A stretch of DNA of 64,000 nucleotides from Agrobacterium tumefaciens (GTDB lineage Bacteria; Pseudomonadota; Alphaproteobacteria; Rhizobiales; Rhizobiaceae): the NCBI RefSeq assembly GCF_005221325.1, contig NZ_CP039889.1, forward strand, positions 1-64,000, written 5' to 3'. The notes beneath the pieces are model-generated. The model made no database searches. It saw only the letters and a program-made list of their open reading frames with translations, and was not told the origin of the DNA. How positions within the stretch are numbered: the stretch's first letter is position 1; every line of letters begins with the position of its first letter. Below are positions 1-64,000 of the stretch, in pieces. The translations under genes and the position numbers were made by a program.

Positions 1-80
1 TGGCGAAAATTGATGGCGATCAATCGTAATAACAATATCATGATATTGTTATTACGATTGATCGCCATCAATTTTCGCCA
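1..80. repeat. Perfect 80-bp palindrome, probable hairpin telomere (protelomerase site)
   Basis: Bases 41-80 are the exact reverse complement of bases 1-40, with no mismatch and no spacer; the dyad lies between 40 and 41 (centre ATATCATGATAT). A zero-spacer palindrome at the very edge of the sequence is what results when an assembler reads around a covalently closed hairpin end, and it equals the replicated telomere that a protelomerase (TelA in Agrobacterium) cuts and rejoins. In the cell the DNA would end at the dyad, so bases 1-40 would be the folded-back strand. That it is a telomere is inferred from geometry and lineage. Confidence 0.85.
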
Positions 81-565
81 CCTTTTCAATTCACTTCCCA
101 ATCAGATTCCCTCTGGTTCCACCTATAAATAAATCCATTAAACTATAAAAACATATATAAATCACCTGTTTATAACAGTGCCAAATTGGCTGCGCACAAA
201 CAGGCGGACTCCTCCAAAAAATCTCTCATCTCTCCCACAATAATGGTGCGCTTTAATTATTTATATTTTTTCATGCTTACTCTCGCATAAATTATATGTT
301 TTGTCGGCTCTCACTCTCTCCTGATTCAGTTACAATCACCCAATCATCGAACAGGTATTCTATTCCGTCCGATAAGTATAAATATAGAAATATATGTATT
401 AATGTCATTCAGATAGGTAAAATATTTCAATAGCGCATATCGGCGCGACTTCGGCCCATCCAGCATACGCGGACTTGCCATATCCGCCGAACGCGACACG
501 TCAAGCGTGTATATTAAGGATCTGTCCGCTCTGTCGGACTGAGTTACCGAACATCACACGGTTCT
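81..565. other. Subtelomeric AT-rich gene-free stretch
   Basis: About 480 bases without a credible reading frame. Bases 81-430 are strikingly AT-rich for this genome, with many short A/T runs; composition returns to normal around 440. I see no tandem repeat or further copy of the terminal palindrome. It may be a spacer or a binding region for telomere-associated proteins; nothing in it shows a function directly. Confidence 0.6.
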
Positions 566-982
566 TTATCGGGCGCGGTAAACCTCGCTGGACGACCGAC
601 GACGTGCAATAAACTCCCGAAGGACGGGGAGAAAAAAAGCTTTACTGAACCGTCCCACGGGTGGCTCCGGCTCCAGGTAGAAAGAATGTCCGATAATGTC
701 GCTGTTATACTCATCCAGAATGATCCAAAGCCGCATATCTGCATCAAGACCGGCCCGGCGCTTTTCAATCGCCGGGATCTCAATAGCAAAACGATCAGCT
801 TCCGGATGCTTCGTCGTGATAGGAAAGAAAAGAACCATGTCGCCGTCCGCACGGGCGAGCCTCACGCCAACAACAACAGGTCGCCCCTTCCGACCTTCGG
901 TTTCACCGCGGGAAGCCTCCCGGCTCCACAGATAAGGGTAACGGATTACGACTGCAGTCCCGATCTCATCGAAACCGCTCAC
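566..982 (-). CDS. PemK/MazF-like toxin of a type II toxin-antitoxin pair
   Basis: 138 aa, GTG start at 982. The N-terminal pattern RYPYLWSREASRGETEGRKG followed by RPVVVGV and later FFPITTKHP resembles the PemK/MazF-related growth inhibitors found in rhizobia, small beta-barrel endoribonucleases. The GTG overlaps the antitoxin stop codon by four bases (GTGA), so the two are translationally coupled with the antitoxin first. No frameshift is visible. RNA cleavage is a family expectation. It is the first gene inward of the presumed telomere, which suggests a role in holding on to the chromosome end, but that is inference. Confidence 0.7.
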   Translation of the reverse strand: MSGFDEIGTAVVIRYPYLWSREASRGETEGRKGRPVVVGVRLARADGDMVLFFPITTKHPEADRFAIEIPAIEKRRAGLDADMRLWIILDEYNSDIIGHSFYLEPEPPVGRFSKAFFLPVLREFIARRRSSSEVYRAR

Positions 983-1245
983 CGAACCATCTCTTCAGTT
1001 TCCGCATAAGCGTCGACTGCTGCCTCAAATTCGTCCAGCAAAGCGTCAGGCATATTTTCAATGGTGCCAACCGCACGCAGATCAGACTGCCGCATCAAAC
1101 GTTGATAATCCTCAATGTTAAGAAGGACCAGACGAGGCTTGTTGCGCTGCGTGATCGTCACCGGATGACGAAGCGCCTCAGCGATAATATCGCCGGACTT
1201 CCTGGAAAGATCACTCGTGGTGTAGGAATTACCTGAACCTGCCAT
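979..1245 (-). CDS. Phd/YefM-family antitoxin
   Basis: 88 aa from the ATG at 1245, preceded by GGGAGT as ribosome binding site; a longer frame begins at 1281 without a better site. The segment YTTSDLSRKSGDIIAEALRH followed by PVTITQRNKPRLVLL is the typical N-terminal DNA-binding fold of Phd/YefM antitoxins, and the acidic C-terminal tail (about residues 66-88) would embrace the toxin. It precedes and overlaps the PemK-like toxin gene, the usual order. Autorepression of the operon is expected for the family. No other Phd-type gene occurs in the window. Confidence 0.8.
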   Translation of the reverse strand: MAGSGNSYTTSDLSRKSGDIIAEALRHPVTITQRNKPRLVLLNIEDYQRLMRQSDLRAVGTIENMPDALLDEFEAAVDAYAETEEMVR

Positions 1246-1607
1246 CAAACGCACTCCCGTCTTGCATCGCGACGATAGCACAGCCTCAAAAGAAAATCCA
1301 TGAAATACAGCAATCCTGTAAATGCTGCATTAATTGCGCGCCTAATAAATTCGGGGCGTTGGTATCCGTTACAGTCCCCCTTGACCTCTCCCTTGATGAC
1401 CAAAATCAGCCTCAGAGTACCAGAGATCCGCATAGAGCCCTTGGCATCCGCACACGGAAGCCGACCCCGGAAATCGGTGGCTACGCGCAACCTTCGTCAG
1501 GCCATGCTGCTCATCTCCGGCAGCAACACGCATTTCGCTTGACCGTCCGTTCCCCCCGGAGACGGTTTCGGCGTCGCAGAACACGTCGATCGAACCTCAA
1601 GACAATC
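1246..1607. other. Gene-free stretch upstream of the Phd/PemK operon
   Basis: About 360 bases between two minus-strand genes. It must contain the promoter of the antitoxin-toxin operon near 1260-1330. Short open frames exist on both strands but none has a convincing start site or a recognisable product. Confidence 0.4.
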
Positions 1608-2189
1608 TCAGCACCATGGCTGCCTTTTGCCCGTCCATGTCCGGGCAAGCCCCTCTGATACAAGGATATCGCCGATCGAACGGCCGTCTTTCAAAAGTAC
1701 CCTCAACTTTCGCCCGTACCTGTCCTCGTCGCGACCGGGCCAGGACTGCATGGTAAAAGCACGGGAGTTAACCAGTTCCAACAGCCGTACAGTCGCACGC
1801 TCCCCAAGCGCTTTTTCAGAGGCGCAGTGTGGTCTGCCAATTTCCGGCGCATCGATATCGGCAATACGAACCTTGACCCCACCGATCCACGGGGTATCTC
1901 CGTCGACAATGCAATTGACGCGGGCGCCCCCACTGCATCGCTTGTAAGAGACGGCCGGAGATGCCGTCGAAAGGACACCTTGGCCCGCGTTTTGCCGGCC
2001 TCGCGGACGCTGTATTATATCGCGCTCTTTTGCTTCCATATCCGGCTGAAAAGACAGTCCATCCTTGATCACGTAGGATATTCCAGCGCCTACGAGGAAA
2101 CTCGCCAGCATCCCAAACGCAACAAGCATTATAAATGAGCTGCTCGACAGTGATGTCTGCCGCGACCTGAAATGCACAACTTTGCCCAT
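1608..2189 (-). CDS. Membrane-anchored thermonuclease-family protein (SNase-like)
   Basis: 193 aa. Residues about 17-40 form one membrane segment, so the nuclease domain probably faces the periplasm. The C-terminal half has the staphylococcal-nuclease signature: VDGDT (95-99), RIADIDAPEIGRPHC (108-122) with the calcium-binding aspartates and first catalytic arginine, GERA (129-132) with the catalytic glutamate, and DRYGRKL (156-162) with the second arginine. All expected residues are present, so it should be active. It stands alone. Such short rhizobial SNase-like proteins are common and their substrate in the cell is unknown. Confidence 0.85.
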   Translation of the reverse strand: MGKVVHFRSRQTSLSSSSFIMLVAFGMLASFLVGAGISYVIKDGLSFQPDMEAKERDIIQRPRGRQNAGQGVLSTASPAVSYKRCSGGARVNCIVDGDTPWIGGVKVRIADIDAPEIGRPHCASEKALGERATVRLLELVNSRAFTMQSWPGRDEDRYGRKLRVLLKDGRSIGDILVSEGLARTWTGKRQPWC

Positions 2190-2400
2190 TAAACCCCGTG
2201 CTCCTTATGCACAGGATAGCATCCGCGAGTTAATGCCACCGACAACGGGATTGCTGCAATCTTAGGGAATCCAACGGTCAGACGTTAAACACATCAGGAC
2301 GTTTTCATGTATGACCAGAAAGGAACCTTTCGGTAGACCGGACGATATCGCCAGCTATGCACTCGGGAAACCACCGAATGGACTCTGGCCGGGCTCCGGC

Positions 2401-3642
2401 TCATCGACCACCTAATCGATCCTGAATTCTTCGACACCGTTTCCGAACGCTGTGCGTAAGTCGCTCGAACACCCTCGTCGGATCGCCGGCCAAACCAGCA
2501 ATCTCCTGTGCCACCGCATCGCATCCGACGCTGACCAGTTGTGCGAGTTCCTCCACCCGTTTCAGCGTTGATGCACCGCTCAGTCCAACGTCATCAGCCA
2601 ATGCCTGCCAATCGGCACGTCGCAGGTCAGGCGCATGGAACCGGTCAGAAATCCCCTGCGGCAGGCTCTGATCGACCTGGCTATAAACGGCAGCGCACAT
2701 CAGGTCATAGAGTGGAGCCATCTTCGCGGACCCACCGGCACCGATCAGGATCGAGTAATTTTTCGCATGCGAGTCCGAATTGCAGATCAGGACATTGAAG
2801 ATCACGGCATCAAGAAGTTTCAGCCGTTCGCCAGGAGAAACAAGATCGCTGACAGCGTCGAACATCATCTTCATGGTCACGCCTCGGCCGGTCGAGGATC
2901 GCTCGTATTTCTGCGACGGGAAATGACCTGTTAACTGGCAAAGATCTTCCTGATGCAGCCTGCGGATCTCCCCTTGCGGATCGGTGAAGCGATCATAGCG
3001 TTTCACAAGAAGATAACGTCGCCTGCCAGCCACTCCGATCGTCGCCTCGGCGGACTCCAGCCCGCAGGCACGCGCAAGCGACAGGCAAAACGCCTCGTTC
3101 TCCACGCTCCCCGCAAGCCGTTTTGTATCCGGCTTCAGGATATGCGTGGATGGCGTCCCGTCGAGCGGAACTGAAATACGGCCATCCCCGTCTACAAAAA
3201 CCGGCAGTTTCTCCTGGACGCCCGCAAGCGACATGGAAACGCCGCGTTCCCCGACCAGAAAGGGTTTGGCGGGAAGTTCATTGAGAATACGCTCCAGCGT
3301 CTGCTCATCCGGAACCGGCTCCAGGTTGATGCCCGCTTTGCGCGGCGCCCCGATCGACAGTGCCCCCGCCGTGTCACGTCCGATATGACCAAGCAGACCG
3401 ACTATGTCTTGCGGAGAAACCTTGAGCCGCTGGCCGATCTCGGCAAGATGTGTTTCGGGAAGCAGATTGGCAAGCCAGGGCAGCAGCTTCGCAGCACCCA
3501 CGGGGCCGGAACGCAGCGGCATGGTGAGCGACACAGGAAAGGCAGAGCGGCGTGCTTCCCAGCCCGCATCGTAGTCCAGTCTCCATTCGCCTTCAAAAGT
3601 CAGACGGGCGACAGGCAAAGTCTCGTAGAAGACGGTTGTCAT
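2401..3642 (-). CDS. hipA: HipA-type serine/threonine kinase toxin
   Basis: 413 aa, normal length for HipA. Recognisable elements: the N-terminal HipA domain (about 1-100), SLAGVQEKLP (138-147), HILKPD (167-172) around the ATP-binding lysine, KRYDR (214-218), HQEDLCQ (230-236), the catalytic loop NVLICNSDSHAKN (283-295) and PLYDL (310-314). Family members phosphorylate aminoacyl-tRNA synthetases (GltX for E. coli HipA) and cause dormancy; the target here cannot be told from sequence. The ATG overlaps the hipB stop by four bases, so the genes are coupled. Catalytic residues look intact. Confidence 0.93.
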   Translation of the reverse strand: MTTVFYETLPVARLTFEGEWRLDYDAGWEARRSAFPVSLTMPLRSGPVGAAKLLPWLANLLPETHLAEIGQRLKVSPQDIVGLLGHIGRDTAGALSIGAPRKAGINLEPVPDEQTLERILNELPAKPFLVGERGVSMSLAGVQEKLPVFVDGDGRISVPLDGTPSTHILKPDTKRLAGSVENEAFCLSLARACGLESAEATIGVAGRRRYLLVKRYDRFTDPQGEIRRLHQEDLCQLTGHFPSQKYERSSTGRGVTMKMMFDAVSDLVSPGERLKLLDAVIFNVLICNSDSHAKNYSILIGAGGSAKMAPLYDLMCAAVYSQVDQSLPQGISDRFHAPDLRRADWQALADDVGLSGASTLKRVEELAQLVSVGCDAVAQEIAGLAGDPTRVFERLTHSVRKRCRRIQDRLGGR

Positions 3643-3911
3643 CGATCAGCACCGAACGTCGGCAGGAAGTTGAGGTCATCGTCCGGTGTAGAGGACACAG
3701 TCTGAACCCTCTTGAGATCGCCAATCTCCATTCCGACCGTACGCGCGACGATCAACGTCTTTTCGAGCTGACAGCTCGGCTTGCCAGCCTCAAGCTCGAC
3801 GATGAAGCGTTCACCCGTTCCAGAACGGGCAGCAAGCTGGGTTTGCGTCCAGCCCAGAGCTTTGCGTCTTTCCCTGATAGCAGTGCCGAAATCGCGCGCT
3901 GACCGGAACAT
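3639..3911 (-). CDS. hipB: HipB-type XRE antitoxin and repressor
   Basis: 90 aa with an XRE helix-turn-helix (about residues 8-62: IRERRKALGWTQTQLAARSG then FIVELEAGKPS), preceded by a near-perfect ribosome binding site, GGAGGTAAACG. It lies directly upstream of hipA with an ATGA overlap, the standard hipBA order. HipB neutralises HipA and represses the operon by binding operators upstream; matching inverted repeats are seen at 3932-4024. The C-terminus (FLPTFGADR) is hydrophobic, as in HipB proteins whose tail contacts the kinase. Confidence 0.9.
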   Translation of the reverse strand: MFRSARDFGTAIRERRKALGWTQTQLAARSGTGERFIVELEAGKPSCQLEKTLIVARTVGMEIGDLKRVQTVSSTPDDDLNFLPTFGADR

Positions 3912-3931
3912 CGTTTACCTCCATCGGATTA

Positions 3932-4024
3932 CTTACCGTACAGGAAGATTGTGGAGAGATCAATACAATGCTTCCCGATCGGTAAGATTATCGTTTTATC
4001 GTATTAAATCATCCTGATCGGGAA
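3932..4024 (-). promoter_or_regulatory. Probable hipBA operator region with two inverted repeats
   Basis: Upstream of hipB, CTTACCG (3932-3938) is the reverse complement of CGGTAAG (3980-3986), and TTCCCGATC (3972-3980) of GATCGGGAA (4016-4024). Both pairs are perfect and interlocked. Paired, widely spaced inverted half-sites in front of a hipB gene fit the multi-operator autorepression known for HipBA. Binding itself is inferred. The remaining stretch to 4339 shows no gene. Confidence 0.55.
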
Positions 4025-4339
4025 ATCTCGCGTCCGAGGAAGCATCCTTTGAAATCCGGTATCGTGTATGGCCCGGTGACTCGTATACCGGACTGGATTC
4101 CAATCAGAAGACTCAACTCAATTGAGTAAGATGCGTGCCTCATGTTTTACTCTCAAAACTTTTTCCAATAGCATGATAAAAATACGAATAATGAAGATGA
4201 TACTCTGTGAAACAGCTCGCCCCAGTCTCCAACACACCGTGATGCATCGGCGTCACAGCCTGGCGTCGACTTCGGGGCCTGAAGCTCACTTCGAAGGTCT
4301 TCCGTTGACGCCAGCCAGCCAACCCGGCAACCTCCCGGC

Positions 4340-4660
4340 ATGACCCTGACGAACAGCTTCATTGCCGAACTTGTCCGTGACGCCAACAGGCTCGATCACC
4401 TTGATGGCTATCAGAAACGCCGCATGCTCGAACGAGCTGTTACCACAATCCGCGACATGCGCGAAACAATCGGTATTCCCTCCGGTCCCGGCCGCGACAG
4501 TCTCATCGACATCCAAACCGTTGCCCTGTCAATCGAACGGGGATGGCGCAGCGATGAAGAGGTGCGAAGCGCTCTGCTGCAGGCAGCAGCCATGATCCGG
4601 GATTTGCATATAGTGCTCGACAGCAGAACCGAAATCAACTTCGCCAAACCCACCGGTTGA
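4340..4660 (+). CDS. Hypothetical 106-aa helical protein
   Basis: An open frame of 106 aa that I do not recognise. It is predicted helical throughout, with even charge distribution (MTLTNSFIAELVRDANRLDH at the start, SIERGWRSDEEVRSALLQAA later) and no membrane segment or signal peptide. Composition is that of a normal protein rather than an antisense shadow. The ribosome binding site is poor. It sits alone between the hipBA promoter region and a convergent MerR regulator. Confidence 0.5.
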   Translation: MTLTNSFIAELVRDANRLDHLDGYQKRRMLERAVTTIRDMRETIGIPSGPGRDSLIDIQTVALSIERGWRSDEEVRSALLQAAAMIRDLHIVLDSRTEINFAKPTG

Positions 4661-4727
4661 TAGCGCCCTCGTCTCGCCAAATATACGGAAAACGTCACCG
4701 GGAATGAAACAATATCCGGAAGGATGA

Positions 4728-5213
4728 TCACCAGCTGCGAAATGCCTCAGGCAGCTTGATCTCCTCGGTCGCTGCAACGGTCGCACGGCTGACCGCTGGC
4801 GTCGCGATCTCCGTCAGGCAAAGGTCTTCTCCGGAGAACCGGGGTTCGTCGCCGGGCTTGCCGCGCGCCATCCAGTTGCGCTTGGCGTGCAGATAATCAA
4901 GCAGCCTCGCAAGCTCTGCGGCCTTCTGTTCCAGTCTTGCGACCTGCGTATCGATGATCGCGATCTCCCGCTCAGCGGACAGGCCGTCGCTGAGAAGTTC
5001 GCTGGCGATCGCGGCGATCTCCTTGAGCGGCATGCCCAGTGACTGTGCAAAGCGGATCATCAGCGCAGTGGAGACATCCCGCTCGCTGAAAATCTGGTAG
5101 GGGTTGCGACCACCCTTTGCGCCTGATTTTGGCGCCAACAGGCCCTTGCGGACATAAAAGCGCACAGTGTCCTGGCTGAGACCGGCCCGGGCAGCAAATT
5201 CTCCAATCAACAT
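4728..5213 (-). CDS. MerR-family transcriptional regulator
   Basis: 161 aa from the ATG at 5213. Residues about 1-70 carry the MerR winged helix (MLIGEFAARAGLSQDTVRFY and following RKGLL), then a long dimerisation helix (about 82-120) and a variable tail without the cysteines of metal sensors, so an organic ligand or redox cue is more likely than a metal. An upstream in-frame GTG at 5240 would lie inside the operator. It diverges from the epimerase gene at 5283, whose promoter has the 19-bp spacer typical for MerR activation. Confidence 0.85.
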   Translation of the reverse strand: MLIGEFAARAGLSQDTVRFYVRKGLLAPKSGAKGGRNPYQIFSERDVSTALMIRFAQSLGMPLKEIAAIASELLSDGLSAEREIAIIDTQVARLEQKAAELARLLDYLHAKRNWMARGKPGDEPRFSGEDLCLTEIATPAVSRATVAATEEIKLPEAFRSW

Positions 5214-5225
5214 TGTTGACACCAC

Positions 5226-5256
5226 TTGACCATGGACCATGGTCCAATCTTATAGA
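5226..5256 (+). promoter_or_regulatory. MerR-type promoter with 19-bp spacer and palindromic operator
   Basis: TTGACC (5226-5231) and TATAGA (5251-5256) form -35 and -10 boxes separated by 19 bp, too long for normal polymerase binding. The 14-bp perfect palindrome TGGACCATGGTCCA (5233-5246) fills the spacer. This is the known architecture of MerR-activated promoters, in which the regulator untwists the spacer. The promoter points at the epimerase gene and the divergent gene encodes a MerR protein. Confidence 0.82.
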
Positions 5257-5282
5257 GCAGACTCCCTCAATTGTGGAGTTAA

Positions 5283-6329
5283 ATGATGACAGACGATCAA
5301 ACCACGCCGAAAGGCGCACCCCTCGCTTTTGTGACAGGGGCGACGGGACTTCTCGGCAACAATCTGGTGCGAGCACTCATCGCTGCGGGCTGGCGCGTAC
5401 GCGCACTGGTGCGGTCCCCGGACAAGGCACGTCAGCAATTCGCCGGCCTCGACGTGGAGATCGTGTCTGGCGACATACTCGACGCGCCGGGTTACGCGCC
5501 GGCGCTCGCGGGTGTCGATACCATCTACCATACAGCCGCTTATTTCCGCGATTCCTACAAGGGCGGTCGACACTGGGACGCACTCTACGCGGCCAATGTC
5601 GAAGGTACGCGCCATTTGCTTGAGCAGGCTTATCAAATGGGCGTGCGGCGTTTCGTCCACACCAGCTCGATTGCCGTACTGCACGGCGCGAGAGGCGAAA
5701 TAATCGATGAAACCATGCTGCGTGACCCACGCGACGCCGACGATTATTATCGCAGCAAGATCCTGTCCGAGCGCGTCGTACTCGGTTTTCTCAATGCCCA
5801 TCCGGACTTTTGGGCGGCGATGGTGCTGCCCGGCTGGATGCATGGGCCGGGCGACATCGGACCAACCTCGGCGGGACAGACCGTCATCGATGTCGCGCTG
5901 CAGCGGCTGCCCGGAATACCGCCCGGCTCATTCTCGGTCGTCGATGCCCGCGATGTTGCGCAGGCGATGATCCTTGCCAGCGACCGGGGGCGGCGCGGCG
6001 AACGCTATCTCGCGGCCGGACGTCACATGACGATGGCCAGTCTCCTGCCCCAGATCGCGCAGCTGGCCGGTGTACCGGCACCAGGTCGCCGCATCCCGCT
6101 TTGGGCGATGCACCTGCTCGCCGCCGGTTACGAGGTCTACGCCCGACTAACGCGACGCCCGGTGCTGTTGAGCTGGGCCATGGTGCGCACTGTTGCCGAC
6201 GAAAACGAGCGGTCGCGCTACGACCCGGCCAAGAGCGAACGCGAACTCGGTCTGCTTTTCCGGCCGGTCGCAGAAACCCTGCGCGACGAGGTGGCGTGGT
6301 TCCGCGCCAATGGACTCATACCGGAATGA
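5283..6329 (+). CDS. NAD(P)-dependent epimerase/dehydratase (extended SDR)
   Basis: 348 aa. The N-terminal Rossmann motif GATGLLG (19-25) and the catalytic set S128/S129 and Y155-x3-K159 identify an atypical or extended short-chain dehydrogenase resembling dihydroflavonol-4-reductases and sugar-nucleotide epimerases. The start (ATG ATG at 5283) follows GGAG. The gene is controlled by the MerR-type promoter just upstream and probably by the divergent regulator, so it may serve in detoxifying a reactive carbonyl or related compound; the substrate is not evident. A long hairpin at 6397-6430 may end the transcript. Confidence 0.85.
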   Translation: MMTDDQTTPKGAPLAFVTGATGLLGNNLVRALIAAGWRVRALVRSPDKARQQFAGLDVEIVSGDILDAPGYAPALAGVDTIYHTAAYFRDSYKGGRHWDALYAANVEGTRHLLEQAYQMGVRRFVHTSSIAVLHGARGEIIDETMLRDPRDADDYYRSKILSERVVLGFLNAHPDFWAAMVLPGWMHGPGDIGPTSAGQTVIDVALQRLPGIPPGSFSVVDARDVAQAMILASDRGRRGERYLAAGRHMTMASLLPQIAQLAGVPAPGRRIPLWAMHLLAAGYEVYARLTRRPVLLSWAMVRTVADENERSRYDPAKSERELGLLFRPVAETLRDEVAWFRANGLIPE

Positions 6330-6396
6330 TCGCTTGATCCGATCCTCTTTCCGCAAGGGCGTATCGCTCAACAACCCGGACGGGGAGAAGAACAAA

Positions 6397-6430
6397 GGGA
6401 TGGCTGCCAGACAGCACTGGCAACCATCCC
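6397..6430 (+). terminator. Hairpin downstream of the epimerase gene
   Basis: GGGATGG (6397-6403) pairs with CCATCCC (6424-6430), and inside it GCCAG (6406-6410) pairs with CTGGC (6417-6421) around a 6-nt loop. There is no following T-run, so it is a possible factor-dependent end or mRNA-stabilising structure. Confidence 0.4.
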
Positions 6431-6611
6431 GAAATCGCGGGCAGCGGAGACCTCATCTCCGGACTGTCTCGCCACGGCCGCCAGGTGCCCTTCTGCCTCG
6501 TCACGCCAGACGGTTGCGCCTGAACCCTGGAACACCCGGAACTGGCTGTTAATTGACCCGGCGATGTCCATGCCGAAACCGTCGCCAGATCATACAAGAC
6601 CTGCGTATCGA
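6431..6611. other. Unassigned intergenic sequence
   Basis: With the flanking hairpin this is part of a roughly 280-base stretch without a convincing gene after the epimerase. A minus-strand frame (about 6368-6571) has a protein-like composition (VFQGSGATVWRDEAEGHLAA) but no good start or stop context, and may be another decayed gene. I could not identify it. Confidence 0.3.
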
Positions 6612-6851
6612 CTATTGTTCGTTTTCGCCGCGGCTCATCACCATGACAGTATCGGTATCAAGGCCTTCACCAGCATGGCCGCGCAGTCTGCCAAAACGTG
6701 TTGGTGGTTGTTTGTTGTCAGCTCTGACCAGCATGAACCGCCCGTCCGGTCCGGGGACAAAACCGGCCAACCGTCCTGACACAATCCTGCAAAGCTCTCG
6801 TACGGCTGCCGGAACGGTCGCCTGAACGTTTGCGGCAACCGTCATTGTCAT
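6612..6851 (-). CDS. Hypothetical 79-aa protein
   Basis: Starts at the ATG at 6851, preceded at a suitable distance by GGAGG; the frame is open upstream to 6875 but the inner start has the better site. The product (TMTVAANVQATVPAAVRELC and onward) has a hydrophobic-then-basic composition and no recognised domain or membrane segment. It diverges from the 42-aa membrane peptide gene at 7037. It may be a real small orphan gene; the main support is the strong ribosome binding site. Confidence 0.4.
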   Translation of the reverse strand: MTMTVAANVQATVPAAVRELCRIVSGRLAGFVPGPDGRFMLVRADNKQPPTRFGRLRGHAGEGLDTDTVMVMSRGENEQ

Positions 6852-7036
6852 TCTATAGACCTCCAACCCAGGCACAGCGGATCCTCCGGCCTTTCCCTGG
6901 CTTCAACTTGCCAGCGCCACGAAACCGGTGTGTCGGGCAACGCGCCAAATCACACTGGCTATATTCAGCCCGCAAAGATTAGGGTTTCATTAACCATACG
7001 GAGCCACCCTCCTTACAGCAACGATGGAGGTTGGCT

Positions 7037-7165
7037 ATGGCTTACGACTGGAACCGCAATGAACGCGACAGCAGATTTGATGAACTGGCGGCAGCTCTCA
7101 TATTCTTCACCGTCGTCAGCCTGCTTCTGGCGTCCGCCTATCTTGTGACGAGCTTTGCCGGATAG
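7037..7165 (+). CDS. Small single-pass membrane protein (42 aa)
   Basis: A 42-aa frame starting with ATG at 7037, preceded by GGAGG six bases upstream, ending TAG at 7165. The first 18 residues are charged (MAYDWNRNERDSRFDEL) and residues about 18-40 form one clean hydrophobic helix rich in A, L, V, F and S, ending in a short TSFAG tail. Charged cytoplasmic end plus single helix plus good ribosome binding site argue for a real gene below the usual annotation cut-off. Function unknown. Confidence 0.6.
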   Translation: MAYDWNRNERDSRFDELAAALIFFTVVSLLLASAYLVTSFAG

Positions 7166-7269
7166 GCAGGTTGTGTCTCGATAACGGGCCTCGCAGCGTT
7201 CCAGAGGCAGGGCAACGGCGCTTTCCACCAAGGACCGCTGCCGAGCCTCTGAGCCAGCTCCAGCGTCGC

Positions 7270-7708
7270 TCACACGGCAATCCGGACCGTTTCCACCTGC
7301 GGCCGCCTCTCGCGCGTCTTTGGCCTCAGCAGGCGGATACGCGACTGCGGCTCAATCACAGACCAGTAGGGCTGTATCAGTTCACGCAGCATCCGGCGCA
7401 GTTCCGGCCAAGGGGTCTCCTCGTTGCGAAGCTCCGGATCGTACATCACCAGCATGCAATGCAGCTTGGCGGCAATGTCGTGGATGTAATAGGGCTGCAG
7501 CGAAATCAGCACACGCCCGGCAATGCCCTCGAACCGGGCAAGGTCCTGCGTCTTGGCAAGGCTTGTGCTGTAGCCGATGCGACGGTCGGCCGCATTCCAT
7601 ACCCGCCTCAGTCTCAGCAATTCCAGACGCGCGCTCTCTGCCGCTTCAGCGCCAATCCGCGGCGCCAGTTCCCTGATTTCCTCGAAGGAGGCCCACTTGC
7701 CGGGCGTG
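7270..7708 (-). pseudogene. 5'-truncated gene for an unknown helical protein
   Basis: The frame stays open and protein-like from about 7708 down to the stop at 7270, for example KWASFEEIRELAPRIGAEAA and later LQPYYIHDIAAKLHCMLVMY, ending RRPQVETVRIAV. No start codon with a binding site exists at the upstream edge, where the frame runs into the opposing truncated kinase gene; the first internal ATG (7620) lies in mid-protein. It looks like the C-terminal about 145 residues of a longer soluble protein that lost its 5' end. I do not recognise the family. Confidence 0.5.
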
Positions 7709-8170
7709 CCAAAAGTTCATTTCCACAGCGACGATCTGCGGGGTTACATCAAGCACGGCCGTATCGATCCCTGGCTCCCGCAATCCCATCAGCAGAACCG
7801 CATGATCATGCAGATCGCCGCCGACGTTGCAGGGCGCTACGCCGAGGCAGGTTATTTCGTCATCCTCGATGGCGTCGTGCGACCGGACTGGCTGCCGGCC
7901 TTCACGGCGCTTGCTCGCACGCTGCATTACATCGTACTGCGAACGACAGTGATGGAGGCGATCGAACGCTGTCAGGCGCGCGGCGGCGACAGCCTCAGCG
8001 ACCCGCTTGTCGTGGCCGATCTTCACTCCCAGTTTGCCGATCTCGGCGCCTATGAGCACCACGCCCTCTCTGTGTCAGGCAAGGACGAACAGGCAGCTCT
8101 GCAATCGGTCATCAATGCGCTGCAATCGGCACGTTTCCGTATTGATGCCACGAGCGATGGCAATCGATAA
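7706..8170 (+). pseudogene. AAA_33/zeta-like P-loop kinase lacking its P-loop
   Basis: The frame encodes KVHFHSDDLRGYIKHGRIDP, then GYFVILDGVVRPDW and LRTTVMEAIERCQARGGD, matching small ATP-dependent kinases of the AAA_33/chloramphenicol-phosphotransferase/zeta-toxin-like group from their substrate-binding region to the lid and C-terminus. The N-terminal Walker A glycine loop (about 25 residues) that should precede GVPKVHFHSDD is missing, and the frame upstream of 7706 gives no kinase sequence. Without the phosphate-binding loop it cannot be active. It meets another headless gene pointing the other way at the same spot. Confidence 0.65.
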
Positions 8171-8192
8171 CAAACACCCAGGTGAAGCACGC

Positions 8193-8254
8193 GTGTCTGT
8201 ACCGACCGTTAATCTCTTCCGTCACGGCGAAACGGCCTGGAACTGCCTTGGCGG
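8193..8254 (+). pseudogene. N-terminal scrap of a histidine phosphatase (phosphoglycerate mutase family)
   Basis: A GTG at 8193 opens a frame encoding VSVPTVNLFRHGETAWN; LFRHGETAWN is the hallmark N-terminal catalytic motif of the histidine phosphatase superfamily. After about 20 codons the similarity stops, no GR-x-D-x-PL continuation follows, and the frame ends at 8339. Only the first 5-10% of a normal gene is left. Confidence 0.55.
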
Positions 8255-8331
8255 TTTCAGCGGCAACGGGGGAAGCGTCCCAGCGGCCGGTTGCCATGCC
8301 AAACAGAAACAGTTTAAGGAATTTGATGTTT

Positions 8332-8395
8332 CCTTATAACTACTGCGCCAGCTGTCGCGATCCCGGTTATAAGGGAAAGATTGGAACCTTATAAC
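8332..8395 (+). promoter_or_regulatory. Three CCTTATAAC repeats upstream of the nucleotidyltransferase gene
   Basis: CCTTATAAC occurs at 8332-8340 and 8387-8395, and its exact reverse complement GTTATAAGG at 8366-8374. The last two form a perfect inverted repeat with a 12-bp spacer about 30 bp before the start at 8426. The layout fits an operator for the downstream gene; the regulator is unknown. Confidence 0.5.
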
Positions 8396-8425
8396 AACAT
8401 AAGTCCGCCGCCAGGATCGCTTGCC

Positions 8426-9539
8426 ATGACACAAATTGACCTCGCATACCGGACAATGTTCGCGGAATTGGCGCAGCGATCGTTCGACGCACAGTTCTCC
8501 ACCGACTTCCCTCATAATGGACGGTTCGTGAACGTCCCCGTGAAAGGCAAGGGATACTGGTACTTCGAGTATCCGACGCCTGATGGCGACAAGCGGCGCT
8601 ATGTAGGGCCGGAAGCAGATGAGGAAATAACCGCGAGAGTACACGCCCACAGGGAAGTCAAAGACGACCTCAGGGAGCGGCGTCGGCTCGTCAACGCACT
8701 GACACGAACGGGCGGCATGGCGTCGCCTGAACGTTTTGCGGGCGAAGTAACCAAAGCTCTCGCTGACGCCGGATTGTTTCGCCTTCGAGCCCTCATCATA
8801 GGCTCGGTTGCGTTCAGCTGCTATTCGGGGCTGCTAGGGGTTCGTCTTCCAAACGCCTCGCTCCAGACGGGCGACGCCGACTACGCCCAGGATTTCGCAA
8901 TCAGCGCGGAAGTCGGGGACATCACCCTGCCACCGATCCTGGACGTCCTGCATACCGTCGATCCGTCCTTCAGGGCAGTGCCGCATCAGGCGGACAAGGT
9001 GCGTGTGGCCGCCTTCGTGAACTCGGGCAACTATCGCGTAGAGTTCCTGACGGGGAACCGCGGGTCGGACGACCATACGGGCAAGCCGTCACCCATGCCT
9101 GCTCTCGGCGGCGCGTCGGCAGAAAACCTTCGCTTCCTGGACTACCTGATCTACGAACCCGTGAGAACAGTGCTGCTGTACAGAGAAGGCGTGAGCGTCA
9201 ATATCCCCGCTCCCGAGCGCTACGCCATTCACAAGTTGATTGTTGCGTCCCGGAGGCGCAACGATGCCCTGGGCAGGGCAAAGCGTGACAAGGATATTCA
9301 ACAGGCATCGCTGCTGTCAGAGGCCCTGGTGGAAACACGGCAAGGATATTTGCTGGCCGACGTCTGGAACGAGGCGTGGGAGCGTGGTCCCGCATGGCAG
9401 GAAGCAATCACTTCAGGCCTTGCCATGATGCCGGATACAATTCAGCGAACATGTCTTCTACGAATTCGAGCACACAAAAATCCGCAAGGTCTGGTCGATC
9501 GTCGACAAGGCCGCAATCGAGCGCCAGCTTGGCCGATAG
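8426..9539 (+). pseudogene. GSU2403-family nucleotidyltransferase-fold protein with a frameshift
   Basis: From ATG 8426 the frame gives MTQIDLAYRTMFAELAQRSF, then LIIGSVAFSCYSGLLG and TGDADYAQD, the GS...DxD core of a nucleotidyltransferase fold, like the rhizobial GSU2403-type proteins often linked to toxin or defence functions. Around 9437 the coherent sequence leaves this frame: after ...GLAMMPD it continues in the +1 frame as QFSEHVFYEFEHTKIRKVW...ERQLGR with a stop at 9537-9539. One extra base between 9434 and 9440 explains the break. Either the gene is inactivated near its C-terminus or the base is a sequencing error. Confidence 0.65.
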
Positions 9540-10035
9540 CATCCTCGGTGACAACAGGGACAGAAAAGAGGCCCTGCACTACGCCCGCTCAGTCGCATCG
9601 CTTGTCGAGAATACCGCCACAAGCTGGAAACGGCATCTGGAAAGCGAACACCGCTCGGAAACATGGCAGCGTGAGAAACGGGATATCGTCGAGGTTCCCG
9701 CTCTCACAAAGCGTAGCGAGGAAATCCTCACGCGCTTCGATGCCCTTTCCTATGAGCAGAGGCCAGAGTTTATCCGCCAGATGATGAACACAAGCGACGG
9801 CCTCCAGGCATTGCAGGAGGTCACAACAATAACGCAAGCCCTGACGAAGCGGTTCGGTACGACAAACCTGCGCAACAGGGATCTGGACAAGCTCCGGATC
9901 ACGGCAGACGCACATGTTTCTGTCGAACGCATCAGGCAGGTGGCCGGACTGGTCGAGCGGGTACACCACGCCGAGCTCGTCCAGAAGCAAAAGCTCACCC
10001 TCGGTTTGACGCAGCGGCTCGGGATGCGAATGTGA
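9451..10035 (+). CDS. Hypothetical helical protein, possibly 5'-truncated
   Basis: 194 aa if started at ATG 9451, but the first 25 codons overlap the out-of-frame end of the preceding gene and are low-complexity. The well-composed part begins around 9526 (LADSILGDNRDRKEALHYAR) and is predicted helical throughout, with a basic C-terminus (LTLGLTQRLGMRM). No clear start codon with a binding site exists near 9526, so this may be the 3' part of a longer gene. I do not recognise the family; a weak impression of the C-terminal part of a conjugation or T4SS-related protein is not strong enough to name. Confidence 0.45.
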   Translation: MSSTNSSTQKSARSGRSSTRPQSSASLADSILGDNRDRKEALHYARSVASLVENTATSWKRHLESEHRSETWQREKRDIVEVPALTKRSEEILTRFDALSYEQRPEFIRQMMNTSDGLQALQEVTTITQALTKRFGTTNLRNRDLDKLRITADAHVSVERIRQVAGLVERVHHAELVQKQKLTLGLTQRLGMRM

Positions 10036-10552
10036 GAACCGTCGCGCCCGCGCGCGTAAAAGCAGGGGCCCACCAGAGAGGGCACACCCTGCCCTCGCCG
10101 TCTGCCAACAGGGGACCACAAACATCGTGGCAACGCAGGCCATTGCCAATATTTCGCGAGCGACGGAACCGTTCGTCCTTTCCCGCATTCATAAATCAGG
10201 TGGACCTTTCCCCCTCCGCCTGTCCCCTCCTTGCAGCCCTGTAAGGTGGCACGACTCGAACCCTCCCCCGCCGGAGGGTTTCTTTTTTGATGGAGTGGCT
10301 ATGGTGACTAAGTGTCAAAATGTTCCGCTAGTTATGTAACGGAAAGCAGTATCTCGAGACTCCGAAAATACAGTTACAAAAGAAATCAGGACCAGCGGAA
10401 CTACCTTCTTTGTAGAACGGCCGAATAATACCTGGATGACGGTGATCCTCGCTACCACCATGGGGCCGCAGAAACCGTTCAACGCGTGGGTCGAAACTTC
10501 CTCGCTCAAAAGGTGACAGCCAGGGCTCTTGCAACGGGAGCCACTTCCCGAT
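10036..10552. other. Gene-free stretch before the RES-Xre operon
   Basis: About 520 bases without a supported gene. It contains a terminator at 10259-10288. The segment 10370-10500 has a protein-like frame (FFVERPNNTWMTVILATTMG) that lacks a start and stops soon after, perhaps a remnant of a lost gene; I cannot identify it. Confidence 0.4.
10259..10288 (+). terminator. Rho-independent terminator
   Basis: AACCCTCC (10259-10266) pairs with GGAGGGTT (10273-10280) around the loop CCCGCC, followed by TTTCTTTTTT overlapping the stem end. It would end plus-strand transcription from the hypothetical gene finishing at 10035. Confidence 0.8.
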
Positions 10553-10613
10553 CGAATATCAGGCCATATGATCTTTACTTTAAGATCATATGGACTATAT
10601 TACGAATATCAGG
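10553..10613 (+). promoter_or_regulatory. Operator of the RES-Xre operon: 12-bp palindrome flanked by direct repeats
   Basis: CCATATGATCTT (10564-10575) and AAGATCATATGG (10582-10593) are perfect inverted repeats around TACTTT. The 11-mer CGAATATCAGG occurs on both sides, at 10553-10563 and 10603-10613, exactly 50 bp apart. The array sits directly in front of the antitoxin start (10622) and is the likely autoregulatory site; the second direct repeat includes part of the ribosome binding site (AGGAGG). Confidence 0.7.
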
Positions 10614-10621
10614 AGGCCACT

Positions 10622-11011
10622 ATGCAAATCGCCGTCAAGCCCCACAAACCCGCGGAACTCAATGCCGTTGCACTCAAGGCTTATGCCAAAGTCGCCGATG
10701 CATGGTCGCTGAGCCTAAGGGAAGCAGCGGGCCTCGCCGACATGTCGGAGAGCACATGGAAGCGTGCGCGCAAACCGGGGTTTACCGGCGAATTGACGAA
10801 AGACCAGTTGCTGCGCCTCAGTGCCGTGATCGGGATCTACAAGTCGCTCGAACTCTACTTCTCTGAGCAACTCTCCAGAAGCTGGTTCACCCGCCCGAAC
10901 ACGGGCCCGCTCTTCAGCGGCGCGCGGCCGGTCGACACCGCCATCGATGGCGGTCTCCCGCAAATTCTGGCGATCCGAACCTATCTCGATGCTCTGCGGG
11001 GCGGCGCATGA
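10622..11011 (+). CDS. Xre/ParS-type antitoxin (RES-Xre system)
   Basis: 129 aa from the ATG at 10622 after AGGAGG. The N-terminal half holds an Xre-like helix-turn-helix (SLREAAGLADMSESTWKRAR), and the C-terminal half the DUF2384/ParS toxin-binding region (GIYKSLELYFSEQL...PNTGPLFSGARP), as in MbcA/Xre antitoxins. It overlaps the RES toxin by four bases (ATGA). Antitoxins of this class bind the promoter as oligomers, consistent with the strong palindrome upstream. Confidence 0.87.
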   Translation: MQIAVKPHKPAELNAVALKAYAKVADAWSLSLREAAGLADMSESTWKRARKPGFTGELTKDQLLRLSAVIGIYKSLELYFSEQLSRSWFTRPNTGPLFSGARPVDTAIDGGLPQILAIRTYLDALRGGA

Positions 11012-11703
11012 GGAAAACCGAACTGTCGGTTCGGGGACTGGTCCGCCTGCTGCCCGCGACCTACCACAAGCCGCCGGCGCTTCGCGGTCTGGTCGACAGC
11101 GACGAGGAACTGGAGGTTCTTGCCGAGATCGAGGGGTTGACCAGCGCCCGGTTGCTCGCCGAGCGCGGCCGCAATCCGCATCTCGATCCGCGAGAGCTCG
11201 CCTGGCGGCGGCGCAACCGTGATCTCAGGATCTACGGCGACACGCACGTCAATGCCGCCTTCACCTATACGCGGACAGGTGGCAACCGCTTCAACTCCGA
11301 AGATCGCGGTGCCTGGTACTGCGCCTGGGACGTGATGGTATCGGTTGCGGAGGTCGCGTGGCACAGGACCCGCGAACTCCGTTTCACCGGATCGTTCCAT
11401 GACAGCGCCCGTTATGTCGAACTGATCTCCGACTTCATCGGAGAATTCGACGACCTGACCGATGAACCCGAACACGCCGCGCTCAACCCGGACCCGGAGG
11501 TTGGCTATCTCGAGGGACAGGAACTGGCCGCCCGGTTGCGAAGAGATGGAAGCCGCGGCCTCATCTATCCCTCCGTCCGTGCGCCCGTCGGAAACTGCCT
11601 GGTTTGTTTCGATCCGGGGGCTGTCCAGAACGTCCGGCCCGGCGCGTCCTGGGATCTGAGCTGGCAAGGCACGCCGGACTATTCGATCGTCGCCATCTCG
11701 TAG
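11008..11703 (+). CDS. RES-domain toxin (NAD+-degrading type)
   Basis: 231 aa. The RES hallmark residues are visible: arginine and asparagine in GGNRFNSEDRGAWYCA (about 90-105), a glutamate in SVAEVAWHRTREL, and the serine-arginine segment GSRGLIYPSVR (about 182-192). RES toxins such as MbcT and Res cleave or phosphorolyse NAD+ and halt growth. The gene is complete and coupled to its antitoxin. A convergent ABC exporter gene follows after 42 bp. Confidence 0.88.
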   Translation: MRKTELSVRGLVRLLPATYHKPPALRGLVDSDEELEVLAEIEGLTSARLLAERGRNPHLDPRELAWRRRNRDLRIYGDTHVNAAFTYTRTGGNRFNSEDRGAWYCAWDVMVSVAEVAWHRTRELRFTGSFHDSARYVELISDFIGEFDDLTDEPEHAALNPDPEVGYLEGQELAARLRRDGSRGLIYPSVRAPVGNCLVCFDPGAVQNVRPGASWDLSWQGTPDYSIVAIS

Positions 11704-11745
11704 CAGCGACGCAGTACAGGTTTCCGCGGGATGGTCGACTGCGGG

Positions 11746-13608
11746 TTACGACGTCACCCACTCACCTTCGGCAATGAACCCACCAATCTGGCGTTTCCAG
11801 AGCCGTGCAAACAGGCCGTCCCGCTCAACCAGTTCGTCCGGTCGCCCCTCTTCGACAATCCTCCCGTGGTCAAGGACGATAATACGATCCATGCTGGCGA
11901 TGGTGGACAAACGGTGGGCAATGGCGATCACCGTCTTGCCCTCCATCACAAGATTGAGCTTCTCCTGAATGGCGGATTCGGACTCGCTGTCGAGTGCCGA
12001 CGTCGCCTCGTCGAGGATCAGGATGGGCGCGTCTTTCAGGAGTACCCGGGCAATGGCAACCCGCTGACGCTGCCCGCCAGAAAGCTTGATGCCGCGGTCT
12101 CCGACAAAAGCCTGATATCCTTTTCGCCCTTCACTGTCGGCAAGATCGGCAATGAAGGCATCGGCCTTCGCCACTTTCGCTACCTGCTCTACCTCCTCCT
12201 GCGTTGCCTCTGGTCGCCCGTAGCGGATATTGTCGCCAACCGACCGGTGCAGCAACGCCACATCCTGGGCAATCACCCCGATATTGCGGCGCAGGCTCAT
12301 CTGTGTGACCTCGCGAATATCCTGACCGTCGATGCGGATGACTCCGCTCTGAATGTCGTAGAAGCGCAGAAGCAGATTGACCAAGGTCGTTTTTCCAGCA
12401 CCCGACAGACCCACAAGGCCGACTTTCTCCCCGGCGCGCACGGTCAACGACAGATTATCGATTACTGGCCTGCCTGACTTGTAGGCAAAGCGGATATGGT
12501 CGAAATCGATGTTCCCATGCGGAACGCGGAGTTCGGCGGCACCGGCACTGTCGGTGATCGTCGGCGGCGTCGTCATGACAGGCATGGCGTCCTTGATCGT
12601 GCCAATCGCCTGAAATATCTGCTGGCCCATCTGCAGGAAGGTGAACGTGTGCCCCGACAAGCGTTGCAGGATATAGACGGCACCGACAAATTCGCCGACC
12701 GTGATGAACCCCTTTACCAGGCCGGAAAACCCCACCGTTAGAATTGCCAGCCACAGCGCCATGTTGAGCGCCACGACGACCAGTTCGGACGCGCGATAGA
12801 CACGCTGTTCCCGATGCTGCGTCTGCACGGCTTTCATCAGGATGCGGCGGATTGCGCCTGCCTCGCTGTCTTCGGCGGCGAATTGCTTGATCATCTGCAT
12901 GTTGCTGTAGAGATCGGTTATCGCCCCCGAGACAAGGCTCTTTTGTTTCGCCGAGCGCCGTGACCGCTCCGTGAAGACGGGAGCCAGTTTGACGGCGAGA
13001 ACCACATTCAGCACGATCCAGACGAGCACCGGCAGCGCCAGCTGCCAGGACAAGGCGGCAAGGAGCGCAAGAGAGCCGATCATTTGCAGAAGGAAACGCG
13101 GTCCTATCTGAAACGCGTTGATGATCTGCTGCTGAACGGCTGACGAGACCTGCGAAAGGCGTGAGGCCACCTGCCCTGCATAAAGCTCATGGAAAAATGC
13201 CAGATCTTGCCGCTCCACGGCCTTGTGGCCCTGCCACTGGATGGCCGCCGGCATGGCGATGCCGAGCGTGTGCGAATTGAGCGTATTGAGAAGAAACGAC
13301 GCCACCGGCATCGCGGGGAAAATCAACAGCCCAAGCACGGTCAGCAGCGGCCATTCACTGCGCAGGAAAGACTGCGCCCCCTGCGCCGTCACACCATCGA
13401 CGATAACAGACAATCCCCAGATGATAGACAGGTTGATGGCTTCCACCGCCATGGATGACAAGGCGAGTGCAATGAGGACGCCGCGAAACATCCCGATGAA
13501 ATGCAAAAGCACAGCCACGGGTCCTTTCGACGGCAGCGGCCGGAAGGGAATATCAAGCGGCTGTATCAGCCTCTCGAAAGGGCGAAAGATCGTATCTGAA
13601 ATCGACAT
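11746..13608 (-). CDS. ABC exporter, fused permease-ATPase (MsbA-like)
   Basis: 620 aa half-transporter. Residues about 25-330 contain six membrane helices of a type I exporter domain; the C-terminal part has Walker A GLSGAGKTT, the signature LSGGQRQRVAIAR and Walker B ILILDEATSALD. It would work as a homodimer exporting a lipid, peptide or drug across the inner membrane; the substrate cannot be read from sequence. Start at 13608 after GAGAGG. It has no outer-membrane or fusion partner nearby and is the longest intact gene in the subtelomeric part. Confidence 0.9.
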   Translation of the reverse strand: MSISDTIFRPFERLIQPLDIPFRPLPSKGPVAVLLHFIGMFRGVLIALALSSMAVEAINLSIIWGLSVIVDGVTAQGAQSFLRSEWPLLTVLGLLIFPAMPVASFLLNTLNSHTLGIAMPAAIQWQGHKAVERQDLAFFHELYAGQVASRLSQVSSAVQQQIINAFQIGPRFLLQMIGSLALLAALSWQLALPVLVWIVLNVVLAVKLAPVFTERSRRSAKQKSLVSGAITDLYSNMQMIKQFAAEDSEAGAIRRILMKAVQTQHREQRVYRASELVVVALNMALWLAILTVGFSGLVKGFITVGEFVGAVYILQRLSGHTFTFLQMGQQIFQAIGTIKDAMPVMTTPPTITDSAGAAELRVPHGNIDFDHIRFAYKSGRPVIDNLSLTVRAGEKVGLVGLSGAGKTTLVNLLLRFYDIQSGVIRIDGQDIREVTQMSLRRNIGVIAQDVALLHRSVGDNIRYGRPEATQEEVEQVAKVAKADAFIADLADSEGRKGYQAFVGDRGIKLSGGQRQRVAIARVLLKDAPILILDEATSALDSESESAIQEKLNLVMEGKTVIAIAHRLSTIASMDRIIVLDHGRIVEEGRPDELVERDGLFARLWKRQIGGFIAEGEWVTS

Positions 13609-13859
13609 GGGCCTCTCGGATCGCAGTTTGGCATCGATGGGGAGGAATCAGCTACGCGCCCGGCATGGAACCATGCATGGCGTCCAATCTCAATTACCGG
13701 ATGTGTTTTTGCAGCCAGAGGATCGTTATTCAGGCTCGGCGAGGGTTGCGCTTGAAATGTTGTCCGCCCGGCGAAAACTGTTCCGCGAGTGTAGTTACAA
13801 TCGTGCGATTGCCCCCTGACCGGTTAGTATGGCGGCATCCATCTCGGGATCCGCATCGG

Positions 13860-14165
13860 CTATGCCAATTCTATACGCCCTGTATTCCCACGATTGCGAA
13901 GCTGGTTAAACGGAATAACGGCGATACGACCGTCGAAAGTGCCAACGGCCAAAGAATCGTCAGCCGCATCCATGCAGTAAATAACCGTTGGAAGACCTTC
14001 GATCGTCACCTGCCCGGTAGTCACCACCGCCCCATCCGCTGCGTTCAGCGTGGAGAGTGTACCGTCCAGAAACGCCACAAGGATCAACCCTTCTTTTCGA
14101 GCATGCACGATGGCGCTCGCGCTGGCATTGATGGCAAAGCGCCAAATCTCCCGGCCCGCATCGGC
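13860..14165 (-). pseudogene. C-terminal fragment of a beta-propeller (WD40/PQQ-like) protein
   Basis: About 100 residues in one frame to the stop at 13860: EIWRFAINASASAIVHARKE, then LVAFLDGTLSTLNAADGAVV and LAVGTFDGRIAVIPFNQL. The repeated pattern of hydrophobic strand, DG turn and hydrophobic strand is that of propeller blades. Upstream of about 14165 the frame is open but turns into the antisense of the PIN-domain fragment, so the N-terminal part of the protein is lost. Confidence 0.5.
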
Positions 14166-14199
14166 ATGTCTGAACGATCTGGAATGGAGGCCGCCACCT

Positions 14200-14448
14200 A
14201 TGGCATCGTCGTTCGTGATCGGTCTGCGGAATATAAAACCGGGCCGCATCCTGTCGTTCGACGAGAAGGCAGCGCTCATCTGGGGCGAGTTGATGGCACA
14301 AGGAAAGGCGTCGGGCCGTCCAAGAAGTGCACTGGACACGATTGTCGCGGCCATTGCCCAGTCCAACGGTTGTATTGTTGTGACCGACAATGAGCGAGAT
14401 TTTCACGGAGTCGAAATCATCAATCCCCTCCGGCAAACCGCGATCTGA
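14200..14448 (+). pseudogene. VapC/FitB-type PIN toxin lacking its N-terminal half
   Basis: The frame to the TGA at 14448 encodes GRILSFDEKAALIWGELMAQ, GRPRSALDTIVAAIAQSNGC and VVTDNERDFHGVEIINPL, the C-terminal half of a FitB/VapC PIN-domain nuclease, including the ALD and TDNERDF acidic residues. The N-terminal half with the first catalytic aspartate (LLDTNVVSE-like) is missing and no VapB/FitA antitoxin precedes it. It abuts a headless propeller gene in the opposite orientation. Confidence 0.65.
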
Positions 14449-14517
14449 ACCGGCTGGAAGTTTACTGCTCTTGAACAAATTCCCCTGAGACGCACGGAGC
14501 CATCATGATGCGGCCCC

Positions 14518-15423
14518 TCACCCCACGCCATCCTCCCAATAAGGCGGGTCGCCGAACGACGCTTTCAAGTGAGCCGCAAGTGCGCGCAATTTTGCCGAAG
14601 GGCGGCGGCCCTCGGGGTGCGCAAGAAAGACGAATTCCGCGTCCGGCCGAACGCCGACATCGACGATGCTGAGCTTCCCATCGCGAATATCCGGTCCTGC
14701 GATGAAAAGCGGAAGGAGTGCAATACCAAGACCGGCGATTGCCGCATCTCGCAGCATGTCACCGTTGTTCACTCTGAATCCAATGCGTGCACGAACGATT
14801 TCAATGCCTCCAGGCGTAAGGAAACGCCAATCCGCAACACCTCGGTTCGTGTAGAACAAACCCCTATGGGCGGCGAGTTCCGTAGTTGTTGCAGGCGTCC
14901 CGTTGACCGCCAGATAGGCTTCGGAGGCCACCAAGACACGGCGGCTTGGCGCCAGACGCCAGACCATCAGTCTCGAATCGTCAATCGCCCCATGGCGCAC
15001 GACACCATCGTAAACGTCTGATGCAATATCGACGCGCCGATCGTCGAGTTCGAGCGACATCTCGATATCGGGATTGGCAGCCAGGAACGGATACAAAGCC
15101 GGTCCCAAGTGCATCCGGCCGAAGGTGACAGGCGCAGCGATGCGGATTGGACCGCCCAGCGTTCCACGCCGCTCGGACAAGTCCGCCGCTGCCTCAGAGA
15201 CCTCTCGCAGGATTCGCTTGGCGCGTTCGAGAAAGGCAGCGCCATCCTCCGTCACCGAAACGCGACGTGTCGTGCGGTGGAGGAGAGTAGCGCCGAGGCT
15301 GCGCTCCAATTCCGCCAGTCGTTCACTCACGACCGATTTTGACAGTCTGAGCGTGCGTGCCGCCCCGCTGATCGAGCCCTCTTCGGCGACAGCCACGAAA
15401 CTCGCAATGCCATCCAGTTTCAT
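14518..15423 (-). CDS. LysR-family transcriptional regulator
   Basis: 301 aa from the ATG at 15423. The N-terminal winged helix (MKLDGIASFVAVAEEGSISG, AARTLRLSKSVVSERLAELE) and the C-terminal substrate-binding domain are intact. It diverges from the SDR gene at 15534, the classical LysR arrangement, so it probably controls that gene; a dyad TTCGCACTTACGAA lies between them. The effector is unknown. Confidence 0.9.
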   Translation of the reverse strand: MKLDGIASFVAVAEEGSISGAARTLRLSKSVVSERLAELERSLGATLLHRTTRRVSVTEDGAAFLERAKRILREVSEAAADLSERRGTLGGPIRIAAPVTFGRMHLGPALYPFLAANPDIEMSLELDDRRVDIASDVYDGVVRHGAIDDSRLMVWRLAPSRRVLVASEAYLAVNGTPATTTELAAHRGLFYTNRGVADWRFLTPGGIEIVRARIGFRVNNGDMLRDAAIAGLGIALLPLFIAGPDIRDGKLSIVDVGVRPDAEFVFLAHPEGRRPSAKLRALAAHLKASFGDPPYWEDGVG

Positions 15424-15490
15424 TGTTCGGCCTTTCCGAAAAGTACGTCCGCCATTGATACAGTAGTACGAACAGCAAGCTTGCGCCACA

Positions 15491-15504
15491 TTCGCACTTA
15501 CGAA
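15491..15504 (+). promoter_or_regulatory. Candidate LysR-binding dyad
   Basis: TTCG-N6-CGAA (15491-15504) lies between the divergent LysR and SDR genes, 30 bp before the SDR start. Its shape agrees with the T-N11-A LysR box. A related half-site, TACGAA, occurs about 30 bp away near 15467. Confidence 0.5.
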
Positions 15505-15533
15505 AACTCACACAATGAGAAGGAATTCGGATC

Positions 15534-16283
15534 ATGGATAGGCTCAAAAGCAAGCGGGCGCTCATCACCGGTGGCACCAGCGGCATCGGACTTGAGACAG
15601 CACGTCAATTTATCAAAGAGGGTGCACGGGTAGCAGTCACGGGAACCAACCCCGCGACGCTGGATGCTGCACGGCGGGAGCTTGGCCCGAGTGTATTGGT
15701 CATCAAGGCAGATGCTGCCGACGTGGATGGCCAGAAGGTCGTCGCTGAAACGATCAGGGAGGCATTCGGGGGCATTGACATCGTCTTCGTCAACGCAGGC
15801 GTCGCCCTTCTCAAGCCTCTGGAAGCATGGGACGAAGAAGGCTTTGATAGGGTTTTCAACATCAATGTGAAAGGCCCGTATTTTTTGCTGCAGGCACTGC
15901 TGCCGATACTGGCCAATCCGGCTTCGATCGTGCTGAACACCTCGGTAAATGCCCATATCGGCATGCCTAACTCGAGTGTCTACGCCGCCTCGAAAGCGGC
16001 GCTGCAGTCATTCATCCGCACGTTGTCCGGCGAACTGATCGCGCGCGGCATCCGGCTGAATGCGGTGAGCCCAGGTCCCATTTCTACACCGCTCTATGGC
16101 AAGCTTGGTTTCACTGAGACTGACCTGAAGAATGTCGCTGAAAGCATTCAAAATCTGGTCCCGGCCGGCCGCTTTGGCGAACCGTCCGAAATTGCAAAGG
16201 CAGTAGTGTTCCTGGCATCGGACGAAGCGGCCTATACGGTCGGAAGCGAGATCATGATCGACGGTGGCATGGGCACATTGTGA
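15534..16283 (+). CDS. Short-chain dehydrogenase/reductase (classical SDR)
   Basis: 249 aa, standard length. Cofactor motif TGGTSGIG (about 12-19), NAG in the central strand (VNAGVA), catalytic serine (NTSVNAHIG) and YAASK with tyrosine and lysine are all present, and the C-terminus has the usual IMIDGGMGTL. It is an NAD(P)-dependent oxidoreductase of unknown substrate, probably regulated by the divergent LysR protein. Start ATG 15534 follows AGAAGGA. Confidence 0.92.
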   Translation: MDRLKSKRALITGGTSGIGLETARQFIKEGARVAVTGTNPATLDAARRELGPSVLVIKADAADVDGQKVVAETIREAFGGIDIVFVNAGVALLKPLEAWDEEGFDRVFNINVKGPYFLLQALLPILANPASIVLNTSVNAHIGMPNSSVYAASKAALQSFIRTLSGELIARGIRLNAVSPGPISTPLYGKLGFTETDLKNVAESIQNLVPAGRFGEPSEIAKAVVFLASDEAAYTVGSEIMIDGGMGTL

Positions 16284-16513
16284 CACTCCCCAACCACCGG
16301 GATCCGGCGACAGTAGGCGCCGGGTTCCGAAGGTTGCCAGATACCAAGGCGCGCCATCGCTGTTGATGTCTGCTTTCGGTCAGCGGCCAAGCTGGTCTCT
16401 GTGTCCGACATGAAGGCGCAAAACGGTCGTAATGGGCGATTGGCATACGCTCAAGAAAATGCCGTTTCGGCGTCTTCGCCCTGAAGCGATTCGAACGAGT
16501 GATCCCGCCGTTG

Positions 16514-16548
16514 CGCAGAAGACCGGTTGCTGGCGCCGGTCTTCTGCG
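16514..16548. repeat. Perfect 13-bp inverted repeat
   Basis: CGCAGAAGACCGG (16514-16526) and CCGGTCTTCTGCG (16536-16548) flank a 9-nt loop. It lies immediately beyond the C-terminal end of the decayed hydrolase on the minus strand, so it may have been its terminator, although no T-run follows. A mobile-element end is an alternative. Confidence 0.6.
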
Positions 16549-16670
16549 AGGGAACGAGCTTTGTTCACCGCTTCTTCAATGAGGGCTGCGACCACCTCTG
16601 GCTTCGAGACCATCACCACGTGCTATGCACCTTTTGCGACGACTGTGTGCTTTGAGCCTGCGCCACATGA
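16549..16670 (-). pseudogene. C-terminal remnant of an alpha/beta hydrolase with an internal stop
   Basis: The minus strand reads AGSKHTVVAKGA, a TAG at 16623-16625, then HVVMVSKPEVVAALIEEAVN. This is the characteristic end of small alpha/beta hydrolases, with the catalytic histidine followed by SxPexVaxlIeeA; compare SHAVFASQPEKVADVI in the intact gene at 33,000. The in-frame stop and the absence of the rest of the fold mark it as dead. Confidence 0.55.
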
Positions 16671-17041
16671 AGACCGGGAAGCAAAAACCACGTATACCCT
16701 GATCTTCATCACGTGTTGGCAATACTACAACTTGCAAGATAATAGCGGATGGTGTGATCGATCGATCCGAGACACAGGATACCCCGGTGATCCCTTCAGC
16801 CCGTCAAGGCCGCCTTGATGTTTGGGACCTGTGTCGCGGAAACCATCTTGGCCAGCGTTCATGTGCGAACGCAACAACAGGCCGGACATATGGACGCAAG
16901 CGATCAGATCAAATTATCTCGAAATATCTTGCGGGTCGGGGGCCGTCCACATAAGGGATCTGAACCAGCGACGGGCCAATTAGACCAGCTAAATTCCTGA
17001 TTGGATTGCCTTAAAAATCACAAATGAATGCCATTCGGGAC

Positions 17042-17072
17042 TGGTTGCGGGGGCCGGATTTGAACCTGCGGC
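17042..17072 (-). other. 31-bp remnant of an initiator-tRNA 3' end (possible att scar)
   Basis: On the minus strand the sequence ends CAGGTTCAAATCC, GGCCCCCGCAACCA, matching the T-arm, acceptor strand and CCA of tRNA-fMet except for one T-stem change that breaks pairing. The 5' acceptor strand (CGCGGGG type) and the rest of the tRNA are absent. A 3'-tRNA fragment without the tRNA is the usual footprint left at the far end of an integrated island. Confidence 0.5.
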
Positions 17073-17367
17073 TGAGGGCTCCTCGCCCGACGGGAACTGT
17101 CCACAAATTTAGCATTAGGGAATTCGTTTCCGTCAGTTCCGTCAGACGGCGGCGATCCGAGGGCGGAAGTGAGCGAATAACACCCGACATCAGAGCATTG
17201 CAACCGCAGTTTCGCCATCATCGCCACCACGATCTCGCGTGCGGCTCAGGCCGGAGATTTTCGTCGGCAGCGCGAGCCGCTTCCGGCGCGCGGTGAAGCG
17301 AGCGATCAGCGGCCAATCGGTGACCGCTGATGTTCGTTGGTGGTGGCATGGGTCGAACCGCCTTGCT

Positions 17368-18177
17368 TCACATGGCCAGAGCAGCCTGATGGATTTCTAC
17401 GAGCTCTTCGTAACAGGAGATATTGCTGGCCAGGACTGGTTGTCCATCGAGCAGCTTTTTACGTTCCAGCGAGAACGGCAGGGAACGGCCGCCGGCCTCG
17501 TTGACGAGGCAGAAGCCGGCCATGCAATCCCAGGCACGCATATGGGGCTCGTAATATCCGACAAGGCGTCCTGCCGCGACATAGGCCAGCATCAAGGCTC
17601 CCGAGCCGTTGCGGATGAAGTTTCCGCCGCGGGCCAGCACATCGCTGATGATGTGACCAACGCGCTGCGGCGTGACATAGTTGTTGCTGCCTATGCCCGT
17701 CAGCGCGTTCTGCAGGTTCCTTGATGGATCGAGTTGCAGGCGCGCGCCATTCAGGGTCGCGCCATGGCCCTGTGCGGCAGCGTAGATTTCCTGCGCACAC
17801 GGGACCTTGATGACGCCGACGACCGGGACGCCATCGCGGATGACGGCAACGGAAACGCACCAGCTTGGCATGCCATTGACGAAGGGGGCGGTGCCGTCGA
17901 TTGGATCGACAACCCAGGTATAGCCGGAGGTGCCGTCTTGATAACCGTGCTCCTCACCGAGGAAACCATCATCCGCGAAGGCTGCGGCGACGCGCTCGCG
18001 TAGCATGGTCTCGACGTTACGGTCTGCGACGGACACCACGTCTTGTAGATCGCGCTTTGTCTCGATGACGAGGCTGTCCCGCTTGTTGAAATAGTCGAGC
18101 GCCATTAAACCGGCCTCTTCCGCCAGCGTTTTTGCCAGCGCGAAGCGTTGATCGAGGCCGTCATTCTGTCCTGTCAT
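17368..18177 (-). CDS. Inositol-monophosphatase-family phosphatase
   Basis: 269 aa from the ATG at 18177, six bases after AAGGAAA; an ATG at 18183 is too close to that site. Metal and catalytic motifs are complete: GEEHG (about 74-78), VVDPIDGTAPFVNG (about 89-102) and RAWDCMAG near residue 215. Family members dephosphorylate inositol phosphates, histidinol phosphate, fructose bisphosphate or nucleotide phosphates. It is the last gene of the ABC importer operon (27-bp gap), which suggests it removes phosphate from the imported compound; that link is inference. Confidence 0.9.
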   Translation of the reverse strand: MTGQNDGLDQRFALAKTLAEEAGLMALDYFNKRDSLVIETKRDLQDVVSVADRNVETMLRERVAAAFADDGFLGEEHGYQDGTSGYTWVVDPIDGTAPFVNGMPSWCVSVAVIRDGVPVVGVIKVPCAQEIYAAAQGHGATLNGARLQLDPSRNLQNALTGIGSNNYVTPQRVGHIISDVLARGGNFIRNGSGALMLAYVAAGRLVGYYEPHMRAWDCMAGFCLVNEAGGRSLPFSLERKKLLDGQPVLASNISCYEELVEIHQAALAM

Positions 18178-18204
18178 TTCCATTTTCCTTGAGTCTATGA
18201 GTCT

Positions 18205-19266
18205 TCAAGCGTCGATGAGGGCTATGCCACGGTTTTTGAAATTGAGTGTGACATCGCTCGTTTCGCGTTGCGTGTGGTTCATTTCATGATCGACGATGAA
18301 GAGCGTGCCGACTTCGGTCTCGACTTCATATTCGATGTGACCGCCGAGATAAGCCGTGTGCAGCACGCGGCCGGGCATGCCGCTGCCGCCCGCCGCACCG
18401 ATGATGATGGCGCCGGGACGCACGGCAAGCTTGGCGGTACCGGAGCGCGGGCCGCGGCTTCGGACCCGATGTTCCATGTTGCCAACCCGCACGAGGGATT
18501 CTTCACCCGTCTGGGACACAACTTCGCAGGGCACCACGTTGGCCTCTCCCATGAAATCCGCAATGAAGGAGGAGGCGGGCGCCTCGTAAAGCTCGCGGGG
18601 CGCGCCAGACTGGGCGATTTCTCCTTCCTTCATGACGATGATGCGATCCGATACCGCGAGCGCCTCATCCTGGTCATGCGTGACATAAACGGCGGTGAAG
18701 CCGATCCTTTGCTGAAGCTCGCGGATATCGGTGCGCACGCGCCGGCGCAGGCGCGCATCGAGGTTCGACAAGGGTTCATCAAGGAGCAGCACCTGCGGCT
18801 CCAACACGAGGGCGCGGGCGACCGCGACGCGCTGCTGCTGGCCGCCGGAGAGTTCCGCCGGCAGGCGGTGGCCCATGCCCGCGAGGCCGACGAGCTTGAG
18901 ACCCTCTTCGGCCTTTTCCCGCGCCTCGGCCTTTTTCAGGCCCGAGGACTGGAGGCCGTAGGCGACGTTATCCAGCGCGCTCATATGCGGAAACAGAGCG
19001 TAGGACTGGAAAACCATCGAGACATCCCGCTCATTGGCGGGAAGCATGGTGACATCCTTGTCGCCGATGAGAATGCGGCCGGAATTGGGATGTTCAAGGC
19101 CGGCGAGCATGCGAAGCGTCGTCGTCTTGCCGCAGCCGGAGGGGCCGAGAAGCGTGACGAGCGTGCCGGGCTCGATGGTCAATGAAAGGTCTGGAATGGC
19201 GGTGAATGCGCCGAAGGTCTTGCGGACATTTTCGAAGACGACGGAGCCCGGTTTGACGGTAATCAT
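18205..19266 (-). CDS. ABC importer ATPase (Fe3+/sugar-phosphate class)
   Basis: 353 aa. Walker A GPSGCGKTT (41-49), signature LSGGQQQR (139-146), Walker B LLLDEP (160-165), the H-loop VTHDQDEA, and a C-terminal TOBE domain (about 270-350), as in FbpC/PotA/AfuC-type ATPases. It overlaps the permease gene by four bases (ATGA), so it belongs to one operon with the permease and binding proteins upstream and the phosphatase downstream. Confidence 0.93.
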   Translation of the reverse strand: MITVKPGSVVFENVRKTFGAFTAIPDLSLTIEPGTLVTLLGPSGCGKTTTLRMLAGLEHPNSGRILIGDKDVTMLPANERDVSMVFQSYALFPHMSALDNVAYGLQSSGLKKAEAREKAEEGLKLVGLAGMGHRLPAELSGGQQQRVAVARALVLEPQVLLLDEPLSNLDARLRRRVRTDIRELQQRIGFTAVYVTHDQDEALAVSDRIIVMKEGEIAQSGAPRELYEAPASSFIADFMGEANVVPCEVVSQTGEESLVRVGNMEHRVRSRGPRSGTAKLAVRPGAIIIGAAGGSGMPGRVLHTAYLGGHIEYEVETEVGTLFIVDHEMNHTQRETSDVTLNFKNRGIALIDA

Positions 19267-21494
19267 GCGACTTTCTCCTGAGGATGAGAAACGGATTTGG
19301 GTTCATCGAGGCCCGCGACGCGGTTTTCGCGCCGCAGACGTCTTTCGCCGACGATGAGCTGGAAGCCTGCGATGATGGTGATCATGACGACGATCAGCAT
19401 CGAGGAATATGCGATTGCGACACCGTATTCGCCGTTTTCCACCAGGCCGACGATATAGGACGTCGCCATATTGTATTGGGCGCTGACGAGGAAGATGACC
19501 GCGCTGATCGACGTGATGGCCCTGACGAAGGAATAGACCAGCGCCGCCCTGATGGCCGGGCGCAACAGCGGCAGCACCACCAGGCGAATGGTGCGGAAGC
19601 TGTTTGCCCTAAGCGTGAGCGAGGCTTCGTCGAGGCTCTTGTCCAGTTGGCTCATGGCCGCGATGCCGCCGCGCACGCCGACCGGCATGTTGCGGAACAC
19701 GAAGCAGGCAATGAGGATCAGTGCCGATCCCGTCATTTCGAGCGGCGGCAGGTTGAAGGCCATGATGTAGCTGACGCCGATGACCGTGCCGGGAATGGCA
19801 AAGCTCATCATCAGGGCGAATTCGAACAGGTTCCGGCCGGCAAATTTCTGCCGGACGATGATATAAGCCGTCAGCAGCCCGACAGCTGCGGTGAGCGGGG
19901 CGGAAATCAGGGCGATCTCCATCGTCGTCCAGAAGGAATTCCAGGCGACGCCCGTCCAGGCGATCGAACCATTGCTGAGGCTGACGGAGAAGGCGCGGAC
20001 GTAATGTTCGATCGTCAGCGTGTTATCAAGGCCCCAGGTCTTCACGAAACCGCCGACGAGGATCATGCCATAAACGACGATGGTGAAGAGCATCCATGGA
20101 ATGACGAGCGCGTGTACCGCAATCGACATGGATTTCGGAAGGGCGATATGCGCGCCGCTGTCGCCCTTGCCGGTGACGGTGGCGAAATTCTTGCCGGCCA
20201 GCCAGAAGCGTTGGGCAATGAAGGCTGACAGCGTAAAGCAGAGCAGCACGATGGCGAGGACTGCCGCGCGGGATGGGTCATTCTGCGAGCCGACGACGGC
20301 GAAGAAGATTTCCGTCGACAGAACGCCGTGGCTGCCGCCCAGCACCAGGGGATTGCCGAAATCCGCCATGCTTTCGATGAAGCCGATCAGAAACGCATTG
20401 GCGAGGCCCGGCTTCATCAGCGGAAGCGACACGCGCCAGAAGGTGCGCCAGCGGTCTGCACGCAGCGTCTGCGATGCCTCCTCCATCGACGGGCTGACGC
20501 CTTCGACGACACCGATCAGGACGAGGAATGAAATCGGCGTAAAGGACAGGACCTGCGCGATCCATATGCCCGTCAGGCCATAGAGCCAGCGGCCCGGCTC
20601 GATGCCGAAGACACTCGACATGAATTCGGTGACGACGCCTGCACGGCCGAAAAGCAGCGTCAGGGCAAGGCCGATGACGAAAGGCGGCGTGATGATCGGT
20701 AGGATCGTCAGCAGCCGCAGGCCTTTCTTGAACGGAAAACGCGTGCGGGTGGCGACCAGCGCGAAGGCCAGTCCGAGGATGGTCGATCCCGCCGCCGTCA
20801 TGATGGCGAGGAAAAGTGTGCGCCATGCGACACCGCAGCGGCCGGCACTGACGACACAATCAAGGCTCCAGATGCCGGGATCACGCATGTTGCGGATAAA
20901 TCCATCGGGATTGAACGAGCCGTCAAAGTCCTGCACCGCCCCGACCATCATGCTGCCGATGGGATAAAAGACGAAAACGCAGACCAGGAAGACGAGAAGC
21001 GAAATAGAGGAGACGACAAAGACGTCGCCCTTCATGAAGCCCCGTTCGGCGAGACCAAAGGAAATGAAGAGCACGAAGACGAAAGCCATCGTAACCGCAC
21101 CCGCGCCCATGGAGGGCTGCCCGTCGGCCATGGCGCCGAAGAGGCTTTCACTGGCCTGCCAGGTCCACCCGGTAAAGCCGATCGCCAACCCCTGAAGCAC
21201 GAGGAAGGCGAGCCCGAGAGCACCGGCGGCGGCGAGAAGCCTACCGCGCAGGAGAGGATCGGACAGCGTCCGCGCAACGGCTCCCAACAGAAAGAAGATC
21301 AGGACGCCGAACAGCCAGGTTCGGCCTTCGGTCATCATCTGGAGAATGCCGGGCGCGACCTGCGACGATGTCGGAAAATCCGACAGCCAGCCGAGGCCGA
21401 AAAATCCGCTTTCGATGCGGTACCAGGGCACCAGCACCAGGGCAGCAAGGCCCAAGGCCAGAACAATATCCAGCCTGCGATTGCCATGGGTCAT
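19263..21494 (-). CDS. ABC importer permease, two fused transmembrane domains (FbpB/AfuB-like)
   Basis: 743 aa if started at ATG 21494, seven bases after GAGG; a GTG at 21506 is possible. Several N-terminal helices precede two copies of the binding-protein-dependent transport permease domain, each with an EAA-type loop (MEEASQTLRADRWRTFWRV and LDEASLTLRANSFRTIRLV). The fused double permease is typical of the Fe3+ and phosphorylated-sugar (Afu) importers. The long N-terminus of about 230 residues is hydrophobic and unusual in length compared with two-domain permeases of about 550 aa. Confidence 0.92.
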   Translation of the reverse strand: MTHGNRRLDIVLALGLAALVLVPWYRIESGFFGLGWLSDFPTSSQVAPGILQMMTEGRTWLFGVLIFFLLGAVARTLSDPLLRGRLLAAAGALGLAFLVLQGLAIGFTGWTWQASESLFGAMADGQPSMGAGAVTMAFVFVLFISFGLAERGFMKGDVFVVSSISLLVFLVCVFVFYPIGSMMVGAVQDFDGSFNPDGFIRNMRDPGIWSLDCVVSAGRCGVAWRTLFLAIMTAAGSTILGLAFALVATRTRFPFKKGLRLLTILPIITPPFVIGLALTLLFGRAGVVTEFMSSVFGIEPGRWLYGLTGIWIAQVLSFTPISFLVLIGVVEGVSPSMEEASQTLRADRWRTFWRVSLPLMKPGLANAFLIGFIESMADFGNPLVLGGSHGVLSTEIFFAVVGSQNDPSRAAVLAIVLLCFTLSAFIAQRFWLAGKNFATVTGKGDSGAHIALPKSMSIAVHALVIPWMLFTIVVYGMILVGGFVKTWGLDNTLTIEHYVRAFSVSLSNGSIAWTGVAWNSFWTTMEIALISAPLTAAVGLLTAYIIVRQKFAGRNLFEFALMMSFAIPGTVIGVSYIMAFNLPPLEMTGSALILIACFVFRNMPVGVRGGIAAMSQLDKSLDEASLTLRANSFRTIRLVVLPLLRPAIRAALVYSFVRAITSISAVIFLVSAQYNMATSYIVGLVENGEYGVAIAYSSMLIVVMITIIAGFQLIVGERRLRRENRVAGLDEPKSVSHPQEKVA

Positions 21495-21572
21495 GGTCAA
21501 CCTCACAAAATTGAGTGTGTCGGAAAGGGGCTGCCTTCGTCATTCTGAAACGAAGGCAGCCGGCATGGAATA

Positions 21573-22598
21573 TCAGTTGGCGGCGGCGCCGACGTCCTTA
21601 TCCCAGCGCTCCAGCAGGGCCTTGCGCTTTTCAGGATCGCCATAGGTCTTGAAGTCGTAATTGATCAGCTTGATATCCTCGAAGCGCGGCGCTTCCTTGG
21701 GGATCTCGGCCGTCTTGTTCGACGGAAGCTGGAACGACTTCGCATCCTTCATGCGCGATTGAACGTCGGGCTGAAGCGCCCAGTCGTACCAGGTCTTGGC
21801 GTTTTCGAGATTGCGCGCGCCCTTGACGATCGACATGGAACCGATTTCGTAGCCGGTGCCCTCACACGGCGCGATCGACTTCACCGGAAAGCCTTCCGCC
21901 GTCTGAGCCACGGCATCGTGCATGAAGACGATGCCGACAGCCGTTTCGCCGCGAGCCGCCGCCTTGACCGGTGCCGAGCCCGACTTGGTATATTGCGAAA
22001 TATTGCCGTTGAGCTTCTTCAGGTAATCGAATGCCTGATCTTCGCCCATGATCTGCACCAGCGAGGCGAGTGCCGTATAGGCCGTGCCAGAGGAATTCGG
22101 GTTGGCGATCTGGATTTCGCCCTTCAGTTCGGGTGCGAGAAGGTCCGCCCAGCACTTCGGTTCCTTGTAGCCCTTCTTCTTGAAGATATCCGTATTGTAT
22201 CCCCAGCCGAGCGCACCGGCATAAACGCCGACCGTCTTGTAACCCGCACTTTCGGCCTGGTTCTTCGCCCAGTCCTGCAACTGGTCGAGCATCTTCGATT
22301 TATATTCCAGCGTCAGGTTTTCAGACGCCGCCTGAAGATGCGGATCGCCGGTGCCGGCCCACCACAGATCGGTCTTTGGGTTGCGCGCCTCCGCGCGGAT
22401 CTTGGCATAAGCCTCGCCAGAGGACATGCGCACCATATTGACCTTGATGTCATGGCTCTTTTCGAAGTCACCCTTCATCTGCTCGCAGATCACCACGTCA
22501 GCCGCGCAGATGAGATTGAGGTCGCCGGCAGCATGGGCCGGAACGCTCAAGAGCGTTGTGCCGGCCAGAAGCAGGCTGGATATGATCGTCAGTCGCAT
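21573..22598 (-). CDS. ABC importer periplasmic binding protein 1 (AfuA-like)
   Basis: 341 aa from ATG 22598 after ATGGAGGAAATC; the longer open frame to 22688 is upstream leader. A signal peptide ends at PAHA-AG (about residue 22). The mature protein is an extracellular solute-binding protein of the iron/2-aminoethylphosphonate/sugar-phosphate family: LICAADVVICEQM, WWAGTGDPHLQAA, NPNSSGTAY, FMHDA and CEGTGYEIG. No tyrosine pair of classical ferric-binding proteins is evident, so an organic phosphate is more likely than free iron. It is paralogous to the next gene upstream. Confidence 0.9.
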   Translation of the reverse strand: MRLTIISSLLLAGTTLLSVPAHAAGDLNLICAADVVICEQMKGDFEKSHDIKVNMVRMSSGEAYAKIRAEARNPKTDLWWAGTGDPHLQAASENLTLEYKSKMLDQLQDWAKNQAESAGYKTVGVYAGALGWGYNTDIFKKKGYKEPKCWADLLAPELKGEIQIANPNSSGTAYTALASLVQIMGEDQAFDYLKKLNGNISQYTKSGSAPVKAAARGETAVGIVFMHDAVAQTAEGFPVKSIAPCEGTGYEIGSMSIVKGARNLENAKTWYDWALQPDVQSRMKDAKSFQLPSNKTAEIPKEAPRFEDIKLINYDFKTYGDPEKRKALLERWDKDVGAAAN

Positions 22599-22697
22599 GA
22601 TTTCCTCCATTGTTTGCGTCTGAATAAGGTCTGCGGACATGGCTTCGCCGTTCGACATGCCGGTGGCTGTCGTTCTGGTCCGCTTCAAGTCGTCTGG

Positions 22698-23726
22698 TTA
22701 TTGGCTGGGGGGATGTACTTCCGTATCAAACCGCCGCAACAGCCTCCCCCGTTCTTCCGGTGTGCCGAAGGTCGCAAAGTCATAATCGACCATCTTGATC
22801 AGCGAGAGGTCCGGCGCGCCTGCCGGCAATGCTGCCTTTGCATTTGACGGCACCTGGTTCTGTCCCGCGGCAGCCCCCGTTGCCTGCCCTTCCGGGTTCA
22901 GCGCAAAGTCCACGAACCTGCGGGCCTCCTCCCGGTTTTTCGTGCCCCTGACGATGCTGACCGCACCGATCTCATAACCGGTTCCCTCACAGGGAGCGAC
23001 GATGACGAGGGGCGCACCCGCCTCCTTCTGGGTGACGGCGTCATGCATGAAGGATATGCCGATCACTGCTTCGCCGCGCGCCGCCGCCTTGACCGGCGCG
23101 GAGCCTGCCTTGGTATATTCGGCCACGTTCTGATCGAGCGCCTTCATGTAGCTGAACGCCTCTTCCTCGCCGAAAAGCTGGACGAGGGTCGCGAGCATGG
23201 TGAAGGCGGTGCCCGACGAGTTCGGATTACCAGCCAGAATCTTACCGCGATAAGTCTCGCTGATCAGGTCTTTCCAGCAACTTGGAACCGGGAGACCCTG
23301 CCGCTGCAAGAGATCGCTATTATAGGCAAAACCGAGCGCACCCGCATAAATGCCGGCAGATTGCCCGCCGGACATGGTGTAGAAATTCTGCGCCCAGGGA
23401 AGAACCTCGGTCTCATTTTTCGAGGCATAGGCTTCCAGCAGCCCTTCGGATGCGGCCTGCAAATGAGTGTCGCCCGTGCCGGCCCACCAGACGTCGACCG
23501 TGGGGGCGTCCTTTTCTTTTCTGACCTGTTCGAGAATTTCGCCGGTGCTCTTGCGGACCATGATGGTCTGCACGCCGGTTTTCGTCTCGTAAGCCCGCTG
23601 CATCGTTGCGCACCAGGCATCATCCGCCGCGCAAAGGATGTTCAGCTTTCCATCGGCCTGCGCCCCGGCGGTCCCGAGGGCCCACAGGGCTAAACCGGCG
23701 CTGAATGCCGCAAGCGATGCTTTCAC
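22698..23726 (-). CDS. ABC importer periplasmic binding protein 2, paralogue
   Basis: 342 aa with a GTG start at 23726, six bases after AGGAGG. Signal peptide about 1-24 (LGTAGAQA-DG). It matches the neighbouring binding protein along its whole length: LCAADDAWCATM, WWAGTGDTHLQAASEGLL, NPNSSGTAFTMLATLVQLFG, YTKAGSAPVKAAARGEA, FMHDAV and CEGTGYEIGAVSIVRG. The pair must come from a duplication and may widen the ligand range or separate signalling from transport. First gene of the operon, divergent from the response-regulator gene. Confidence 0.9.
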   Translation of the reverse strand: MKASLAAFSAGLALWALGTAGAQADGKLNILCAADDAWCATMQRAYETKTGVQTIMVRKSTGEILEQVRKEKDAPTVDVWWAGTGDTHLQAASEGLLEAYASKNETEVLPWAQNFYTMSGGQSAGIYAGALGFAYNSDLLQRQGLPVPSCWKDLISETYRGKILAGNPNSSGTAFTMLATLVQLFGEEEAFSYMKALDQNVAEYTKAGSAPVKAAARGEAVIGISFMHDAVTQKEAGAPLVIVAPCEGTGYEIGAVSIVRGTKNREEARRFVDFALNPEGQATGAAAGQNQVPSNAKAALPAGAPDLSLIKMVDYDFATFGTPEERGRLLRRFDTEVHPPSQ

Positions 23727-23805
23727 CTTGTCCTCCTCTGGAACCTCCCCGTTCCATTCTTGAGGACAAGCATGCCAGAACCGTGAATTTCAGCAATCCA
23801 TTGAA

Positions 23806-23854
23806 TGGTTACCTATTTTTCAACAAAGGATGCCTTCGGGGCGGAATTGGTTAC
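23806..23854 (+). promoter_or_regulatory. Two TGGTTAC direct repeats in the divergent promoter region
   Basis: TGGTTAC lies at 23806-23812 and 23848-23854, 42 bp apart (four helical turns), between the divergent binding-protein and response-regulator genes. Direct repeats on one face of the helix fit an OmpR/PhoB-type regulator, and one is encoded next door. Nearby are AT-rich palindromes such as GAATATTC. Confidence 0.4.
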
Positions 23855-23944
23855 GAATATTACAAATGTATCAGAACCCGTCATCATCGAGCTTTTGAAT
23901 ATTCGAGTACTCTTGCATATGATCGGTGATGGGAGGACTTCATC

Positions 23945-24691
23945 GTGCAGAAACAGAGGATCGGGATACTGATCGTCGAAGACGATCCTGATATGGCGGA
24001 ACTGATTGCCGATCTTGTGGAGGCCGAAGGCTGGTCTCCGCTTGTGGTGCACTCGGCAGAAGATGCCGCGGCGACACTGGGACACGAGCAAATCCATCTC
24101 GTGCTGCTGGATCACAATCTGCCCGGAATCTCCGGCAGAACCTTCGCCCAGCGCATCCGCACCGAGTTGGGGCTGAATGTCGGCATCGTCATGGTAACCG
24201 CGGCCGGCAGCGCAACCGAGCGCGTGCTGGGTCTGGAAACCGCCGCCGATGACTATGTCGTCAAACCTTTCGAGCCGATTGAACTGACAGCACGGATCAA
24301 GGCCGTTCTGCGGCGCATCGCTCCGTCTCTCAAGGTCGAGAAGGAGCCGGAGCGCGAAACCGAGACGAATTCGCTGAGACTTGGAGACTGGGCGGTTGAT
24401 CTTTCTGGGCGGCGCGCCGTCTGCCTTGCAGACCGCAGCAGGACGCTGACGACCGCCGAATTCGCCCTTCTGGAGATTCTCGCGGAAACACCGAACAGGC
24501 CGGTCAGCCGATCTCATATTCTCGATCGCCTCGGCGCGGAAAGTGACCGCTTCATCGACCGCAACGTCGATGTTCTGGTGCTTCGCCTGCGCCGGAAGAT
24601 CGAGCGCAACCCGGATCTGCCGCAACATATCCAGACACGCAGAGGCAAGGGCTACGTCCTGCATACAGACACCGCCGAGCCGCAATTGTGA
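23945..24691 (+). CDS. OmpR/PhoB-family response regulator
   Basis: 248 aa, GTG start at 23945 after GGGAGGA. Receiver domain about 1-125 with acidic pocket VEDD, phospho-acceptor D56 (LLLDHNLPG) and conserved lysine in VKPFEP; winged-helix output domain about 145-240 ending in RRGKGYVLH. It overlaps the sensor-kinase gene by four bases (GTGA) and diverges from the ABC importer operon, which it probably controls. Confidence 0.93.
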   Translation: MQKQRIGILIVEDDPDMAELIADLVEAEGWSPLVVHSAEDAAATLGHEQIHLVLLDHNLPGISGRTFAQRIRTELGLNVGIVMVTAAGSATERVLGLETAADDYVVKPFEPIELTARIKAVLRRIAPSLKVEKEPERETETNSLRLGDWAVDLSGRRAVCLADRSRTLTTAEFALLEILAETPNRPVSRSHILDRLGAESDRFIDRNVDVLVLRLRRKIERNPDLPQHIQTRRGKGYVLHTDTAEPQL

Positions 24692-26820
24692 TCAACAGGC
24701 TCTTCCTCCAGTCAATCGCGTTTCGTCTGCCCTTTGCCATCGTCTTCATCTGCTCATCGGTCTTCATTCTGTCAGCTGTCGCAATCTACGGCTTGCAAAA
24801 GGCAAAAACCGAAATGGCGACCTACAGCCTACAGGCCTTCTCCAGCCTTGCGCGTGCCTCGCTCGTGTCGCGGCAGGTGGCCGACCTCGTTTCCAGCGCG
24901 CCGCTGCTGATGAACGCGACATCGCCTTACCGCGTGTCGAGCGAAAGTCGCGCGGTCGTTTCGCAGGTGGACAGCCTTCTCGAGACCATCGCCCAATACA
25001 AGAAAGCAGAAACGCAGAACGCCATTCCAAACGACGATATCGTCGAGCTGCTCCAGGCCATTCGCCAACAGACCCTGTCGCTTGCGGCGGATGCGGATGC
25101 CGCCCAGCAGCACAAGGCAGACGCAGCAGCGGCACTCGGTGAAATAGCAACGGGTCAGGCCGTTACCGAAGGAGCCCTTCGCCAGCGCCTGAACGCCATC
25201 GTGCAGGCTGCGGCCAATTCCGCTAGCCTGTTCCAGCTGGGTGAATTGCAGCGCCGCTTCACGTCGGAAACCGGCTATTTCATGAATGAACCGGCTGCGA
25301 TGGATGACGCTGGAGCCGAAGGTCTTATACCTTACAAACGCGTGTTCGACGCCCAGACGCAATATCTTCTTGAAATGTTTGCGATCCAGTCCTCCGTGTC
25401 GAAACTCCACGTCGTCTCCCGTAACCTTTCCCACGCAACCGAAACGCAAAGCGAAGCCGTCGCGCACAGATTGACGCAAGGCCTCGCCTCGGCTTCCGCG
25501 GCGCTCACCCGGTTGATCGTGATGGTCGCGATCGCTTTTGTGGTCGTCATCATTCTCTCGACCCTCTCCATCCGCTCTGTCATGCGGGTCTCACACGGCA
25601 TAACGGCACTTTCTGGCGGCATGAATTCCCTCGCCAATGGCGAGCAGAATGTCAGCCTGCCCACCTATCGGGGCTCGGAAACCGAACTCATCCGCCTGTC
25701 GGACGCATTTCATGCCTTTAAGGACAGCGTCGACCGCGTGTCCCGTCTTCGCCGCACGGCCGAAGCCGCGGCCCGGACAATCCGCTCCACTTTCCGGACG
25801 ATGAACGAGGGCATCGCGCTGTTTGACGCCACCGGCGAACCCATCACCATGAACAGGCGCATCATCGAGCTTGTCGGAAAGCGCGGCGGTTATTCCAGGA
25901 AGCTGCCGTTGCGCTCCTTCGTCGAAACGATACCGGAGATCGATCCGGCTCTCTTGCCCTCATCCGACGATCACGGCGGGCTCGCCAGCCGGATCACCGT
26001 GCGCCATCGCACGCAGGACCAGCAGGTCACGGAGATTGCCGTCTCCCGGCAACCGGATGGCGGCATCGTGCTTCTGGCCCGCGACGTGACGGCGCTCGAC
26101 CGCCAGGAGGCAGAAGCTGCAAAGGCCCAGCGGCTTGACGGCATCATGCGCATGACCCATCAGCTCAGCCACGAAGTCGGCAACATGATCGGTATCATTA
26201 CCGGAAGCCTCGGGCTTCTGGAGCGCGAAACCGGCTTCAGCGAGCGCCAGCAGCGCAACATCAATCGCATCCGCAAAGCCGCCGATCGTGGCCGCCAGCT
26301 TGCCAGCAGCATGCTCTCCATCGGCAGTCAGCAGCCGATCCACCCAGTCTATGTGGATGTCGCCTCGCTCCTGAAGGGGATGGTTGATGTTCTCGAGATT
26401 GCAGTCGGTACACGTAACCAGATCAACCTTCGTCTTCAGGATGATCTTCCCAGGCTCGCACTGGACGCCGCCTTGTTCGAGCAATCGATTCTCAACCTTT
26501 GCCTCAATTCAGCCGCAGCCATGCCGGGCGGTGGCGTCATCATCATCGCGGCGCAGACATCGGAGAATTCAGTCGAAATTTCGGTCGAGGACAACGGGCA
26601 CGGCATGGATCAGGATGCGGTGGACCGAGCTTTCGAACCCTATTTCACCACGCGCGCCCAACAGGGCGGCACGGGTCTTGGCCTCGCCATGGTCTACGGT
26701 TTTATGCGCCAGAGCGGCGGCGATGCCAAAATCACGTCGCAGCCCGGATGTGGCACGCGCGTATCCCTGACGTTCCCTATTTTCGGCGGGCAGCACGATG
26801 TGCCTGATGAAGCGAGATAG
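24688..26820 (+). CDS. Membrane sensor histidine kinase with large periplasmic domain
   Basis: 710 aa, GTG start. Membrane helices at about 12-33 and 270-292 enclose a helical periplasmic domain of about 235 residues, followed by HAMP (about 293-345), a PAS-like segment (about 365-470), HisKA with H495 (MTHQLSHEVGNMIGIITGSL) and an HATPase domain (VEDNGHGMD, GGTGLGLAMVYGFM). The layout recalls TorS- or PgtB-like kinases, some of which sense a ligand through a periplasmic binding protein. The two binding proteins encoded divergently are obvious candidates as sensory partners; this is inference. Confidence 0.92.
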   Translation: MINRLFLQSIAFRLPFAIVFICSSVFILSAVAIYGLQKAKTEMATYSLQAFSSLARASLVSRQVADLVSSAPLLMNATSPYRVSSESRAVVSQVDSLLETIAQYKKAETQNAIPNDDIVELLQAIRQQTLSLAADADAAQQHKADAAAALGEIATGQAVTEGALRQRLNAIVQAAANSASLFQLGELQRRFTSETGYFMNEPAAMDDAGAEGLIPYKRVFDAQTQYLLEMFAIQSSVSKLHVVSRNLSHATETQSEAVAHRLTQGLASASAALTRLIVMVAIAFVVVIILSTLSIRSVMRVSHGITALSGGMNSLANGEQNVSLPTYRGSETELIRLSDAFHAFKDSVDRVSRLRRTAEAAARTIRSTFRTMNEGIALFDATGEPITMNRRIIELVGKRGGYSRKLPLRSFVETIPEIDPALLPSSDDHGGLASRITVRHRTQDQQVTEIAVSRQPDGGIVLLARDVTALDRQEAEAAKAQRLDGIMRMTHQLSHEVGNMIGIITGSLGLLERETGFSERQQRNINRIRKAADRGRQLASSMLSIGSQQPIHPVYVDVASLLKGMVDVLEIAVGTRNQINLRLQDDLPRLALDAALFEQSILNLCLNSAAAMPGGGVIIIAAQTSENSVEISVEDNGHGMDQDAVDRAFEPYFTTRAQQGGTGLGLAMVYGFMRQSGGDAKITSQPGCGTRVSLTFPIFGGQHDVPDEAR

Positions 26821-26876
26821 AGCGACATGAATCGTTCGTTCGCGCACGCCGTTATTTTCGACACAAATACGCCAAC

Positions 26877-26904
26877 AAAAAAGCCGCATCGGGGTGAGAG
26901 CGGC
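26877..26904 (-). terminator. Rho-independent terminator (minus strand)
   Basis: On the minus strand GCCGC (26904-26900) pairs with GCGGC (26887-26883), followed by six T residues (26882-26877). It would end the minus-strand transcript of the membrane-protein gene that stops at 26986. A second hairpin, GCGAGCCCC/GGGGCTCGC (26940-26967), lies closer to the gene without a T-run. Confidence 0.65.
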
Positions 26905-26985
26905 GTCTGGCAATCATGGCAATGGAATTGTGTGGTTGAGCGAGCCCCTTATGTTGCAGGGGCTCGCGCTTATCATGCGTACTGG

Positions 26986-28074
26986 TTACTTGCGGTAGGC
27001 AAGCCCACCCCAGATGCGGCCTTCATCTCTGTGGCGTCCGCCATGCACTGCGCCGATATAGGCAGCGGCCGCTGAGACGAGTGCGGAGGCAGCCAGCAGG
27101 AACGCGGTCAGAATGCCAGCGATACGAGCTTTTTCAGCGGCATCGGCAGCCTTGTTCTTGGCGTCTTCCAGCGCCTTCTGCGCTTCCGCCTTCACAGCCT
27201 CAACCTGCTTTTGCGCTTCATCCACCTTCTTCTGTGCTTCCGCCCTGACAGCCTGTACGCGTTCAACCGTTTCGTTGACTCGTGCCTGGGCATCGGTCGG
27301 GCTGATATTTGTACGGGCAGCGATCTGATTGGTGAGCCAGGTTTTATCGGCATCGGAAATCTGGCCGGTTGCAAGCAGATTACCGAGAATACCGCTGATC
27401 TGCCTCTGATAGTCGCCCGCATTTTGATCACCCGGTACGGCCGTGGCCGGAGTGTCGGTTCTCAGGAGCGTATCGGTGAAATAATCAACCGGATTGGTCT
27501 TCAAGCCCTGCGGAAGCATCTGCTCGATGCTGGGAGCTGCGGCCTGGCCAGCACCTTGCGCGAGACCGCCAGCCGCATTGCCAGCTCCCGAGATGACGCC
27601 GCCGGCCAATTGACCGGCACCCTGAACCGCTCCGCCAACCGCGGAACCGGTTGCTTCGACAGCGGTCTGCGCCACGCTTCCGACCGCCTTCGCGCCGCCG
27701 GACAAGACGCCGAGAGCCAGAAACGCGGAAACAACCGTTCCAAGACCCCAGACAACCAAACCATTGACGCCGTCACGAACGGTCAATTCGTTCTTGTCGG
27801 CCGCGCCGGCGGGGCGGCGCATGCGGCCGGAAATATAACCGCCAAGCATGTAGGAGCCCACCATCGAAAGGATGACAAACAGCGCGGTGAGGATCAGCCA
27901 CACCGTGCTGATCTCGCCACCATTATCGGCTGAAATGGAGCTCAGCCCGAGACCACCCGCAAAAGCGGTGAGGATGGCCATCGCGCCAGAGGAAATGACA
28001 GCACCGGCGAAAATGGCAGGCCAATCGACATAGCTGCGGTTTGGATTTGTTTCGATACCCGTTGGATCAACCAT
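26986..28074 (-). CDS. Membrane protein with coiled coil (PhnA-like, function unknown)
   Basis: 362 aa from ATG 28074. Order: a membrane helix (about 18-40), a second and third helix within about 55-135, a Gly/Ala-rich stretch with repeated GA(G/A) patterns (about 145-190), an acidic-basic alanine-rich coiled coil (AEAQKKVDEAQKQVEAVKAE and following, about 280-325) and a C-terminal membrane helix. Rhizobial homologues are annotated only as PhnA-like or hypothetical membrane proteins; no link to phosphonates is visible. Its ATG overlaps the stop of the 24-aa peptide gene (TGATG), so translation is probably coupled. Confidence 0.75.
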   Translation of the reverse strand: MVDPTGIETNPNRSYVDWPAIFAGAVISSGAMAILTAFAGGLGLSSISADNGGEISTVWLILTALFVILSMVGSYMLGGYISGRMRRPAGAADKNELTVRDGVNGLVVWGLGTVVSAFLALGVLSGGAKAVGSVAQTAVEATGSAVGGAVQGAGQLAGGVISGAGNAAGGLAQGAGQAAAPSIEQMLPQGLKTNPVDYFTDTLLRTDTPATAVPGDQNAGDYQRQISGILGNLLATGQISDADKTWLTNQIAARTNISPTDAQARVNETVERVQAVRAEAQKKVDEAQKQVEAVKAEAQKALEDAKNKAADAAEKARIAGILTAFLLAASALVSAAAAYIGAVHGGRHRDEGRIWGGLAYRK

Positions 28075-28148
28075 CAGCGTAGCCCCAGCAATGAAAGAAT
28101 GAACAGGACGACGACGACTAGACCGACTAGATAAATAATGGAATTCAT
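28074..28148 (-). CDS. 24-aa membrane peptide, translationally coupled
   Basis: ATG at 28148 is preceded by a strong ribosome binding site (AAGGAGATACCGC). The product MNSIIYLVGLVVVVLFILSL plus LGLR is one hydrophobic helix with a basic end. Its TGA stop shares two bases with the ATG of the next gene, which itself has only a poor binding site, so the peptide could set the translation of the membrane protein. The gene is far below normal length thresholds. Confidence 0.7.
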   Translation of the reverse strand: MNSIIYLVGLVVVVLFILSLLGLR

Positions 28149-28411
28149 GCGGTATCTCCTTCGAAAGGACGATCAATCCTCCGCGTAGCGGGTGATATAT
28201 GCAGCGAGAAATGCGAGCTGATTGCTCTCTCACCAAACTCGTCGCGCTCGAAAAAGTTTCACGATTGGTCATTGCAGCAGAAAGATACTGAAAAAATCTT
28301 GGCAAGCTGGATGACTATGGAGGAATGCCGCCCCGCAGGCTCGCAGCCGTATCCACTCCGCAGTGTAGGCCGCGTTCCGGCAGCCTCCGGACCTGGTTTA
28401 TTTGTCTATGA

Positions 28412-29347
28412 TCAGTTAGCGGGCGTCGGCCGCTTGCTGGAGACGGCCAGCGCGAGGCCGATGAGTATGACGCCGACGCCAGCGGCGAACAACAGGCCGA
28501 GCTTGTCTCCGAACATGAATGAGGCGGCAGCAATCCCGAACACCGGTTGAAGATATTGCACGCTTGCCGCGACCCGGGCGGGGACAGCCCGCAGAATGTA
28601 CAGCCAGACCAACAGCCCTGCCACCGTCACCATGACCCCGAGATAAATCGCAGCCCAGATTGCTTGCATGCTGATCTGGTACGGCGTGGCCGACATTTCC
28701 GAAACGGCAAGCGGAAGAATGGCGAGAAGTCCAGCTACGGCATTCCATGTCGCGACGGGCAATGTTCCATATCGTTCGGCCAGTTCGGCGCTCCAGATGT
28801 AATAGAACGCTATGGAGACGGCTGAAACCAGCATCCAGGCAACACCCGAGGCTGTCGTCTTTGACAGATCGTCAACTCCGGATCCGCTTCCTATTGCAAC
28901 AAGTCCTATCCCGCAGAATGCCGCAAGAAGGCCGCTCCAGTGCCGGCCCGCAACCGGCTGTCGAAGGCGCAGGGCCGCGAAGAAGACCACGAAGATCGGG
29001 ATCGTCGCAGAAACAATCGTGCCGACAGAGGCCGAGGTTCCCTGCACGCCGAAGGATTGGGCCACATTGCCAAGCGTTATGCCCATGACCCCCAGCGCGA
29101 TGATGCTCGGGATCGCGCGCAAAGGCACCTTCAACCTCCCCGCGGCCATGACCAACAATAGCGGTACGGCGATCATGAAGCGCAGCGCCGTGAACATCAG
29201 CGGCGGCATCGTTTCGAGCCCCAGCTTCGTGATCGGGATCGACAGGCCCCACATCACGGCAAGAACAAGCATTGCCAGAATGTTCCGCGCAGAGGGAGCT
29301 GTTTTGAAGGCGCTGGCGCTGGGTGTAAAGGCCGTATCAGTGGGCAT
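28412..29347 (-). CDS. EamA-family (DMT superfamily) exporter
   Basis: 311 aa from ATG 29347; longer in-frame starts run into the LysR promoter. Ten hydrophobic helices in two EamA repeats (about 25-160 and 175-305), for example LVLAVMWGLSIPITKLGL in the first. Such proteins export amino acids, metabolites or drugs. It diverges from the LysR gene at 29466, its likely regulator. Confidence 0.9.
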   Translation of the reverse strand: MPTDTAFTPSASAFKTAPSARNILAMLVLAVMWGLSIPITKLGLETMPPLMFTALRFMIAVPLLLVMAAGRLKVPLRAIPSIIALGVMGITLGNVAQSFGVQGTSASVGTIVSATIPIFVVFFAALRLRQPVAGRHWSGLLAAFCGIGLVAIGSGSGVDDLSKTTASGVAWMLVSAVSIAFYYIWSAELAERYGTLPVATWNAVAGLLAILPLAVSEMSATPYQISMQAIWAAIYLGVMVTVAGLLVWLYILRAVPARVAASVQYLQPVFGIAAASFMFGDKLGLLFAAGVGVILIGLALAVSSKRPTPAN

Positions 29348-29465
29348 AATCAGTTTCACCCGTTGGCATGAGTGTGTACTCATGTCATTCATATGATCCG
29401 ACAATGCCCTGCCGACAAACGATAACTTCTCACAGGACGCGTGAGCGTACCTCACGCATTTTGCC

Positions 29466-30368
29466 ATGGCTGATTTTTTACCTCCTTTGCAAACCCTCCG
29501 CGCCTTCGAGGCGACGGCGAGGCGCCTTAGCATGACGCTGGCAGCCGAAGAGCTATATCTCACGCATGGAGCCGTCAGCCGGCAGATCAAGCTGCTGGAG
29601 GAACATCTAGGCGCGCCGCTCTTTCGGCGCCTGACCCGCAAGATAGAGTTGACCGAGGCAGGTGTTTCGTTTTTCGGCGTGGTGACGCGGCTCCTGTCGG
29701 AGTTGTCACGGGAAGCTGAGGCGATCAGGAGCCGAAGCGACACGCAGCGTCTCATCATCAGTTGCGGCGTTTCCTTCGCCAGCAAATGGCTGACACCGCG
29801 CCTTCACAGGCTGATGGCGCTGCATCCCGAATTCGACGTGCATCTTGAAGTGACGGATACCTGGGTGGACTTCACCAAGGGACAGGTCGATATCGCTCTC
29901 CGTTATGGCGCGGGTGAATATCCGGGTGCCACGGCTGAGCGGATCATGAACGAGACCGTCTCACCCGTCTGCGCCCCTGATTATCCTGAAAAACTGGGCG
30001 GACTTTCCGATCCTTCGGATATGGAGAAATGTCAGCTGATCCACGAGATCGGCATGACGGCGACCTGGGAGCGGTGGTTCGCAATGATGAAGCTGTCTTA
30101 TCCCCGGATGCGTGGTCTCGGCTTCAGTCACGGCAGTATGTCGATCGAAGCAGCGATCCGAGGGGAAGGCGTGGCGCTCGGGCGAAGCGTTCTGGTCACC
30201 CAAGACCTCGCCCAGGGCCGTCTCGTGGCGCCATTTCCGGACGCGAAAATGGACGTGGAGCTGGGCTATGACTTCGTTTACAGAAGCGGCACGCAGGATC
30301 ATCCGAAGGTAAAAGCCTGTAGGGACTGGATAGCAAGAGAGGCGCGCCAGTCAATATCGACGGATTGA
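29466..30368 (+). CDS. LysR-family regulator (GcvA-like)
   Basis: 300 aa. N-terminal winged helix (LQTLRAFEATARRLSMTLAA, AVSRQIKLLEEHLGAPLFRR), then the periplasmic-binding-like effector domain with the GcvA-subgroup features VDIALRYGAGEYPG and VSPVCAPDY. Divergent from the EamA exporter gene with 118 bp between, so it most likely controls export. Ends shortly before the P460 gene, which has its own upstream element. Confidence 0.9.
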   Translation: MADFLPPLQTLRAFEATARRLSMTLAAEELYLTHGAVSRQIKLLEEHLGAPLFRRLTRKIELTEAGVSFFGVVTRLLSELSREAEAIRSRSDTQRLIISCGVSFASKWLTPRLHRLMALHPEFDVHLEVTDTWVDFTKGQVDIALRYGAGEYPGATAERIMNETVSPVCAPDYPEKLGGLSDPSDMEKCQLIHEIGMTATWERWFAMMKLSYPRMRGLGFSHGSMSIEAAIRGEGVALGRSVLVTQDLAQGRLVAPFPDAKMDVELGYDFVYRSGTQDHPKVKACRDWIAREARQSISTD

Positions 30369-30427
30369 ATGGCCTCTACAGCGAGGTTCGGCCATGTCCG
30401 GATCCGCCTCGTACCCTGCTACGATCT

Positions 30428-30465
30428 GATACATAAATGCGGGTTTCACGACACATGCCGGATAC
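30428..30465 (+). promoter_or_regulatory. Shared GATAC element, copy 1 (upstream of P460 gene)
   Basis: GATAC (30428-30432) and ACATGCCGGATAC (30453-30465); the GATAC cores are 33 bp apart. The 13-mer is identical to that upstream of the Ohr gene. The gene starts 50 bp downstream. Confidence 0.55.
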
Positions 30466-30515
30466 CTGCGGCGCAGATCAATACCTGATCGTTTTCGGAT
30501 CAGGCAGGGTTTGTC

Positions 30516-31025
30516 ATGAAGAGCCAGTTTTTTTTCGCCGTCGCTCTCTCGGTTGCGGGAGCAGGTTTCGGGGCCGTTTATTCGAGCCTTGCGGACACGC
30601 CGCCGGAAAACGCCTCTCCCATCTATGGCGTTACGCTTCCTGAAGGATATCGCGACTGGCGATTCATCGCGCCCGCCCAGGAAGCGCCTCCGCTCGACGA
30701 GCTTCGAGCGGTTCTCGCAAACGATATAGCCGTCGATGCCTATAAGAGCGGGACCCTGCCCTTTCCCGACGGCTCGATATTGGTGAAGCTTGCTTACAAG
30801 CGGCAGCAATCGACGGAATTTCCCCCGGCCACGGTGCCGGGCGCGGCGACCACCGTGCAGGTGATGGTCAAGGACTCCAAAAAATATCCCGACAGCCATG
30901 GCTGGGGTTTCGGACGGTTCGTCAACGGCAAACCGGTCGATGTCGCGCAGCATGAGACCTGCCTCTCCTGCCATGTGGGCAACGTTAAGGACCACGATTT
31001 TGTGTTCACGCGTTATGCGCCCTGA
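30516..31025 (+). CDS. Cytochrome P460-family haem protein
   Basis: 169 aa. An N-terminal signal segment (residues 1-27) directs it to the periplasm. The body matches the cytochrome P460 fold (GYRDWRFIAPA, PDSHGWGFGRF), and near the C-terminus CLSCH (about 149-153) is a c-type haem site. P460 and cytochrome c'-beta proteins oxidise hydroxylamine or bind nitric oxide. A cytochrome c biogenesis gene (DipZ) follows after 149 bp, which fits a secreted haem protein with a CxxCH site. Confidence 0.85.
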   Translation: MKSQFFFAVALSVAGAGFGAVYSSLADTPPENASPIYGVTLPEGYRDWRFIAPAQEAPPLDELRAVLANDIAVDAYKSGTLPFPDGSILVKLAYKRQQSTEFPPATVPGAATTVQVMVKDSKKYPDSHGWGFGRFVNGKPVDVAQHETCLSCHVGNVKDHDFVFTRYAP

Positions 31026-31061
31026 CGAATGAGAAGGCCCTGCGGCCAGCTTTTACACTCG

Positions 31062-31099
31062 AATACAAATCCACGGAAATCCCGACATATCAGGGATAC
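31062..31099 (+). promoter_or_regulatory. Shared GATAC element, copy 2 (upstream of dipZ)
   Basis: AATAC (31062-31066) and ATATCAGGGATAC (31087-31099), cores 33 bp apart, 75 bp before the dipZ start. Confidence 0.5.
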
Positions 31100-31174
31100 G
31101 CGAGGCCGGGAGAGTGATGCCATTGCCGGGCCGCCTTACCGCCCGGATCCCGAACTCCCGCCCGAAAGGAAAAG

Positions 31175-32953
31175 ATGATGACGCTCCTGGTCATTGCCTA
31201 TCTCGGAGGGGCGCTGACAATTCTCAGCCCCTGTATCCTGCCCATCCTCCCCTTCGTTTTTGCGCGGGCCGGGCAACCGTTCCTGCGCAGCACGTTGCCC
31301 CTGCTCGTCGGCATGGCGGCAACCTTTTCCGCCGTCGCGACGCTCGCCGCAGTGGGCGGCAGCTGGGCCATCAACGCCAATGAATATGGCCGGTTTGCCG
31401 CTCTCGCGCTGCTCGCCGTCTTCGGCGTGGGCCTGATTTCGGCGCGTGCAGCCAGTACCATCAGCCGCCCGGTCGTCGAACTCGGCAACCGTCTTGCCAA
31501 CGCCGCCGGAAAGCCGGGGACAGTACCGACAGTCGTTGGCTCCCTGATGCTCGGCATCGCCACCGGCCTATTGTGGGCGCCCTGCGCCGGACCGATCCTC
31601 GGGCTGGTGCTGACGGGTGCAGCCCTGAAGGGCGTCAATCTGGGGACCAGCCTGCTGCTTGCCGCCTATGCCACTGGTGCCGCGACCTCGCTTGCCGTCG
31701 CCATTCTCATCGGCGGCAGGGTATTTTCGGCCATGAAGCGGTCCCTCGGTTTCAGCGAGCGTATCCGGCAGGGGCTTGGCGCAGCGGTTCTTGCCGGGGT
31801 CGCCGTCATCGCGCTCGGGCTCGATACGGGCTTCCTGTCACAGCTTTCCTATGCCAGCACGGCGTCCTTCGAACAGCAGGTCCTCGATCGGCTGCACACA
31901 ACCAAGAGCCCTGAGCAGAAGATCGCGACGGCAGGCAAAGCCGACGCCCTTACCACACGCGTCAGCGCTGAGCCGTTCAGGTCGGAACTGCCGGTTGAAG
32001 GCCGGGCCCCATCTCTTGATGGTGCCGTCGAATGGCTGAACTCGCCGCCGCTCGCGCGAGAAGAATTGCGTGGCAAGGTCGTGCTCATCGACTTCTGGAC
32101 CTATTCCTGCATCAATTGCATCCGCACCATTCCTTATGTGCGTGCCTGGGCGGAGAAATACAGGGATCAGGGCCTTGTCGTCATCGGCGTCCACGCGCCC
32201 GAATTCGCCTTCGAAAAGAAGATCGACAATGTCAGGCAGGCCGTCGCCGGCTTCAAGATCGACTATCCGGTGGCAATCGACAATGATTACAAAATCTGGC
32301 GCGCCTTTGATAACAGCTACTGGCCGGCGCATTACCTGATCGATGCCAGGGGTCAGATCCGCTACCATCATTTCGGCGAGGGCAACTACCGGGAGACCGA
32401 AGAAGCGATCCAGGATTTGCTGCGCGAGGCCGGCAGCAGCGCTTCCGCCAGTGACACCGTGACCCCCAAGGCCAATGGTGCCGAAGCCGGCGCGGATATC
32501 AGCCACATGCTCTCCGGTGAAACCTATATAGGCTACCGGCAGGCGCAGAGCTTTGCATCAAACGAGGCGATGCGCGCAGACACGCCCCGCGATTACTCCG
32601 TCAAGACACCGGCCCTGAATGAATGGGGACTTTCCGGAAAATGGACCGTTGGCGCGGAAGCGGCGACCCTTGATGCGGCCGATGGCGGCATCACCTACCG
32701 CTTCAGCGCCCGTGATCTGCATCTGGTGCTTGGGCCTGCTGACGCTGGAAAACAGGTCCGTTTCCAGGTGAGCATCGACAGTCACCCGCCGGGTCCTGAT
32801 CACGGCGCCGATACGGATGCCGAAGGCAATGGCGTCGTCACATCAACCCGCCTTTACCAGCTCGTCCGCCAGTCCGGCACCGTGGAAGCCAGAACCTTCG
32901 CCATTCGTTTTCTCGATCCCGGCGTGCAGGCCTATGCCTTCACCTTCGGCTGA
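31175..32953 (+). CDS. dipZ: DipZ-type thiol:disulfide transporter with thioredoxin domain
   Basis: 592 aa. Residues about 1-235 form the CcdA/DsbD membrane domain with its first cysteine in LSPCILPILPF and second in LWAPCAGPIL; about 270-425 is a thioredoxin-like domain with active site CINC (TYSCINCIRTIPY); the last 150 residues form the DipZ C-terminal beta domain. It carries electrons from the cytoplasm to periplasmic thiol targets. Next to a CxxCH haem protein and several exported enzymes it likely keeps cysteines reduced for haem attachment or repair. The alpha/beta hydrolase gene follows after 46 bp and may be co-transcribed. Confidence 0.9.
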   Translation: MMTLLVIAYLGGALTILSPCILPILPFVFARAGQPFLRSTLPLLVGMAATFSAVATLAAVGGSWAINANEYGRFAALALLAVFGVGLISARAASTISRPVVELGNRLANAAGKPGTVPTVVGSLMLGIATGLLWAPCAGPILGLVLTGAALKGVNLGTSLLLAAYATGAATSLAVAILIGGRVFSAMKRSLGFSERIRQGLGAAVLAGVAVIALGLDTGFLSQLSYASTASFEQQVLDRLHTTKSPEQKIATAGKADALTTRVSAEPFRSELPVEGRAPSLDGAVEWLNSPPLAREELRGKVVLIDFWTYSCINCIRTIPYVRAWAEKYRDQGLVVIGVHAPEFAFEKKIDNVRQAVAGFKIDYPVAIDNDYKIWRAFDNSYWPAHYLIDARGQIRYHHFGEGNYRETEEAIQDLLREAGSSASASDTVTPKANGAEAGADISHMLSGETYIGYRQAQSFASNEAMRADTPRDYSVKTPALNEWGLSGKWTVGAEAATLDAADGGITYRFSARDLHLVLGPADAGKQVRFQVSIDSHPPGPDHGADTDAEGNGVVTSTRLYQLVRQSGTVEARTFAIRFLDPGVQAYAFTFG

Positions 32954-32999
32954 ACCCGATTTTCATCCCACCCACCCACAGGAACACCAAAGGAGAAAA

Positions 33000-33761
33000 A
33001 TGATGCACCATCGTCTCATGCCAAAATTCGCCCTCGCCGTCGCAACTGCCCTGATCGCTTTTGCCGCACAGGCAGCAGAGGTGAAGAATATCGTCATAGT
33101 CCATGGCGCGCTCGCCGATGGCTCGGCCTGGCACAAGGCGACGGACATCCTCGAAAGCCGTGGTTTCAACGTCACGATCGTGCAGGAGCCCATCACCTCC
33201 CTTGCCGATGACGTGGCGGCAACAAACCGCGTCCTTGATCTTCAGCAAGGCCCAAGCCTGCTGGTCGGACACAGCTACAGCGGAATGGTGATTTCGGAAG
33301 CCGGTAACCGACCGGATGTGGCAGGTCTCGTTTATGTCGCCGCCTTCCAGCCGGAGAAGGGAGAGAGCCTTCTCGACCTCGCCGGATCGAAACCACCGGC
33401 TGGCAACGGTATCAAGCAGACGAAGGATGGCGCATTCCTCTATCTCGATCCGGCTGTCTTTGCGCAGGATTTCGCCGCCGACCTGCCCCGTGAGGAAGCG
33501 GCTTTCATGGCAAAAAGCCAAGTCTACGCCGCCAAGGCTGCCTTTGCTGCCAAAGCTGGCGAACCCGCCTGGAAAACAAAGAAAAGCTGGTCGATTGTGG
33601 CGACGCAGGACCGGTCGATCAACGCCGATCTCGAACGGGACATGGCAAAGCGCGCCGGCAGTGCGGTGACCGAGATTGCGGCAAGCCATGCGGTCTTCGC
33701 TTCCCAGCCCGAAAAGGTCGCGGATGTCATCGATCAGGCCGCGCGGCAATCCGCGAAATAA
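33000..33761 (+). CDS. Exported alpha/beta hydrolase
   Basis: 253 aa with a double ATG start (33000, 33003) after AGGAG. A Sec signal peptide ends at AAQA-AE (about residue 23). Oxyanion motif VHGALADGSAW, nucleophile elbow GHSYSG, and catalytic histidine in SHAVFASQPEKV give a complete serine hydrolase triad of the EstC/pyrethroid-hydrolase-like group. It lies 46 bp after dipZ and probably shares its transcript. A hairpin (about 33810-33835) follows. Substrate unknown. Confidence 0.87.
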   Translation: MMHHRLMPKFALAVATALIAFAAQAAEVKNIVIVHGALADGSAWHKATDILESRGFNVTIVQEPITSLADDVAATNRVLDLQQGPSLLVGHSYSGMVISEAGNRPDVAGLVYVAAFQPEKGESLLDLAGSKPPAGNGIKQTKDGAFLYLDPAVFAQDFAADLPREEAAFMAKSQVYAAKAAFAAKAGEPAWKTKKSWSIVATQDRSINADLERDMAKRAGSAVTEIAASHAVFASQPEKVADVIDQAARQSAK

Positions 33762-33903
33762 ACAACGCCGCTTTTAAGGTGCTGATACAGCCGCTCCCGA
33801 CACCGGGGGCGGCTGATTTGCGTTCATAGGGCAGACCGAATGTATCAGTCTGTATCCAGAGCCGTCGCTGCTACAAAACCATTCACATTCGTGCCCTTGG
33901 GAC

Positions 33904-33916
33904 ACATCGGGGATAC
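33904..33916 (+). promoter_or_regulatory. Shared GATAC element, copy 3
   Basis: ACATCGGGGATAC (33904-33916), 10 of 13 bases as in copy 1, lies 49 bp before the Tat-exported hydrolase start. The upstream half-site is less clear (GTATC motifs at 33842 and 33852). Confidence 0.45.
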
Positions 33917-33965
33917 ACGCACGGCGTTACCTGCCCATCATCCAACATGGACAGGAGACACAGCA

Positions 33966-35012
33966 ATGAATTCCGAGATCAATTTCCAGCGCCGCCGCTT
34001 CTTCGGCATTGCCGCAATGACGGTTGCCGCGGTCGAATTCGGTGCGGCAGGCCTGGCGCACGCCAAAGGCGAACCCGCTTCGACTCAACCCTCAGCGCCA
34101 AGCGGTGGAGCCACCTCCTTTGGCCCCCTGAAGCAGGTCAAGGCGGGCGTCCTCAATGTCGGTTATGCCGAAGCTGGCCCCGCAGATGGCCCGGTCGCGC
34201 TGCTGCTGCACGGCTGGCCCTATGATATCTACAGCTATGTCGATGTCGCGCCCATCCTTGCTTCGGCTGGATATCGGGTGCTTATCCCCTACCTTCGCGG
34301 ATATGGCACGACCCGTTTTCTCTCGGACGAAACTGCACGCAACGGGCAGCAGGCAGCACTTGCGGTCGACATGATCGCCTTCCTCGACGCGCTCGGCATC
34401 AAACACGCCATCGTAGCCGGATATGACTGGGGCGCACGCACTGCCGATATCATGGCGGCACTCTGGCCCGAGCGCTGCAAGGGCCTGGTGTCGGTGAGCG
34501 GTTACCTCATCGGCAGTCAGGAAATCAACAGGAAGCCGCTTCCGCCCAAGGCGGAACTCTCCTGGTGGTATCAGTTCTATTTCGCGACAGAGCGTGGCCG
34601 TGCGGGTTATGCCGCAAACACCCGCGACTTCGTGCGTCTGATCTGGCAGACCGCATCTCCGACCTGGAATTTCAGCGACGAGACCTTTGATCGTTCCGTT
34701 CCCGCATTCGAAAACCCCGACCATGTGGCGATCACCATCCATAATTACCGCTGGCGGCTGGCACTTGCCGAAGGTGAAGCCAAATATGATGATTACGAGC
34801 GCCAGCTTGCAAAACTTCCCGTCATTACAGTTCCGACGATAACGCTGGAAGGTGACGCCAATGGCGCGCCGCATCCGGACCCCTCCGCCTATGCATCGAA
34901 GTTTTCCGGCAAGTACCAGCACCGCAATATCAGCGGCGGGATCGGCCATAACCTTCCCCAGGAAGCGCCCGAGGCATTTGCCAAGGCCGTTCTCGACGTC
35001 GCAACGCTTTAG
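33966..35012 (+). CDS. Tat-exported alpha/beta hydrolase (epoxide hydrolase/dehalogenase-like)
   Basis: 348 aa from ATG 33966 after ACAGGAGA. The N-terminus QRRRFFGIAAMTV followed by a hydrophobic stretch and AHA is a twin-arginine signal. The fold shows HGWPYD (oxyanion), GYDWGART with an aspartate nucleophile, and GHNLPQEAP with the catalytic histidine, as in epoxide hydrolases and haloalkane dehalogenases, which use an Asp rather than Ser. Export as a folded enzyme suggests action on an external toxic substrate. The OmpR-type system starts 95 bp downstream. Confidence 0.87.
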   Translation: MNSEINFQRRRFFGIAAMTVAAVEFGAAGLAHAKGEPASTQPSAPSGGATSFGPLKQVKAGVLNVGYAEAGPADGPVALLLHGWPYDIYSYVDVAPILASAGYRVLIPYLRGYGTTRFLSDETARNGQQAALAVDMIAFLDALGIKHAIVAGYDWGARTADIMAALWPERCKGLVSVSGYLIGSQEINRKPLPPKAELSWWYQFYFATERGRAGYAANTRDFVRLIWQTASPTWNFSDETFDRSVPAFENPDHVAITIHNYRWRLALAEGEAKYDDYERQLAKLPVITVPTITLEGDANGAPHPDPSAYASKFSGKYQHRNISGGIGHNLPQEAPEAFAKAVLDVATL

Positions 35013-35107
35013 GCTTGCCGAAGCCCGCGAACCGTTGTCTTACTGCCCGTGACAGCGGATGACGCGGTAGCGGGCCACTCGAACCGTCCGGATGACGAAG
35101 GCACCCA

Positions 35108-35848
35108 ATGGAACACATCGATCACATTCTTATCGTTGACGACGACAGGGAAATCCGGGAACTGGTCTCCAGCTACCTGAAGAAGAACGGTTTGCGCACG
35201 ACCGTTGCGGCCGACGGACGACAGATGAGAAGTTTTCTCGAAGGCAACGCCGTCGATCTGATCGTCCTCGACGTGATGATGCCCGGGGATGACGGGCTGG
35301 TTCTCTGCCGTGAGTTGCGGGCCGGCAAGCATAAGGCCACGCCGGTGCTGATGCTGACCGCCCGCGACGACGAGATGGATCGGATTATCGGGCTCGAAAT
35401 GGGCGCCGACGACTATCTTTCGAAACCCTTCGCAGCCCGGGAGCTTCTCGCACGGATCAAGGCCATTCTGCGCCGCACCCGAATGCTGCCCCCTAACCTC
35501 CAGATCAGCGAGGCGGGGCAGCTCCTGATCTTTGGTGAGTGGCGTCTCGACACGGTGGGCCGCCACCTGCTCGACAGGGAGGGCACGACGGTAGCCCTGA
35601 GCGGCGCTGAATACCGGCTTCTCAGGGTCTTCATCGATCATCCCCAGCGCGTCCTCAACCGGGACCAGCTCTTGAACCTCACCCAGGGGCGCGATGCCGA
35701 GATCTTCGACCGGTCGATCGATCTTCTCGTGAGCCGGGTGCGCCAGCGGCTGGGGGATGATGCGCGGGAACCCACCTACATCAAGACGGTGCGGGCGGAA
35801 GGTTATGTCTTTTCGGTACCGGTGGAGATTTCGGAGCCAAGGACATGA
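35108..35848 (+). CDS. OmpR-family response regulator
   Basis: 246 aa. Receiver with VDDD (10-13), phospho-acceptor D55 (LDVMMPG) and LSKPF lysine; winged-helix C-terminus ending TVRAEGYVFSVPV. It overlaps the kinase gene by four bases. Surrounded by exported hydrolases and redox genes that share an upstream element, it is a good candidate regulator of them. Confidence 0.93.
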   Translation: MEHIDHILIVDDDREIRELVSSYLKKNGLRTTVAADGRQMRSFLEGNAVDLIVLDVMMPGDDGLVLCRELRAGKHKATPVLMLTARDDEMDRIIGLEMGADDYLSKPFAARELLARIKAILRRTRMLPPNLQISEAGQLLIFGEWRLDTVGRHLLDREGTTVALSGAEYRLLRVFIDHPQRVLNRDQLLNLTQGRDAEIFDRSIDLLVSRVRQRLGDDAREPTYIKTVRAEGYVFSVPVEISEPRT

Positions 35849-37161
35849 ACCGCCGGCACCTGCTTGCCGGCTGGTGGCCACGCTCGTTGCGGTCCAGGCT
35901 CTTTCTCATCCTGTTCGCCGGCCTTGCCATTGCCTATGGCCTGTCGTTCAGCATCCTTTTTGCCGAACGATACATGTCGGCCAAGGCAGTCATGCTTGGC
36001 ACCCTGGAACAGGACCTTGCGGTTTCGATCGCCATCGTCGACCGCCTGCCTGCTGGGGAGCGTGCTGACTGGGTCAATCGTCTCAGCCGCAGCAACTATC
36101 AACTCGTCCTCGGCCCCGGCCTTCCCGGCGTTTCCGACATGTCCGGACGCGGCGCGGAAATCGCGCAGAGGATCGAGGAAGCCGTGGGACACAGGTTTCC
36201 CGTCAGGGTCGAGTCCATTCCCGGCGACGGCAAAAGGCTTCAGGCGCATCTGACGCTGTCGGACGGTTCGCCGTTAACAATCGATGTCACCCCACGCGGC
36301 GTGATGCCTTTGGCGGAATGGCTGCCTTATGTCTTCGCCGCGCAAATGGCGGTTCTCCTCCTGTTGACCTGGCTTGCGGTGCGGCAGACGACCCATCCCC
36401 TCAGCGCGCTTGCTGCGGCAGCGGAAGCGCTCGATCCGGGAGAGAAGGGTTTGCCGATGAGCGAGAATGGCCCAAGCGAAGTTGCCCATGCCGCCCGAGC
36501 CTTCAACGCCATGCGCGATCGCGTCGCGCAATATCTCGAAGAGCGGGTCCAGATACTCGCGGCGATCTCGCACGACCTGCAGACGCCCATCACCCGCATG
36601 CGATTGCGGGCCGATATGGCCGACGATACGCCGGAAAAGGAAAAACTGGTCAGCGACCTGCGTGAAATCGAACGCCTGGTGCAGGACGGGATCGCTTATG
36701 CACGCAGCGCTCACGGCAATGGCGAGAAAGCATCACGTATCGATCTGGCCTCCTTCATCGACAGCATCGCATATGACTATCAGGACACCGGAAAGGCTGT
36801 CACGGTCTCCGGCATGGTCCGCGGCACGGCGTCGACAAAACCCTATGCATTGCGCAGAATATTGACGAACTTCATAGATAATGCCCTTAAATTCGCCGGT
36901 AGTGCCGAAATTGCCGTAGACCGGCGCGCCGAAGGCACCATCGTCATAACGGTGCTGGATCGTGGACCGGGTATACCTGACCAGATGCTGCAAAATGCAA
37001 TGCAGCCCTTCTTCCGGATTGAAACATCGAGGAACCGCGACACGGGCGGAACAGGTCTCGGGCTTGCGATCGCGCAGCAACTGGCCGGAACGATCGGAGG
37101 CTCGGTCCGCCTCTATAACAGGCAGGGCGGCGGCCTTGCGGCGGAAGTGGCTTTTCCCTGA
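35845..37161 (+). CDS. EnvZ-type sensor histidine kinase
   Basis: 438 aa. Helices at about 18-38 and 162-182 flank a periplasmic domain of about 120 residues; HAMP follows (VRQTTHPLSALAAAAEALDP), then HisKA with H243 (AISHDLQTPITRMRLR) and HATPase (LDRGPGIPD, GGTGLGLAIAQQLAG). It is paired with the preceding response regulator. The periplasmic domain gives no ligand clue. Confidence 0.93.
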   Translation: MNRRHLLAGWWPRSLRSRLFLILFAGLAIAYGLSFSILFAERYMSAKAVMLGTLEQDLAVSIAIVDRLPAGERADWVNRLSRSNYQLVLGPGLPGVSDMSGRGAEIAQRIEEAVGHRFPVRVESIPGDGKRLQAHLTLSDGSPLTIDVTPRGVMPLAEWLPYVFAAQMAVLLLLTWLAVRQTTHPLSALAAAAEALDPGEKGLPMSENGPSEVAHAARAFNAMRDRVAQYLEERVQILAAISHDLQTPITRMRLRADMADDTPEKEKLVSDLREIERLVQDGIAYARSAHGNGEKASRIDLASFIDSIAYDYQDTGKAVTVSGMVRGTASTKPYALRRILTNFIDNALKFAGSAEIAVDRRAEGTIVITVLDRGPGIPDQMLQNAMQPFFRIETSRNRDTGGTGLGLAIAQQLAGTIGGSVRLYNRQGGGLAAEVAFP

Positions 37162-37199
37162 AGGAAGGCGGCCGATGATACTGTCGGCCGCTACGTTTC

Positions 37200-37236
37200 G
37201 ATACAGTTTCGCAATTTCCAGAAACATGCCGGATAC
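37200..37236 (+). promoter_or_regulatory. Shared GATAC element, copy 4 (upstream of the Ohr/OsmC gene)
   Basis: GATAC (37200-37204) and ACATGCCGGATAC (37224-37236), cores 32 bp apart; 64 bp before the gene. The 13-mer is identical to copy 1. Confidence 0.55.
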
Positions 37237-37300
37237 GCTGCTCCGTCACAAAAGCTCCTATCAGAAAACGCCGCAGCAGCGGCAATGAAAGGAGCCTCCC

Positions 37301-37717
37301 ATGACCAAGATCGAGACTGTTCTTTATACCGGCAAGACCCACACGACAGGCGGCCGTGACGGATCAGCGCAAAGCGACGACGGCGCGCTCGGTATCAAGC
37401 TCTCGCCTCCGGGTAGCGGCAAGCTGGGCACGAATCCCGAGCAGCTTTTTGCTGCCGGATGGTCGGCTTGTTTTATTGGCGCCATGACAAAGGCGGCGGC
37501 GAAACGCCAGCTCCGGCTTCCGGCCGATACCGCCGTCGACGCGGAAGTCGATCTCGGCACGACGGGCGGTGAGTTCTTCCTGCAGGCTCGCCTTCTAGTC
37601 AGCCTGCCCGGTATCGACCGCGCCGCCGCGCAGGCGATCATCGAGGATGCTCACCAGATCTGCCCCTATTCGAAGGCAACCAGGGGGAATATCGATGTTG
37701 CGCTCAAGCTCGCTTAA
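37301..37717 (+). CDS. ohr: Organic hydroperoxide resistance protein (Ohr/OsmC family)
   Basis: 138 aa, normal for Ohr. Both redox cysteines are present, in GWSACFIGAM (about 54) and HQICPYSKATRG (about 119), with the Ohr-type VDAEVDLG strand. It reduces organic and lipid hydroperoxides using lipoylated proteins. No OhrR repressor gene is adjacent; instead it carries the shared GATAC element, so control by the neighbouring two-component system or another regulator is more likely than the usual OhrR switch. Confidence 0.92.
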   Translation: MTKIETVLYTGKTHTTGGRDGSAQSDDGALGIKLSPPGSGKLGTNPEQLFAAGWSACFIGAMTKAAAKRQLRLPADTAVDAEVDLGTTGGEFFLQARLLVSLPGIDRAAAQAIIEDAHQICPYSKATRGNIDVALKLA

Positions 37718-37853
37718 GCCGATTATTTCCACCCGTACGTTCGTCATCGCCATAGTGTTTGCGGCGATATTTGCGGCACCGTGCATCTATGACGCAACAT
37801 CGAATGAAGCCTCGCCGCTTGCAGGGTTTCTGGGCGTCGTTACATCGATATAA
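37695..37853 (+). CDS. Small membrane or secreted peptide overlapping the ohr 3' end
   Basis: 52 aa from ATG 37695 after GGGGA, overlapping the last 23 bases of the ohr gene in another frame. Basic start (MLRSSSLKPIISTR) followed by a hydrophobic helix (TFVIAIVFAAIFAAPCIYDA) and a short polar tail. Shape and binding site fit a real membrane peptide, but chance cannot be excluded. Confidence 0.4.
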   Translation: MLRSSSLKPIISTRTFVIAIVFAAIFAAPCIYDATSNEASPLAGFLGVVTSI

Positions 37854-38026
37854 AGCGCAAGGAAACGGCTCGGCGCCCGCAGCAGCCGTTTCCGCTTTTG
37901 CCTGTCGTCCTGCCTTTGACGAAAACGGCGATGCGTTCCCGCCCTACACGCGGCGTACATCAGATGCGTCCCTGCGGTGAACAGCGCCGCCAAACTTACC
38001 ATCCAATCTTGAACGAGGTCAGATCC

Positions 38027-39445
38027 ATGCGATCGATTGAACACATCTATGTCGACGATAAATTTGTAGTGCCTGATGGCAAAGAACGTCTGGACCTTTT
38101 TAACCCGGCAACGGAAGAGAAAATCGGCGATGTACGGCTTGGCAACGCTAATGACGTCGATGCTGCAGTGGCCGTCGCAAAACGGGCGTTTCCCGCAATG
38201 GCGGCATCCAGCAAGGCGCAGCGCATCGACATGCTGCGGAACTTGCGCGACGCGATTTCAGCTCAACCCGACGCGCTCGCACAAGCCATGACCGAGGAAT
38301 ATGGAGCACCGGCCTATTTTACGGCCTTCTCGGTTCAAAACGCTGCGTCGATTTTCGATGTGATGGCTGAAACCGTTGCAAAGTACGACTTCGACCGGGT
38401 TGCAGGCAAAAGCACGGTCAACATGCTGCCGCGCGGCGTTATGGCAGCGACAACCCCCTGGAACAGCAATTTCGGATTCATCGCCACCAAACTTGCGCAT
38501 GCAATCGGCTCCGGTTCGACTCTTGTCATCAAGCCGGCCGAGCAGAGCGCATTCCAGACCGATGTCCTCGTCAGAAGGCTGCATGAGGCCGGCTTGCCGG
38601 CAGGTGTCCTCAACGTCGTCAACGGCACGGGTCCGGTGGTTGGCGCGGCACTGACGCAACATCCCGACGTGGCAACCATCAGCTTTACGGGTTCGACGCA
38701 GGCAGCGAAGATCATTCAACGTGCTGCAATCGACGGCATGAAGAGAGTGATATTGGAACTGGGAGGCAAAGCGCCCACCATCATCCTGCCGGATGCCGAT
38801 CTCGACAAGGCAATCCCTGTCGCCCTGATGTCAGGCTTTGCAAATAGCGGCCAGGCCTGCGTCGCGGGCACCCGCATCATCGCCCCACGCTCCAGACTCG
38901 GCGAGATTTCCGAGCGACTGAGGACGCAGACTGAAAAATTCAAGGTCGGGGACGGCCGTGATCCGGAGGTTCAGATCGGGCCGCTCGCCAGCCTTGCCCA
39001 GTGGGAGAGGATTCAGGCCTATATCCGGCTCGGTGTCGAAGAAGGCGCCACGCTCCTGACGGGCGGAGCGGGGCGACCGGCTGGATTTGAAAAAGGATGG
39101 TTCGCCCGCCCGACAATCTTTGCCGATGTCAGGAATGACATGCGCATCGCGCGTGAAGAAATCTTCGGTCCTGTCCTATGCCTTCTCGCCTATGACGATG
39201 AAGATGAGGCCGTCGCGATCGCCAATGACAGCGATTATGGACTGCAGGCCTATGTGCTGGGATCCGACCTCCGGCATGCCGAGCGAATAGCGGCAAGGCT
39301 GTTGGCTGGTCGTGTCGTGATCAACGGCGCTCCCCATGATCCCCGCGCGCCCTTCGGAGGCTTCAAACAATCCGGTATCGGCAGGGAAATCGGCGCCTTC
39401 GGCCTCGACGGCATGCTCGAACCGCGCGCCGTTCTGACGCCATAA
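38027..39445 (+). CDS. NAD(P)+-dependent aldehyde dehydrogenase
   Basis: 472 aa from ATG 38027 after GAGG; a longer open frame begins at 37898 without a good site. Catalytic glutamate in ELGGKAP, catalytic cysteine in NSGQACVAGTRI, cofactor segment FTGSTQAAK and C-terminal PFGGFKQSGIGRE are complete. It belongs to the broad-substrate aldehyde dehydrogenases. In this neighbourhood it could oxidise aldehydes arising from epoxide, halide or peroxide chemistry of the exported hydrolases. No GATAC element is seen directly upstream. Confidence 0.92.
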   Translation: MRSIEHIYVDDKFVVPDGKERLDLFNPATEEKIGDVRLGNANDVDAAVAVAKRAFPAMAASSKAQRIDMLRNLRDAISAQPDALAQAMTEEYGAPAYFTAFSVQNAASIFDVMAETVAKYDFDRVAGKSTVNMLPRGVMAATTPWNSNFGFIATKLAHAIGSGSTLVIKPAEQSAFQTDVLVRRLHEAGLPAGVLNVVNGTGPVVGAALTQHPDVATISFTGSTQAAKIIQRAAIDGMKRVILELGGKAPTIILPDADLDKAIPVALMSGFANSGQACVAGTRIIAPRSRLGEISERLRTQTEKFKVGDGRDPEVQIGPLASLAQWERIQAYIRLGVEEGATLLTGGAGRPAGFEKGWFARPTIFADVRNDMRIAREEIFGPVLCLLAYDDEDEAVAIANDSDYGLQAYVLGSDLRHAERIAARLLAGRVVINGAPHDPRAPFGGFKQSGIGREIGAFGLDGMLEPRAVLTP

Positions 39446-39524
39446 CCCCAAAAGGTCCAGCGCGTCGCCAACTTCCGAAGGGCTTTGTATCCGCAAGTGT
39501 CAGCCGGACGAAATGCAACGTTGG

Positions 39525-39562
39525 GTGACGCAAAAGCGGGTCAAGGGAAACAGCCGGGATAC
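39525..39562 (+). promoter_or_regulatory. Shared GATAC element, copy 5
   Basis: GTGAC (39525-39529) and ACAGCCGGGATAC (39550-39562), cores 33 bp apart, 61 bp before the epoxide hydrolase start; weaker match than copies 1 and 4. Confidence 0.42.
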
Positions 39563-39623
39563 GATCAACACATACCAGTTTCCGGCGCGAAATGGTCGCG
39601 AAACCCATCAAATGGAGATAAAT

Positions 39624-40946
39624 ATGACCGACATCTTCACCCCTGCAAAAAGAGGCGCGGCAACCGCCATCGCCCTTGGGTCTGCAATGGCTGTCCTCAT
39701 CGCCTTCACGCCCGCTCTTGCTGTCGAGAGCGGCAAGCCACCCCAATCCGACACCGCACCCGGCGATGACGGCATCCGGCCTTTCCAGATCCATGTTGAT
39801 CAGTCACAGATTGACGACCTGAAAGCCAGGATCAGGAATTCACGCTGGCCTGACAAGGAAACCGTGGGCGATATCTCCCAGGGCATTCAGCTGGCGCGGG
39901 TTCAGGACCTCGTTCAATATTGGGGCAGCGATTACGACTGGCGGAAAGCCGAGAAAGAACTGAACGCGTTGCCGCAGTTCATCACCAGAATCGATGGCGT
40001 CGACATTCACTTCATTCACGTCCGCTCGCGCCATCCCAACGCCCTGCCTGTCATCCTCACCCATGGCTGGCCAGGTTCCATCTTCGAATTCACGAAGGTT
40101 ATCGGCCCACTGACGGATCCGACCGCTTACGGCGGCAAGGCCGAGGACGCGTTCGATGTAATCATTCCCTCCATTCCCGGCTACGGTTTTTCGGGCCATC
40201 CGGCCGATCTCGGCTGGGGACCGGACCGCGTCGCGCGCGCCTGGGACACCCTTGTGAAGCGACTGGGCTACACACGTTATGTCTCTCAGGGCGGCGACCA
40301 TGGCTCTGTCATTTCCGATGCGCTCGCACGCCAGGCTCCAAAGGGTCTGCTTGGCATTCACCTCAATATGCCGGCCACCGTTCCCGGAGCGCTGATGAAG
40401 GGTATCAACAGCGGTGATCCGGCACCGGCGGATCTGTCGACGCCCGAACGAAATGCCTATAATGCGCTGCAGGAATTTTTCGGCCGGAACGCGGCCTATG
40501 GCGCGATGATGGTGACACGACCTCAGACGATCGGATATTCGCTCTCCGATTCCCCCAGCGGCCTTGCATCGTTCATCTATGAGAAGTTCGTGCAGTGGAG
40601 CGACAGTAATGGCGAGCCCGAAAACGTGCTTTCCAGAGACGAAATGCTCAATGACATCACGCTCTACTGGTTGACCAACAGCGGCGCGTCCGGCGCGCGC
40701 TTCTACTGGGAAAACAACAATAACAACTTCAGCGCGGACGCCCAGAAGACCCGGGACATCAAAATCCCCGTCGGCATTACGGTATTCCCGAAAGAAATCT
40801 ATCAGGCACCCGAGAGCTGGAGCAGGCAGGCCTATCCGTCACTCACCTATTATCATCAGGTGGAGCACGGTGGACATTTCGCCGCATGGGAGCAGCCCGA
40901 TATTTTTTCCCGCGAGATTCGGGAGGCTTTCAGGAAGCTGCGCTGA
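39624..40946 (+). CDS. Exported epoxide hydrolase (EHN-domain alpha/beta hydrolase)
   Basis: 440 aa from ATG 39624 after GGAG. Signal peptide about 1-33 (ALAVES). Residues about 50-155 match the epoxide-hydrolase N-terminal domain (FQIHVDQSQIDDLKARIRNS); then HGWPGS, nucleophile aspartate in QGGDHGSV, lid region, and the catalytic histidine in EHGGHFAAWEQP. It resembles microsomal/juvenile-hormone-type epoxide hydrolases that open epoxides to diols. Fourth member of the clustered exported hydrolases when the one at 41,692 is counted. Confidence 0.9.
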   Translation: MTDIFTPAKRGAATAIALGSAMAVLIAFTPALAVESGKPPQSDTAPGDDGIRPFQIHVDQSQIDDLKARIRNSRWPDKETVGDISQGIQLARVQDLVQYWGSDYDWRKAEKELNALPQFITRIDGVDIHFIHVRSRHPNALPVILTHGWPGSIFEFTKVIGPLTDPTAYGGKAEDAFDVIIPSIPGYGFSGHPADLGWGPDRVARAWDTLVKRLGYTRYVSQGGDHGSVISDALARQAPKGLLGIHLNMPATVPGALMKGINSGDPAPADLSTPERNAYNALQEFFGRNAAYGAMMVTRPQTIGYSLSDSPSGLASFIYEKFVQWSDSNGEPENVLSRDEMLNDITLYWLTNSGASGARFYWENNNNNFSADAQKTRDIKIPVGITVFPKEIYQAPESWSRQAYPSLTYYHQVEHGGHFAAWEQPDIFSREIREAFRKLR

Positions 40947-40968
40947 GAGGCCGTTAAGTTGGAAGTGC

Positions 40969-41022
40969 GGCCCCAAGCCGCGCTTCATCACAAAGATGCC
41001 CGGTTTAGCCCCGGGGCACTTC
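40969..41022. repeat. Long-range 8-bp inverted repeat after the epoxide hydrolase gene
   Basis: GGAAGTGC and GCACTTCC near the edges enclose further short pairing segments such as GCGGC/GCCGC. It may form the 3' end structure of the epoxide hydrolase transcript; no clear T-run follows. Confidence 0.3.
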
Positions 41023-41090
41023 CGCAGTAAAAAGGCGGCCCCCTCGACCCAGGTCGAGGAACGGCTTTCTATATATGAGGCTGAGACATT

Positions 41091-41297
41091 TCAGGCCGCA
41101 ACGGCGATCCGTCCCGCCATCCACAGATCGAGCGACGATCGCAGCATTGATCCGGTCACAGCGTCAGTTGAGGCAATCCTGATCAGGTGTTTTGCGGCGT
41201 CGATGGCCAGCGCAGACCCGATCGGCAGGCGATTGTCTTCGCAAAACTCGTTCAAAACCTTGCGGATCGACAGAAGCGATATTGCTTCGTTGGTCAT
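41091..41297 (-). CDS. Hypothetical 68-aa helical protein
   Basis: ATG at 41297 follows GGAGA at a good distance. The product (EAISLLSIRKVLNEFCEDNR and later MLRSSLDLWMAGRIAVAA) is helical, amphipathic and of normal composition. No domain recognised. It may be a small rhizobial orphan gene. Confidence 0.5.
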   Translation of the reverse strand: MTNEAISLLSIRKVLNEFCEDNRLPIGSALAIDAAKHLIRIASTDAVTGSMLRSSLDLWMAGRIAVAA

Positions 41298-41421
41298 ATC
41301 TGGTCTCCACCTTGACTAGCGACGTTGCGCCAATAGATGGAGACGTGTTGTGTCTGGAGTTTTCCGACGAAAGCTGGAAATGGTACCGGGATGTAGCTTG
41401 ATCGGTTTCCGATGCAATAAG

Positions 41422-41625
41422 CTACTGTCGGCGATGGCGATCGAACGGTCCAGTCAGCGATCCTGTTCCGGAATTTGACGGGTCCGGCTCCAACACGGCA
41501 CCGATCCGATTTTCCGCATCGACCTGGCGGGGCAAAGGAAGCTCAAGCTTGATATTCTCCATCTCGGGCAGGCTTGCGATGCCGTCACGAAGGGCAAGGT
41601 CTTCATAAGATGGCTTGAACGGCAT
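41422..41625 (-). CDS. Hypothetical 67-aa protein
   Basis: ATG at 41625 is five bases after GGAGAT. The sequence (MPFKPSYEDLALRDGIASLP and on) is hydrophilic and proline-rich without a membrane segment. It lies downstream of the haloperoxidase-like gene on the same strand (66-bp gap) and may belong to that operon. Function unknown. Confidence 0.45.
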   Translation of the reverse strand: MPFKPSYEDLALRDGIASLPEMENIKLELPLPRQVDAENRIGAVLEPDPSNSGTGSLTGPFDRHRRQ

Positions 41626-41691
41626 CGAAATCTCCTACTTACAATAAATTGGCCGCTACCCGCTTTTACAGATAGCGGCCGGTTTACACGA

Positions 41692-42672
41692 TCAGCCCTT
41701 CACGAAGGCCAGCAGATCGGGGTTGATGACGTCCGCATGGGTTGTCAGCATGCCATGAGGATAACCCTTGTAAACCTTCAGCGTGCCGTTTTTCAGAAGC
41801 TTGACCGACAATTCGGCGGAAGCCGCTATCGGCACGACCTGGTCGTCATCACCGTGGAGAACGAGCGTCGGCACCGTGATCGCCTTCAGGTCTTCCGTCT
41901 GGTCGGTTTCCGAGAAGGCTTTGACACCGTCATAATGAGCCTTGGCGCTGCCCATCATGCCCTGACGCCACCAGTTCTGGATGACACCGGGATAGATCTT
42001 GGCATCCGGCCGGTTGAAACCGTAGAACGGGCCGGTCGGCACGTCCAAGAAGAACTGCGCGCGGTTCTCGGCCACGCCCTTGCGGAAGCTGTCGAAGACT
42101 TCGATCGGCAGGCCGCCGGGATTGGAGGGCGTCTTCAGCATCAGCGGCGGAACGGCGGAGACGAGCACGGCCTTGGCGACGCGGCCCTGCGGCTCGCCGA
42201 ATTTGGCGACATAGCGTGCGACTTCACCGCCGCCGGTCGAGTGGCCGATATGAACCGCATTCCTGAGATCGAGATGTTCGGCAACGGCGGACGCGTCGGC
42301 GGCATAATGATCCATGTCGTGGCCGTCGCTCACCTGCTGCGAACGGCCGTGGCCGCGGCGGTCATGCGCCACCACGCGGTAACCGTTCTGAACGAAGAAC
42401 AGCATCTGCGCGTCCCAGTCGTCGGAGGACAAAGGCCAGCCGTGATGGAACACGATAGGCTGAGCATCCTTCGGACCCCAGTCCTTGAAATAGATTTCGA
42501 CGCCCTCCTTGGTCTTTACGAATGATTCGGTCATTGGAAATGTTCCTTCGTTGCGGGATGGGATAGTTTTTGAAAATGCTGTTGATGGCATGGCCATCGC
42601 AGTGGAAAGCGCGGCACCGGCCAGCAGGACATGCCGCCTGGAAATTGCCAGCTCGATTGGATTGTCGGTCAT
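41692..42672 (-). CDS. Tat-exported alpha/beta hydrolase (non-haem haloperoxidase family)
   Basis: 326 aa. N-terminal [18 protein letters not shown] with a following AFS site is a twin-arginine signal. [11 protein letters not shown], nucleophile serine in GHSTGGGEV and histidine in YPHGMLTTH match cofactor-free chloroperoxidase/perhydrolase-type enzymes. An internal MTESF start (about 42534) would give the cytoplasmic length usual for this family, so the exported form is an extension. It follows the dps gene by 18 bp, so the two are likely co-transcribed. Confidence 0.88.
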
Positions 42673-42690
42673 TTTGTTTCCTGCCTGGCT

Positions 42691-43209
42691 TCAACGCTCG
42701 CGGCGGGTGGTTTCGAACAGGAACCAGGTGCGGCGCTCGGTCTCGTCGATCCAGTTTTCAATCAGGCTGGTGGTGGCGTGGTCATTGAGGTCGGAGGTGA
42801 GGTTGTGCGTCTGCCGAAGGATGGCGGTCAGTTGCTTGTTGTCCTCGCGCAACTCGGCCAGCATATCCTCCGGCTTAACGAAGTCGGCATCGTTGTCGAG
42901 GAGACGCTTGACGCGGGCGATATGACCGATGGAACGGATGGTCGTGCCGCCGATCTTGCGCGCCCTTTCGGCAATGTCGTCGGTCATCGCAAAGATCTGG
43001 GCGCCCTGTTCGTCCAGCAACGTGTGGTAATCGCGAAAATGCGGGCCGGAAACATGCCAGTGGAAGTTCTTGGTCTTGATGTAGAGCGTGAAGACGTCCG
43101 CCAGCAGCGCGGTCAGCGCAGCGGAGATTTCGCGGCTCGCTTCAGTGCCGAGATCGGTCGGCGTTGCGAGTGGAAGCTTGCGGTTCTTGGCAGCTGTGGT
43201 CGTGTCCAT
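42691..43209 (-). CDS. dps: Dps-type ferritin, DNA-protection protein
   Basis: 172 aa from ATG 43209 after AAAGGAGA; a longer frame upstream to 43506 crosses the putative small RNA and is not credible. The ferroxidase residues are present: HWHVSGPHF with the histidines, HTLLDEQGAQIFAMTDDIAE with Asp and Glu. Dps dodecamers oxidise Fe2+ with H2O2 and shield DNA. It forms an apparent operon with the haloperoxidase-like hydrolase and diverges from the FdhF-type gene. Confidence 0.92.
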   Translation of the reverse strand: MDTTTAAKNRKLPLATPTDLGTEASREISAALTALLADVFTLYIKTKNFHWHVSGPHFRDYHTLLDEQGAQIFAMTDDIAERARKIGGTTIRSIGHIARVKRLLDNDADFVKPEDMLAELREDNKQLTAILRQTHNLTSDLNDHATTSLIENWIDETERRTWFLFETTRRER

Positions 43210-43387
43210 GATCGTTCTCCTTTGGCAATCGACCGCTCGTTGTTGAGCGCCCCTGTTGCGGCTGTCTGATCGGCACCGAGAATAGGGAGAAGGATGGCTC
43301 GGGAGAAATCGGCTGCTCGTACAGTCCAACCGATACCTAAGTGTAGTTTCGGCAAAGTCGCACCTCCGATAGTTTCTGCCTGTCGCC

Positions 43388-43503
43388 CCGCCCGAGGGCG
43401 GTTGGCTCGCAGGAGCCAGAAACTCCGGCTTCCCCTCCCCGGAGCCGCGGATCATCCTCACGATCCGCCAAGGCCGCCCCCGCCGCAGGAGGCGGCCTTT
43501 TTT
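43388..43503 (+). ncRNA. Putative structured small RNA with five hairpins and a terminator
   Basis: Consecutive perfect stems: CCGCC/GGCGG (43388-43401), TGGCTC/GAGCCA (43403-43418), CTCCGG/CCGGAG (43423-43444) with loop CTTCCCCTCC, GCGGATC/GATCCGC (43447-43468) with loop ATCCTCAC, and AAGGCCGCC/GGCGGCCTT (43470-43499) running into six T residues. No plus-strand gene precedes the terminator, so it should end an RNA of about 120-180 nt starting near 43,330-43,380. Two loops are pyrimidine-rich and complementary to Shine-Dalgarno sequences, a feature of several rhizobial trans-acting sRNA families. Expression is not proven. Confidence 0.65.
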
Positions 43504-43616
43504 CATTTAGGCCGCGGGAACGCAGGCAACCTATGCCTGAGTATTATGTTTACGCTTTCGCAGTTGCGTTAGCGTCATGACTATCGTCAATCCGCACAAT
43601 CGAAGGAACCTCTGAC

Positions 43617-45911
43617 ATGGCAGAAGAACGGCCGGACGGTATTGAAAAATACAATCACCCAGCCGGGGGCTGGGATGCATTGAAGGCCGTCGCGAAGACG
43701 CTCGCGCATCAGCAGATCATCGCGCAGGGCGCCATGACGCTTCTCAAGGCCAATCAGCCTGAGGGTTTCGACTGTCCCGGCTGCGCCTGGCCCGATCCCA
43801 AACACACCTCATCCTTCGAGTTCTGCGAAAACGGCGCCAAGGCCATCACCTGGGAATCGACCGCGAAACGATCCGGACCGGAGTTTTTCGCGCAGCATAC
43901 GGTTTCCGAACTGTGGCAGTGGACCGATCACAAGCTTGAGGATGCCGGTCGACTGACCCTTCCCCTGCATTACAATGCCGACAGCGATCACTACGAGCCA
44001 ATCGCCTGGGACGATGCCTTCCATCTGATCGCACAGGAACTGAACAAGCTCGATGATCCCGACAAGGCGGAATTCTACACCTCCGGCCGGGCCTCCAACG
44101 AGGCTGCGTTTCTCTATCAGCTTTTCGTGCGCGCCTATGGGACGAACAATTTCCCTGATTGTTCCAACATGTGCCACGAGGCCACCAGCGTCGGGCTTCC
44201 GAAATCCATTGGCGTCGGCAAAGGCACCGTGACGCTGGAGGATTTCGATCATGCCGATGCGATCTTCAGCTTCGGCCACAATCCCGGCACCAACCATCCC
44301 CGGATGATGACGACGCTGCACAATGCCGCCAAGCGCGGCGTCCCTATCATCGTCTTCAATCCGCTGAAGGAACGGGCGCTGGAACGCTTCGCCGCACCAC
44401 AGGACCCGATCGAAATGGCGACGCTGTCCTCGACACCTATCGCCTCCGCCTATCATCAGCTCCGCACCGGCGGTGATCTCGCCGCCCTCAAGGGCATCAT
44501 GAAGGCAGTGTTCGAACTGGATGCCGAAAGCCTTGACGCGGGCGGCGCCGGCGTGCTCGACCGAGCCTTCATCGGGGAGCACACAGCCGGCCTCGATGCG
44601 CTGCGCGCCGACATCGACGCGACCTCCTGGGACATCATCTCATCTGTCAGCGGACTGACGAAAGAGGCGCTTGAAAGCGTCGCCCGGATTTACGTGGAGG
44701 CCTCGAACGTCATCATCTGTTATGGCATGGGCATCACGCAGCACGCCAAGGGCACCGGCAATGTGCAGCAGATCGCAAACCTGCTGCTGCTGCGCGGCAA
44801 TATGGGCCGCCCCGGTGCTGGCATTGCGCCCATTCGCGGCCATTCCAACGTGCAGGGAGATCGCACGGTCGGCATTACCGAAATCCCGAACAAGGCGCTG
44901 CTGGATGGCATGGAACGGGCTTTCGGTTTTCGGCCCCCTGCCGAAAAGGGGCATAACGCCATCGAAGCCATCGAGGCGATCATTGCTGGAAAATCCCGGG
45001 TGCTTATCTGCCTTGGCGGAAACCTCGCCGTCGCCATGTCGGATACGGCAGCGACCTTCGAGGGCATGCGCAAACTCGATCTCGTCGTTCACATTGCGAC
45101 AAAGCTCAACCGCTCGCATCTTCTGACGGCTAAAACATCGCTAATCCTGCCCTGCTTCGGACGCACTGATCTCGATACGCAGGCCTCAGGCCCTCAGGCC
45201 GTGACCGTCGAAGATTCGATGTCGATGGTGCATGCCTCGCGCGGTTTCCTCAACCCGCCGGGAGAGCTTGTAAGATCGGAGCCAGCCATCATCGCCGGCA
45301 TTGCCAAAGCGACTATCGGCAACCGTTACGGAATTGACTGGGACTGGCTGATTGCCGATTACGACCGCGTCCGTGACAAGATCGAAGAGGTCTTTCCCGA
45401 TTTCAGGGATTTCAACAGCCGGGTGCGGGTGAAGGGCGGTTTCCGCCTTGACGTCGCGGCCTCCTTCCGTCGCTGGAATACGCAGAGCGGCAAGGCCAAT
45501 TTCCTCATCGCCACCGGGCTTGAGGAAGATCCGCTCATCTCCAATCCGGACGCGCTCGTCCTGACGACCATCCGCAGCCACGATCAATACAATACGACGA
45601 TCTATGGCATGGATGACCGTTATCGCGGCGTCTTCGGGCGCAGGGACATTATCTTCATGAACCGGCGCGACCTTGCCGAGCGTGGCCTGAAGGATGGCGA
45701 TCGCATCGACATTCACGGCATCGGCGCCGAAAACGCGGACAGACACCTCGTGCAGGGTTTTACAGCCGTCGAATACAATATCCCGAAAGGTTCGGCGGCC
45801 GGTTATTATCCGGAGATGAATGCGCTGGTTGCGCTTGGCCATTATGATCGCCTGTCCGGAACGCCCTCCTACAAGGGTGTTCCGATCACCATAAGCCCGG
45901 CGGCGACCTGA
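43617..45911 (+). CDS. FdhF/YdeP-family molybdopterin oxidoreductase
   Basis: 764 aa, usual length for the YdeP/FdhF-like group. Near the N-terminus CPGCAWPD and the later FCENGAKA cysteine could bind an Fe-S cluster; the molybdopterin-binding body has GRASNEAAFLYQLFVRAYG, NMCHEATS, PGTNHPRM and the C-terminal molydopterin-dinucleotide-binding domain with NTTIYGMDDRYRGVFG. Family members resemble formate dehydrogenase alpha subunits; E. coli YdeP is tied to acid resistance. No electron-transfer subunit or FdhD is adjacent. A hairpin/terminator follows at about 45915. Confidence 0.9.
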   Translation: MAEERPDGIEKYNHPAGGWDALKAVAKTLAHQQIIAQGAMTLLKANQPEGFDCPGCAWPDPKHTSSFEFCENGAKAITWESTAKRSGPEFFAQHTVSELWQWTDHKLEDAGRLTLPLHYNADSDHYEPIAWDDAFHLIAQELNKLDDPDKAEFYTSGRASNEAAFLYQLFVRAYGTNNFPDCSNMCHEATSVGLPKSIGVGKGTVTLEDFDHADAIFSFGHNPGTNHPRMMTTLHNAAKRGVPIIVFNPLKERALERFAAPQDPIEMATLSSTPIASAYHQLRTGGDLAALKGIMKAVFELDAESLDAGGAGVLDRAFIGEHTAGLDALRADIDATSWDIISSVSGLTKEALESVARIYVEASNVIICYGMGITQHAKGTGNVQQIANLLLLRGNMGRPGAGIAPIRGHSNVQGDRTVGITEIPNKALLDGMERAFGFRPPAEKGHNAIEAIEAIIAGKSRVLICLGGNLAVAMSDTAATFEGMRKLDLVVHIATKLNRSHLLTAKTSLILPCFGRTDLDTQASGPQAVTVEDSMSMVHASRGFLNPPGELVRSEPAIIAGIAKATIGNRYGIDWDWLIADYDRVRDKIEEVFPDFRDFNSRVRVKGGFRLDVAASFRRWNTQSGKANFLIATGLEEDPLISNPDALVLTTIRSHDQYNTTIYGMDDRYRGVFGRRDIIFMNRRDLAERGLKDGDRIDIHGIGAENADRHLVQGFTAVEYNIPKGSAAGYYPEMNALVALGHYDRLSGTPSYKGVPITISPAAT

Positions 45912-45914
45912 CGA

Positions 45915-45959
45915 GCGCACGACAGGTGCGCAAGCCAGCGGTCGTTGCGCGCTTTTCTT
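45915..45959 (+). terminator. Probable terminator of the FdhF-type gene
   Basis: Two alternative stems, GCGCAC/GTGCGC (45915-45931) and GCGCAA/TTGCGC (45928-45950), precede the T-rich run CTTTTCTTTCC. Their overlap could let the structure switch, but a simple terminator is more likely. Confidence 0.5.
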
Positions 45960-46106
45960 TCCGCTGCCCCGTGTCAAATTCACGGACAGCTCACCATCGG
46001 CCATCTTGCATGGCCTGTGGATGAGCAGCCGTATATGCGGATTTTTCGATATATCGCCGCGCTGTTTTCCCGCTATCCTGATGTTTCGACGACGGGGGCA
46101 ACCAAC

Positions 46107-46120
46107 ACCTATGTATAGGT
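46107..46120 (+). promoter_or_regulatory. ACCTATGTATAGGT palindrome upstream of the FixL-like gene
   Basis: ACCTAT-GT-ATAGGT is a perfect 6-bp inverted repeat 53 bp before the kinase start. ACCTCTGTATAG, matching 11 of 12 bases, lies at 49053-49064 in front of the small exported-protein/oxalate-decarboxylase unit. It is a candidate binding site for the FixJ-like regulator. Confidence 0.45.
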
Positions 46121-46172
46121 CTGGTTGCGCTGAAAAACCCGTATTGTCTTCAAAAATCGCATCGGGGGAACA

Positions 46173-47753
46173 ATGTTGATTGCGTCAATGATGTTTCGCG
46201 CTCGCGAGGCGGAAGGCGGAACGCACCATCTGGCCTTTGGCCTTGGGGCGTTGGCGCTGGCGGCCGCGGTATTTTATGTCGATACATATACCGACATAGA
46301 AGGCGCGATTGCGGTTCTCTATGTGATTACGATCCTTTTGGCCGCACAGGCGATAACCCGGTCCGGACTGATCGCGATATCCTGTATCTGTGCCATTCTT
46401 TCCCTGTTGTCCTACGCGGCGACGCATGCAGAGGACGCGGATTTCCAGTCAGCCCTTCGACTGGTCGTCGCCCTTGCAGCACTTGCCGTCACGACCATGC
46501 TGCTTCTGAAAACGGAAACCGCCCGGCTGGCGATGTTGTCCATCAACGCGGCGCTGAAGGAAAGCGAAGAGCGCTATCGCTCCATTTTCGACCGAACGCG
46601 CGTCGCACTCTGGGAGCGCGATTATTCGAAGCTTCACGCTCTGCTGATGGGCCTCAGGCAGCAGGGCATCACCGACATGCGCGCCCATGCCCGCGCCAAT
46701 CCGGGTTTCACGCAACAATGCATCGATCTCATCACGGTCGTTGCTTCGAACGAAGCCGGCAAGGAAATGCTCGGCTACGACTCCTCGCTCCGCGGCACCC
46801 TTCAACAATCGGTCGTCTCATCCTCCGGCAAGTTCGTCGATGTGTTGCAGGCGATCATCGACAACCGGCGTGTCTTTGAAGACAAAGTGGTCGTGCGCAC
46901 GGACAGCGGCGAAGACAAGCTTGTGCTGCTGTCCATCAGTTTCCCCGCCGAAGCGGCCTCCTTCAACCGTGTGGTGGTCAGCATGGTGGATATCACCCAA
47001 CGGGAAATGGAGCTGAAGGCGCTGGCGGAAGCACAGGCGGAACTGACTAAGGCCTCCAAGGCGGCTGCCGTCGGCGCCATGTCCGCATCGCTTTCACACG
47101 AATTGAACCAGCCGCTTGGTGCCATCATCGTCAATGCGCAGACATTGCTGCGGTGGCTGGATCGCGATCCGCCGGATCTCGCGGCCGCCCGCCGCTCGGC
47201 GGAACGCATGATCCGCGATGGCGAGCGCGCCAGTGACATCATCCAGAACACACGCAGCCTGCTCGCCCATACGAGCGGCAAGGTGGAAACCTTCGACCTC
47301 GATGAGTTCATCGATGAAACGCTTAGCCTGCTCGAACATGAGCTGGAACGCAGCGGCGCCACGGTCCATGTGGAAAACCATGCCACGCCGCCGATAACGG
47401 CCGTCAGGATCGAATTGCAGCAGGTTCTCATCAATCTCCTCACCAATGCCATCCAAGCCATGGACGAGGCGGGTATCGGCAACCGCACCATCACGGTGCG
47501 GAAAGCGCGCGAAGACACGGACAATATTCAGATCGCGGTTCAGGACAGTGGCCCCGGTTTCCCCGTGCAGATGAAAGACAAGCTGTTTTCGCCGTTTTTC
47601 ACGACGAAGGAGACGGGAATGGGCATGGGGCTTTCCATCTGCCGCACGACATTGGAAGCACGCGGCGGCAGGCTTACCGGTGACAATCATCCTCTCGGCG
47701 GGGCGGTCTTTACCATTTCCATGCCGATCAGCCAGGAGATGGAACATGCCTGA
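46173..47753 (+). CDS. FixL-like sensor histidine kinase
   Basis: 526 aa. Residues about 18-110 hold four membrane helices; a PAS-like region (about 130-275) follows, then HisKA around SASLSHELNQPLGAIIVNAQ and HATPase (VQDSGPGFP, GMGMGLSICRTTLEARGG). The DHp and ATPase type is that of the FixL/DctB-like kinases that partner FixJ-type regulators. No clear haem ligand histidine of true FixL is seen. The stop overlaps the response-regulator start by eight bases. Confidence 0.9.
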   Translation: MLIASMMFRAREAEGGTHHLAFGLGALALAAAVFYVDTYTDIEGAIAVLYVITILLAAQAITRSGLIAISCICAILSLLSYAATHAEDADFQSALRLVVALAALAVTTMLLLKTETARLAMLSINAALKESEERYRSIFDRTRVALWERDYSKLHALLMGLRQQGITDMRAHARANPGFTQQCIDLITVVASNEAGKEMLGYDSSLRGTLQQSVVSSSGKFVDVLQAIIDNRRVFEDKVVVRTDSGEDKLVLLSISFPAEAASFNRVVVSMVDITQREMELKALAEAQAELTKASKAAAVGAMSASLSHELNQPLGAIIVNAQTLLRWLDRDPPDLAAARRSAERMIRDGERASDIIQNTRSLLAHTSGKVETFDLDEFIDETLSLLEHELERSGATVHVENHATPPITAVRIELQQVLINLLTNAIQAMDEAGIGNRTITVRKAREDTDNIQIAVQDSGPGFPVQMKDKLFSPFFTTKETGMGMGLSICRTTLEARGGRLTGDNHPLGGAVFTISMPISQEMEHA

Positions 47754-48402
47754 GCCACGCAAGACAATGAATGAGCGGCCCTCACCCATCGTCTTCATCG
47801 TCGATGACGATCTATCGATGCGGGAGGCGCTTACCGATCTTTTCCGCTCCATGAAATTTGACGCCGAAGCTTTCGACAGCGCCGCCGCTTTCCTCGAAAA
47901 AGCCAATCTGAACCGGCACGGCTGCCTGCTGCTGGACGTGCGGCTTCCGGGCATAAGCGGCCTTGATTTCCAGGTGCAGCTGGAACGTGTCGGCAACAGG
48001 ATGCCGATCATTTTCATGACCGGCTTCGGCGATATTCCGATGAGCGTGCGGGCGATGAAAGCAGGTGCCGTGGATTTTCTGACCAAGCCCTTCAAGGAAC
48101 AGGACATTCTGGACGCCGTCGCGGCTGCGATGGAACGGGATGCGTCACGCCGCCGCGAAAGTGCCCAGAACGAGGCCGTCACCTCCCTTGCCGAGCAACT
48201 AACGCCAAGGGAGCGTGAAGTCATGGGCGCCGTTGTCCGCGGCCTTATGAACAAACAGATCGCCTACGAGCTCGGTATCAGCGAAGTCACCGTGAAGCTG
48301 CACCGGGGCAATGTCATGCGGAAAATGGAGGCAAGATCGGTGGCCGACCTCGTTCGGAAAGCGGAACTGATCGGCGAGAAGCTCCGACCACCTGTATCTT
48401 AG
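47746..48402 (+). CDS. FixJ-family response regulator
   Basis: 218 aa from ATG 47746. Receiver with VDDD (19-22), phospho-acceptor D64 (LLLDVRLPG) and TKPF lysine; LuxR-type helix-turn-helix LTPREREVMGAVVRGLMNKQ with a VTVKLHRGNVMRKM recognition helix. It forms a pair with the kinase just upstream. Likely targets include its own operon and the bicupin operon, judged by a shared motif. Confidence 0.92.
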   Translation: MPEPRKTMNERPSPIVFIVDDDLSMREALTDLFRSMKFDAEAFDSAAAFLEKANLNRHGCLLLDVRLPGISGLDFQVQLERVGNRMPIIFMTGFGDIPMSVRAMKAGAVDFLTKPFKEQDILDAVAAAMERDASRRRESAQNEAVTSLAEQLTPREREVMGAVVRGLMNKQIAYELGISEVTVKLHRGNVMRKMEARSVADLVRKAELIGEKLRPPVS

Positions 48403-48466
48403 TATGGTATCTTTCAAACGGGCCTGAGCGCATAGAGGACGAAAGAAACAGAAAAGGTCGCTCTCA

Positions 48467-48838
48467 TTGCCCCCCGTTCCCGTCATTGCCGTCGTCGACG
48501 ACGATCCCGCCATTCGCGAAGCCATGGATGATCTCATCATGTCCTTCGGTTACGAATGCCGCCTGTTCGCATCTGCCGAGCATTTTCTGGAGTCGCAGCA
48601 GGCGGGCATCGACTGCATCGTCGTGGATGTGAAAATGCCCGGTCTGTCCGGCATCGAGTTGCAGAGCGAGCTGAACCGGCGCGGTAACCATCCGCCGATG
48701 ATATTCGTAACCTCCTACGAGGATGAACGCACCCGGAATGCGGCCCTGAGCGGCGGCGCTTTGGCCTTTCTTCGCAAGCCGGTCAATATCGGCAATCTGA
48801 TCGGATGCCTGGAATCCGTTCTCGGCCAGCGGCCCTGA
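48467..48838 (+). CDS. Stand-alone receiver-domain protein
   Basis: 123 aa with a TTG start (48467). Only a receiver domain: VVDDDP (9-14), D54 (IVVDVKMPG), T/S switch residue in FVTSYED and LRKPV lysine. No output domain, so it may act as a phosphate sink, a competitor of the FixJ-like protein or a partner of another protein. Such FixJ-type receiver plus single-receiver pairs are common in rhizobia. Confidence 0.88.
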   Translation: MPPVPVIAVVDDDPAIREAMDDLIMSFGYECRLFASAEHFLESQQAGIDCIVVDVKMPGLSGIELQSELNRRGNHPPMIFVTSYEDERTRNAALSGGALAFLRKPVNIGNLIGCLESVLGQRP

Positions 48839-49162
48839 CCGCAGCGTGACGCTCGGCCACCTGGCAATCGAGCAGTCGCCGCCTTTCATAGACTGCGCAG
48901 ACAGCCCTCCATCGCGCTGACCGCCCCCTATCCCCATGAATATCCGTCACTATGTATGCCCCGACGCCTTGCCGTCCGGGCACGCATTGCCGTTGAGCGC
49001 ATCACTTCCGGCGCGCATGTCTCCCGCCAACACCTTCCGCTATACGAACTAGACCTCTGTATAGATGCCGACGCGTCCACCTCGCCGTAGCCTTTGTTCC
49101 AGTCAAGCGCCTCCGTTCCGGACGGTCCTTGCAGCACCATCACCCTTTTTGTGGAGCAGGGC
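48839..49162. other. Intergenic region upstream of the bicupin operon
   Basis: About 320 bases with no supported gene. It contains CACTATGTATGCC (48948-48960) and ACCTCTGTATAG (49053-49064), both resembling the palindrome in front of the FixL-like kinase gene, so it is probably the regulated promoter of the downstream unit. Confidence 0.45.
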
Positions 49163-49616
49163 ATGACCTCCATCAGTCAGAATGCAGACGAGCGCCAACC
49201 TCGTCATCTCAAAGTCGCAACGGTGTTCGCATTGGGTGCGATTGCAGTGCTCGGTGGCAATGCTCTCCTGATCAGGAATACCGAACCGGCGCTTGCGGCC
49301 TCCGAGGACGTCGCATCGGCCAGCGCCTTTCGCATCCTCACGCCGCAGACGATCGACAGGCTGGCCGGACTTTCCGCCCCTGCGGCGACCGGTGGCGATG
49401 CAATAGAAGGCGTGGCTGTTCCGGCCGTGGACAAGACGTCCTGCGTCGCCACCCGTGCCGGACCGGCATGACACGCTCGATCCCAAAGCCTTTTGCCAGC
49501 TGCAGCACCGCCTCTTTAATGCCGAGCTGATCGACCGCATCGCCGTGCTCCAGCTCGCATCACAACACCGCTTTATCGACACCTCGTCCCAACTCGCCAT
49601 GAACAAGGAGTTCTGA
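49163..49616 (+). pseudogene. Small exported protein, single-base frameshift
   Basis: ATG 49163 follows GGAGCAGG and opens a frame with one membrane or signal helix (VATVFALGAIAVLGGNALLI, about residues 18-38), then stops at 49471 after 102 aa. From about 49455 the next frame continues coherently (DRHDTLDPKAFCQLQHRLFN ... LAMNKEF) and stops at 49614-49616, just before the bicupin ATG, with the AAGGAG binding site inside its end, as expected for an operon. The total of 454 bases is one more than 151 codons, so one extra base, probably in GCCGGACC near 49460, accounts for the break. Family unknown; intact length would be about 150 aa. Confidence 0.55.
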
Positions 49617-49617
49617 A

Positions 49618-50865
49618 ATGGAAACGTTGACCAGACGCGCAGTCCTCGCAATCGGCGCCGTCGGCGGCACTGCCCTTGCCGCCAGTACGGCCGGAGCAGC
49701 ATCTTTCGGCAATCCCGATCAGCCAGCCGAAGGAGCAATCAATGCCAATGCCGCAGGGCTCAGCGACCCCGGCCCGAAAAACCCCGCGATCAACGACCAG
49801 TTTCCATCCTTCCAGAGCCCGCCGGCGACCGATGTCGGCGACATGCAGCTTTTCTGGGCGTCGTTCAACAATGCCGCCAAACGTATCCAGAACGGCGGCT
49901 GGGCCCGTCAGGTCACCAAGTCGGACTTCGCGATTTCGGATGCCGTCTCCGGCGTCAACATGCGGCTGGGACCGGGCGGCATTCGTGAGATGCACTGGCA
50001 CCGGGCCGCCGAATGGGCGATCATGACCAATGGCCACTGCCGCATCACCGTGCTTGATCCGCAGGGTCGCGCCTATGTGCAGGATGTGGAGGCCGGTGAT
50101 CTCTGGTATTTTCCTGCCGGTTATCCCCATTCGCTGCAGGGACTTGGTCCCGATGGGTGCGAATTCGTCATCGTGTTCGACGAAGGCGACCAATCCGAAT
50201 ACGGCACCCTGCTGTTGACCGACTGGCTGGCGCATACCTCCCCCGAACTGCTGGCCAAGAATTTTGGCGTCGCACAGGATGTGTTCCGCAACATTCCGTT
50301 GCAGAACCTCTGGATATTCCAGGGCAAGGAGCCGGGTCCACTCTCTAAGGATCAAGAAGCCGTTGCCGGCGCGGGTCTTCCGCCTTTTCCCTTCACCTAT
50401 AAACTTGCGGCATCAAAACCGCTGAAGGAAAATGCCGCCGGCGTTATTCGCCTTGCGGACAGCAGCGCGTTTACCGTGTCCAAAACCATTGCCGCCGCCA
50501 TTGAAACGATCAAGCCAGGCGGCGTGCGCGAAATGCACTGGCATCCCAATGCGGACGAATGGCAATACTGGATTAAGGGTGAAGGCCGGATGACCGTGTT
50601 CGACGCGGGCCCACGCAGCCAGACCGCCGATTTCCGCGCCGGCGATATTGGTTACGTGAAAAGGAGCCAGGGCCACATCATCGAAAATACCGGAAAGACC
50701 GATCTGCAATTCGTCGCGGTCTTCAAGGCTGCCGAATACCAGGAGGTCAGCCTGTCATCCTGGCTGACGCACACCCCGCCGGCGCTGGTCGCCCAGCACC
50801 TAAATGTCAGCATCGAGGATGTGGCGAAATTTCCCGCCAACCAGCCGGCGATCATGCCGGGCTGA
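49618..50865 (+). CDS. oxdC: Tat-exported bicupin oxalate decarboxylase
   Basis: 415 aa. A twin-arginine signal (TRRAVLAIGAVGG, residues 5-17) is followed by two cupin domains. Manganese ligands: H126, H128, E132, H171 in the first; H307, H309, E314 and a histidine near 353 in the second. The flexible lid reads SEYGT (193-197), where B. subtilis OxdC has SENST; the glutamate that decides for decarboxylation over oxidation is kept. Expected reaction: oxalate to formate plus CO2, here in the periplasm. Formate could feed an FdhF-type enzyme such as the one at 43.6 kb. Changed lid residues N-S to Y-G may alter kinetics. Confidence 0.87.
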   Translation: METLTRRAVLAIGAVGGTALAASTAGAASFGNPDQPAEGAINANAAGLSDPGPKNPAINDQFPSFQSPPATDVGDMQLFWASFNNAAKRIQNGGWARQVTKSDFAISDAVSGVNMRLGPGGIREMHWHRAAEWAIMTNGHCRITVLDPQGRAYVQDVEAGDLWYFPAGYPHSLQGLGPDGCEFVIVFDEGDQSEYGTLLLTDWLAHTSPELLAKNFGVAQDVFRNIPLQNLWIFQGKEPGPLSKDQEAVAGAGLPPFPFTYKLAASKPLKENAAGVIRLADSSAFTVSKTIAAAIETIKPGGVREMHWHPNADEWQYWIKGEGRMTVFDAGPRSQTADFRAGDIGYVKRSQGHIIENTGKTDLQFVAVFKAAEYQEVSLSSWLTHTPPALVAQHLNVSIEDVAKFPANQPAIMPG

Positions 50866-50976
50866 ACATTTTGTTCCTCTATTGACCGGCGTTTCGGCAC
50901 GTCCAATCCGCCGGTCGTTCCTCATCGGAGCAAGGCTCCACGCGGCAATATCCATATCGGAAGACAGGAACGGGCC

Positions 50977-52089
50977 ATGAAACCATTGACAATCCGCATC
51001 GCCGGCGGCTCGCTTGCCGGTCTCTTCACGGCGATATTGCTTCAGGAGGATGGGCACGATGTGAGAGTGTACGAACGCTCATCGTCCGGCCTCGCCGGAC
51101 GCGGCGCGGGACTGGTGCCGCAGCAGGACCTGTTCGAGGTTCTCGGACAGATCGGCTGCGAAGACGTCGCCCATGTCGGTGTGGTCGCCAGGGAGCGCAT
51201 CTACCTCGATGCCGGTGGCCGCGTCGCCCAGCGCCAAAACACGCCGCAGATGCAGGTTTCCTGGGACTACCTCTTTGAGCGCGTATCCTCCCGTCTCCTG
51301 GCGGACACCTATCGTCTCGGACACCATGTCGAAGCGGTTCGCGAAGAACCGGAGGGAGTTTCGTTGTCCTTTGCCGATGGCACGGAGGAGCGCGCCGATC
51401 TGGTGATCGGCGCGGATGGTCTGGGTTCGGCAATCCGCAGCGCCGTCAACCGCCGCTCGGAAAACACCTATGCGGGTTATGTCGCCTGGCGCGGGCTGGT
51501 CCCTGAAACAAACCTGCCTGCCGATGCGGCCCTGCTGCTGGACCGCTTCGCTTTCTACATCGCGCCGGGAATTCACGTTCTGGGTTATCTGGTGCCCGGG
51601 CCACGCGGCGAGACCCAGCCGGGACAGCGCCGTTACAACTGGGTCTGGTATCGTCCGACAACGGCGGAAGAGCTTGACCGAACCTTTACCGGCCGCGACG
51701 GCAGGCATTTCGAACATTCCTTGCCCCGCGGCGAACTCTCCGAGAGCCGCCGCGCGCAATTGCGCGAAGACGCCTTTTCGTTTCTACCGCCGCAATTGGC
51801 GCTCGCGGTGGAAGCGGAGGAAACCCCATCCATCCAGGGGATATTCGACTATGAGGCGGAACAGATGGTGTCGCGGCGTATCGCGCTGGTCGGAGATGCC
51901 GCCTTTGTTGTTCGTCCTCACACCGCAATGGGCGTTTCCAAGGCCGCGGGCGACGCGATGGCGCTGCGCGATGCCCTGCGGCAAACGGAGGATCTGCCCA
52001 GCGCCCTTTCGCGATATCAGAGAACCCGCCTGCCGGTGGGCAAATCAATTGCCGCCTATGGACGGCGCCTTGCCGAAACCGCGATGTAA
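50977..52089 (+). CDS. FAD-dependent aromatic monooxygenase
   Basis: 370 aa. N-terminal FAD-binding fold with a modified glycine motif (RIAGGSLAGLFTAILLQEDG), the DG motif (VIGADGLGSAIR) and GDAAFVVRPHTAMGVSKAAG near the C-terminus, as in class A flavoprotein hydroxylases, closest by eye to 2,6-dihydroxypyridine 3-monooxygenase-like proteins. Requires NAD(P)H and hydroxylates an aromatic or heteroaromatic ring. Not overlapping its neighbours; the 111-bp gap could hold a promoter. Confidence 0.88.
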   Translation: MKPLTIRIAGGSLAGLFTAILLQEDGHDVRVYERSSSGLAGRGAGLVPQQDLFEVLGQIGCEDVAHVGVVARERIYLDAGGRVAQRQNTPQMQVSWDYLFERVSSRLLADTYRLGHHVEAVREEPEGVSLSFADGTEERADLVIGADGLGSAIRSAVNRRSENTYAGYVAWRGLVPETNLPADAALLLDRFAFYIAPGIHVLGYLVPGPRGETQPGQRRYNWVWYRPTTAEELDRTFTGRDGRHFEHSLPRGELSESRRAQLREDAFSFLPPQLALAVEAEETPSIQGIFDYEAEQMVSRRIALVGDAAFVVRPHTAMGVSKAAGDAMALRDALRQTEDLPSALSRYQRTRLPVGKSIAAYGRRLAETAM

Positions 52090-52181
52090 ACACGGGTCAA
52101 AAATCGGCAACGCTGCCGCCTTGCGTCACTCCACCTTTGCGCTACGCTTGCGCAGGGAATTCTCAATGGAGGGACTGAGGC

Positions 52182-52991
52182 ATGTGCAATACCTGCGTGA
52201 TCGAGAACGTGAAACGAAACATGCTGTCGCGACGCCTGCTGTTCAAGGGCGCCGTGGCGGGAGCGACGGCAATGGCGGCGGGCAGCCTGGCGGCCCCGGT
52301 GCTGGCGCAATCACCCCGGCAGGTCATCGATCTCACCCATAGCTATGATTCCACATTTCCCACATTCGATGGCAAACCGGGCATAGAATTCGAGTGGGCA
52401 GCCGAGATTGCCAAAGACGGCTATCAGCTTCACAAGCTGACGATCTATGAACATACCGGCACGCATATCGATGCACCGTTTCACTTCAGTGCCAATGGCG
52501 CGAGCGTCGATCAGCTGGAACCGCAGAAACTCGTCGCGCCGCTGGTCATCATCGACATCACCGACCGCGCGAAAGAGGATGCCAATTCCACTGTTGAAGC
52601 CGAAGACATCGAGCGCTGGATCTCTGCAAATGGCGACATCCCGGCGGGTGCGCTCGTGGCTTTGCGCTCCGGCTGGGCGACGAAAGTGAAAAGTCCGTCA
52701 TTCCGCAACGACGAAGCCGGAAAGTTTGCCTTCCCTGGTTTCAGCAAGTCGGCGACCGACCTTCTGCTCGAGCGCGACACGGTCGCCATCGGCGTCGATA
52801 CGCTGTCGCTGGACCCGGGCAATTCGGCGGATTTCGCCGTCCACAATTCCTGGCTTCCGGCGGGGCGCTACGGGATCGAAGGCCTGAACAACCTCGAGGC
52901 TCTGCCGGTCAAGGGCGCGACCATAATCGTCGGCGCACCCAAACATCGCGGCGGAACGGGTGGGCCGGCGCGTATTCTGGCTCTGGTCTGA
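52182..52991 (+). CDS. Exported cyclase-family (kynurenine-formamidase-like) hydrolase
   Basis: 269 aa. A twin-arginine-like segment (SRRLLFKGAVAGATAMAAGS) around residues 14-33 ends at VLAQS. The mature part has the cyclase metal motif HTGTHIDAPFHF (about 88-99) and later GVDTLSLDPG and HNSWLPAGRYGIEGL, as in Mn2+/Zn2+ amidohydrolases (kynurenine formamidase, isatin hydrolase). It cleaves a cyclic or formyl amide. Together with the preceding monooxygenase it could form a small ring-degradation step. Confidence 0.87.
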   Translation: MCNTCVIENVKRNMLSRRLLFKGAVAGATAMAAGSLAAPVLAQSPRQVIDLTHSYDSTFPTFDGKPGIEFEWAAEIAKDGYQLHKLTIYEHTGTHIDAPFHFSANGASVDQLEPQKLVAPLVIIDITDRAKEDANSTVEAEDIERWISANGDIPAGALVALRSGWATKVKSPSFRNDEAGKFAFPGFSKSATDLLLERDTVAIGVDTLSLDPGNSADFAVHNSWLPAGRYGIEGLNNLEALPVKGATIIVGAPKHRGGTGGPARILALV

Positions 52992-53130
52992 TACCGGCGC
53001 ACCTTGCACGAGAAACCTGCGGCTGCCGGCGCATGAACTCCGACTGAATAGTCTCTTCAGCTTCCGTTCCGATGGGATCGTCTAGAACAAAGACGTTCAA
53101 CCGCGGTCCCATCCGCCTGAGGAGACAGTC

Positions 53131-53568
53131 ATGATCCGGAAGTCTTTTATTGCAAGTGCACTCGTTGCTCTCGTTGGCCTCTCTGCTGCGGCGCCCGCCA
53201 TGGCCAATGATGTGCGCATCGAACAATATGGCTGGTCCAACTCTGCCGGCGGCGCGCAGGAAGGTTATGGCAACCGGATCCGCACCTACCAGAATGGCGG
53301 TTACAACCGGATCGTCGGCCACCAGTATGGTCGTCACAACCTTTCGGCCGTCGGTCAGGAAGGACATGACAACTATGGTTCCACCGCTCAGAACGGCAAC
53401 CGCAACGTGGCCGGCATCGGCCAGTTCGGCTCCAACCACACCACCATCCTGACCCAGGACGGTAATGGTAACATCGCCGCCGGCGTTCAGGTCGGCCGTG
53501 GCTGCAGCGCCAATGTGAGCCAGGGCGGCAACGACAATGTCGCGGCCTTCGTGCAGGCCTGCCCGTAA
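53131..53568 (+). CDS. Curlin-repeat protein 1 (CsgA/B-like)
   Basis: 145 aa with a signal peptide (to about residue 23, APAMA-ND). The mature part is a run of about seven curlin repeats of the type N-x5-Q-x-G-x2-N: NRIRTYQNGGYN, NRIVGHQYGRHN, NLSAVGQEGHDN, NYGSTAQNGNRN, NVAGIGQFGSNH, and so on, with a C-terminal pair of cysteines (GRGCSANV, QACP). Cysteines are rare in curlins and may form a disulfide. It would polymerise into extracellular amyloid fibres if a CsgG-type exporter exists elsewhere. Confidence 0.87.
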   Translation: MIRKSFIASALVALVGLSAAAPAMANDVRIEQYGWSNSAGGAQEGYGNRIRTYQNGGYNRIVGHQYGRHNLSAVGQEGHDNYGSTAQNGNRNVAGIGQFGSNHTTILTQDGNGNIAAGVQVGRGCSANVSQGGNDNVAAFVQACP

Positions 53569-53627
53569 CGACATTGCAATGACGTGAACGATCGATATCG
53601 AACACCAGATCATCAGGGAGACGTGCC

Positions 53628-54026
53628 ATGCCCCAGAATGTCAGACACCCGCGCCGCCTGGCGGCAATCCTTGCATTGGCTCTTCTCCCTGTAGGCGCCG
53701 TTGCGGCCATATCGACAGCCAAGGAACCGGCCGATGGGAAACTCTGCGAGATCAAGGCAACATCGCAGGCGGGCATGGTGAGGCTGGAGGCCGTCGCCAA
53801 GGGCGATACCGGTGCCGGTGGGACTTACGCCTTTCACGTCGAAAAATCAGGCGGCAGCGGCAGTTCCGCCATCAGCCAGGGAGGCGACTTCAACGCCGCT
53901 GCCGGACAGTCGCAGCTGCTGAGCTCGGTGACGCTCGATTCGAAGGGAGCCCGCTACAAGGCGGTGCTCGATCTCGTGATCGACGGGAAAAGCTTCAGTT
54001 GCACGAAGCAGATCGGCGGCGATTAA
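53628..54026 (+). CDS. csgH: CsgH-like curli periplasmic inhibitor/chaperone
   Basis: 132 aa, signal peptide about 1-30. The mature beta-rich domain has two cysteines (LCEIKATSQAGMVRLEAV and SFSCTKQI) and the conserved SGSSAISQGGDFNA segment seen in alphaproteobacterial CsgH, which stops premature amyloid formation in the periplasm, like CsgC in enterics. It lies between two curlin genes. A strong terminator follows directly. Confidence 0.82.
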   Translation: MPQNVRHPRRLAAILALALLPVGAVAAISTAKEPADGKLCEIKATSQAGMVRLEAVAKGDTGAGGTYAFHVEKSGGSGSSAISQGGDFNAAAGQSQLLSSVTLDSKGARYKAVLDLVIDGKSFSCTKQIGGD

Positions 54027-54055
54027 GTCGCCGCACGCTGTAAATTTCACCTGGT

Positions 54056-54086
54056 AGGGCGCCGGTTCAGGCGCCCTTTTTCTTTT
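54056..54086 (+). terminator. Rho-independent terminator after csgH
   Basis: GGGCGCC (54057-54063) pairs with GGCGCCC (54070-54076) around GGTTCA, followed by TTTTTCTTTT. It separates the csgH transcript from the second curlin gene. Confidence 0.88.
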
Positions 54087-54193
54087 GATCGCGCCGAACC
54101 GCTGAACGACATGTGAATGGGCAATTCCGGTCGGGTTCAGTTGCGGAGTGCGATTATGAATCATCGGCAAGGTGCTGACAGATGGAGATAAGA

Positions 54194-54607
54194 ATGGCCC
54201 GCAACATATTGAAACTTCTGACCATCACCCTGCTTGTCGGTGGCCTCTCACCGCTCGGATTTGCAGCACCCGCCCATGCCGGCGGCCGCATCTCCTTCGA
54301 CCTCGCACCCGGCAACAGCGCCGATGGCGATCTGCTTTCCACCGGGCTGCGCGCCTATTCGCTTTACCGCAACTTCAAGGATGCCGACATAAAGCAGCTC
54401 GGCCGCGGCAATGCAGCGGGCATCGCCCAAAATGGCGGTGGCAACCTTGGTTTCATCCGGCAACGCGGCAATGGCCATTCCGCGACGCTGCAGCAGAACG
54501 GCAACAACAACGCCTATGGCATTTTCCAATATGGGCGCAACACCGACACCAATGTGGTGCAGGATGGCGACAATGGCAGCGGGCTGACCTTCAGTTATGG
54601 CTGGTAA
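54194..54607 (+). CDS. Curlin-repeat protein 2
   Basis: 137 aa from ATG 54194 with GGAG upstream (an earlier ATG at 54182 overlaps that site). Signal peptide to PAHA-GG (about residue 29). After a non-repeat leader of about 35 residues come four curlin repeats (IKQLGRGNAAGIAQNGGGN, LGFIRQRGNGHS, ATLQQNGNNN, AYGIFQYGRNTDTN). Fewer repeats and a longer leader than the first protein suggest a nucleator (CsgB-like) role, which is inference. It is transcribed separately after the terminator. Confidence 0.82.
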   Translation: MARNILKLLTITLLVGGLSPLGFAAPAHAGGRISFDLAPGNSADGDLLSTGLRAYSLYRNFKDADIKQLGRGNAAGIAQNGGGNLGFIRQRGNGHSATLQQNGNNNAYGIFQYGRNTDTNVVQDGDNGSGLTFSYGW

Positions 54608-54707
54608 GGAACGCGGCTGCTGGGGCCGCTGCCCTAAGGTCCGGAAGAGAGACAATTGATCGCCCCAGGATCAGGACGGCGGCGAAGACAGAAAACGGTA
54701 GACGTCA

Positions 54708-55175
54708 TCACACCTCGATTGGAAAAGAAAAACCGGCCTTTACGCGGTCCATGACAACCATGGTCTTGAACCCCTTGATATCGTGGTTTTCGTAGAAGAA
54801 CCGGCGGGTGAAGGCCTCGTAGTCTTCCATGTCCTTGGCTGTGATCACCAGAATGAAATCGGCGTCTCCAGTGACATAATATCCGATCATGACCTCGCGC
54901 GTCGTCCGGATCGCCGCCTTGAAGCGGTCGACGATGTCGGCCCGCTCCCGCTCAAGCGAGACGAGCACGATCATGGTGATGCCCCGTCCCACGGCCTTCG
55001 GCGAGACGATGGCGACATCCGCCTCGATAACGCCTTCCTCGCGCAGACGCTTCAAACGCCGCTGACAGGCGGTCGGCGACAAATTAACGATCTGCGCCAG
55101 CTCTTCCGAGGTCAGGCGATTGTTTTTCTGGACGGCTTCAAGCAACGCCCTGTCGGCTCTATCTATCTCGCTCAT
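54708..55175 (-). CDS. doeX: Lrp/AsnC regulator of the ectoine cluster (DoeX-like)
   Basis: 155 aa from ATG 55175. N-terminal helix-turn-helix (RALLEAVQKNNRLTSEELAQ, LSPTACQRRLKRLREEG) and a RAM ligand domain. It diverges from the aspartate-semialdehyde dehydrogenase gene doeC, and AsnC-type regulators called DoeX are known in ectoine-degradation clusters, so it probably controls doeC-doeD in response to a pathway intermediate. Two 13-bp near-repeats, 31 bp apart, lie at its start. Confidence 0.88.
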   Translation of the reverse strand: MSEIDRADRALLEAVQKNNRLTSEELAQIVNLSPTACQRRLKRLREEGVIEADVAIVSPKAVGRGITMIVLVSLERERADIVDRFKAAIRTTREVMIGYYVTGDADFILVITAKDMEDYEAFTRRFFYENHDIKGFKTMVVMDRVKAGFSFPIEV

Positions 55176-55219
55176 GCATAATTCCTGCGCAATTGTAGCT
55201 AAATAAGCATTATTTCTGC
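55176..55219. promoter_or_regulatory. Paired direct repeats, candidate DoeX sites
   Basis: GCATAATTCCTGC (55176-55188) and GCATTATTTCTGC (55207-55219) match at 11 of 13 positions and start 31 bp apart, about three helical turns. They fill the doeX-doeC divergent promoter region, where an Lrp-type octamer would bind in phase. Confidence 0.55.
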
Positions 55220-55294
55220 ATGTGAGCACGAAGAAACGCCGCCGTTCAATTATGCTGTGCCGGTAAGCTTCCCGCAATTGAAAAGGAGCTTCTC

Positions 55295-56773
55295 ATGAAA
55301 GCTATCGCCAGCGTTGCGCTTAAAAGCCTGAATCGACCAGACCTGCTTGAGCATCGCGCGTTTCTGGATGGGCTTTGGATAGAGCGCCCGGAAACGCTGA
55401 GCGTTATCGATCCAGCAAATGGCGAGCCTCTGCAGGATGTTTCTGCCTGCAGCGTCGATGACATTGACACGGCAGTGGAAGCGGCTGGCGGGGCGTTTAT
55501 GACATGGCGGGACATGCTGCCCGCCGAACGCGGCGATATCCTGCGGGCATGGGGCCGGCTGATGCGTGACAATGCCCGCGACCTCGCCACCATCATCAGC
55601 GCGGAACAGGGCAAACCGCTGGCGGAATCGCTCGGCGAAATTTCTTACGCTGCCGCCTTTCTCGACTGGTTTGCAGGTGAAGGCGAGAGATCCTACGGCG
55701 AAACAATTCCAAGCCATCTTAAAGGCGGAAATCTTTCCGTGCGGATGCAGCCGATCGGCGTCACGGCAGCCATCACACCCTGGAATTTCCCCTCCGCCAT
55801 GATCGCCCGCAAGGCCGGCGCGGCCCTTGCTGCCGGTTGCACGATGATCGTCAAACCAGCACCGGAAACACCGCTTTCAGCACTGGCCCTGGCAAAACTG
55901 GCGCAGGAGGCAGGCATGCCCGCCGGCGTGTTACAGGTTCTGCCGGGTGAAGCCGCGCCTCTTGCGCGCCGCCTGCTGGAGCACACGCAGGTGCGGGCAT
56001 TTTCCTTCACCGGTTCGACGGAAGTGGGACGGCTACTCCTCACGCAATCGGCGGCGACCATCAAAAAAGCCTCGCTGGAACTTGGCGGCCACGCGCCCTT
56101 CATCGTCTTCGCGGATGCGGACCTGTCCCAGACCGTGAAGGGCTGCCTCGCCGCCAAATTCGCCACATCGGGGCAGGACTGCCTTGCGGCAAACCGCATC
56201 TATGTTCAACGAGCGCTTTATGATCGCTTCATTGAGCGATTTGCCGATGCGACCTCTCGGCTGACAGTCGGTCACGGCCTTCAGTCGGGTATCGATATCG
56301 GCCCCATGACGCGGCCATCCGTCGCCGAAAAGTGCCGCCAGCAGATTGCCCAGGCGCTGTCGGCCGGTGCGCGGCTCGTCTTCGGCGGACAGGACAGTCC
56401 GCTCGGCGGCAACTTCGTCACACCGACCGTACTCGCCGATGTGAACGACGACATGCTGATCGCCCGCGAGGAAACCTTCGGCCCGGTGGCCGCCATCTTG
56501 CCCTTCGATGACGAGGTGGAGGTGATCCGCCGCGCCAATGCAACGGAGATGGGACTGGCGGCCTATGTCTACACCAATGATCTCGGCCGGGCGATGCGCC
56601 TGACCGACCAGCTCGAATACGGCATGGTGGCCGTCAACACGCCCAAATTCACCGGCGCGCCTATTCCATTCGGGGGCTGGAAACAATCGGGCCTTGGCCG
56701 CGAAGGCTCGCGTCACGGTCTCATGGAATATCTCGAACCCAAATATGTCTGCTTCGGCAATCTGGCTGCCTGA
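55295..56773 (+). CDS. doeC: Aspartate-semialdehyde dehydrogenase of ectoine catabolism (DoeC)
   Basis: 492 aa aldehyde dehydrogenase of the succinate-semialdehyde-dehydrogenase type: cofactor segment TGSTEVGRLL, glutamate in ELGGHAPFIVF, cysteine in TSGQDCLAANRIY, C-terminal PFGGWKQSGLGREGS. In ectoine-degradation clusters this enzyme oxidises aspartate semialdehyde to aspartate. It precedes doeD with a 13-bp gap, forming one operon. Confidence 0.9.
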   Translation: MKAIASVALKSLNRPDLLEHRAFLDGLWIERPETLSVIDPANGEPLQDVSACSVDDIDTAVEAAGGAFMTWRDMLPAERGDILRAWGRLMRDNARDLATIISAEQGKPLAESLGEISYAAAFLDWFAGEGERSYGETIPSHLKGGNLSVRMQPIGVTAAITPWNFPSAMIARKAGAALAAGCTMIVKPAPETPLSALALAKLAQEAGMPAGVLQVLPGEAAPLARRLLEHTQVRAFSFTGSTEVGRLLLTQSAATIKKASLELGGHAPFIVFADADLSQTVKGCLAAKFATSGQDCLAANRIYVQRALYDRFIERFADATSRLTVGHGLQSGIDIGPMTRPSVAEKCRQQIAQALSAGARLVFGGQDSPLGGNFVTPTVLADVNDDMLIAREETFGPVAAILPFDDEVEVIRRANATEMGLAAYVYTNDLGRAMRLTDQLEYGMVAVNTPKFTGAPIPFGGWKQSGLGREGSRHGLMEYLEPKYVCFGNLAA

Positions 56774-56786
56774 AAGGAACCTGCGT

Positions 56787-58190
56787 ATGACTATCGACAT
56801 CAAGAAAATCGCGGAAATGGATCGAAACGCCGTTCTGCATCCCTTCACGCAGCTCAAGGATTTCGCCAGCGGCAAACTCGGTGAACCCACCATCGTTGAA
56901 ACCGGCAAGGGCATCCGCATTCAGGACGCCCACGGCAAGCAGTTGATCGATGGTTTTGCCGGTCTTTATTGCGTCAATGTCGGTTATGGCCGCACTGAGG
57001 TGGCGGAGGCGATTTCGCGTCAGGCCTACCGGCTTGCTTATTACCATTCCTACGCCGCCCACACGACGGACGAACTGGCCATCCTTTCCGATCGCCTGGT
57101 GAAGATGGCGCCCGGCAAGATGAGCAAGGTCTTTTACGGCATGTCGGGGTCCGACGCCAACGAGACCCAGGCCAAGCTGGTCTGGTACTACAACAACCTG
57201 CGCGGCAAGCCGCAGAAGAAGAAAATCATCTCCCGCGAACGGGGATATCACGGCTGCAGCGTGGTTTCCGGCTCCATGACCGGCATGAGTTTTTATCACG
57301 ATCATATGGACCTGCCGCGCGCGGGCATCCTCCATGCTGGCGTTCCGCATCACTATTGGGGTGCGGAAGCCGGCGAAACGGAACTCGAATTTTCAAAGCG
57401 GCGCGCCAAAGAGCTGGAAGCACTCATTCTACGTGAAGGACCGGACACGATCGGCGCCTTCATTGCCGAACCGGTGCTAGGAACGGGCGGCATCACACCG
57501 CCGCCGGAAGGTTATTGGCCGGCTATCCAGGATGTTCTCAAAAAATACGACGTCCTGCTGATCGCCGATGAAGTGATCACCGGCTTCGGCCGCACCGGCT
57601 CCATGTTCGGCTCGCAACACTATGGAATGGAGCCTGATCTGATCACCGTTGCGAAGGGGCTGACCTCGGCCTATTTCCCGCTTTCCGGCGCAATCGTCGG
57701 AGAGAAGGTGTACAAGGTGATGGAGGACGGGGCGGATCGTGTCGGCGCATTCTCGCACGGCTACACCTATTCCGGCCACCCGATCGGAGCGGCGGCCGCA
57801 AACGCCGTGCTCGACATCGTGGAAAAGGAGGACCTGCCGGGCAATGCTCGATCCGTCGGCAGCTATTTCCAGGAGCAGCTGAAGGCGAAGTTCGCGCAGC
57901 TTCCGATCGTGGGAGAGGTGCGTGGCGTCGGCCTGATGGGTGCAATCGAATTCGTCGCTGATCGGGAAAAGAAGACCCGCTTTGCCCCTCATCTCACGGT
58001 AGGCGCTCGCGTTTCCAAAGCGGCGCGCAACGGCGGTCTCATTGCACGCGCCATGCCGCATGGCGATATTCTCGGCTTTGCGCCGCCGCTTGTTACGACC
58101 CGGGAGGAGGTGGACGAGATCATCGCCATTGCCGAAGCCGCTGTCCGAAGCGTCATGGACGACCTCGTTCAGGCGGGTGAAAAAATCTGA
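56787..58190 (+). CDS. doeD: Diaminobutyrate aminotransferase of ectoine catabolism (DoeD)
   Basis: 467 aa from ATG 56787 after GGAA. Class III aminotransferase: FYGMSGSDANETQAKLVWYY, LIADEVITGFGRTG with the PLP aspartate, TVAKGLTSAYFPLSG with the PLP lysine, and a GHPIGAAAANAVLDI segment. Expected reaction: 2,4-diaminobutyrate plus an oxoacid acceptor to aspartate semialdehyde, which DoeC then oxidises. A long hairpin at 58242-58278 follows. Confidence 0.9.
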   Translation: MTIDIKKIAEMDRNAVLHPFTQLKDFASGKLGEPTIVETGKGIRIQDAHGKQLIDGFAGLYCVNVGYGRTEVAEAISRQAYRLAYYHSYAAHTTDELAILSDRLVKMAPGKMSKVFYGMSGSDANETQAKLVWYYNNLRGKPQKKKIISRERGYHGCSVVSGSMTGMSFYHDHMDLPRAGILHAGVPHHYWGAEAGETELEFSKRRAKELEALILREGPDTIGAFIAEPVLGTGGITPPPEGYWPAIQDVLKKYDVLLIADEVITGFGRTGSMFGSQHYGMEPDLITVAKGLTSAYFPLSGAIVGEKVYKVMEDGADRVGAFSHGYTYSGHPIGAAAANAVLDIVEKEDLPGNARSVGSYFQEQLKAKFAQLPIVGEVRGVGLMGAIEFVADREKKTRFAPHLTVGARVSKAARNGGLIARAMPHGDILGFAPPLVTTREEVDEIIAIAEAAVRSVMDDLVQAGEKI

Positions 58191-58241
58191 TCTGACACCT
58201 CTGAACTCGGCGGCTGGTATTGCCTATCCGAAAAGCAATGA

Positions 58242-58278
58242 CATGACGACTGCGCCTATTTGCCGTGCAGTCGTCATG
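58242..58278 (+). terminator. 12-bp perfect hairpin after doeD
   Basis: CATGACGACTGC (58242-58253) and GCAGTCGTCATG (58267-58278) flank a 13-nt loop. There is no T-run, but its place between doeD and the enuR promoter suggests transcript termination or 3'-end protection. Confidence 0.5.
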
Positions 58279-58357
58279 CGTAACGCTTAAGGCTTCATCT
58301 TTTTTCGGAACCATGCATAATGTCATGAAATGAGCTTCGTAAAAACGAGACAATTTC

Positions 58358-59806
58358 ATGCGTCGTCAAGCCAATCCGCTTAACCTTGATCCGGTTTCCG
58401 CAACCAAACCGGTCGTATGGCGACCGACCCTGGCCAAACAGAAGGGTGAAACAAAACATTCCGCGCTAACGGAGCGCATCATCGCTGATATCAACGCCGG
58501 CGTCCTGAAGCCGATGGATCGTATGCCGACACACCGGGATCTCGCGCGCGAGCTTGGCCTTTCGGTGCAGACCGTCAGCCTTTCCTACAAGGAGGCTGAG
58601 CGGCTCGGTTATCTGAGCGGCGAGATAGGGCGCGGGACCTTCGTCAAGACGCGGGTGACCGATCGGGCCGGCAGGATGATGCTGGATCACAGCCCGACGG
58701 AAGTGCTTGATCTTTCCATCATCCGGGGGGTCTATCTCGAGGAGCACGAAACCGCCTCGCGCGCGATCCTTCGGGAACTGGCGGAGGGCGACAATTCCGG
58801 CTTCATGCGTCCGTGCCGACCCGTGGCCGGTCTGGACAGCCATCGCGAGACCGCCCGGAGCTGGCTCGGCATGATGGGCGTCACCGCCGGGGCGGAACGT
58901 ATTCTCGTGACCAATGGCGCAGCGCACGGTATTTTTCTCGCCCTCAGTTGCATCGTCCGCTCTAACGACGTTGTTCTCTGTGAAAACCTGACCGATCACG
59001 GCATTATTGGCCTATCGAACATCCTGGGTTTCAGCCTCAAGGGCCTGCCCACCGACGAAGAAGGCATCCTGCCGGATACACTGGAGGCGGCATGCACAGC
59101 AGGCGGCGTGCGCGCGCTCGTGCTCATCCCGACCCTCAACAACCCAACCGGGCACATTGCAGGCGCCGAGCGAAGACGTGCGATTGCCGCCATTGCAGAG
59201 CGGCACGGTGTTTTTGTCATCGAGGATGAAGTCTATCGCCCGATCATCGAGGATGACCTGCCCTCTATTTCCGAGATGCTGCCGGATCTGGGCTTCTTCG
59301 TCACCAGCTTCACCAAAACGGTGCTGACCGGGCTGCGGGTCGGTTATCTCGTCGTGCCGCCGGCCTACTCCATCCGTGCCGCCTCGATCCTGCGTGTGTC
59401 AAGCTGGAGCGGAACCTATCTGACCGCCGAAATCGCCACACGCTGGGTCGAAAACGGCACGGCACGCCGGTTGCTGCAGGTCCAACGCACTGAAGTCCTC
59501 GCGCGGCAGACGATTGCGGGCGACATTCTCGGCGAGCACATCGCCTCGACCCATCCCCTCTCCTTCTGTGCGTGGCTCAAGGTTCCGCCGCACTGGACCG
59601 AGGATGGGCTGGTGCGCGCGCTGACAAACCAGAATGTCGCGGTCACGTCATCGGAACCCTTTGTCGCCGGTCCCGGCCATGGCGGCGGCATCCGCATCTG
59701 TCTTGGCGGCCGCCTCAACCAGCAGAGCCTAGCCAAGGCTTTGACCACCGTCCGCCAGGCATTCGAACAATTGCCGCCGGTTTACGATATAGGTTCGATT
59801 GGTTGA
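58358..59806 (+). CDS. enuR: MocR/GntR-type ectoine-responsive regulator (EnuR)
   Basis: 482 aa, the two-part MocR layout: an N-terminal GntR winged helix (about 28-95: IIADINAGVLKPMDRMPTHR, LARELGLSVQTVSLSYKEAE) and a C-terminal aminotransferase-I-like domain (about 120-470) with the PLP-binding lysine in VTSFTKTVLTGLRVGYLV. EnuR represses ectoine-catabolism genes and is released when N-acetyl-diaminobutyrate or diaminobutyrate reacts with its PLP. It lies directly upstream of eutB on the same strand. Confidence 0.92.
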   Translation: MRRQANPLNLDPVSATKPVVWRPTLAKQKGETKHSALTERIIADINAGVLKPMDRMPTHRDLARELGLSVQTVSLSYKEAERLGYLSGEIGRGTFVKTRVTDRAGRMMLDHSPTEVLDLSIIRGVYLEEHETASRAILRELAEGDNSGFMRPCRPVAGLDSHRETARSWLGMMGVTAGAERILVTNGAAHGIFLALSCIVRSNDVVLCENLTDHGIIGLSNILGFSLKGLPTDEEGILPDTLEAACTAGGVRALVLIPTLNNPTGHIAGAERRRAIAAIAERHGVFVIEDEVYRPIIEDDLPSISEMLPDLGFFVTSFTKTVLTGLRVGYLVVPPAYSIRAASILRVSSWSGTYLTAEIATRWVENGTARRLLQVQRTEVLARQTIAGDILGEHIASTHPLSFCAWLKVPPHWTEDGLVRALTNQNVAVTSSEPFVAGPGHGGGIRICLGGRLNQQSLAKALTTVRQAFEQLPPVYDIGSIG

Positions 59807-59820
59807 GGTGACAGCCGGAA

Positions 59821-59860
59821 AATCATTGAATCATTACAATATAATAATTGACATGATTTT
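59821..59860 (+). promoter_or_regulatory. AT-rich repeats upstream of eutB, candidate EnuR operator
   Basis: AATCATT occurs twice in tandem (59821-59827, 59829-59835), and a reversed copy appears in CATGATTTT (about 59852-59860); TTGACA (59848-59853) is embedded. This AT-rich island of about 40 bp just before the eutB start contrasts with the GC-rich surroundings and is the likely control site of the eutBCDE operon. Confidence 0.45.
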
Positions 59861-59874
59861 ACTTCGCTCTCAAC

Positions 59875-60894
59875 ATGACAATCATGAAGAGCGAAAACCT
59901 GTCCATATCCCCTGACAAAAATCCGCTTCCGGTCTCACTGGCCGCGATCAAGCAGGCGGCAGCGCGGATTGCCGGTCAGGTGGAACGCACCCCGCTCGTG
60001 CGCTCGGACAGTCTGTCCGAACGCTACGGCACCCCCATTCACCTGAAGCTCGAGACACTCCAGCCCATCGGCGCCTTCAAGCTGCGCGGTGCGATGAACG
60101 CCATCCTTTCGCTTGAAGACGAGGCGCGCAGGCGCGGCCTCGTCACGGCCTCCACTGGCAATCATGGCCGGGCCGTGGCCTATGCGGCCGCCAAACTCGG
60201 CATTCCCGCCACGATCTGCATGTCGGCACTTGTACCGGCGAACAAGGTCGAAGCGATCCGTGCGCTTGGCGCAGATATCCGGATTGTTGGCAGGTCGCAG
60301 GATGACGCACAGGGAGAGGTGGAGCGCCTGACCGCAAGCCTTGGCCTGACCGCGATCCCACCCTTTGATGATCCTGACGTCGTGGCGGGCCAGGGGACGA
60401 TCGGCATCGAGATTGTCGAGGAGATGCCTGAGCTCGCGACAGTGCTTGTTCCTCTCTCCGGCGGCGGCCTTGCGGGCGGCATCGCCGTTGCTGTGAAAGC
60501 GCTGAAGCCACAGGCACGGGTCATCGGCATTTCCATGCAGCGGGGCGCGGCCATGCATGCGTCAGTCATTGCCGGCCGGCCCGTCACCGTTCAGGAAGAA
60601 GAAACGCTGGCGGATTCACTGGGGGGCGGGATTGGATTGAACAACCGTGTGACCTTCACGCTCTGCCAGGCCCTTCTCGATGAGATCGTGCTGGTTTCCG
60701 AGGATGAGATCGCGGCCGGCATCCGCCACGCGATGCACGAAGAAGGTCTGACGGTCGAGGGCGCCGGCGCCGTTGGTTTCGCGGCGGTCCTCTCCGGCAA
60801 GATCGACATCACCGGCCCGACCGCCATCATCGTGTCGGGTGGAAATATCGATCCGGCCGTCCATAAGACGATCATCGAAGGGTCAGCCGCATGA
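59875..60894 (+). CDS. eutB: Threonine-dehydratase-like enzyme (EutB)
   Basis: 339 aa, fold-type II PLP enzyme: PLP lysine in IGAFKLRGAMNAIL, STGNHGRAVAYAAAKLG, and the glycine loop VPLSGGGLAGGIAVAVKAL. In hydroxyectoine users, EutB together with EutA and EutC is thought to convert 5-hydroxyectoine to ectoine. First gene of a tightly packed operon; it overlaps eutC by four bases. A second in-frame ATG at 59884 is possible. Confidence 0.9.
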   Translation: MTIMKSENLSISPDKNPLPVSLAAIKQAAARIAGQVERTPLVRSDSLSERYGTPIHLKLETLQPIGAFKLRGAMNAILSLEDEARRRGLVTASTGNHGRAVAYAAAKLGIPATICMSALVPANKVEAIRALGADIRIVGRSQDDAQGEVERLTASLGLTAIPPFDDPDVVAGQGTIGIEIVEEMPELATVLVPLSGGGLAGGIAVAVKALKPQARVIGISMQRGAAMHASVIAGRPVTVQEEETLADSLGGGIGLNNRVTFTLCQALLDEIVLVSEDEIAAGIRHAMHEEGLTVEGAGAVGFAAVLSGKIDITGPTAIIVSGGNIDPAVHKTIIEGSAA

Positions 60895-61904
60895 GCCGCA
60901 TCACCATCCTGACCGAAAAAGATCTGCGCGCTGTCGTGAAGCTTGACCTCTCCGCTATCGACTGCGTGGAGCGGGCCTTTGCAGCGCTCGCAACCGAAGC
61001 GGTCGCCATGCCGCCGATCCTGCGGCTCGATATCCCTGAGTTTCGTGGCGAGGTGGACGTGAAGACGGCCTATGTGCCGGGTTTCGACGGTTTCGCCATC
61101 AAGGTCAGCCCCGGCTTCTTCGACAATCCCAAGCTCGGTCTGCCAAGCCTCAACGGTCTGATGATCCTTTTCAGTGCAAGAACCGGACTTGTGGAGGCCC
61201 TTCTTCTCGATAACGGCTATCTCACGGATGTACGCACCGCCGCAGCCGGCGCAGTCGCGGCACGTCATCTCTCCCGCGAGGATGCTTCCATTGCCGCAAT
61301 CTTTGGAGCCGGCATGCAGGCCCGTCTGCAGTTCGACGCGCTGAAACTGGTACGCCCGATCCAATCCGCACGCCTCTGGGCGCGGGACCATCAAAAGGCT
61401 GAGAGGCTTGCAGGCGATCTAGCCCGCGAACACGGTATCGAGGTGACCGCCGTGGCTGATCCACAGGCTGCAATGCGGGGCGCCGATCTCATCGTGACCA
61501 CGACGCCTGCCGAAAGGCCTATCCTGTTTGCCGACTGGCTGGAAGAAGGCCAGCATCTGACCGCCATGGGATCGGATGCCGAACACAAGAACGAAATCGA
61601 TCCGGCGGTATTTGCAAGGGCGCGCTATATTGCAGACCGGCTTTCGCAGACCCGCATACTCGGCGAATTGCACCACGCCATCGAGGCGGGGCGTGCAGAG
61701 CCGGATCAACACTTTGCCGAACTCGGTGCCATCATTGCCGGCAAGGCACGGGGCCGAGTGTCGAGGGAAGACATCACCTTCGCCGATCTGACGGGCACGG
61801 GCGTGCAGGATACCGCCATCGCCAATCTCGCCTTTACCCGCGCAAAAGACGCGAATAGCGGACAAATCATCGAAAACAGTGTGAAAATGGGAGACGCAGC
61901 GTGA
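60891..61904 (+). CDS. eutC: Ornithine-cyclodeaminase-like enzyme (EutC)
   Basis: 337 aa of the ornithine cyclodeaminase/mu-crystallin family: DNGYLTDVRTAAAGAVAARH, the NAD-binding IFGAGMQARLQ, and GSDAEHKNEID. Proposed to work with EutA and EutB in hydroxyectoine processing. Four-base overlaps on both sides (ATGA with eutB, GTGA with eutD) mark translational coupling. Confidence 0.9.
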   Translation: MSRITILTEKDLRAVVKLDLSAIDCVERAFAALATEAVAMPPILRLDIPEFRGEVDVKTAYVPGFDGFAIKVSPGFFDNPKLGLPSLNGLMILFSARTGLVEALLLDNGYLTDVRTAAAGAVAARHLSREDASIAAIFGAGMQARLQFDALKLVRPIQSARLWARDHQKAERLAGDLAREHGIEVTAVADPQAAMRGADLIVTTTPAERPILFADWLEEGQHLTAMGSDAEHKNEIDPAVFARARYIADRLSQTRILGELHHAIEAGRAEPDQHFAELGAIIAGKARGRVSREDITFADLTGTGVQDTAIANLAFTRAKDANSGQIIENSVKMGDAA

Positions 61905-63079
61905 GCGTATCGCTGAATTTCACGCGCGAGGAATATGCCGCGCGCCTGTCCAAAACCCGCAATGCCATGGAAAAGGCCGGCATCGATCTTCTTGTTGTCA
62001 CCGACCCCTCCAACATGCATTGGCTGACCGGTTATGACGGCTGGTCCTTCTATGTCCACCAATGCGTGCTGGTGCCGCCGGATGGCGATCCGATCTGGTA
62101 TGGCCGCAAGCAGGATGCCAACGGCGCCAAGCGCACGGCCTACCTCGCCCATGACAACATCATCGGTTATCCGGACCACTACGTTCAGTCGACCGAACGG
62201 CACCCGATGGATCTGTTGTCGCAAATCATTGAAGACCGGGGCTGGGCAGGCGTGACGGTCGGCGTCGAGATGGACAATTATTATTTCTCGGCCGCCGCCT
62301 TCGCATCGTTGCAGAAACATCTGCCGAACGCCCGTTTCAAGGATGCAGCCGGTCTCGTGAACTGGCAGCGCGCGGTGAAAAGCCCGACTGAACTCGACTA
62401 TATGCGCAAGGCCGGCAAGATCGTCGAGCTGATGCACAAGCGCATTGTCGATGTCGTTGAGCCCGGCATGCGCAAATGCGATCTCGTGGCCGAAATATAC
62501 GATGCCGGCATTCGTGGAACCGCCGATTTCGGCGGCGACTATCCCGCCATCGTTCCGCTCCTTCCATCTGGCGCCGACGCGTCCGCGCCGCATCTGACAT
62601 GGGACGACAAGCCGATGCGCTTGGGCGAAGGCACCTTCTTCGAAATAGCCGGCGCTTACCGGCGTTATCATTGCCCTCTGTCGCGCACGGTCTTTCTCGG
62701 CAAGCCGACGCAGGCGTTTCTCGACGCGGAGAAGGCGACGCTCGAAGGCATGGAGGCCGGTCTTGCGGCGGCCAGACCCGGCAATACCTGCGAAGACATC
62801 GCCAATGGGTTTTTCGCGGTGCTGAAAAAATACGGGATCATCAAGGATAACCGCACCGGCTATCCGATCGGCCTTTCCTATCCACCGGACTGGGGCGAGC
62901 GCACCATGAGCCTGCGGCCCGGTGACCGCACGGAGCTGAAACCCGGCATGACGTTCCATTTCATGACCGGTCTGTGGCTGGAAGACATGGGGCTCGAAAT
63001 CACCGAGAGCATCGCAATCACCGAAACCGGTGTCGAATGCCTGTCTAATGTGCCGCGGCAACTCTTCGTGAAAGGCTGA
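61901..63079 (+). CDS. eutD: Ectoine hydrolase (EutD/DoeA), M24 creatinase fold
   Basis: 392 aa, GTG start. Creatinase-like N-terminal domain (about 1-165) and M24 pita-bread domain (about 170-385) with FGGDYPAIVPLL, FEIAGAYRRYHCPLSR and LEITESIAIT. It opens the ectoine ring to N-alpha-acetyl-L-2,4-diaminobutyrate, the committed step and the source of the EnuR inducer. It is followed after four bases by the deacetylase gene. Confidence 0.92.
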   Translation: MSVSLNFTREEYAARLSKTRNAMEKAGIDLLVVTDPSNMHWLTGYDGWSFYVHQCVLVPPDGDPIWYGRKQDANGAKRTAYLAHDNIIGYPDHYVQSTERHPMDLLSQIIEDRGWAGVTVGVEMDNYYFSAAAFASLQKHLPNARFKDAAGLVNWQRAVKSPTELDYMRKAGKIVELMHKRIVDVVEPGMRKCDLVAEIYDAGIRGTADFGGDYPAIVPLLPSGADASAPHLTWDDKPMRLGEGTFFEIAGAYRRYHCPLSRTVFLGKPTQAFLDAEKATLEGMEAGLAAARPGNTCEDIANGFFAVLKKYGIIKDNRTGYPIGLSYPPDWGERTMSLRPGDRTELKPGMTFHFMTGLWLEDMGLEITESIAITETGVECLSNVPRQLFVKG

Positions 63080-63083
63080 GACG

Positions 63084-64000
63084 ATGTTGAGTACCGCGCT
63101 ACGCCCCTCACCGATCACGCCGTCGGTCGATTTCGACAAGAAAGGCATACAGCACGGTCACCTGCGGCTGCCATACAGCCGCGATGACAGTGCCTGGGGT
63201 TCGGTGATGATCCCGATCTGCGTCATCGCCAATGGCGAGGGACAGACAGCACTTTTGACAGGCGCCAATCACGGCGACGAATATGAGGGACCGGCGGCAC
63301 TTTTCGAGCTCGCTCATACGCTGGATCCGGCCAAAGTGAGCGGGCGCATCATCATCGTGCCGGCACTCAACTATCCGGCCTTTCGCGCGGGAACACGCAC
63401 TTCGCCGATCGATCGCGGCAACCTGAACCGCAGCTTTCCCGGCCGGGCCGATGGTTCCGTGACGGAGAAGATCGCCGACTACGTGACCCGTCATTTGATA
63501 CCGCTCGCGGATATCGTGCTCGACTTCCATTCAGGAGGCAGAACGCTTGATTTCCTGCCCTATGCCGCAGCTCACGAATTACCCGACAAGACGCAGGAAG
63601 CCCGGTGTTTCGAGGCGGTGGCGGCTTTTGCTGCACCCTATTCGATGAAGATGCTGGAGATTGACGCCGTCGGCATGCTGGACACGACAGTCGAGGAGTT
63701 GGGCAAGGTCTTCGTCACCACCGAGCTTGGCGGCGCAGGCACGGCGAGCGCGAAATCGATCGACATCGCCCGCAAAGGCACCATCAACCTGCTGCGTCAC
63801 GCCGGCATCCTGACCGGCGCACCGGCGCCGGCGCCGAGCCGCTGGCTGGATATGCCCTCCAGCGATTGCTTCACCTTTGCCGAAGATGACGGGCTCGTCG
63901 CCTTCGTCCGCGATCTGGGAGATGCGGTCACGGCGGGTGAGATCATCGCCAGGGTCTACCCTGTTGGGAAAACCGGCCTCACGCCGGTCGATTACCGCGC
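63084..64000 (+). CDS. eutE: N-acetyl-diaminobutyrate deacetylase (EutE/DoeB), incomplete at the window end
   Basis: The ATG at 63084 opens a frame that runs past base 64000 (305 codons visible, typical length about 330). Zinc-site motifs of the succinylglutamate-desuccinylase/M14-like family are present: GANHGDEYEG (His and Glu) and DFHSGG (His), plus the arginine segment NLNRSFPGR. It removes acetate from N-acetyl-diaminobutyrate to give diaminobutyrate for DoeD. The stop codon and anything after it, such as an ehu or ueh ectoine transporter, lie outside the window. Confidence 0.9.
   Translation, partial: MLSTALRPSPITPSVDFDKKGIQHGHLRLPYSRDDSAWGSVMIPICVIANGEGQTALLTGANHGDEYEGPAALFELAHTLDPAKVSGRIIIVPALNYPAFRAGTRTSPIDRGNLNRSFPGRADGSVTEKIADYVTRHLIPLADIVLDFHSGGRTLDFLPYAAAHELPDKTQEARCFEAVAAFAAPYSMKMLEIDAVGMLDTTVEELGKVFVTTELGGAGTASAKSIDIARKGTINLLRHAGILTGAPAPAPSRWLDMPSSDCFTFAEDDGLVAFVRDLGDAVTAGEIIARVYPVGKTGLTPVDYR

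Follow-up and report, generated by a model that had tools for sequence, protein, structure and literature searches.

The first 80 bases of the window (the whole stretch of DNA analyzed here, 64,000 nucleotides, corresponding to bases 1 to 64000 of contig C2) are almost certainly the left telomere of a linear chromid, sequenced around a covalently closed hairpin, with 40 second-strand bases placed ahead of the true first base, base 41. C2 measures 2,301,325 bp and belongs to a genome of 6,138,594 bp in six contigs. Judging from the sequence, both C2 ends would be covalently closed, and bases 1 to 40 would have arisen by read-through. The preliminary description had already taken the start of the window for a hairpin telomere read through, and this reading is supported by the presence of telA, by a second end, by the TCATGA center and by the match of the copied bases to their own telomere.

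The left terminus

The palindrome is exact, as described earlier for position 1: the arms (bases 1 to 40 and 41 to 80) are 100% complementary over the 80 bp with a spacer of zero. Scanning every dyad in the 64 kb gave a longest other palindromic arm of 9 bp, compared to 40 at the window start. Exact 40-bp arms are expected about 2e-19 times in 64 kb of this composition, which rules out a chance palindrome and agrees with the earlier judgment that it was very unlikely by chance. The core ACAATATCATGATATTGT had a single match in the window with up to three mismatches tolerated (chance mean, 0.02). Folded as single-stranded DNA, bases 1 to 80 gave one 38-bp stem (-44.1 kcal/mol, z score of -15.5).

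Bases 1 to 40 (minus strand), the exact reverse complement of 41 to 80, would be the read-through copy of the telomere produced by fold-back, most likely duplicate letters and no separate part of the replicon. The true left terminus of the chromid would then be bases 41 to 80 (plus strand). The dyad scan places the center at 40/41, where the terminus had been proposed, and the chromid contig of the relative G007 (C2, 2,075,577 bp), which starts and ends exactly with TGATATTGTT, has its edges at the equivalent dyad. This relative is probably C58 or a near-identical strain. Around the dyad lies the conserved TelA target of two 13-bp half-sites (bases 28 to 53, delimited by conservation over 32 telomere halves), with the central TCATGA (bases 38 to 43) between the predicted cuts at 37/38 on the plus strand and 43/44 on the minus strand.

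The second end and the topology of the replicon

Genome-wide, ACAATATCATGATATTGT was found without mismatch at only two sites, C2:32-49 and C2:2301252-2301269, both near the ends of C2. A single further match with up to three mismatches was internal on C4 and not palindromic, and the same search over the six contigs revealed no additional TelA-type ends. The second end, for which the preliminary description had suggested a search, lies at the far end of C2, where an exact palindrome of 65+65 bp around the same core reaches the last base. Left and right telomeres are identical for 34 nucleotides (nt) outward from the dyad and diverge beyond. The reverse complement of bases 1 to 40 matched the left telomere at 40/40 positions and the right one at 36/40, which argues for a fold-back and against a left-right (circular) junction; likewise, the right-end copy matched its own telomere at 65/65 positions versus 51/65 for the left telomere. 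A left-right junction is excluded, since a circle or head-to-tail joining would carry the letters of the other end. Of the linear replicon proposed earlier, what stands is that the end sequences contradict a circular left-right junction, while linearity as such remains a probable reading.

RepC was located at C2:1197232-1197750, 52% along the contig, which indicates an internal origin of the repABC type. Contigs C3 to C6 begin with ATG or GTG, and RepC is found about 2.5 kb inside C3, C4, and C6, a pattern that seems to resemble circles rotated to a start gene. The contig ends scanned besides those of C2, namely the starts of C3 to C6 and the final bases of C3 and C4, lacked an edge palindrome of 8 bp or longer. 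C1 is presumed to be circular. The C2 record exceeds the replicon by 105 bases (40 at the left and 65 at the right), and therefore its physical length would be 2,301,220 bp.

The palindrome could also be real duplex, sequenced from a replicated but unresolved head-to-head junction (rTel), which would give identical letters; such junctions are expected to be short-lived, and we consider this origin very unlikely. Head-to-head junctions are an accepted replication intermediate (PMC11271964), but the literature already records long reads that run through the hairpins of chromids and linear plasmids in this family (PMC13293297), and an rTel junction likewise implies a hairpin-ended replicon after resolution. 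A circular C2 in which the palindrome marks the meeting place of left and right ends is extremely improbable. Nothing speaks for it beyond the inverted repeat itself, and it would have to accommodate the 4/40 differences between the left copy and the right telomere and the 14/65 between the right copy and the left telomere. For comparison, the symmetry is lost at arm position 73 in contig C62 of the relative G012, where two different telomeres are in fact joined. Fold-back chimeras occur in some libraries, so that a nontelomeric internal inverted repeat or library artifact, cut by the contig edge, might be invoked as well. Nevertheless, the same core is present at both C2 ends and nowhere else without mismatch, its center is the TelA center TCATGA, and contigs of other genomes of the genus end in the same site, which leaves this explanation with a negligible probability.

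TelA protelomerase

The sole protelomerase match in the genome was telA (C1:2276443-2277771, 442 amino acids [aa]), on the 2.95-Mb contig C1; no second protelomerase was found in this genome and no match on C2 itself. The enzyme is identical to the characterized C58 protein at 428/442 positions. The search for telA proposed earlier thus had a positive outcome, and the absence of the gene, considered there as an objection, is excluded. TelA aligned end to end with the crystallized C58 TelA (4dwp) with 14 differences, and the same 14 positions separate it from the TelA of G007, which showed no difference from 4dwp in the alignment. All nine inspected catalytic and refolding residues (Y201, R205, K208, R255, K288, Y363, H394, E400, and Y405) are kept. 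Apart from H394, their roles are described in PMC3558466.

Protelomerases were present in 38/39 genomes of the genus, counting that of the window, with G025 as the one lacking a match. The nine residues were kept in 37/38 proteins (37 relatives), the exception being a divergent protein on contig C6 of G013. This genome (probably Rhizobium oryzihabitans, with C6 and C7 corresponding to NZ_CP048637.1 and NZ_CP048638.1) carries a normal telA on C1; the divergent protein, 27% identical, is encoded on C6, and protelomerase fragments are present on C6 and C7. C58 and other biovar 1 strains have telA on the circular chromosome (PMC13293297), and its location here on the main circular-type chromosome C1 points to a biovar 1-type Agrobacterium as the host.

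Since the TelA of this genome departs from the C58 enzyme at 14 of 442 aa and the 13-nt half-site is the same, it would be predicted to act on this site. Replication would start from the internal origin (repC at 52%), and the forks would pass through both hairpins, converting them into duplex palindromic junctions. TelA, supplied in trans from the other chromosome, C1, would bind as a dimer to both 13-bp half-sites, cut 6 bp apart around TCATGA via Tyr405, refold the strands, and reseal each end as a hairpin, with the physical end at 40/41. Junction replication, cutting 6 bp apart, refolding, and resealing have been described (PMC3558466 and PMC11271964), and for this genome we infer every step past the presence of site and enzyme.

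Target site across the telomeres of the genus

The full core was found with up to two mismatches in 16/39 genomes of the genus (own included), of which G023 was dropped as a chance match, internal and nonpalindromic, leaving 15. To these we added G007, G015, G034, G037, and G038, whose contigs begin at, near, or just inside the dyad. The resulting set of 32 telomere halves (31 from 20 genomes of the genus plus one Nostoc record; ends short of the site were excluded) showed 97 to 100% conservation at positions 1 to 13 from the dyad, position 6 apart (76%; T in 22 and C in 7), dropping to 66% at position 14. The conserved TelA half-site is thus delimited to about 13 bp. In G007, G010, and G032, the two ends match one another for 13, 14, and 13 nt. 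Huang et al. reportedly defined in 2012 a minimal TelA target of 26 bp. The conservation over about 13 nt also fits the 13-to-14-bp stems used as crystal substrates (PMC3558466).

The window carries the natural TelA center, TCATGA, so that the comparison with known TelA targets suggested in the preliminary description proved favorable. This hexamer is the natural center and the central hexamer of the TelA cocrystals in PMC3558466, and it is also given as the natural center in PMC11271964, the only one of the strings sought that is printed in the part of that article available. Term searches in PMC10686437 and PMC7861564 turned up no telomere sequence in print. A natural exception is the TCTTGA of contig C1 from Agrobacterium arsenijevicii KFB 330 (see below). 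The contig of G038 opens with CGATAC, which may be a tip that was cut or altered. The Nostoc record (Nostoc mirabile contig NZ_JAIVFS010000251.1, 3,414 bp) forms a single perfect palindrome centered on the TelA core and is probably an Agrobacterium contaminant. In the Agrobacterium pusense contig NZ_FNBB01000022.1 (26,098 bp), the core lies exactly midway, and within the portion read the palindrome extends over at least 2,951 bp in each arm.

At the other genus ends examined, edge palindromes of 8 bp or longer had arms of 8 to 80 bp and were exact to the contig edge, with two exceptions, KFB 330 C1 (one apex mismatch) and contig C20 of G017 (a doubled telomere with an arm of 81 and 3 mismatches). 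Among the ends of chromid-size contigs from 12 relatives, 9/24 reach the site, 5 of them in an edge palindrome with arms of 8 bp or longer. The remaining 15/24 stop short of the site or begin elsewhere, which we tentatively ascribe to assembly. Together with the count of 16/39 genomes, these ends weigh against the hairpin reading.

Subtelomeric region

Next to the dyad, a subtelomere of about 230 bp (bases 41 to 271, plus strand) is common to the right end with 78 to 80% identity in the alignment of both ends. It contains the element TATATAAA (bases 154 to 161, plus strand), 114 nt from the dyad, which recurs at 106 to 115 nt in 19/32 halves and at 265 to 267 nt in 5 more that belong to another subtelomere type; it is at neither distance in 8/32. 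Since telomeres are related, these counts are not independent. In an alignment of 13 ends, chosen among those with the element, TATATAAA stands out despite the divergence around it.

Further inward, a subtelomeric segment of about 6 kb (bases 3108 to 9437) has an inverted copy near the right end (C2:2287710-2295139, about 6 to 14 kb from that end) that includes about 1 kb extra. Identity is 99.1% over bases 3108 to 7707 and 97.6% over bases 7690 to 9437. A genome search with bases 3108 to 7707 returned the two copies plus a piece of about 220 bp at 79% identity (C2:2237860) among the 40 of 56 candidates that were scored. The hipA-like gene of the left copy is full-length (413 aa, with both domains), compared to 187 aa and only the N-terminal domain in the right copy; because of this shortening, the derived copy is likely that at the right. 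Together with the identity of 97.6 to 99.1%, the shortening makes a recent exchange between both C2 ends likely, as judged from these repeats. A subtelomeric repeat at both ends is not without precedent, since a terminal duplication, about 33 kb long, has been published for strain rho-11.1 (PMC13293297). We found no apt work on Agrobacterium subtelomeres among the literature matches listed. The outermost genes at this telomere include toxin-antitoxin-like genes, with a Phd/YefM-type antitoxin gene beside an unassigned 138-aa frame (bases 566 to 1245) and a hipBA-like pair (bases 2401 to 3911).

A possible linear repABC plasmid in KFB 330

The genome of A. arsenijevicii KFB 330 has four TelA-type ends (contigs C1, C17, C55, and C61), no other match to the degenerate site, and one protelomerase match, on C45. 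Contigs C17 and C61 match the chromid ends of G007 and G034 (86% and 95%), and the repC of C74 is the closest in score and length to chromid repC. At the start of contig C1 (105,935 bp) stands a TelA-type telomere, and about 6.5 kb from that end, at positions 6558 to 10050, the contig encodes repA, repB, and repC; part of it resembles mobilization genes of Agrobacterium fabrum plasmids. Its last 43 nt overlap exactly with both telomeric contigs C55 and C61, and its other end would therefore be either of the two. In places, C55 and C61 agree at 93 to 96%, and C55 is similar to chromid ends as well. The assembly is a draft from 125-bp paired-end Illumina reads (PMC4408340), which makes the contig joins tentative.

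We regard as an evenly balanced proposal that a repABC plasmid of about 110 to 113 kb without its own protelomerase forms another linear replicon in KFB 330, resolved in trans by the TelA of the chromid, with telomeres as portable end modules. C1 could also be a plasmid integrated near a chromid end, as the right end of the G032 chromid shares 86% identity with C1:99443-103490, which counts against a separate plasmid. If true, the proposal would make this repABC replicon unlike the published pLin plasmids, and the TCTTGA site, if resolved, would yield one TT-tipped and one AA-tipped hairpin per replication. In the parts of the literature available, the KFB 330 announcement describes telA and a linear chromid only (PMC4408340), and we found no mention of KFB 330, arsenijevicii, or repABC in PMC13293297. 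A limited search among the literature matches listed found no telomere-bearing KFB 330 repABC replicon in print.

Comparison with known hairpin telomeres

The telomeres of C2 share with those of the C58 linear chromosome the TCATGA center, the TelA enzyme at the identity given above, and the location of telA on the other chromosome. The half-site is identical over 13 nt between the telomere of the window and both G007 ends. In contrast, agreement between both C2 ends extends over 34 nt from the dyad versus 13 nt in G007 (the 25 bp of agreement given for the C58 ends in PMC13293297 is counted differently from these dyad-outward values), and the C2 record includes the hairpin read-through while that of G007 does not. 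The linear plasmids of the Rhizobiaceae (pLin13.3 group) have closed hairpins made by a protelomerase, as predicted for C2, with read-through visible in long reads (PMC13293297). However, they carry their own protelomerase, which C2 lacks, the sole match being on C1, and their terminal repeats are described as having no detectable homology to chromid ends (PMC13293297), which does not hold for C2. Borrelia ResT and the phage enzymes TelK and TelN belong to the same catalytic family as TelA (Pfam ResT-TelK_cat; ResT 8vs5 was a weak match) and share the 6-bp staggered cut, but they act on other target sequences (PMC3558466) and are similar to TelA only in the catalytic part.

The explanation given here is textbook for the genus, with a mechanism already known from C58. 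What it adds is that the ends of C2 are now fixed, and most likely its topology too, and that this replicon shows cleanly what hairpin ends look like in an assembly.
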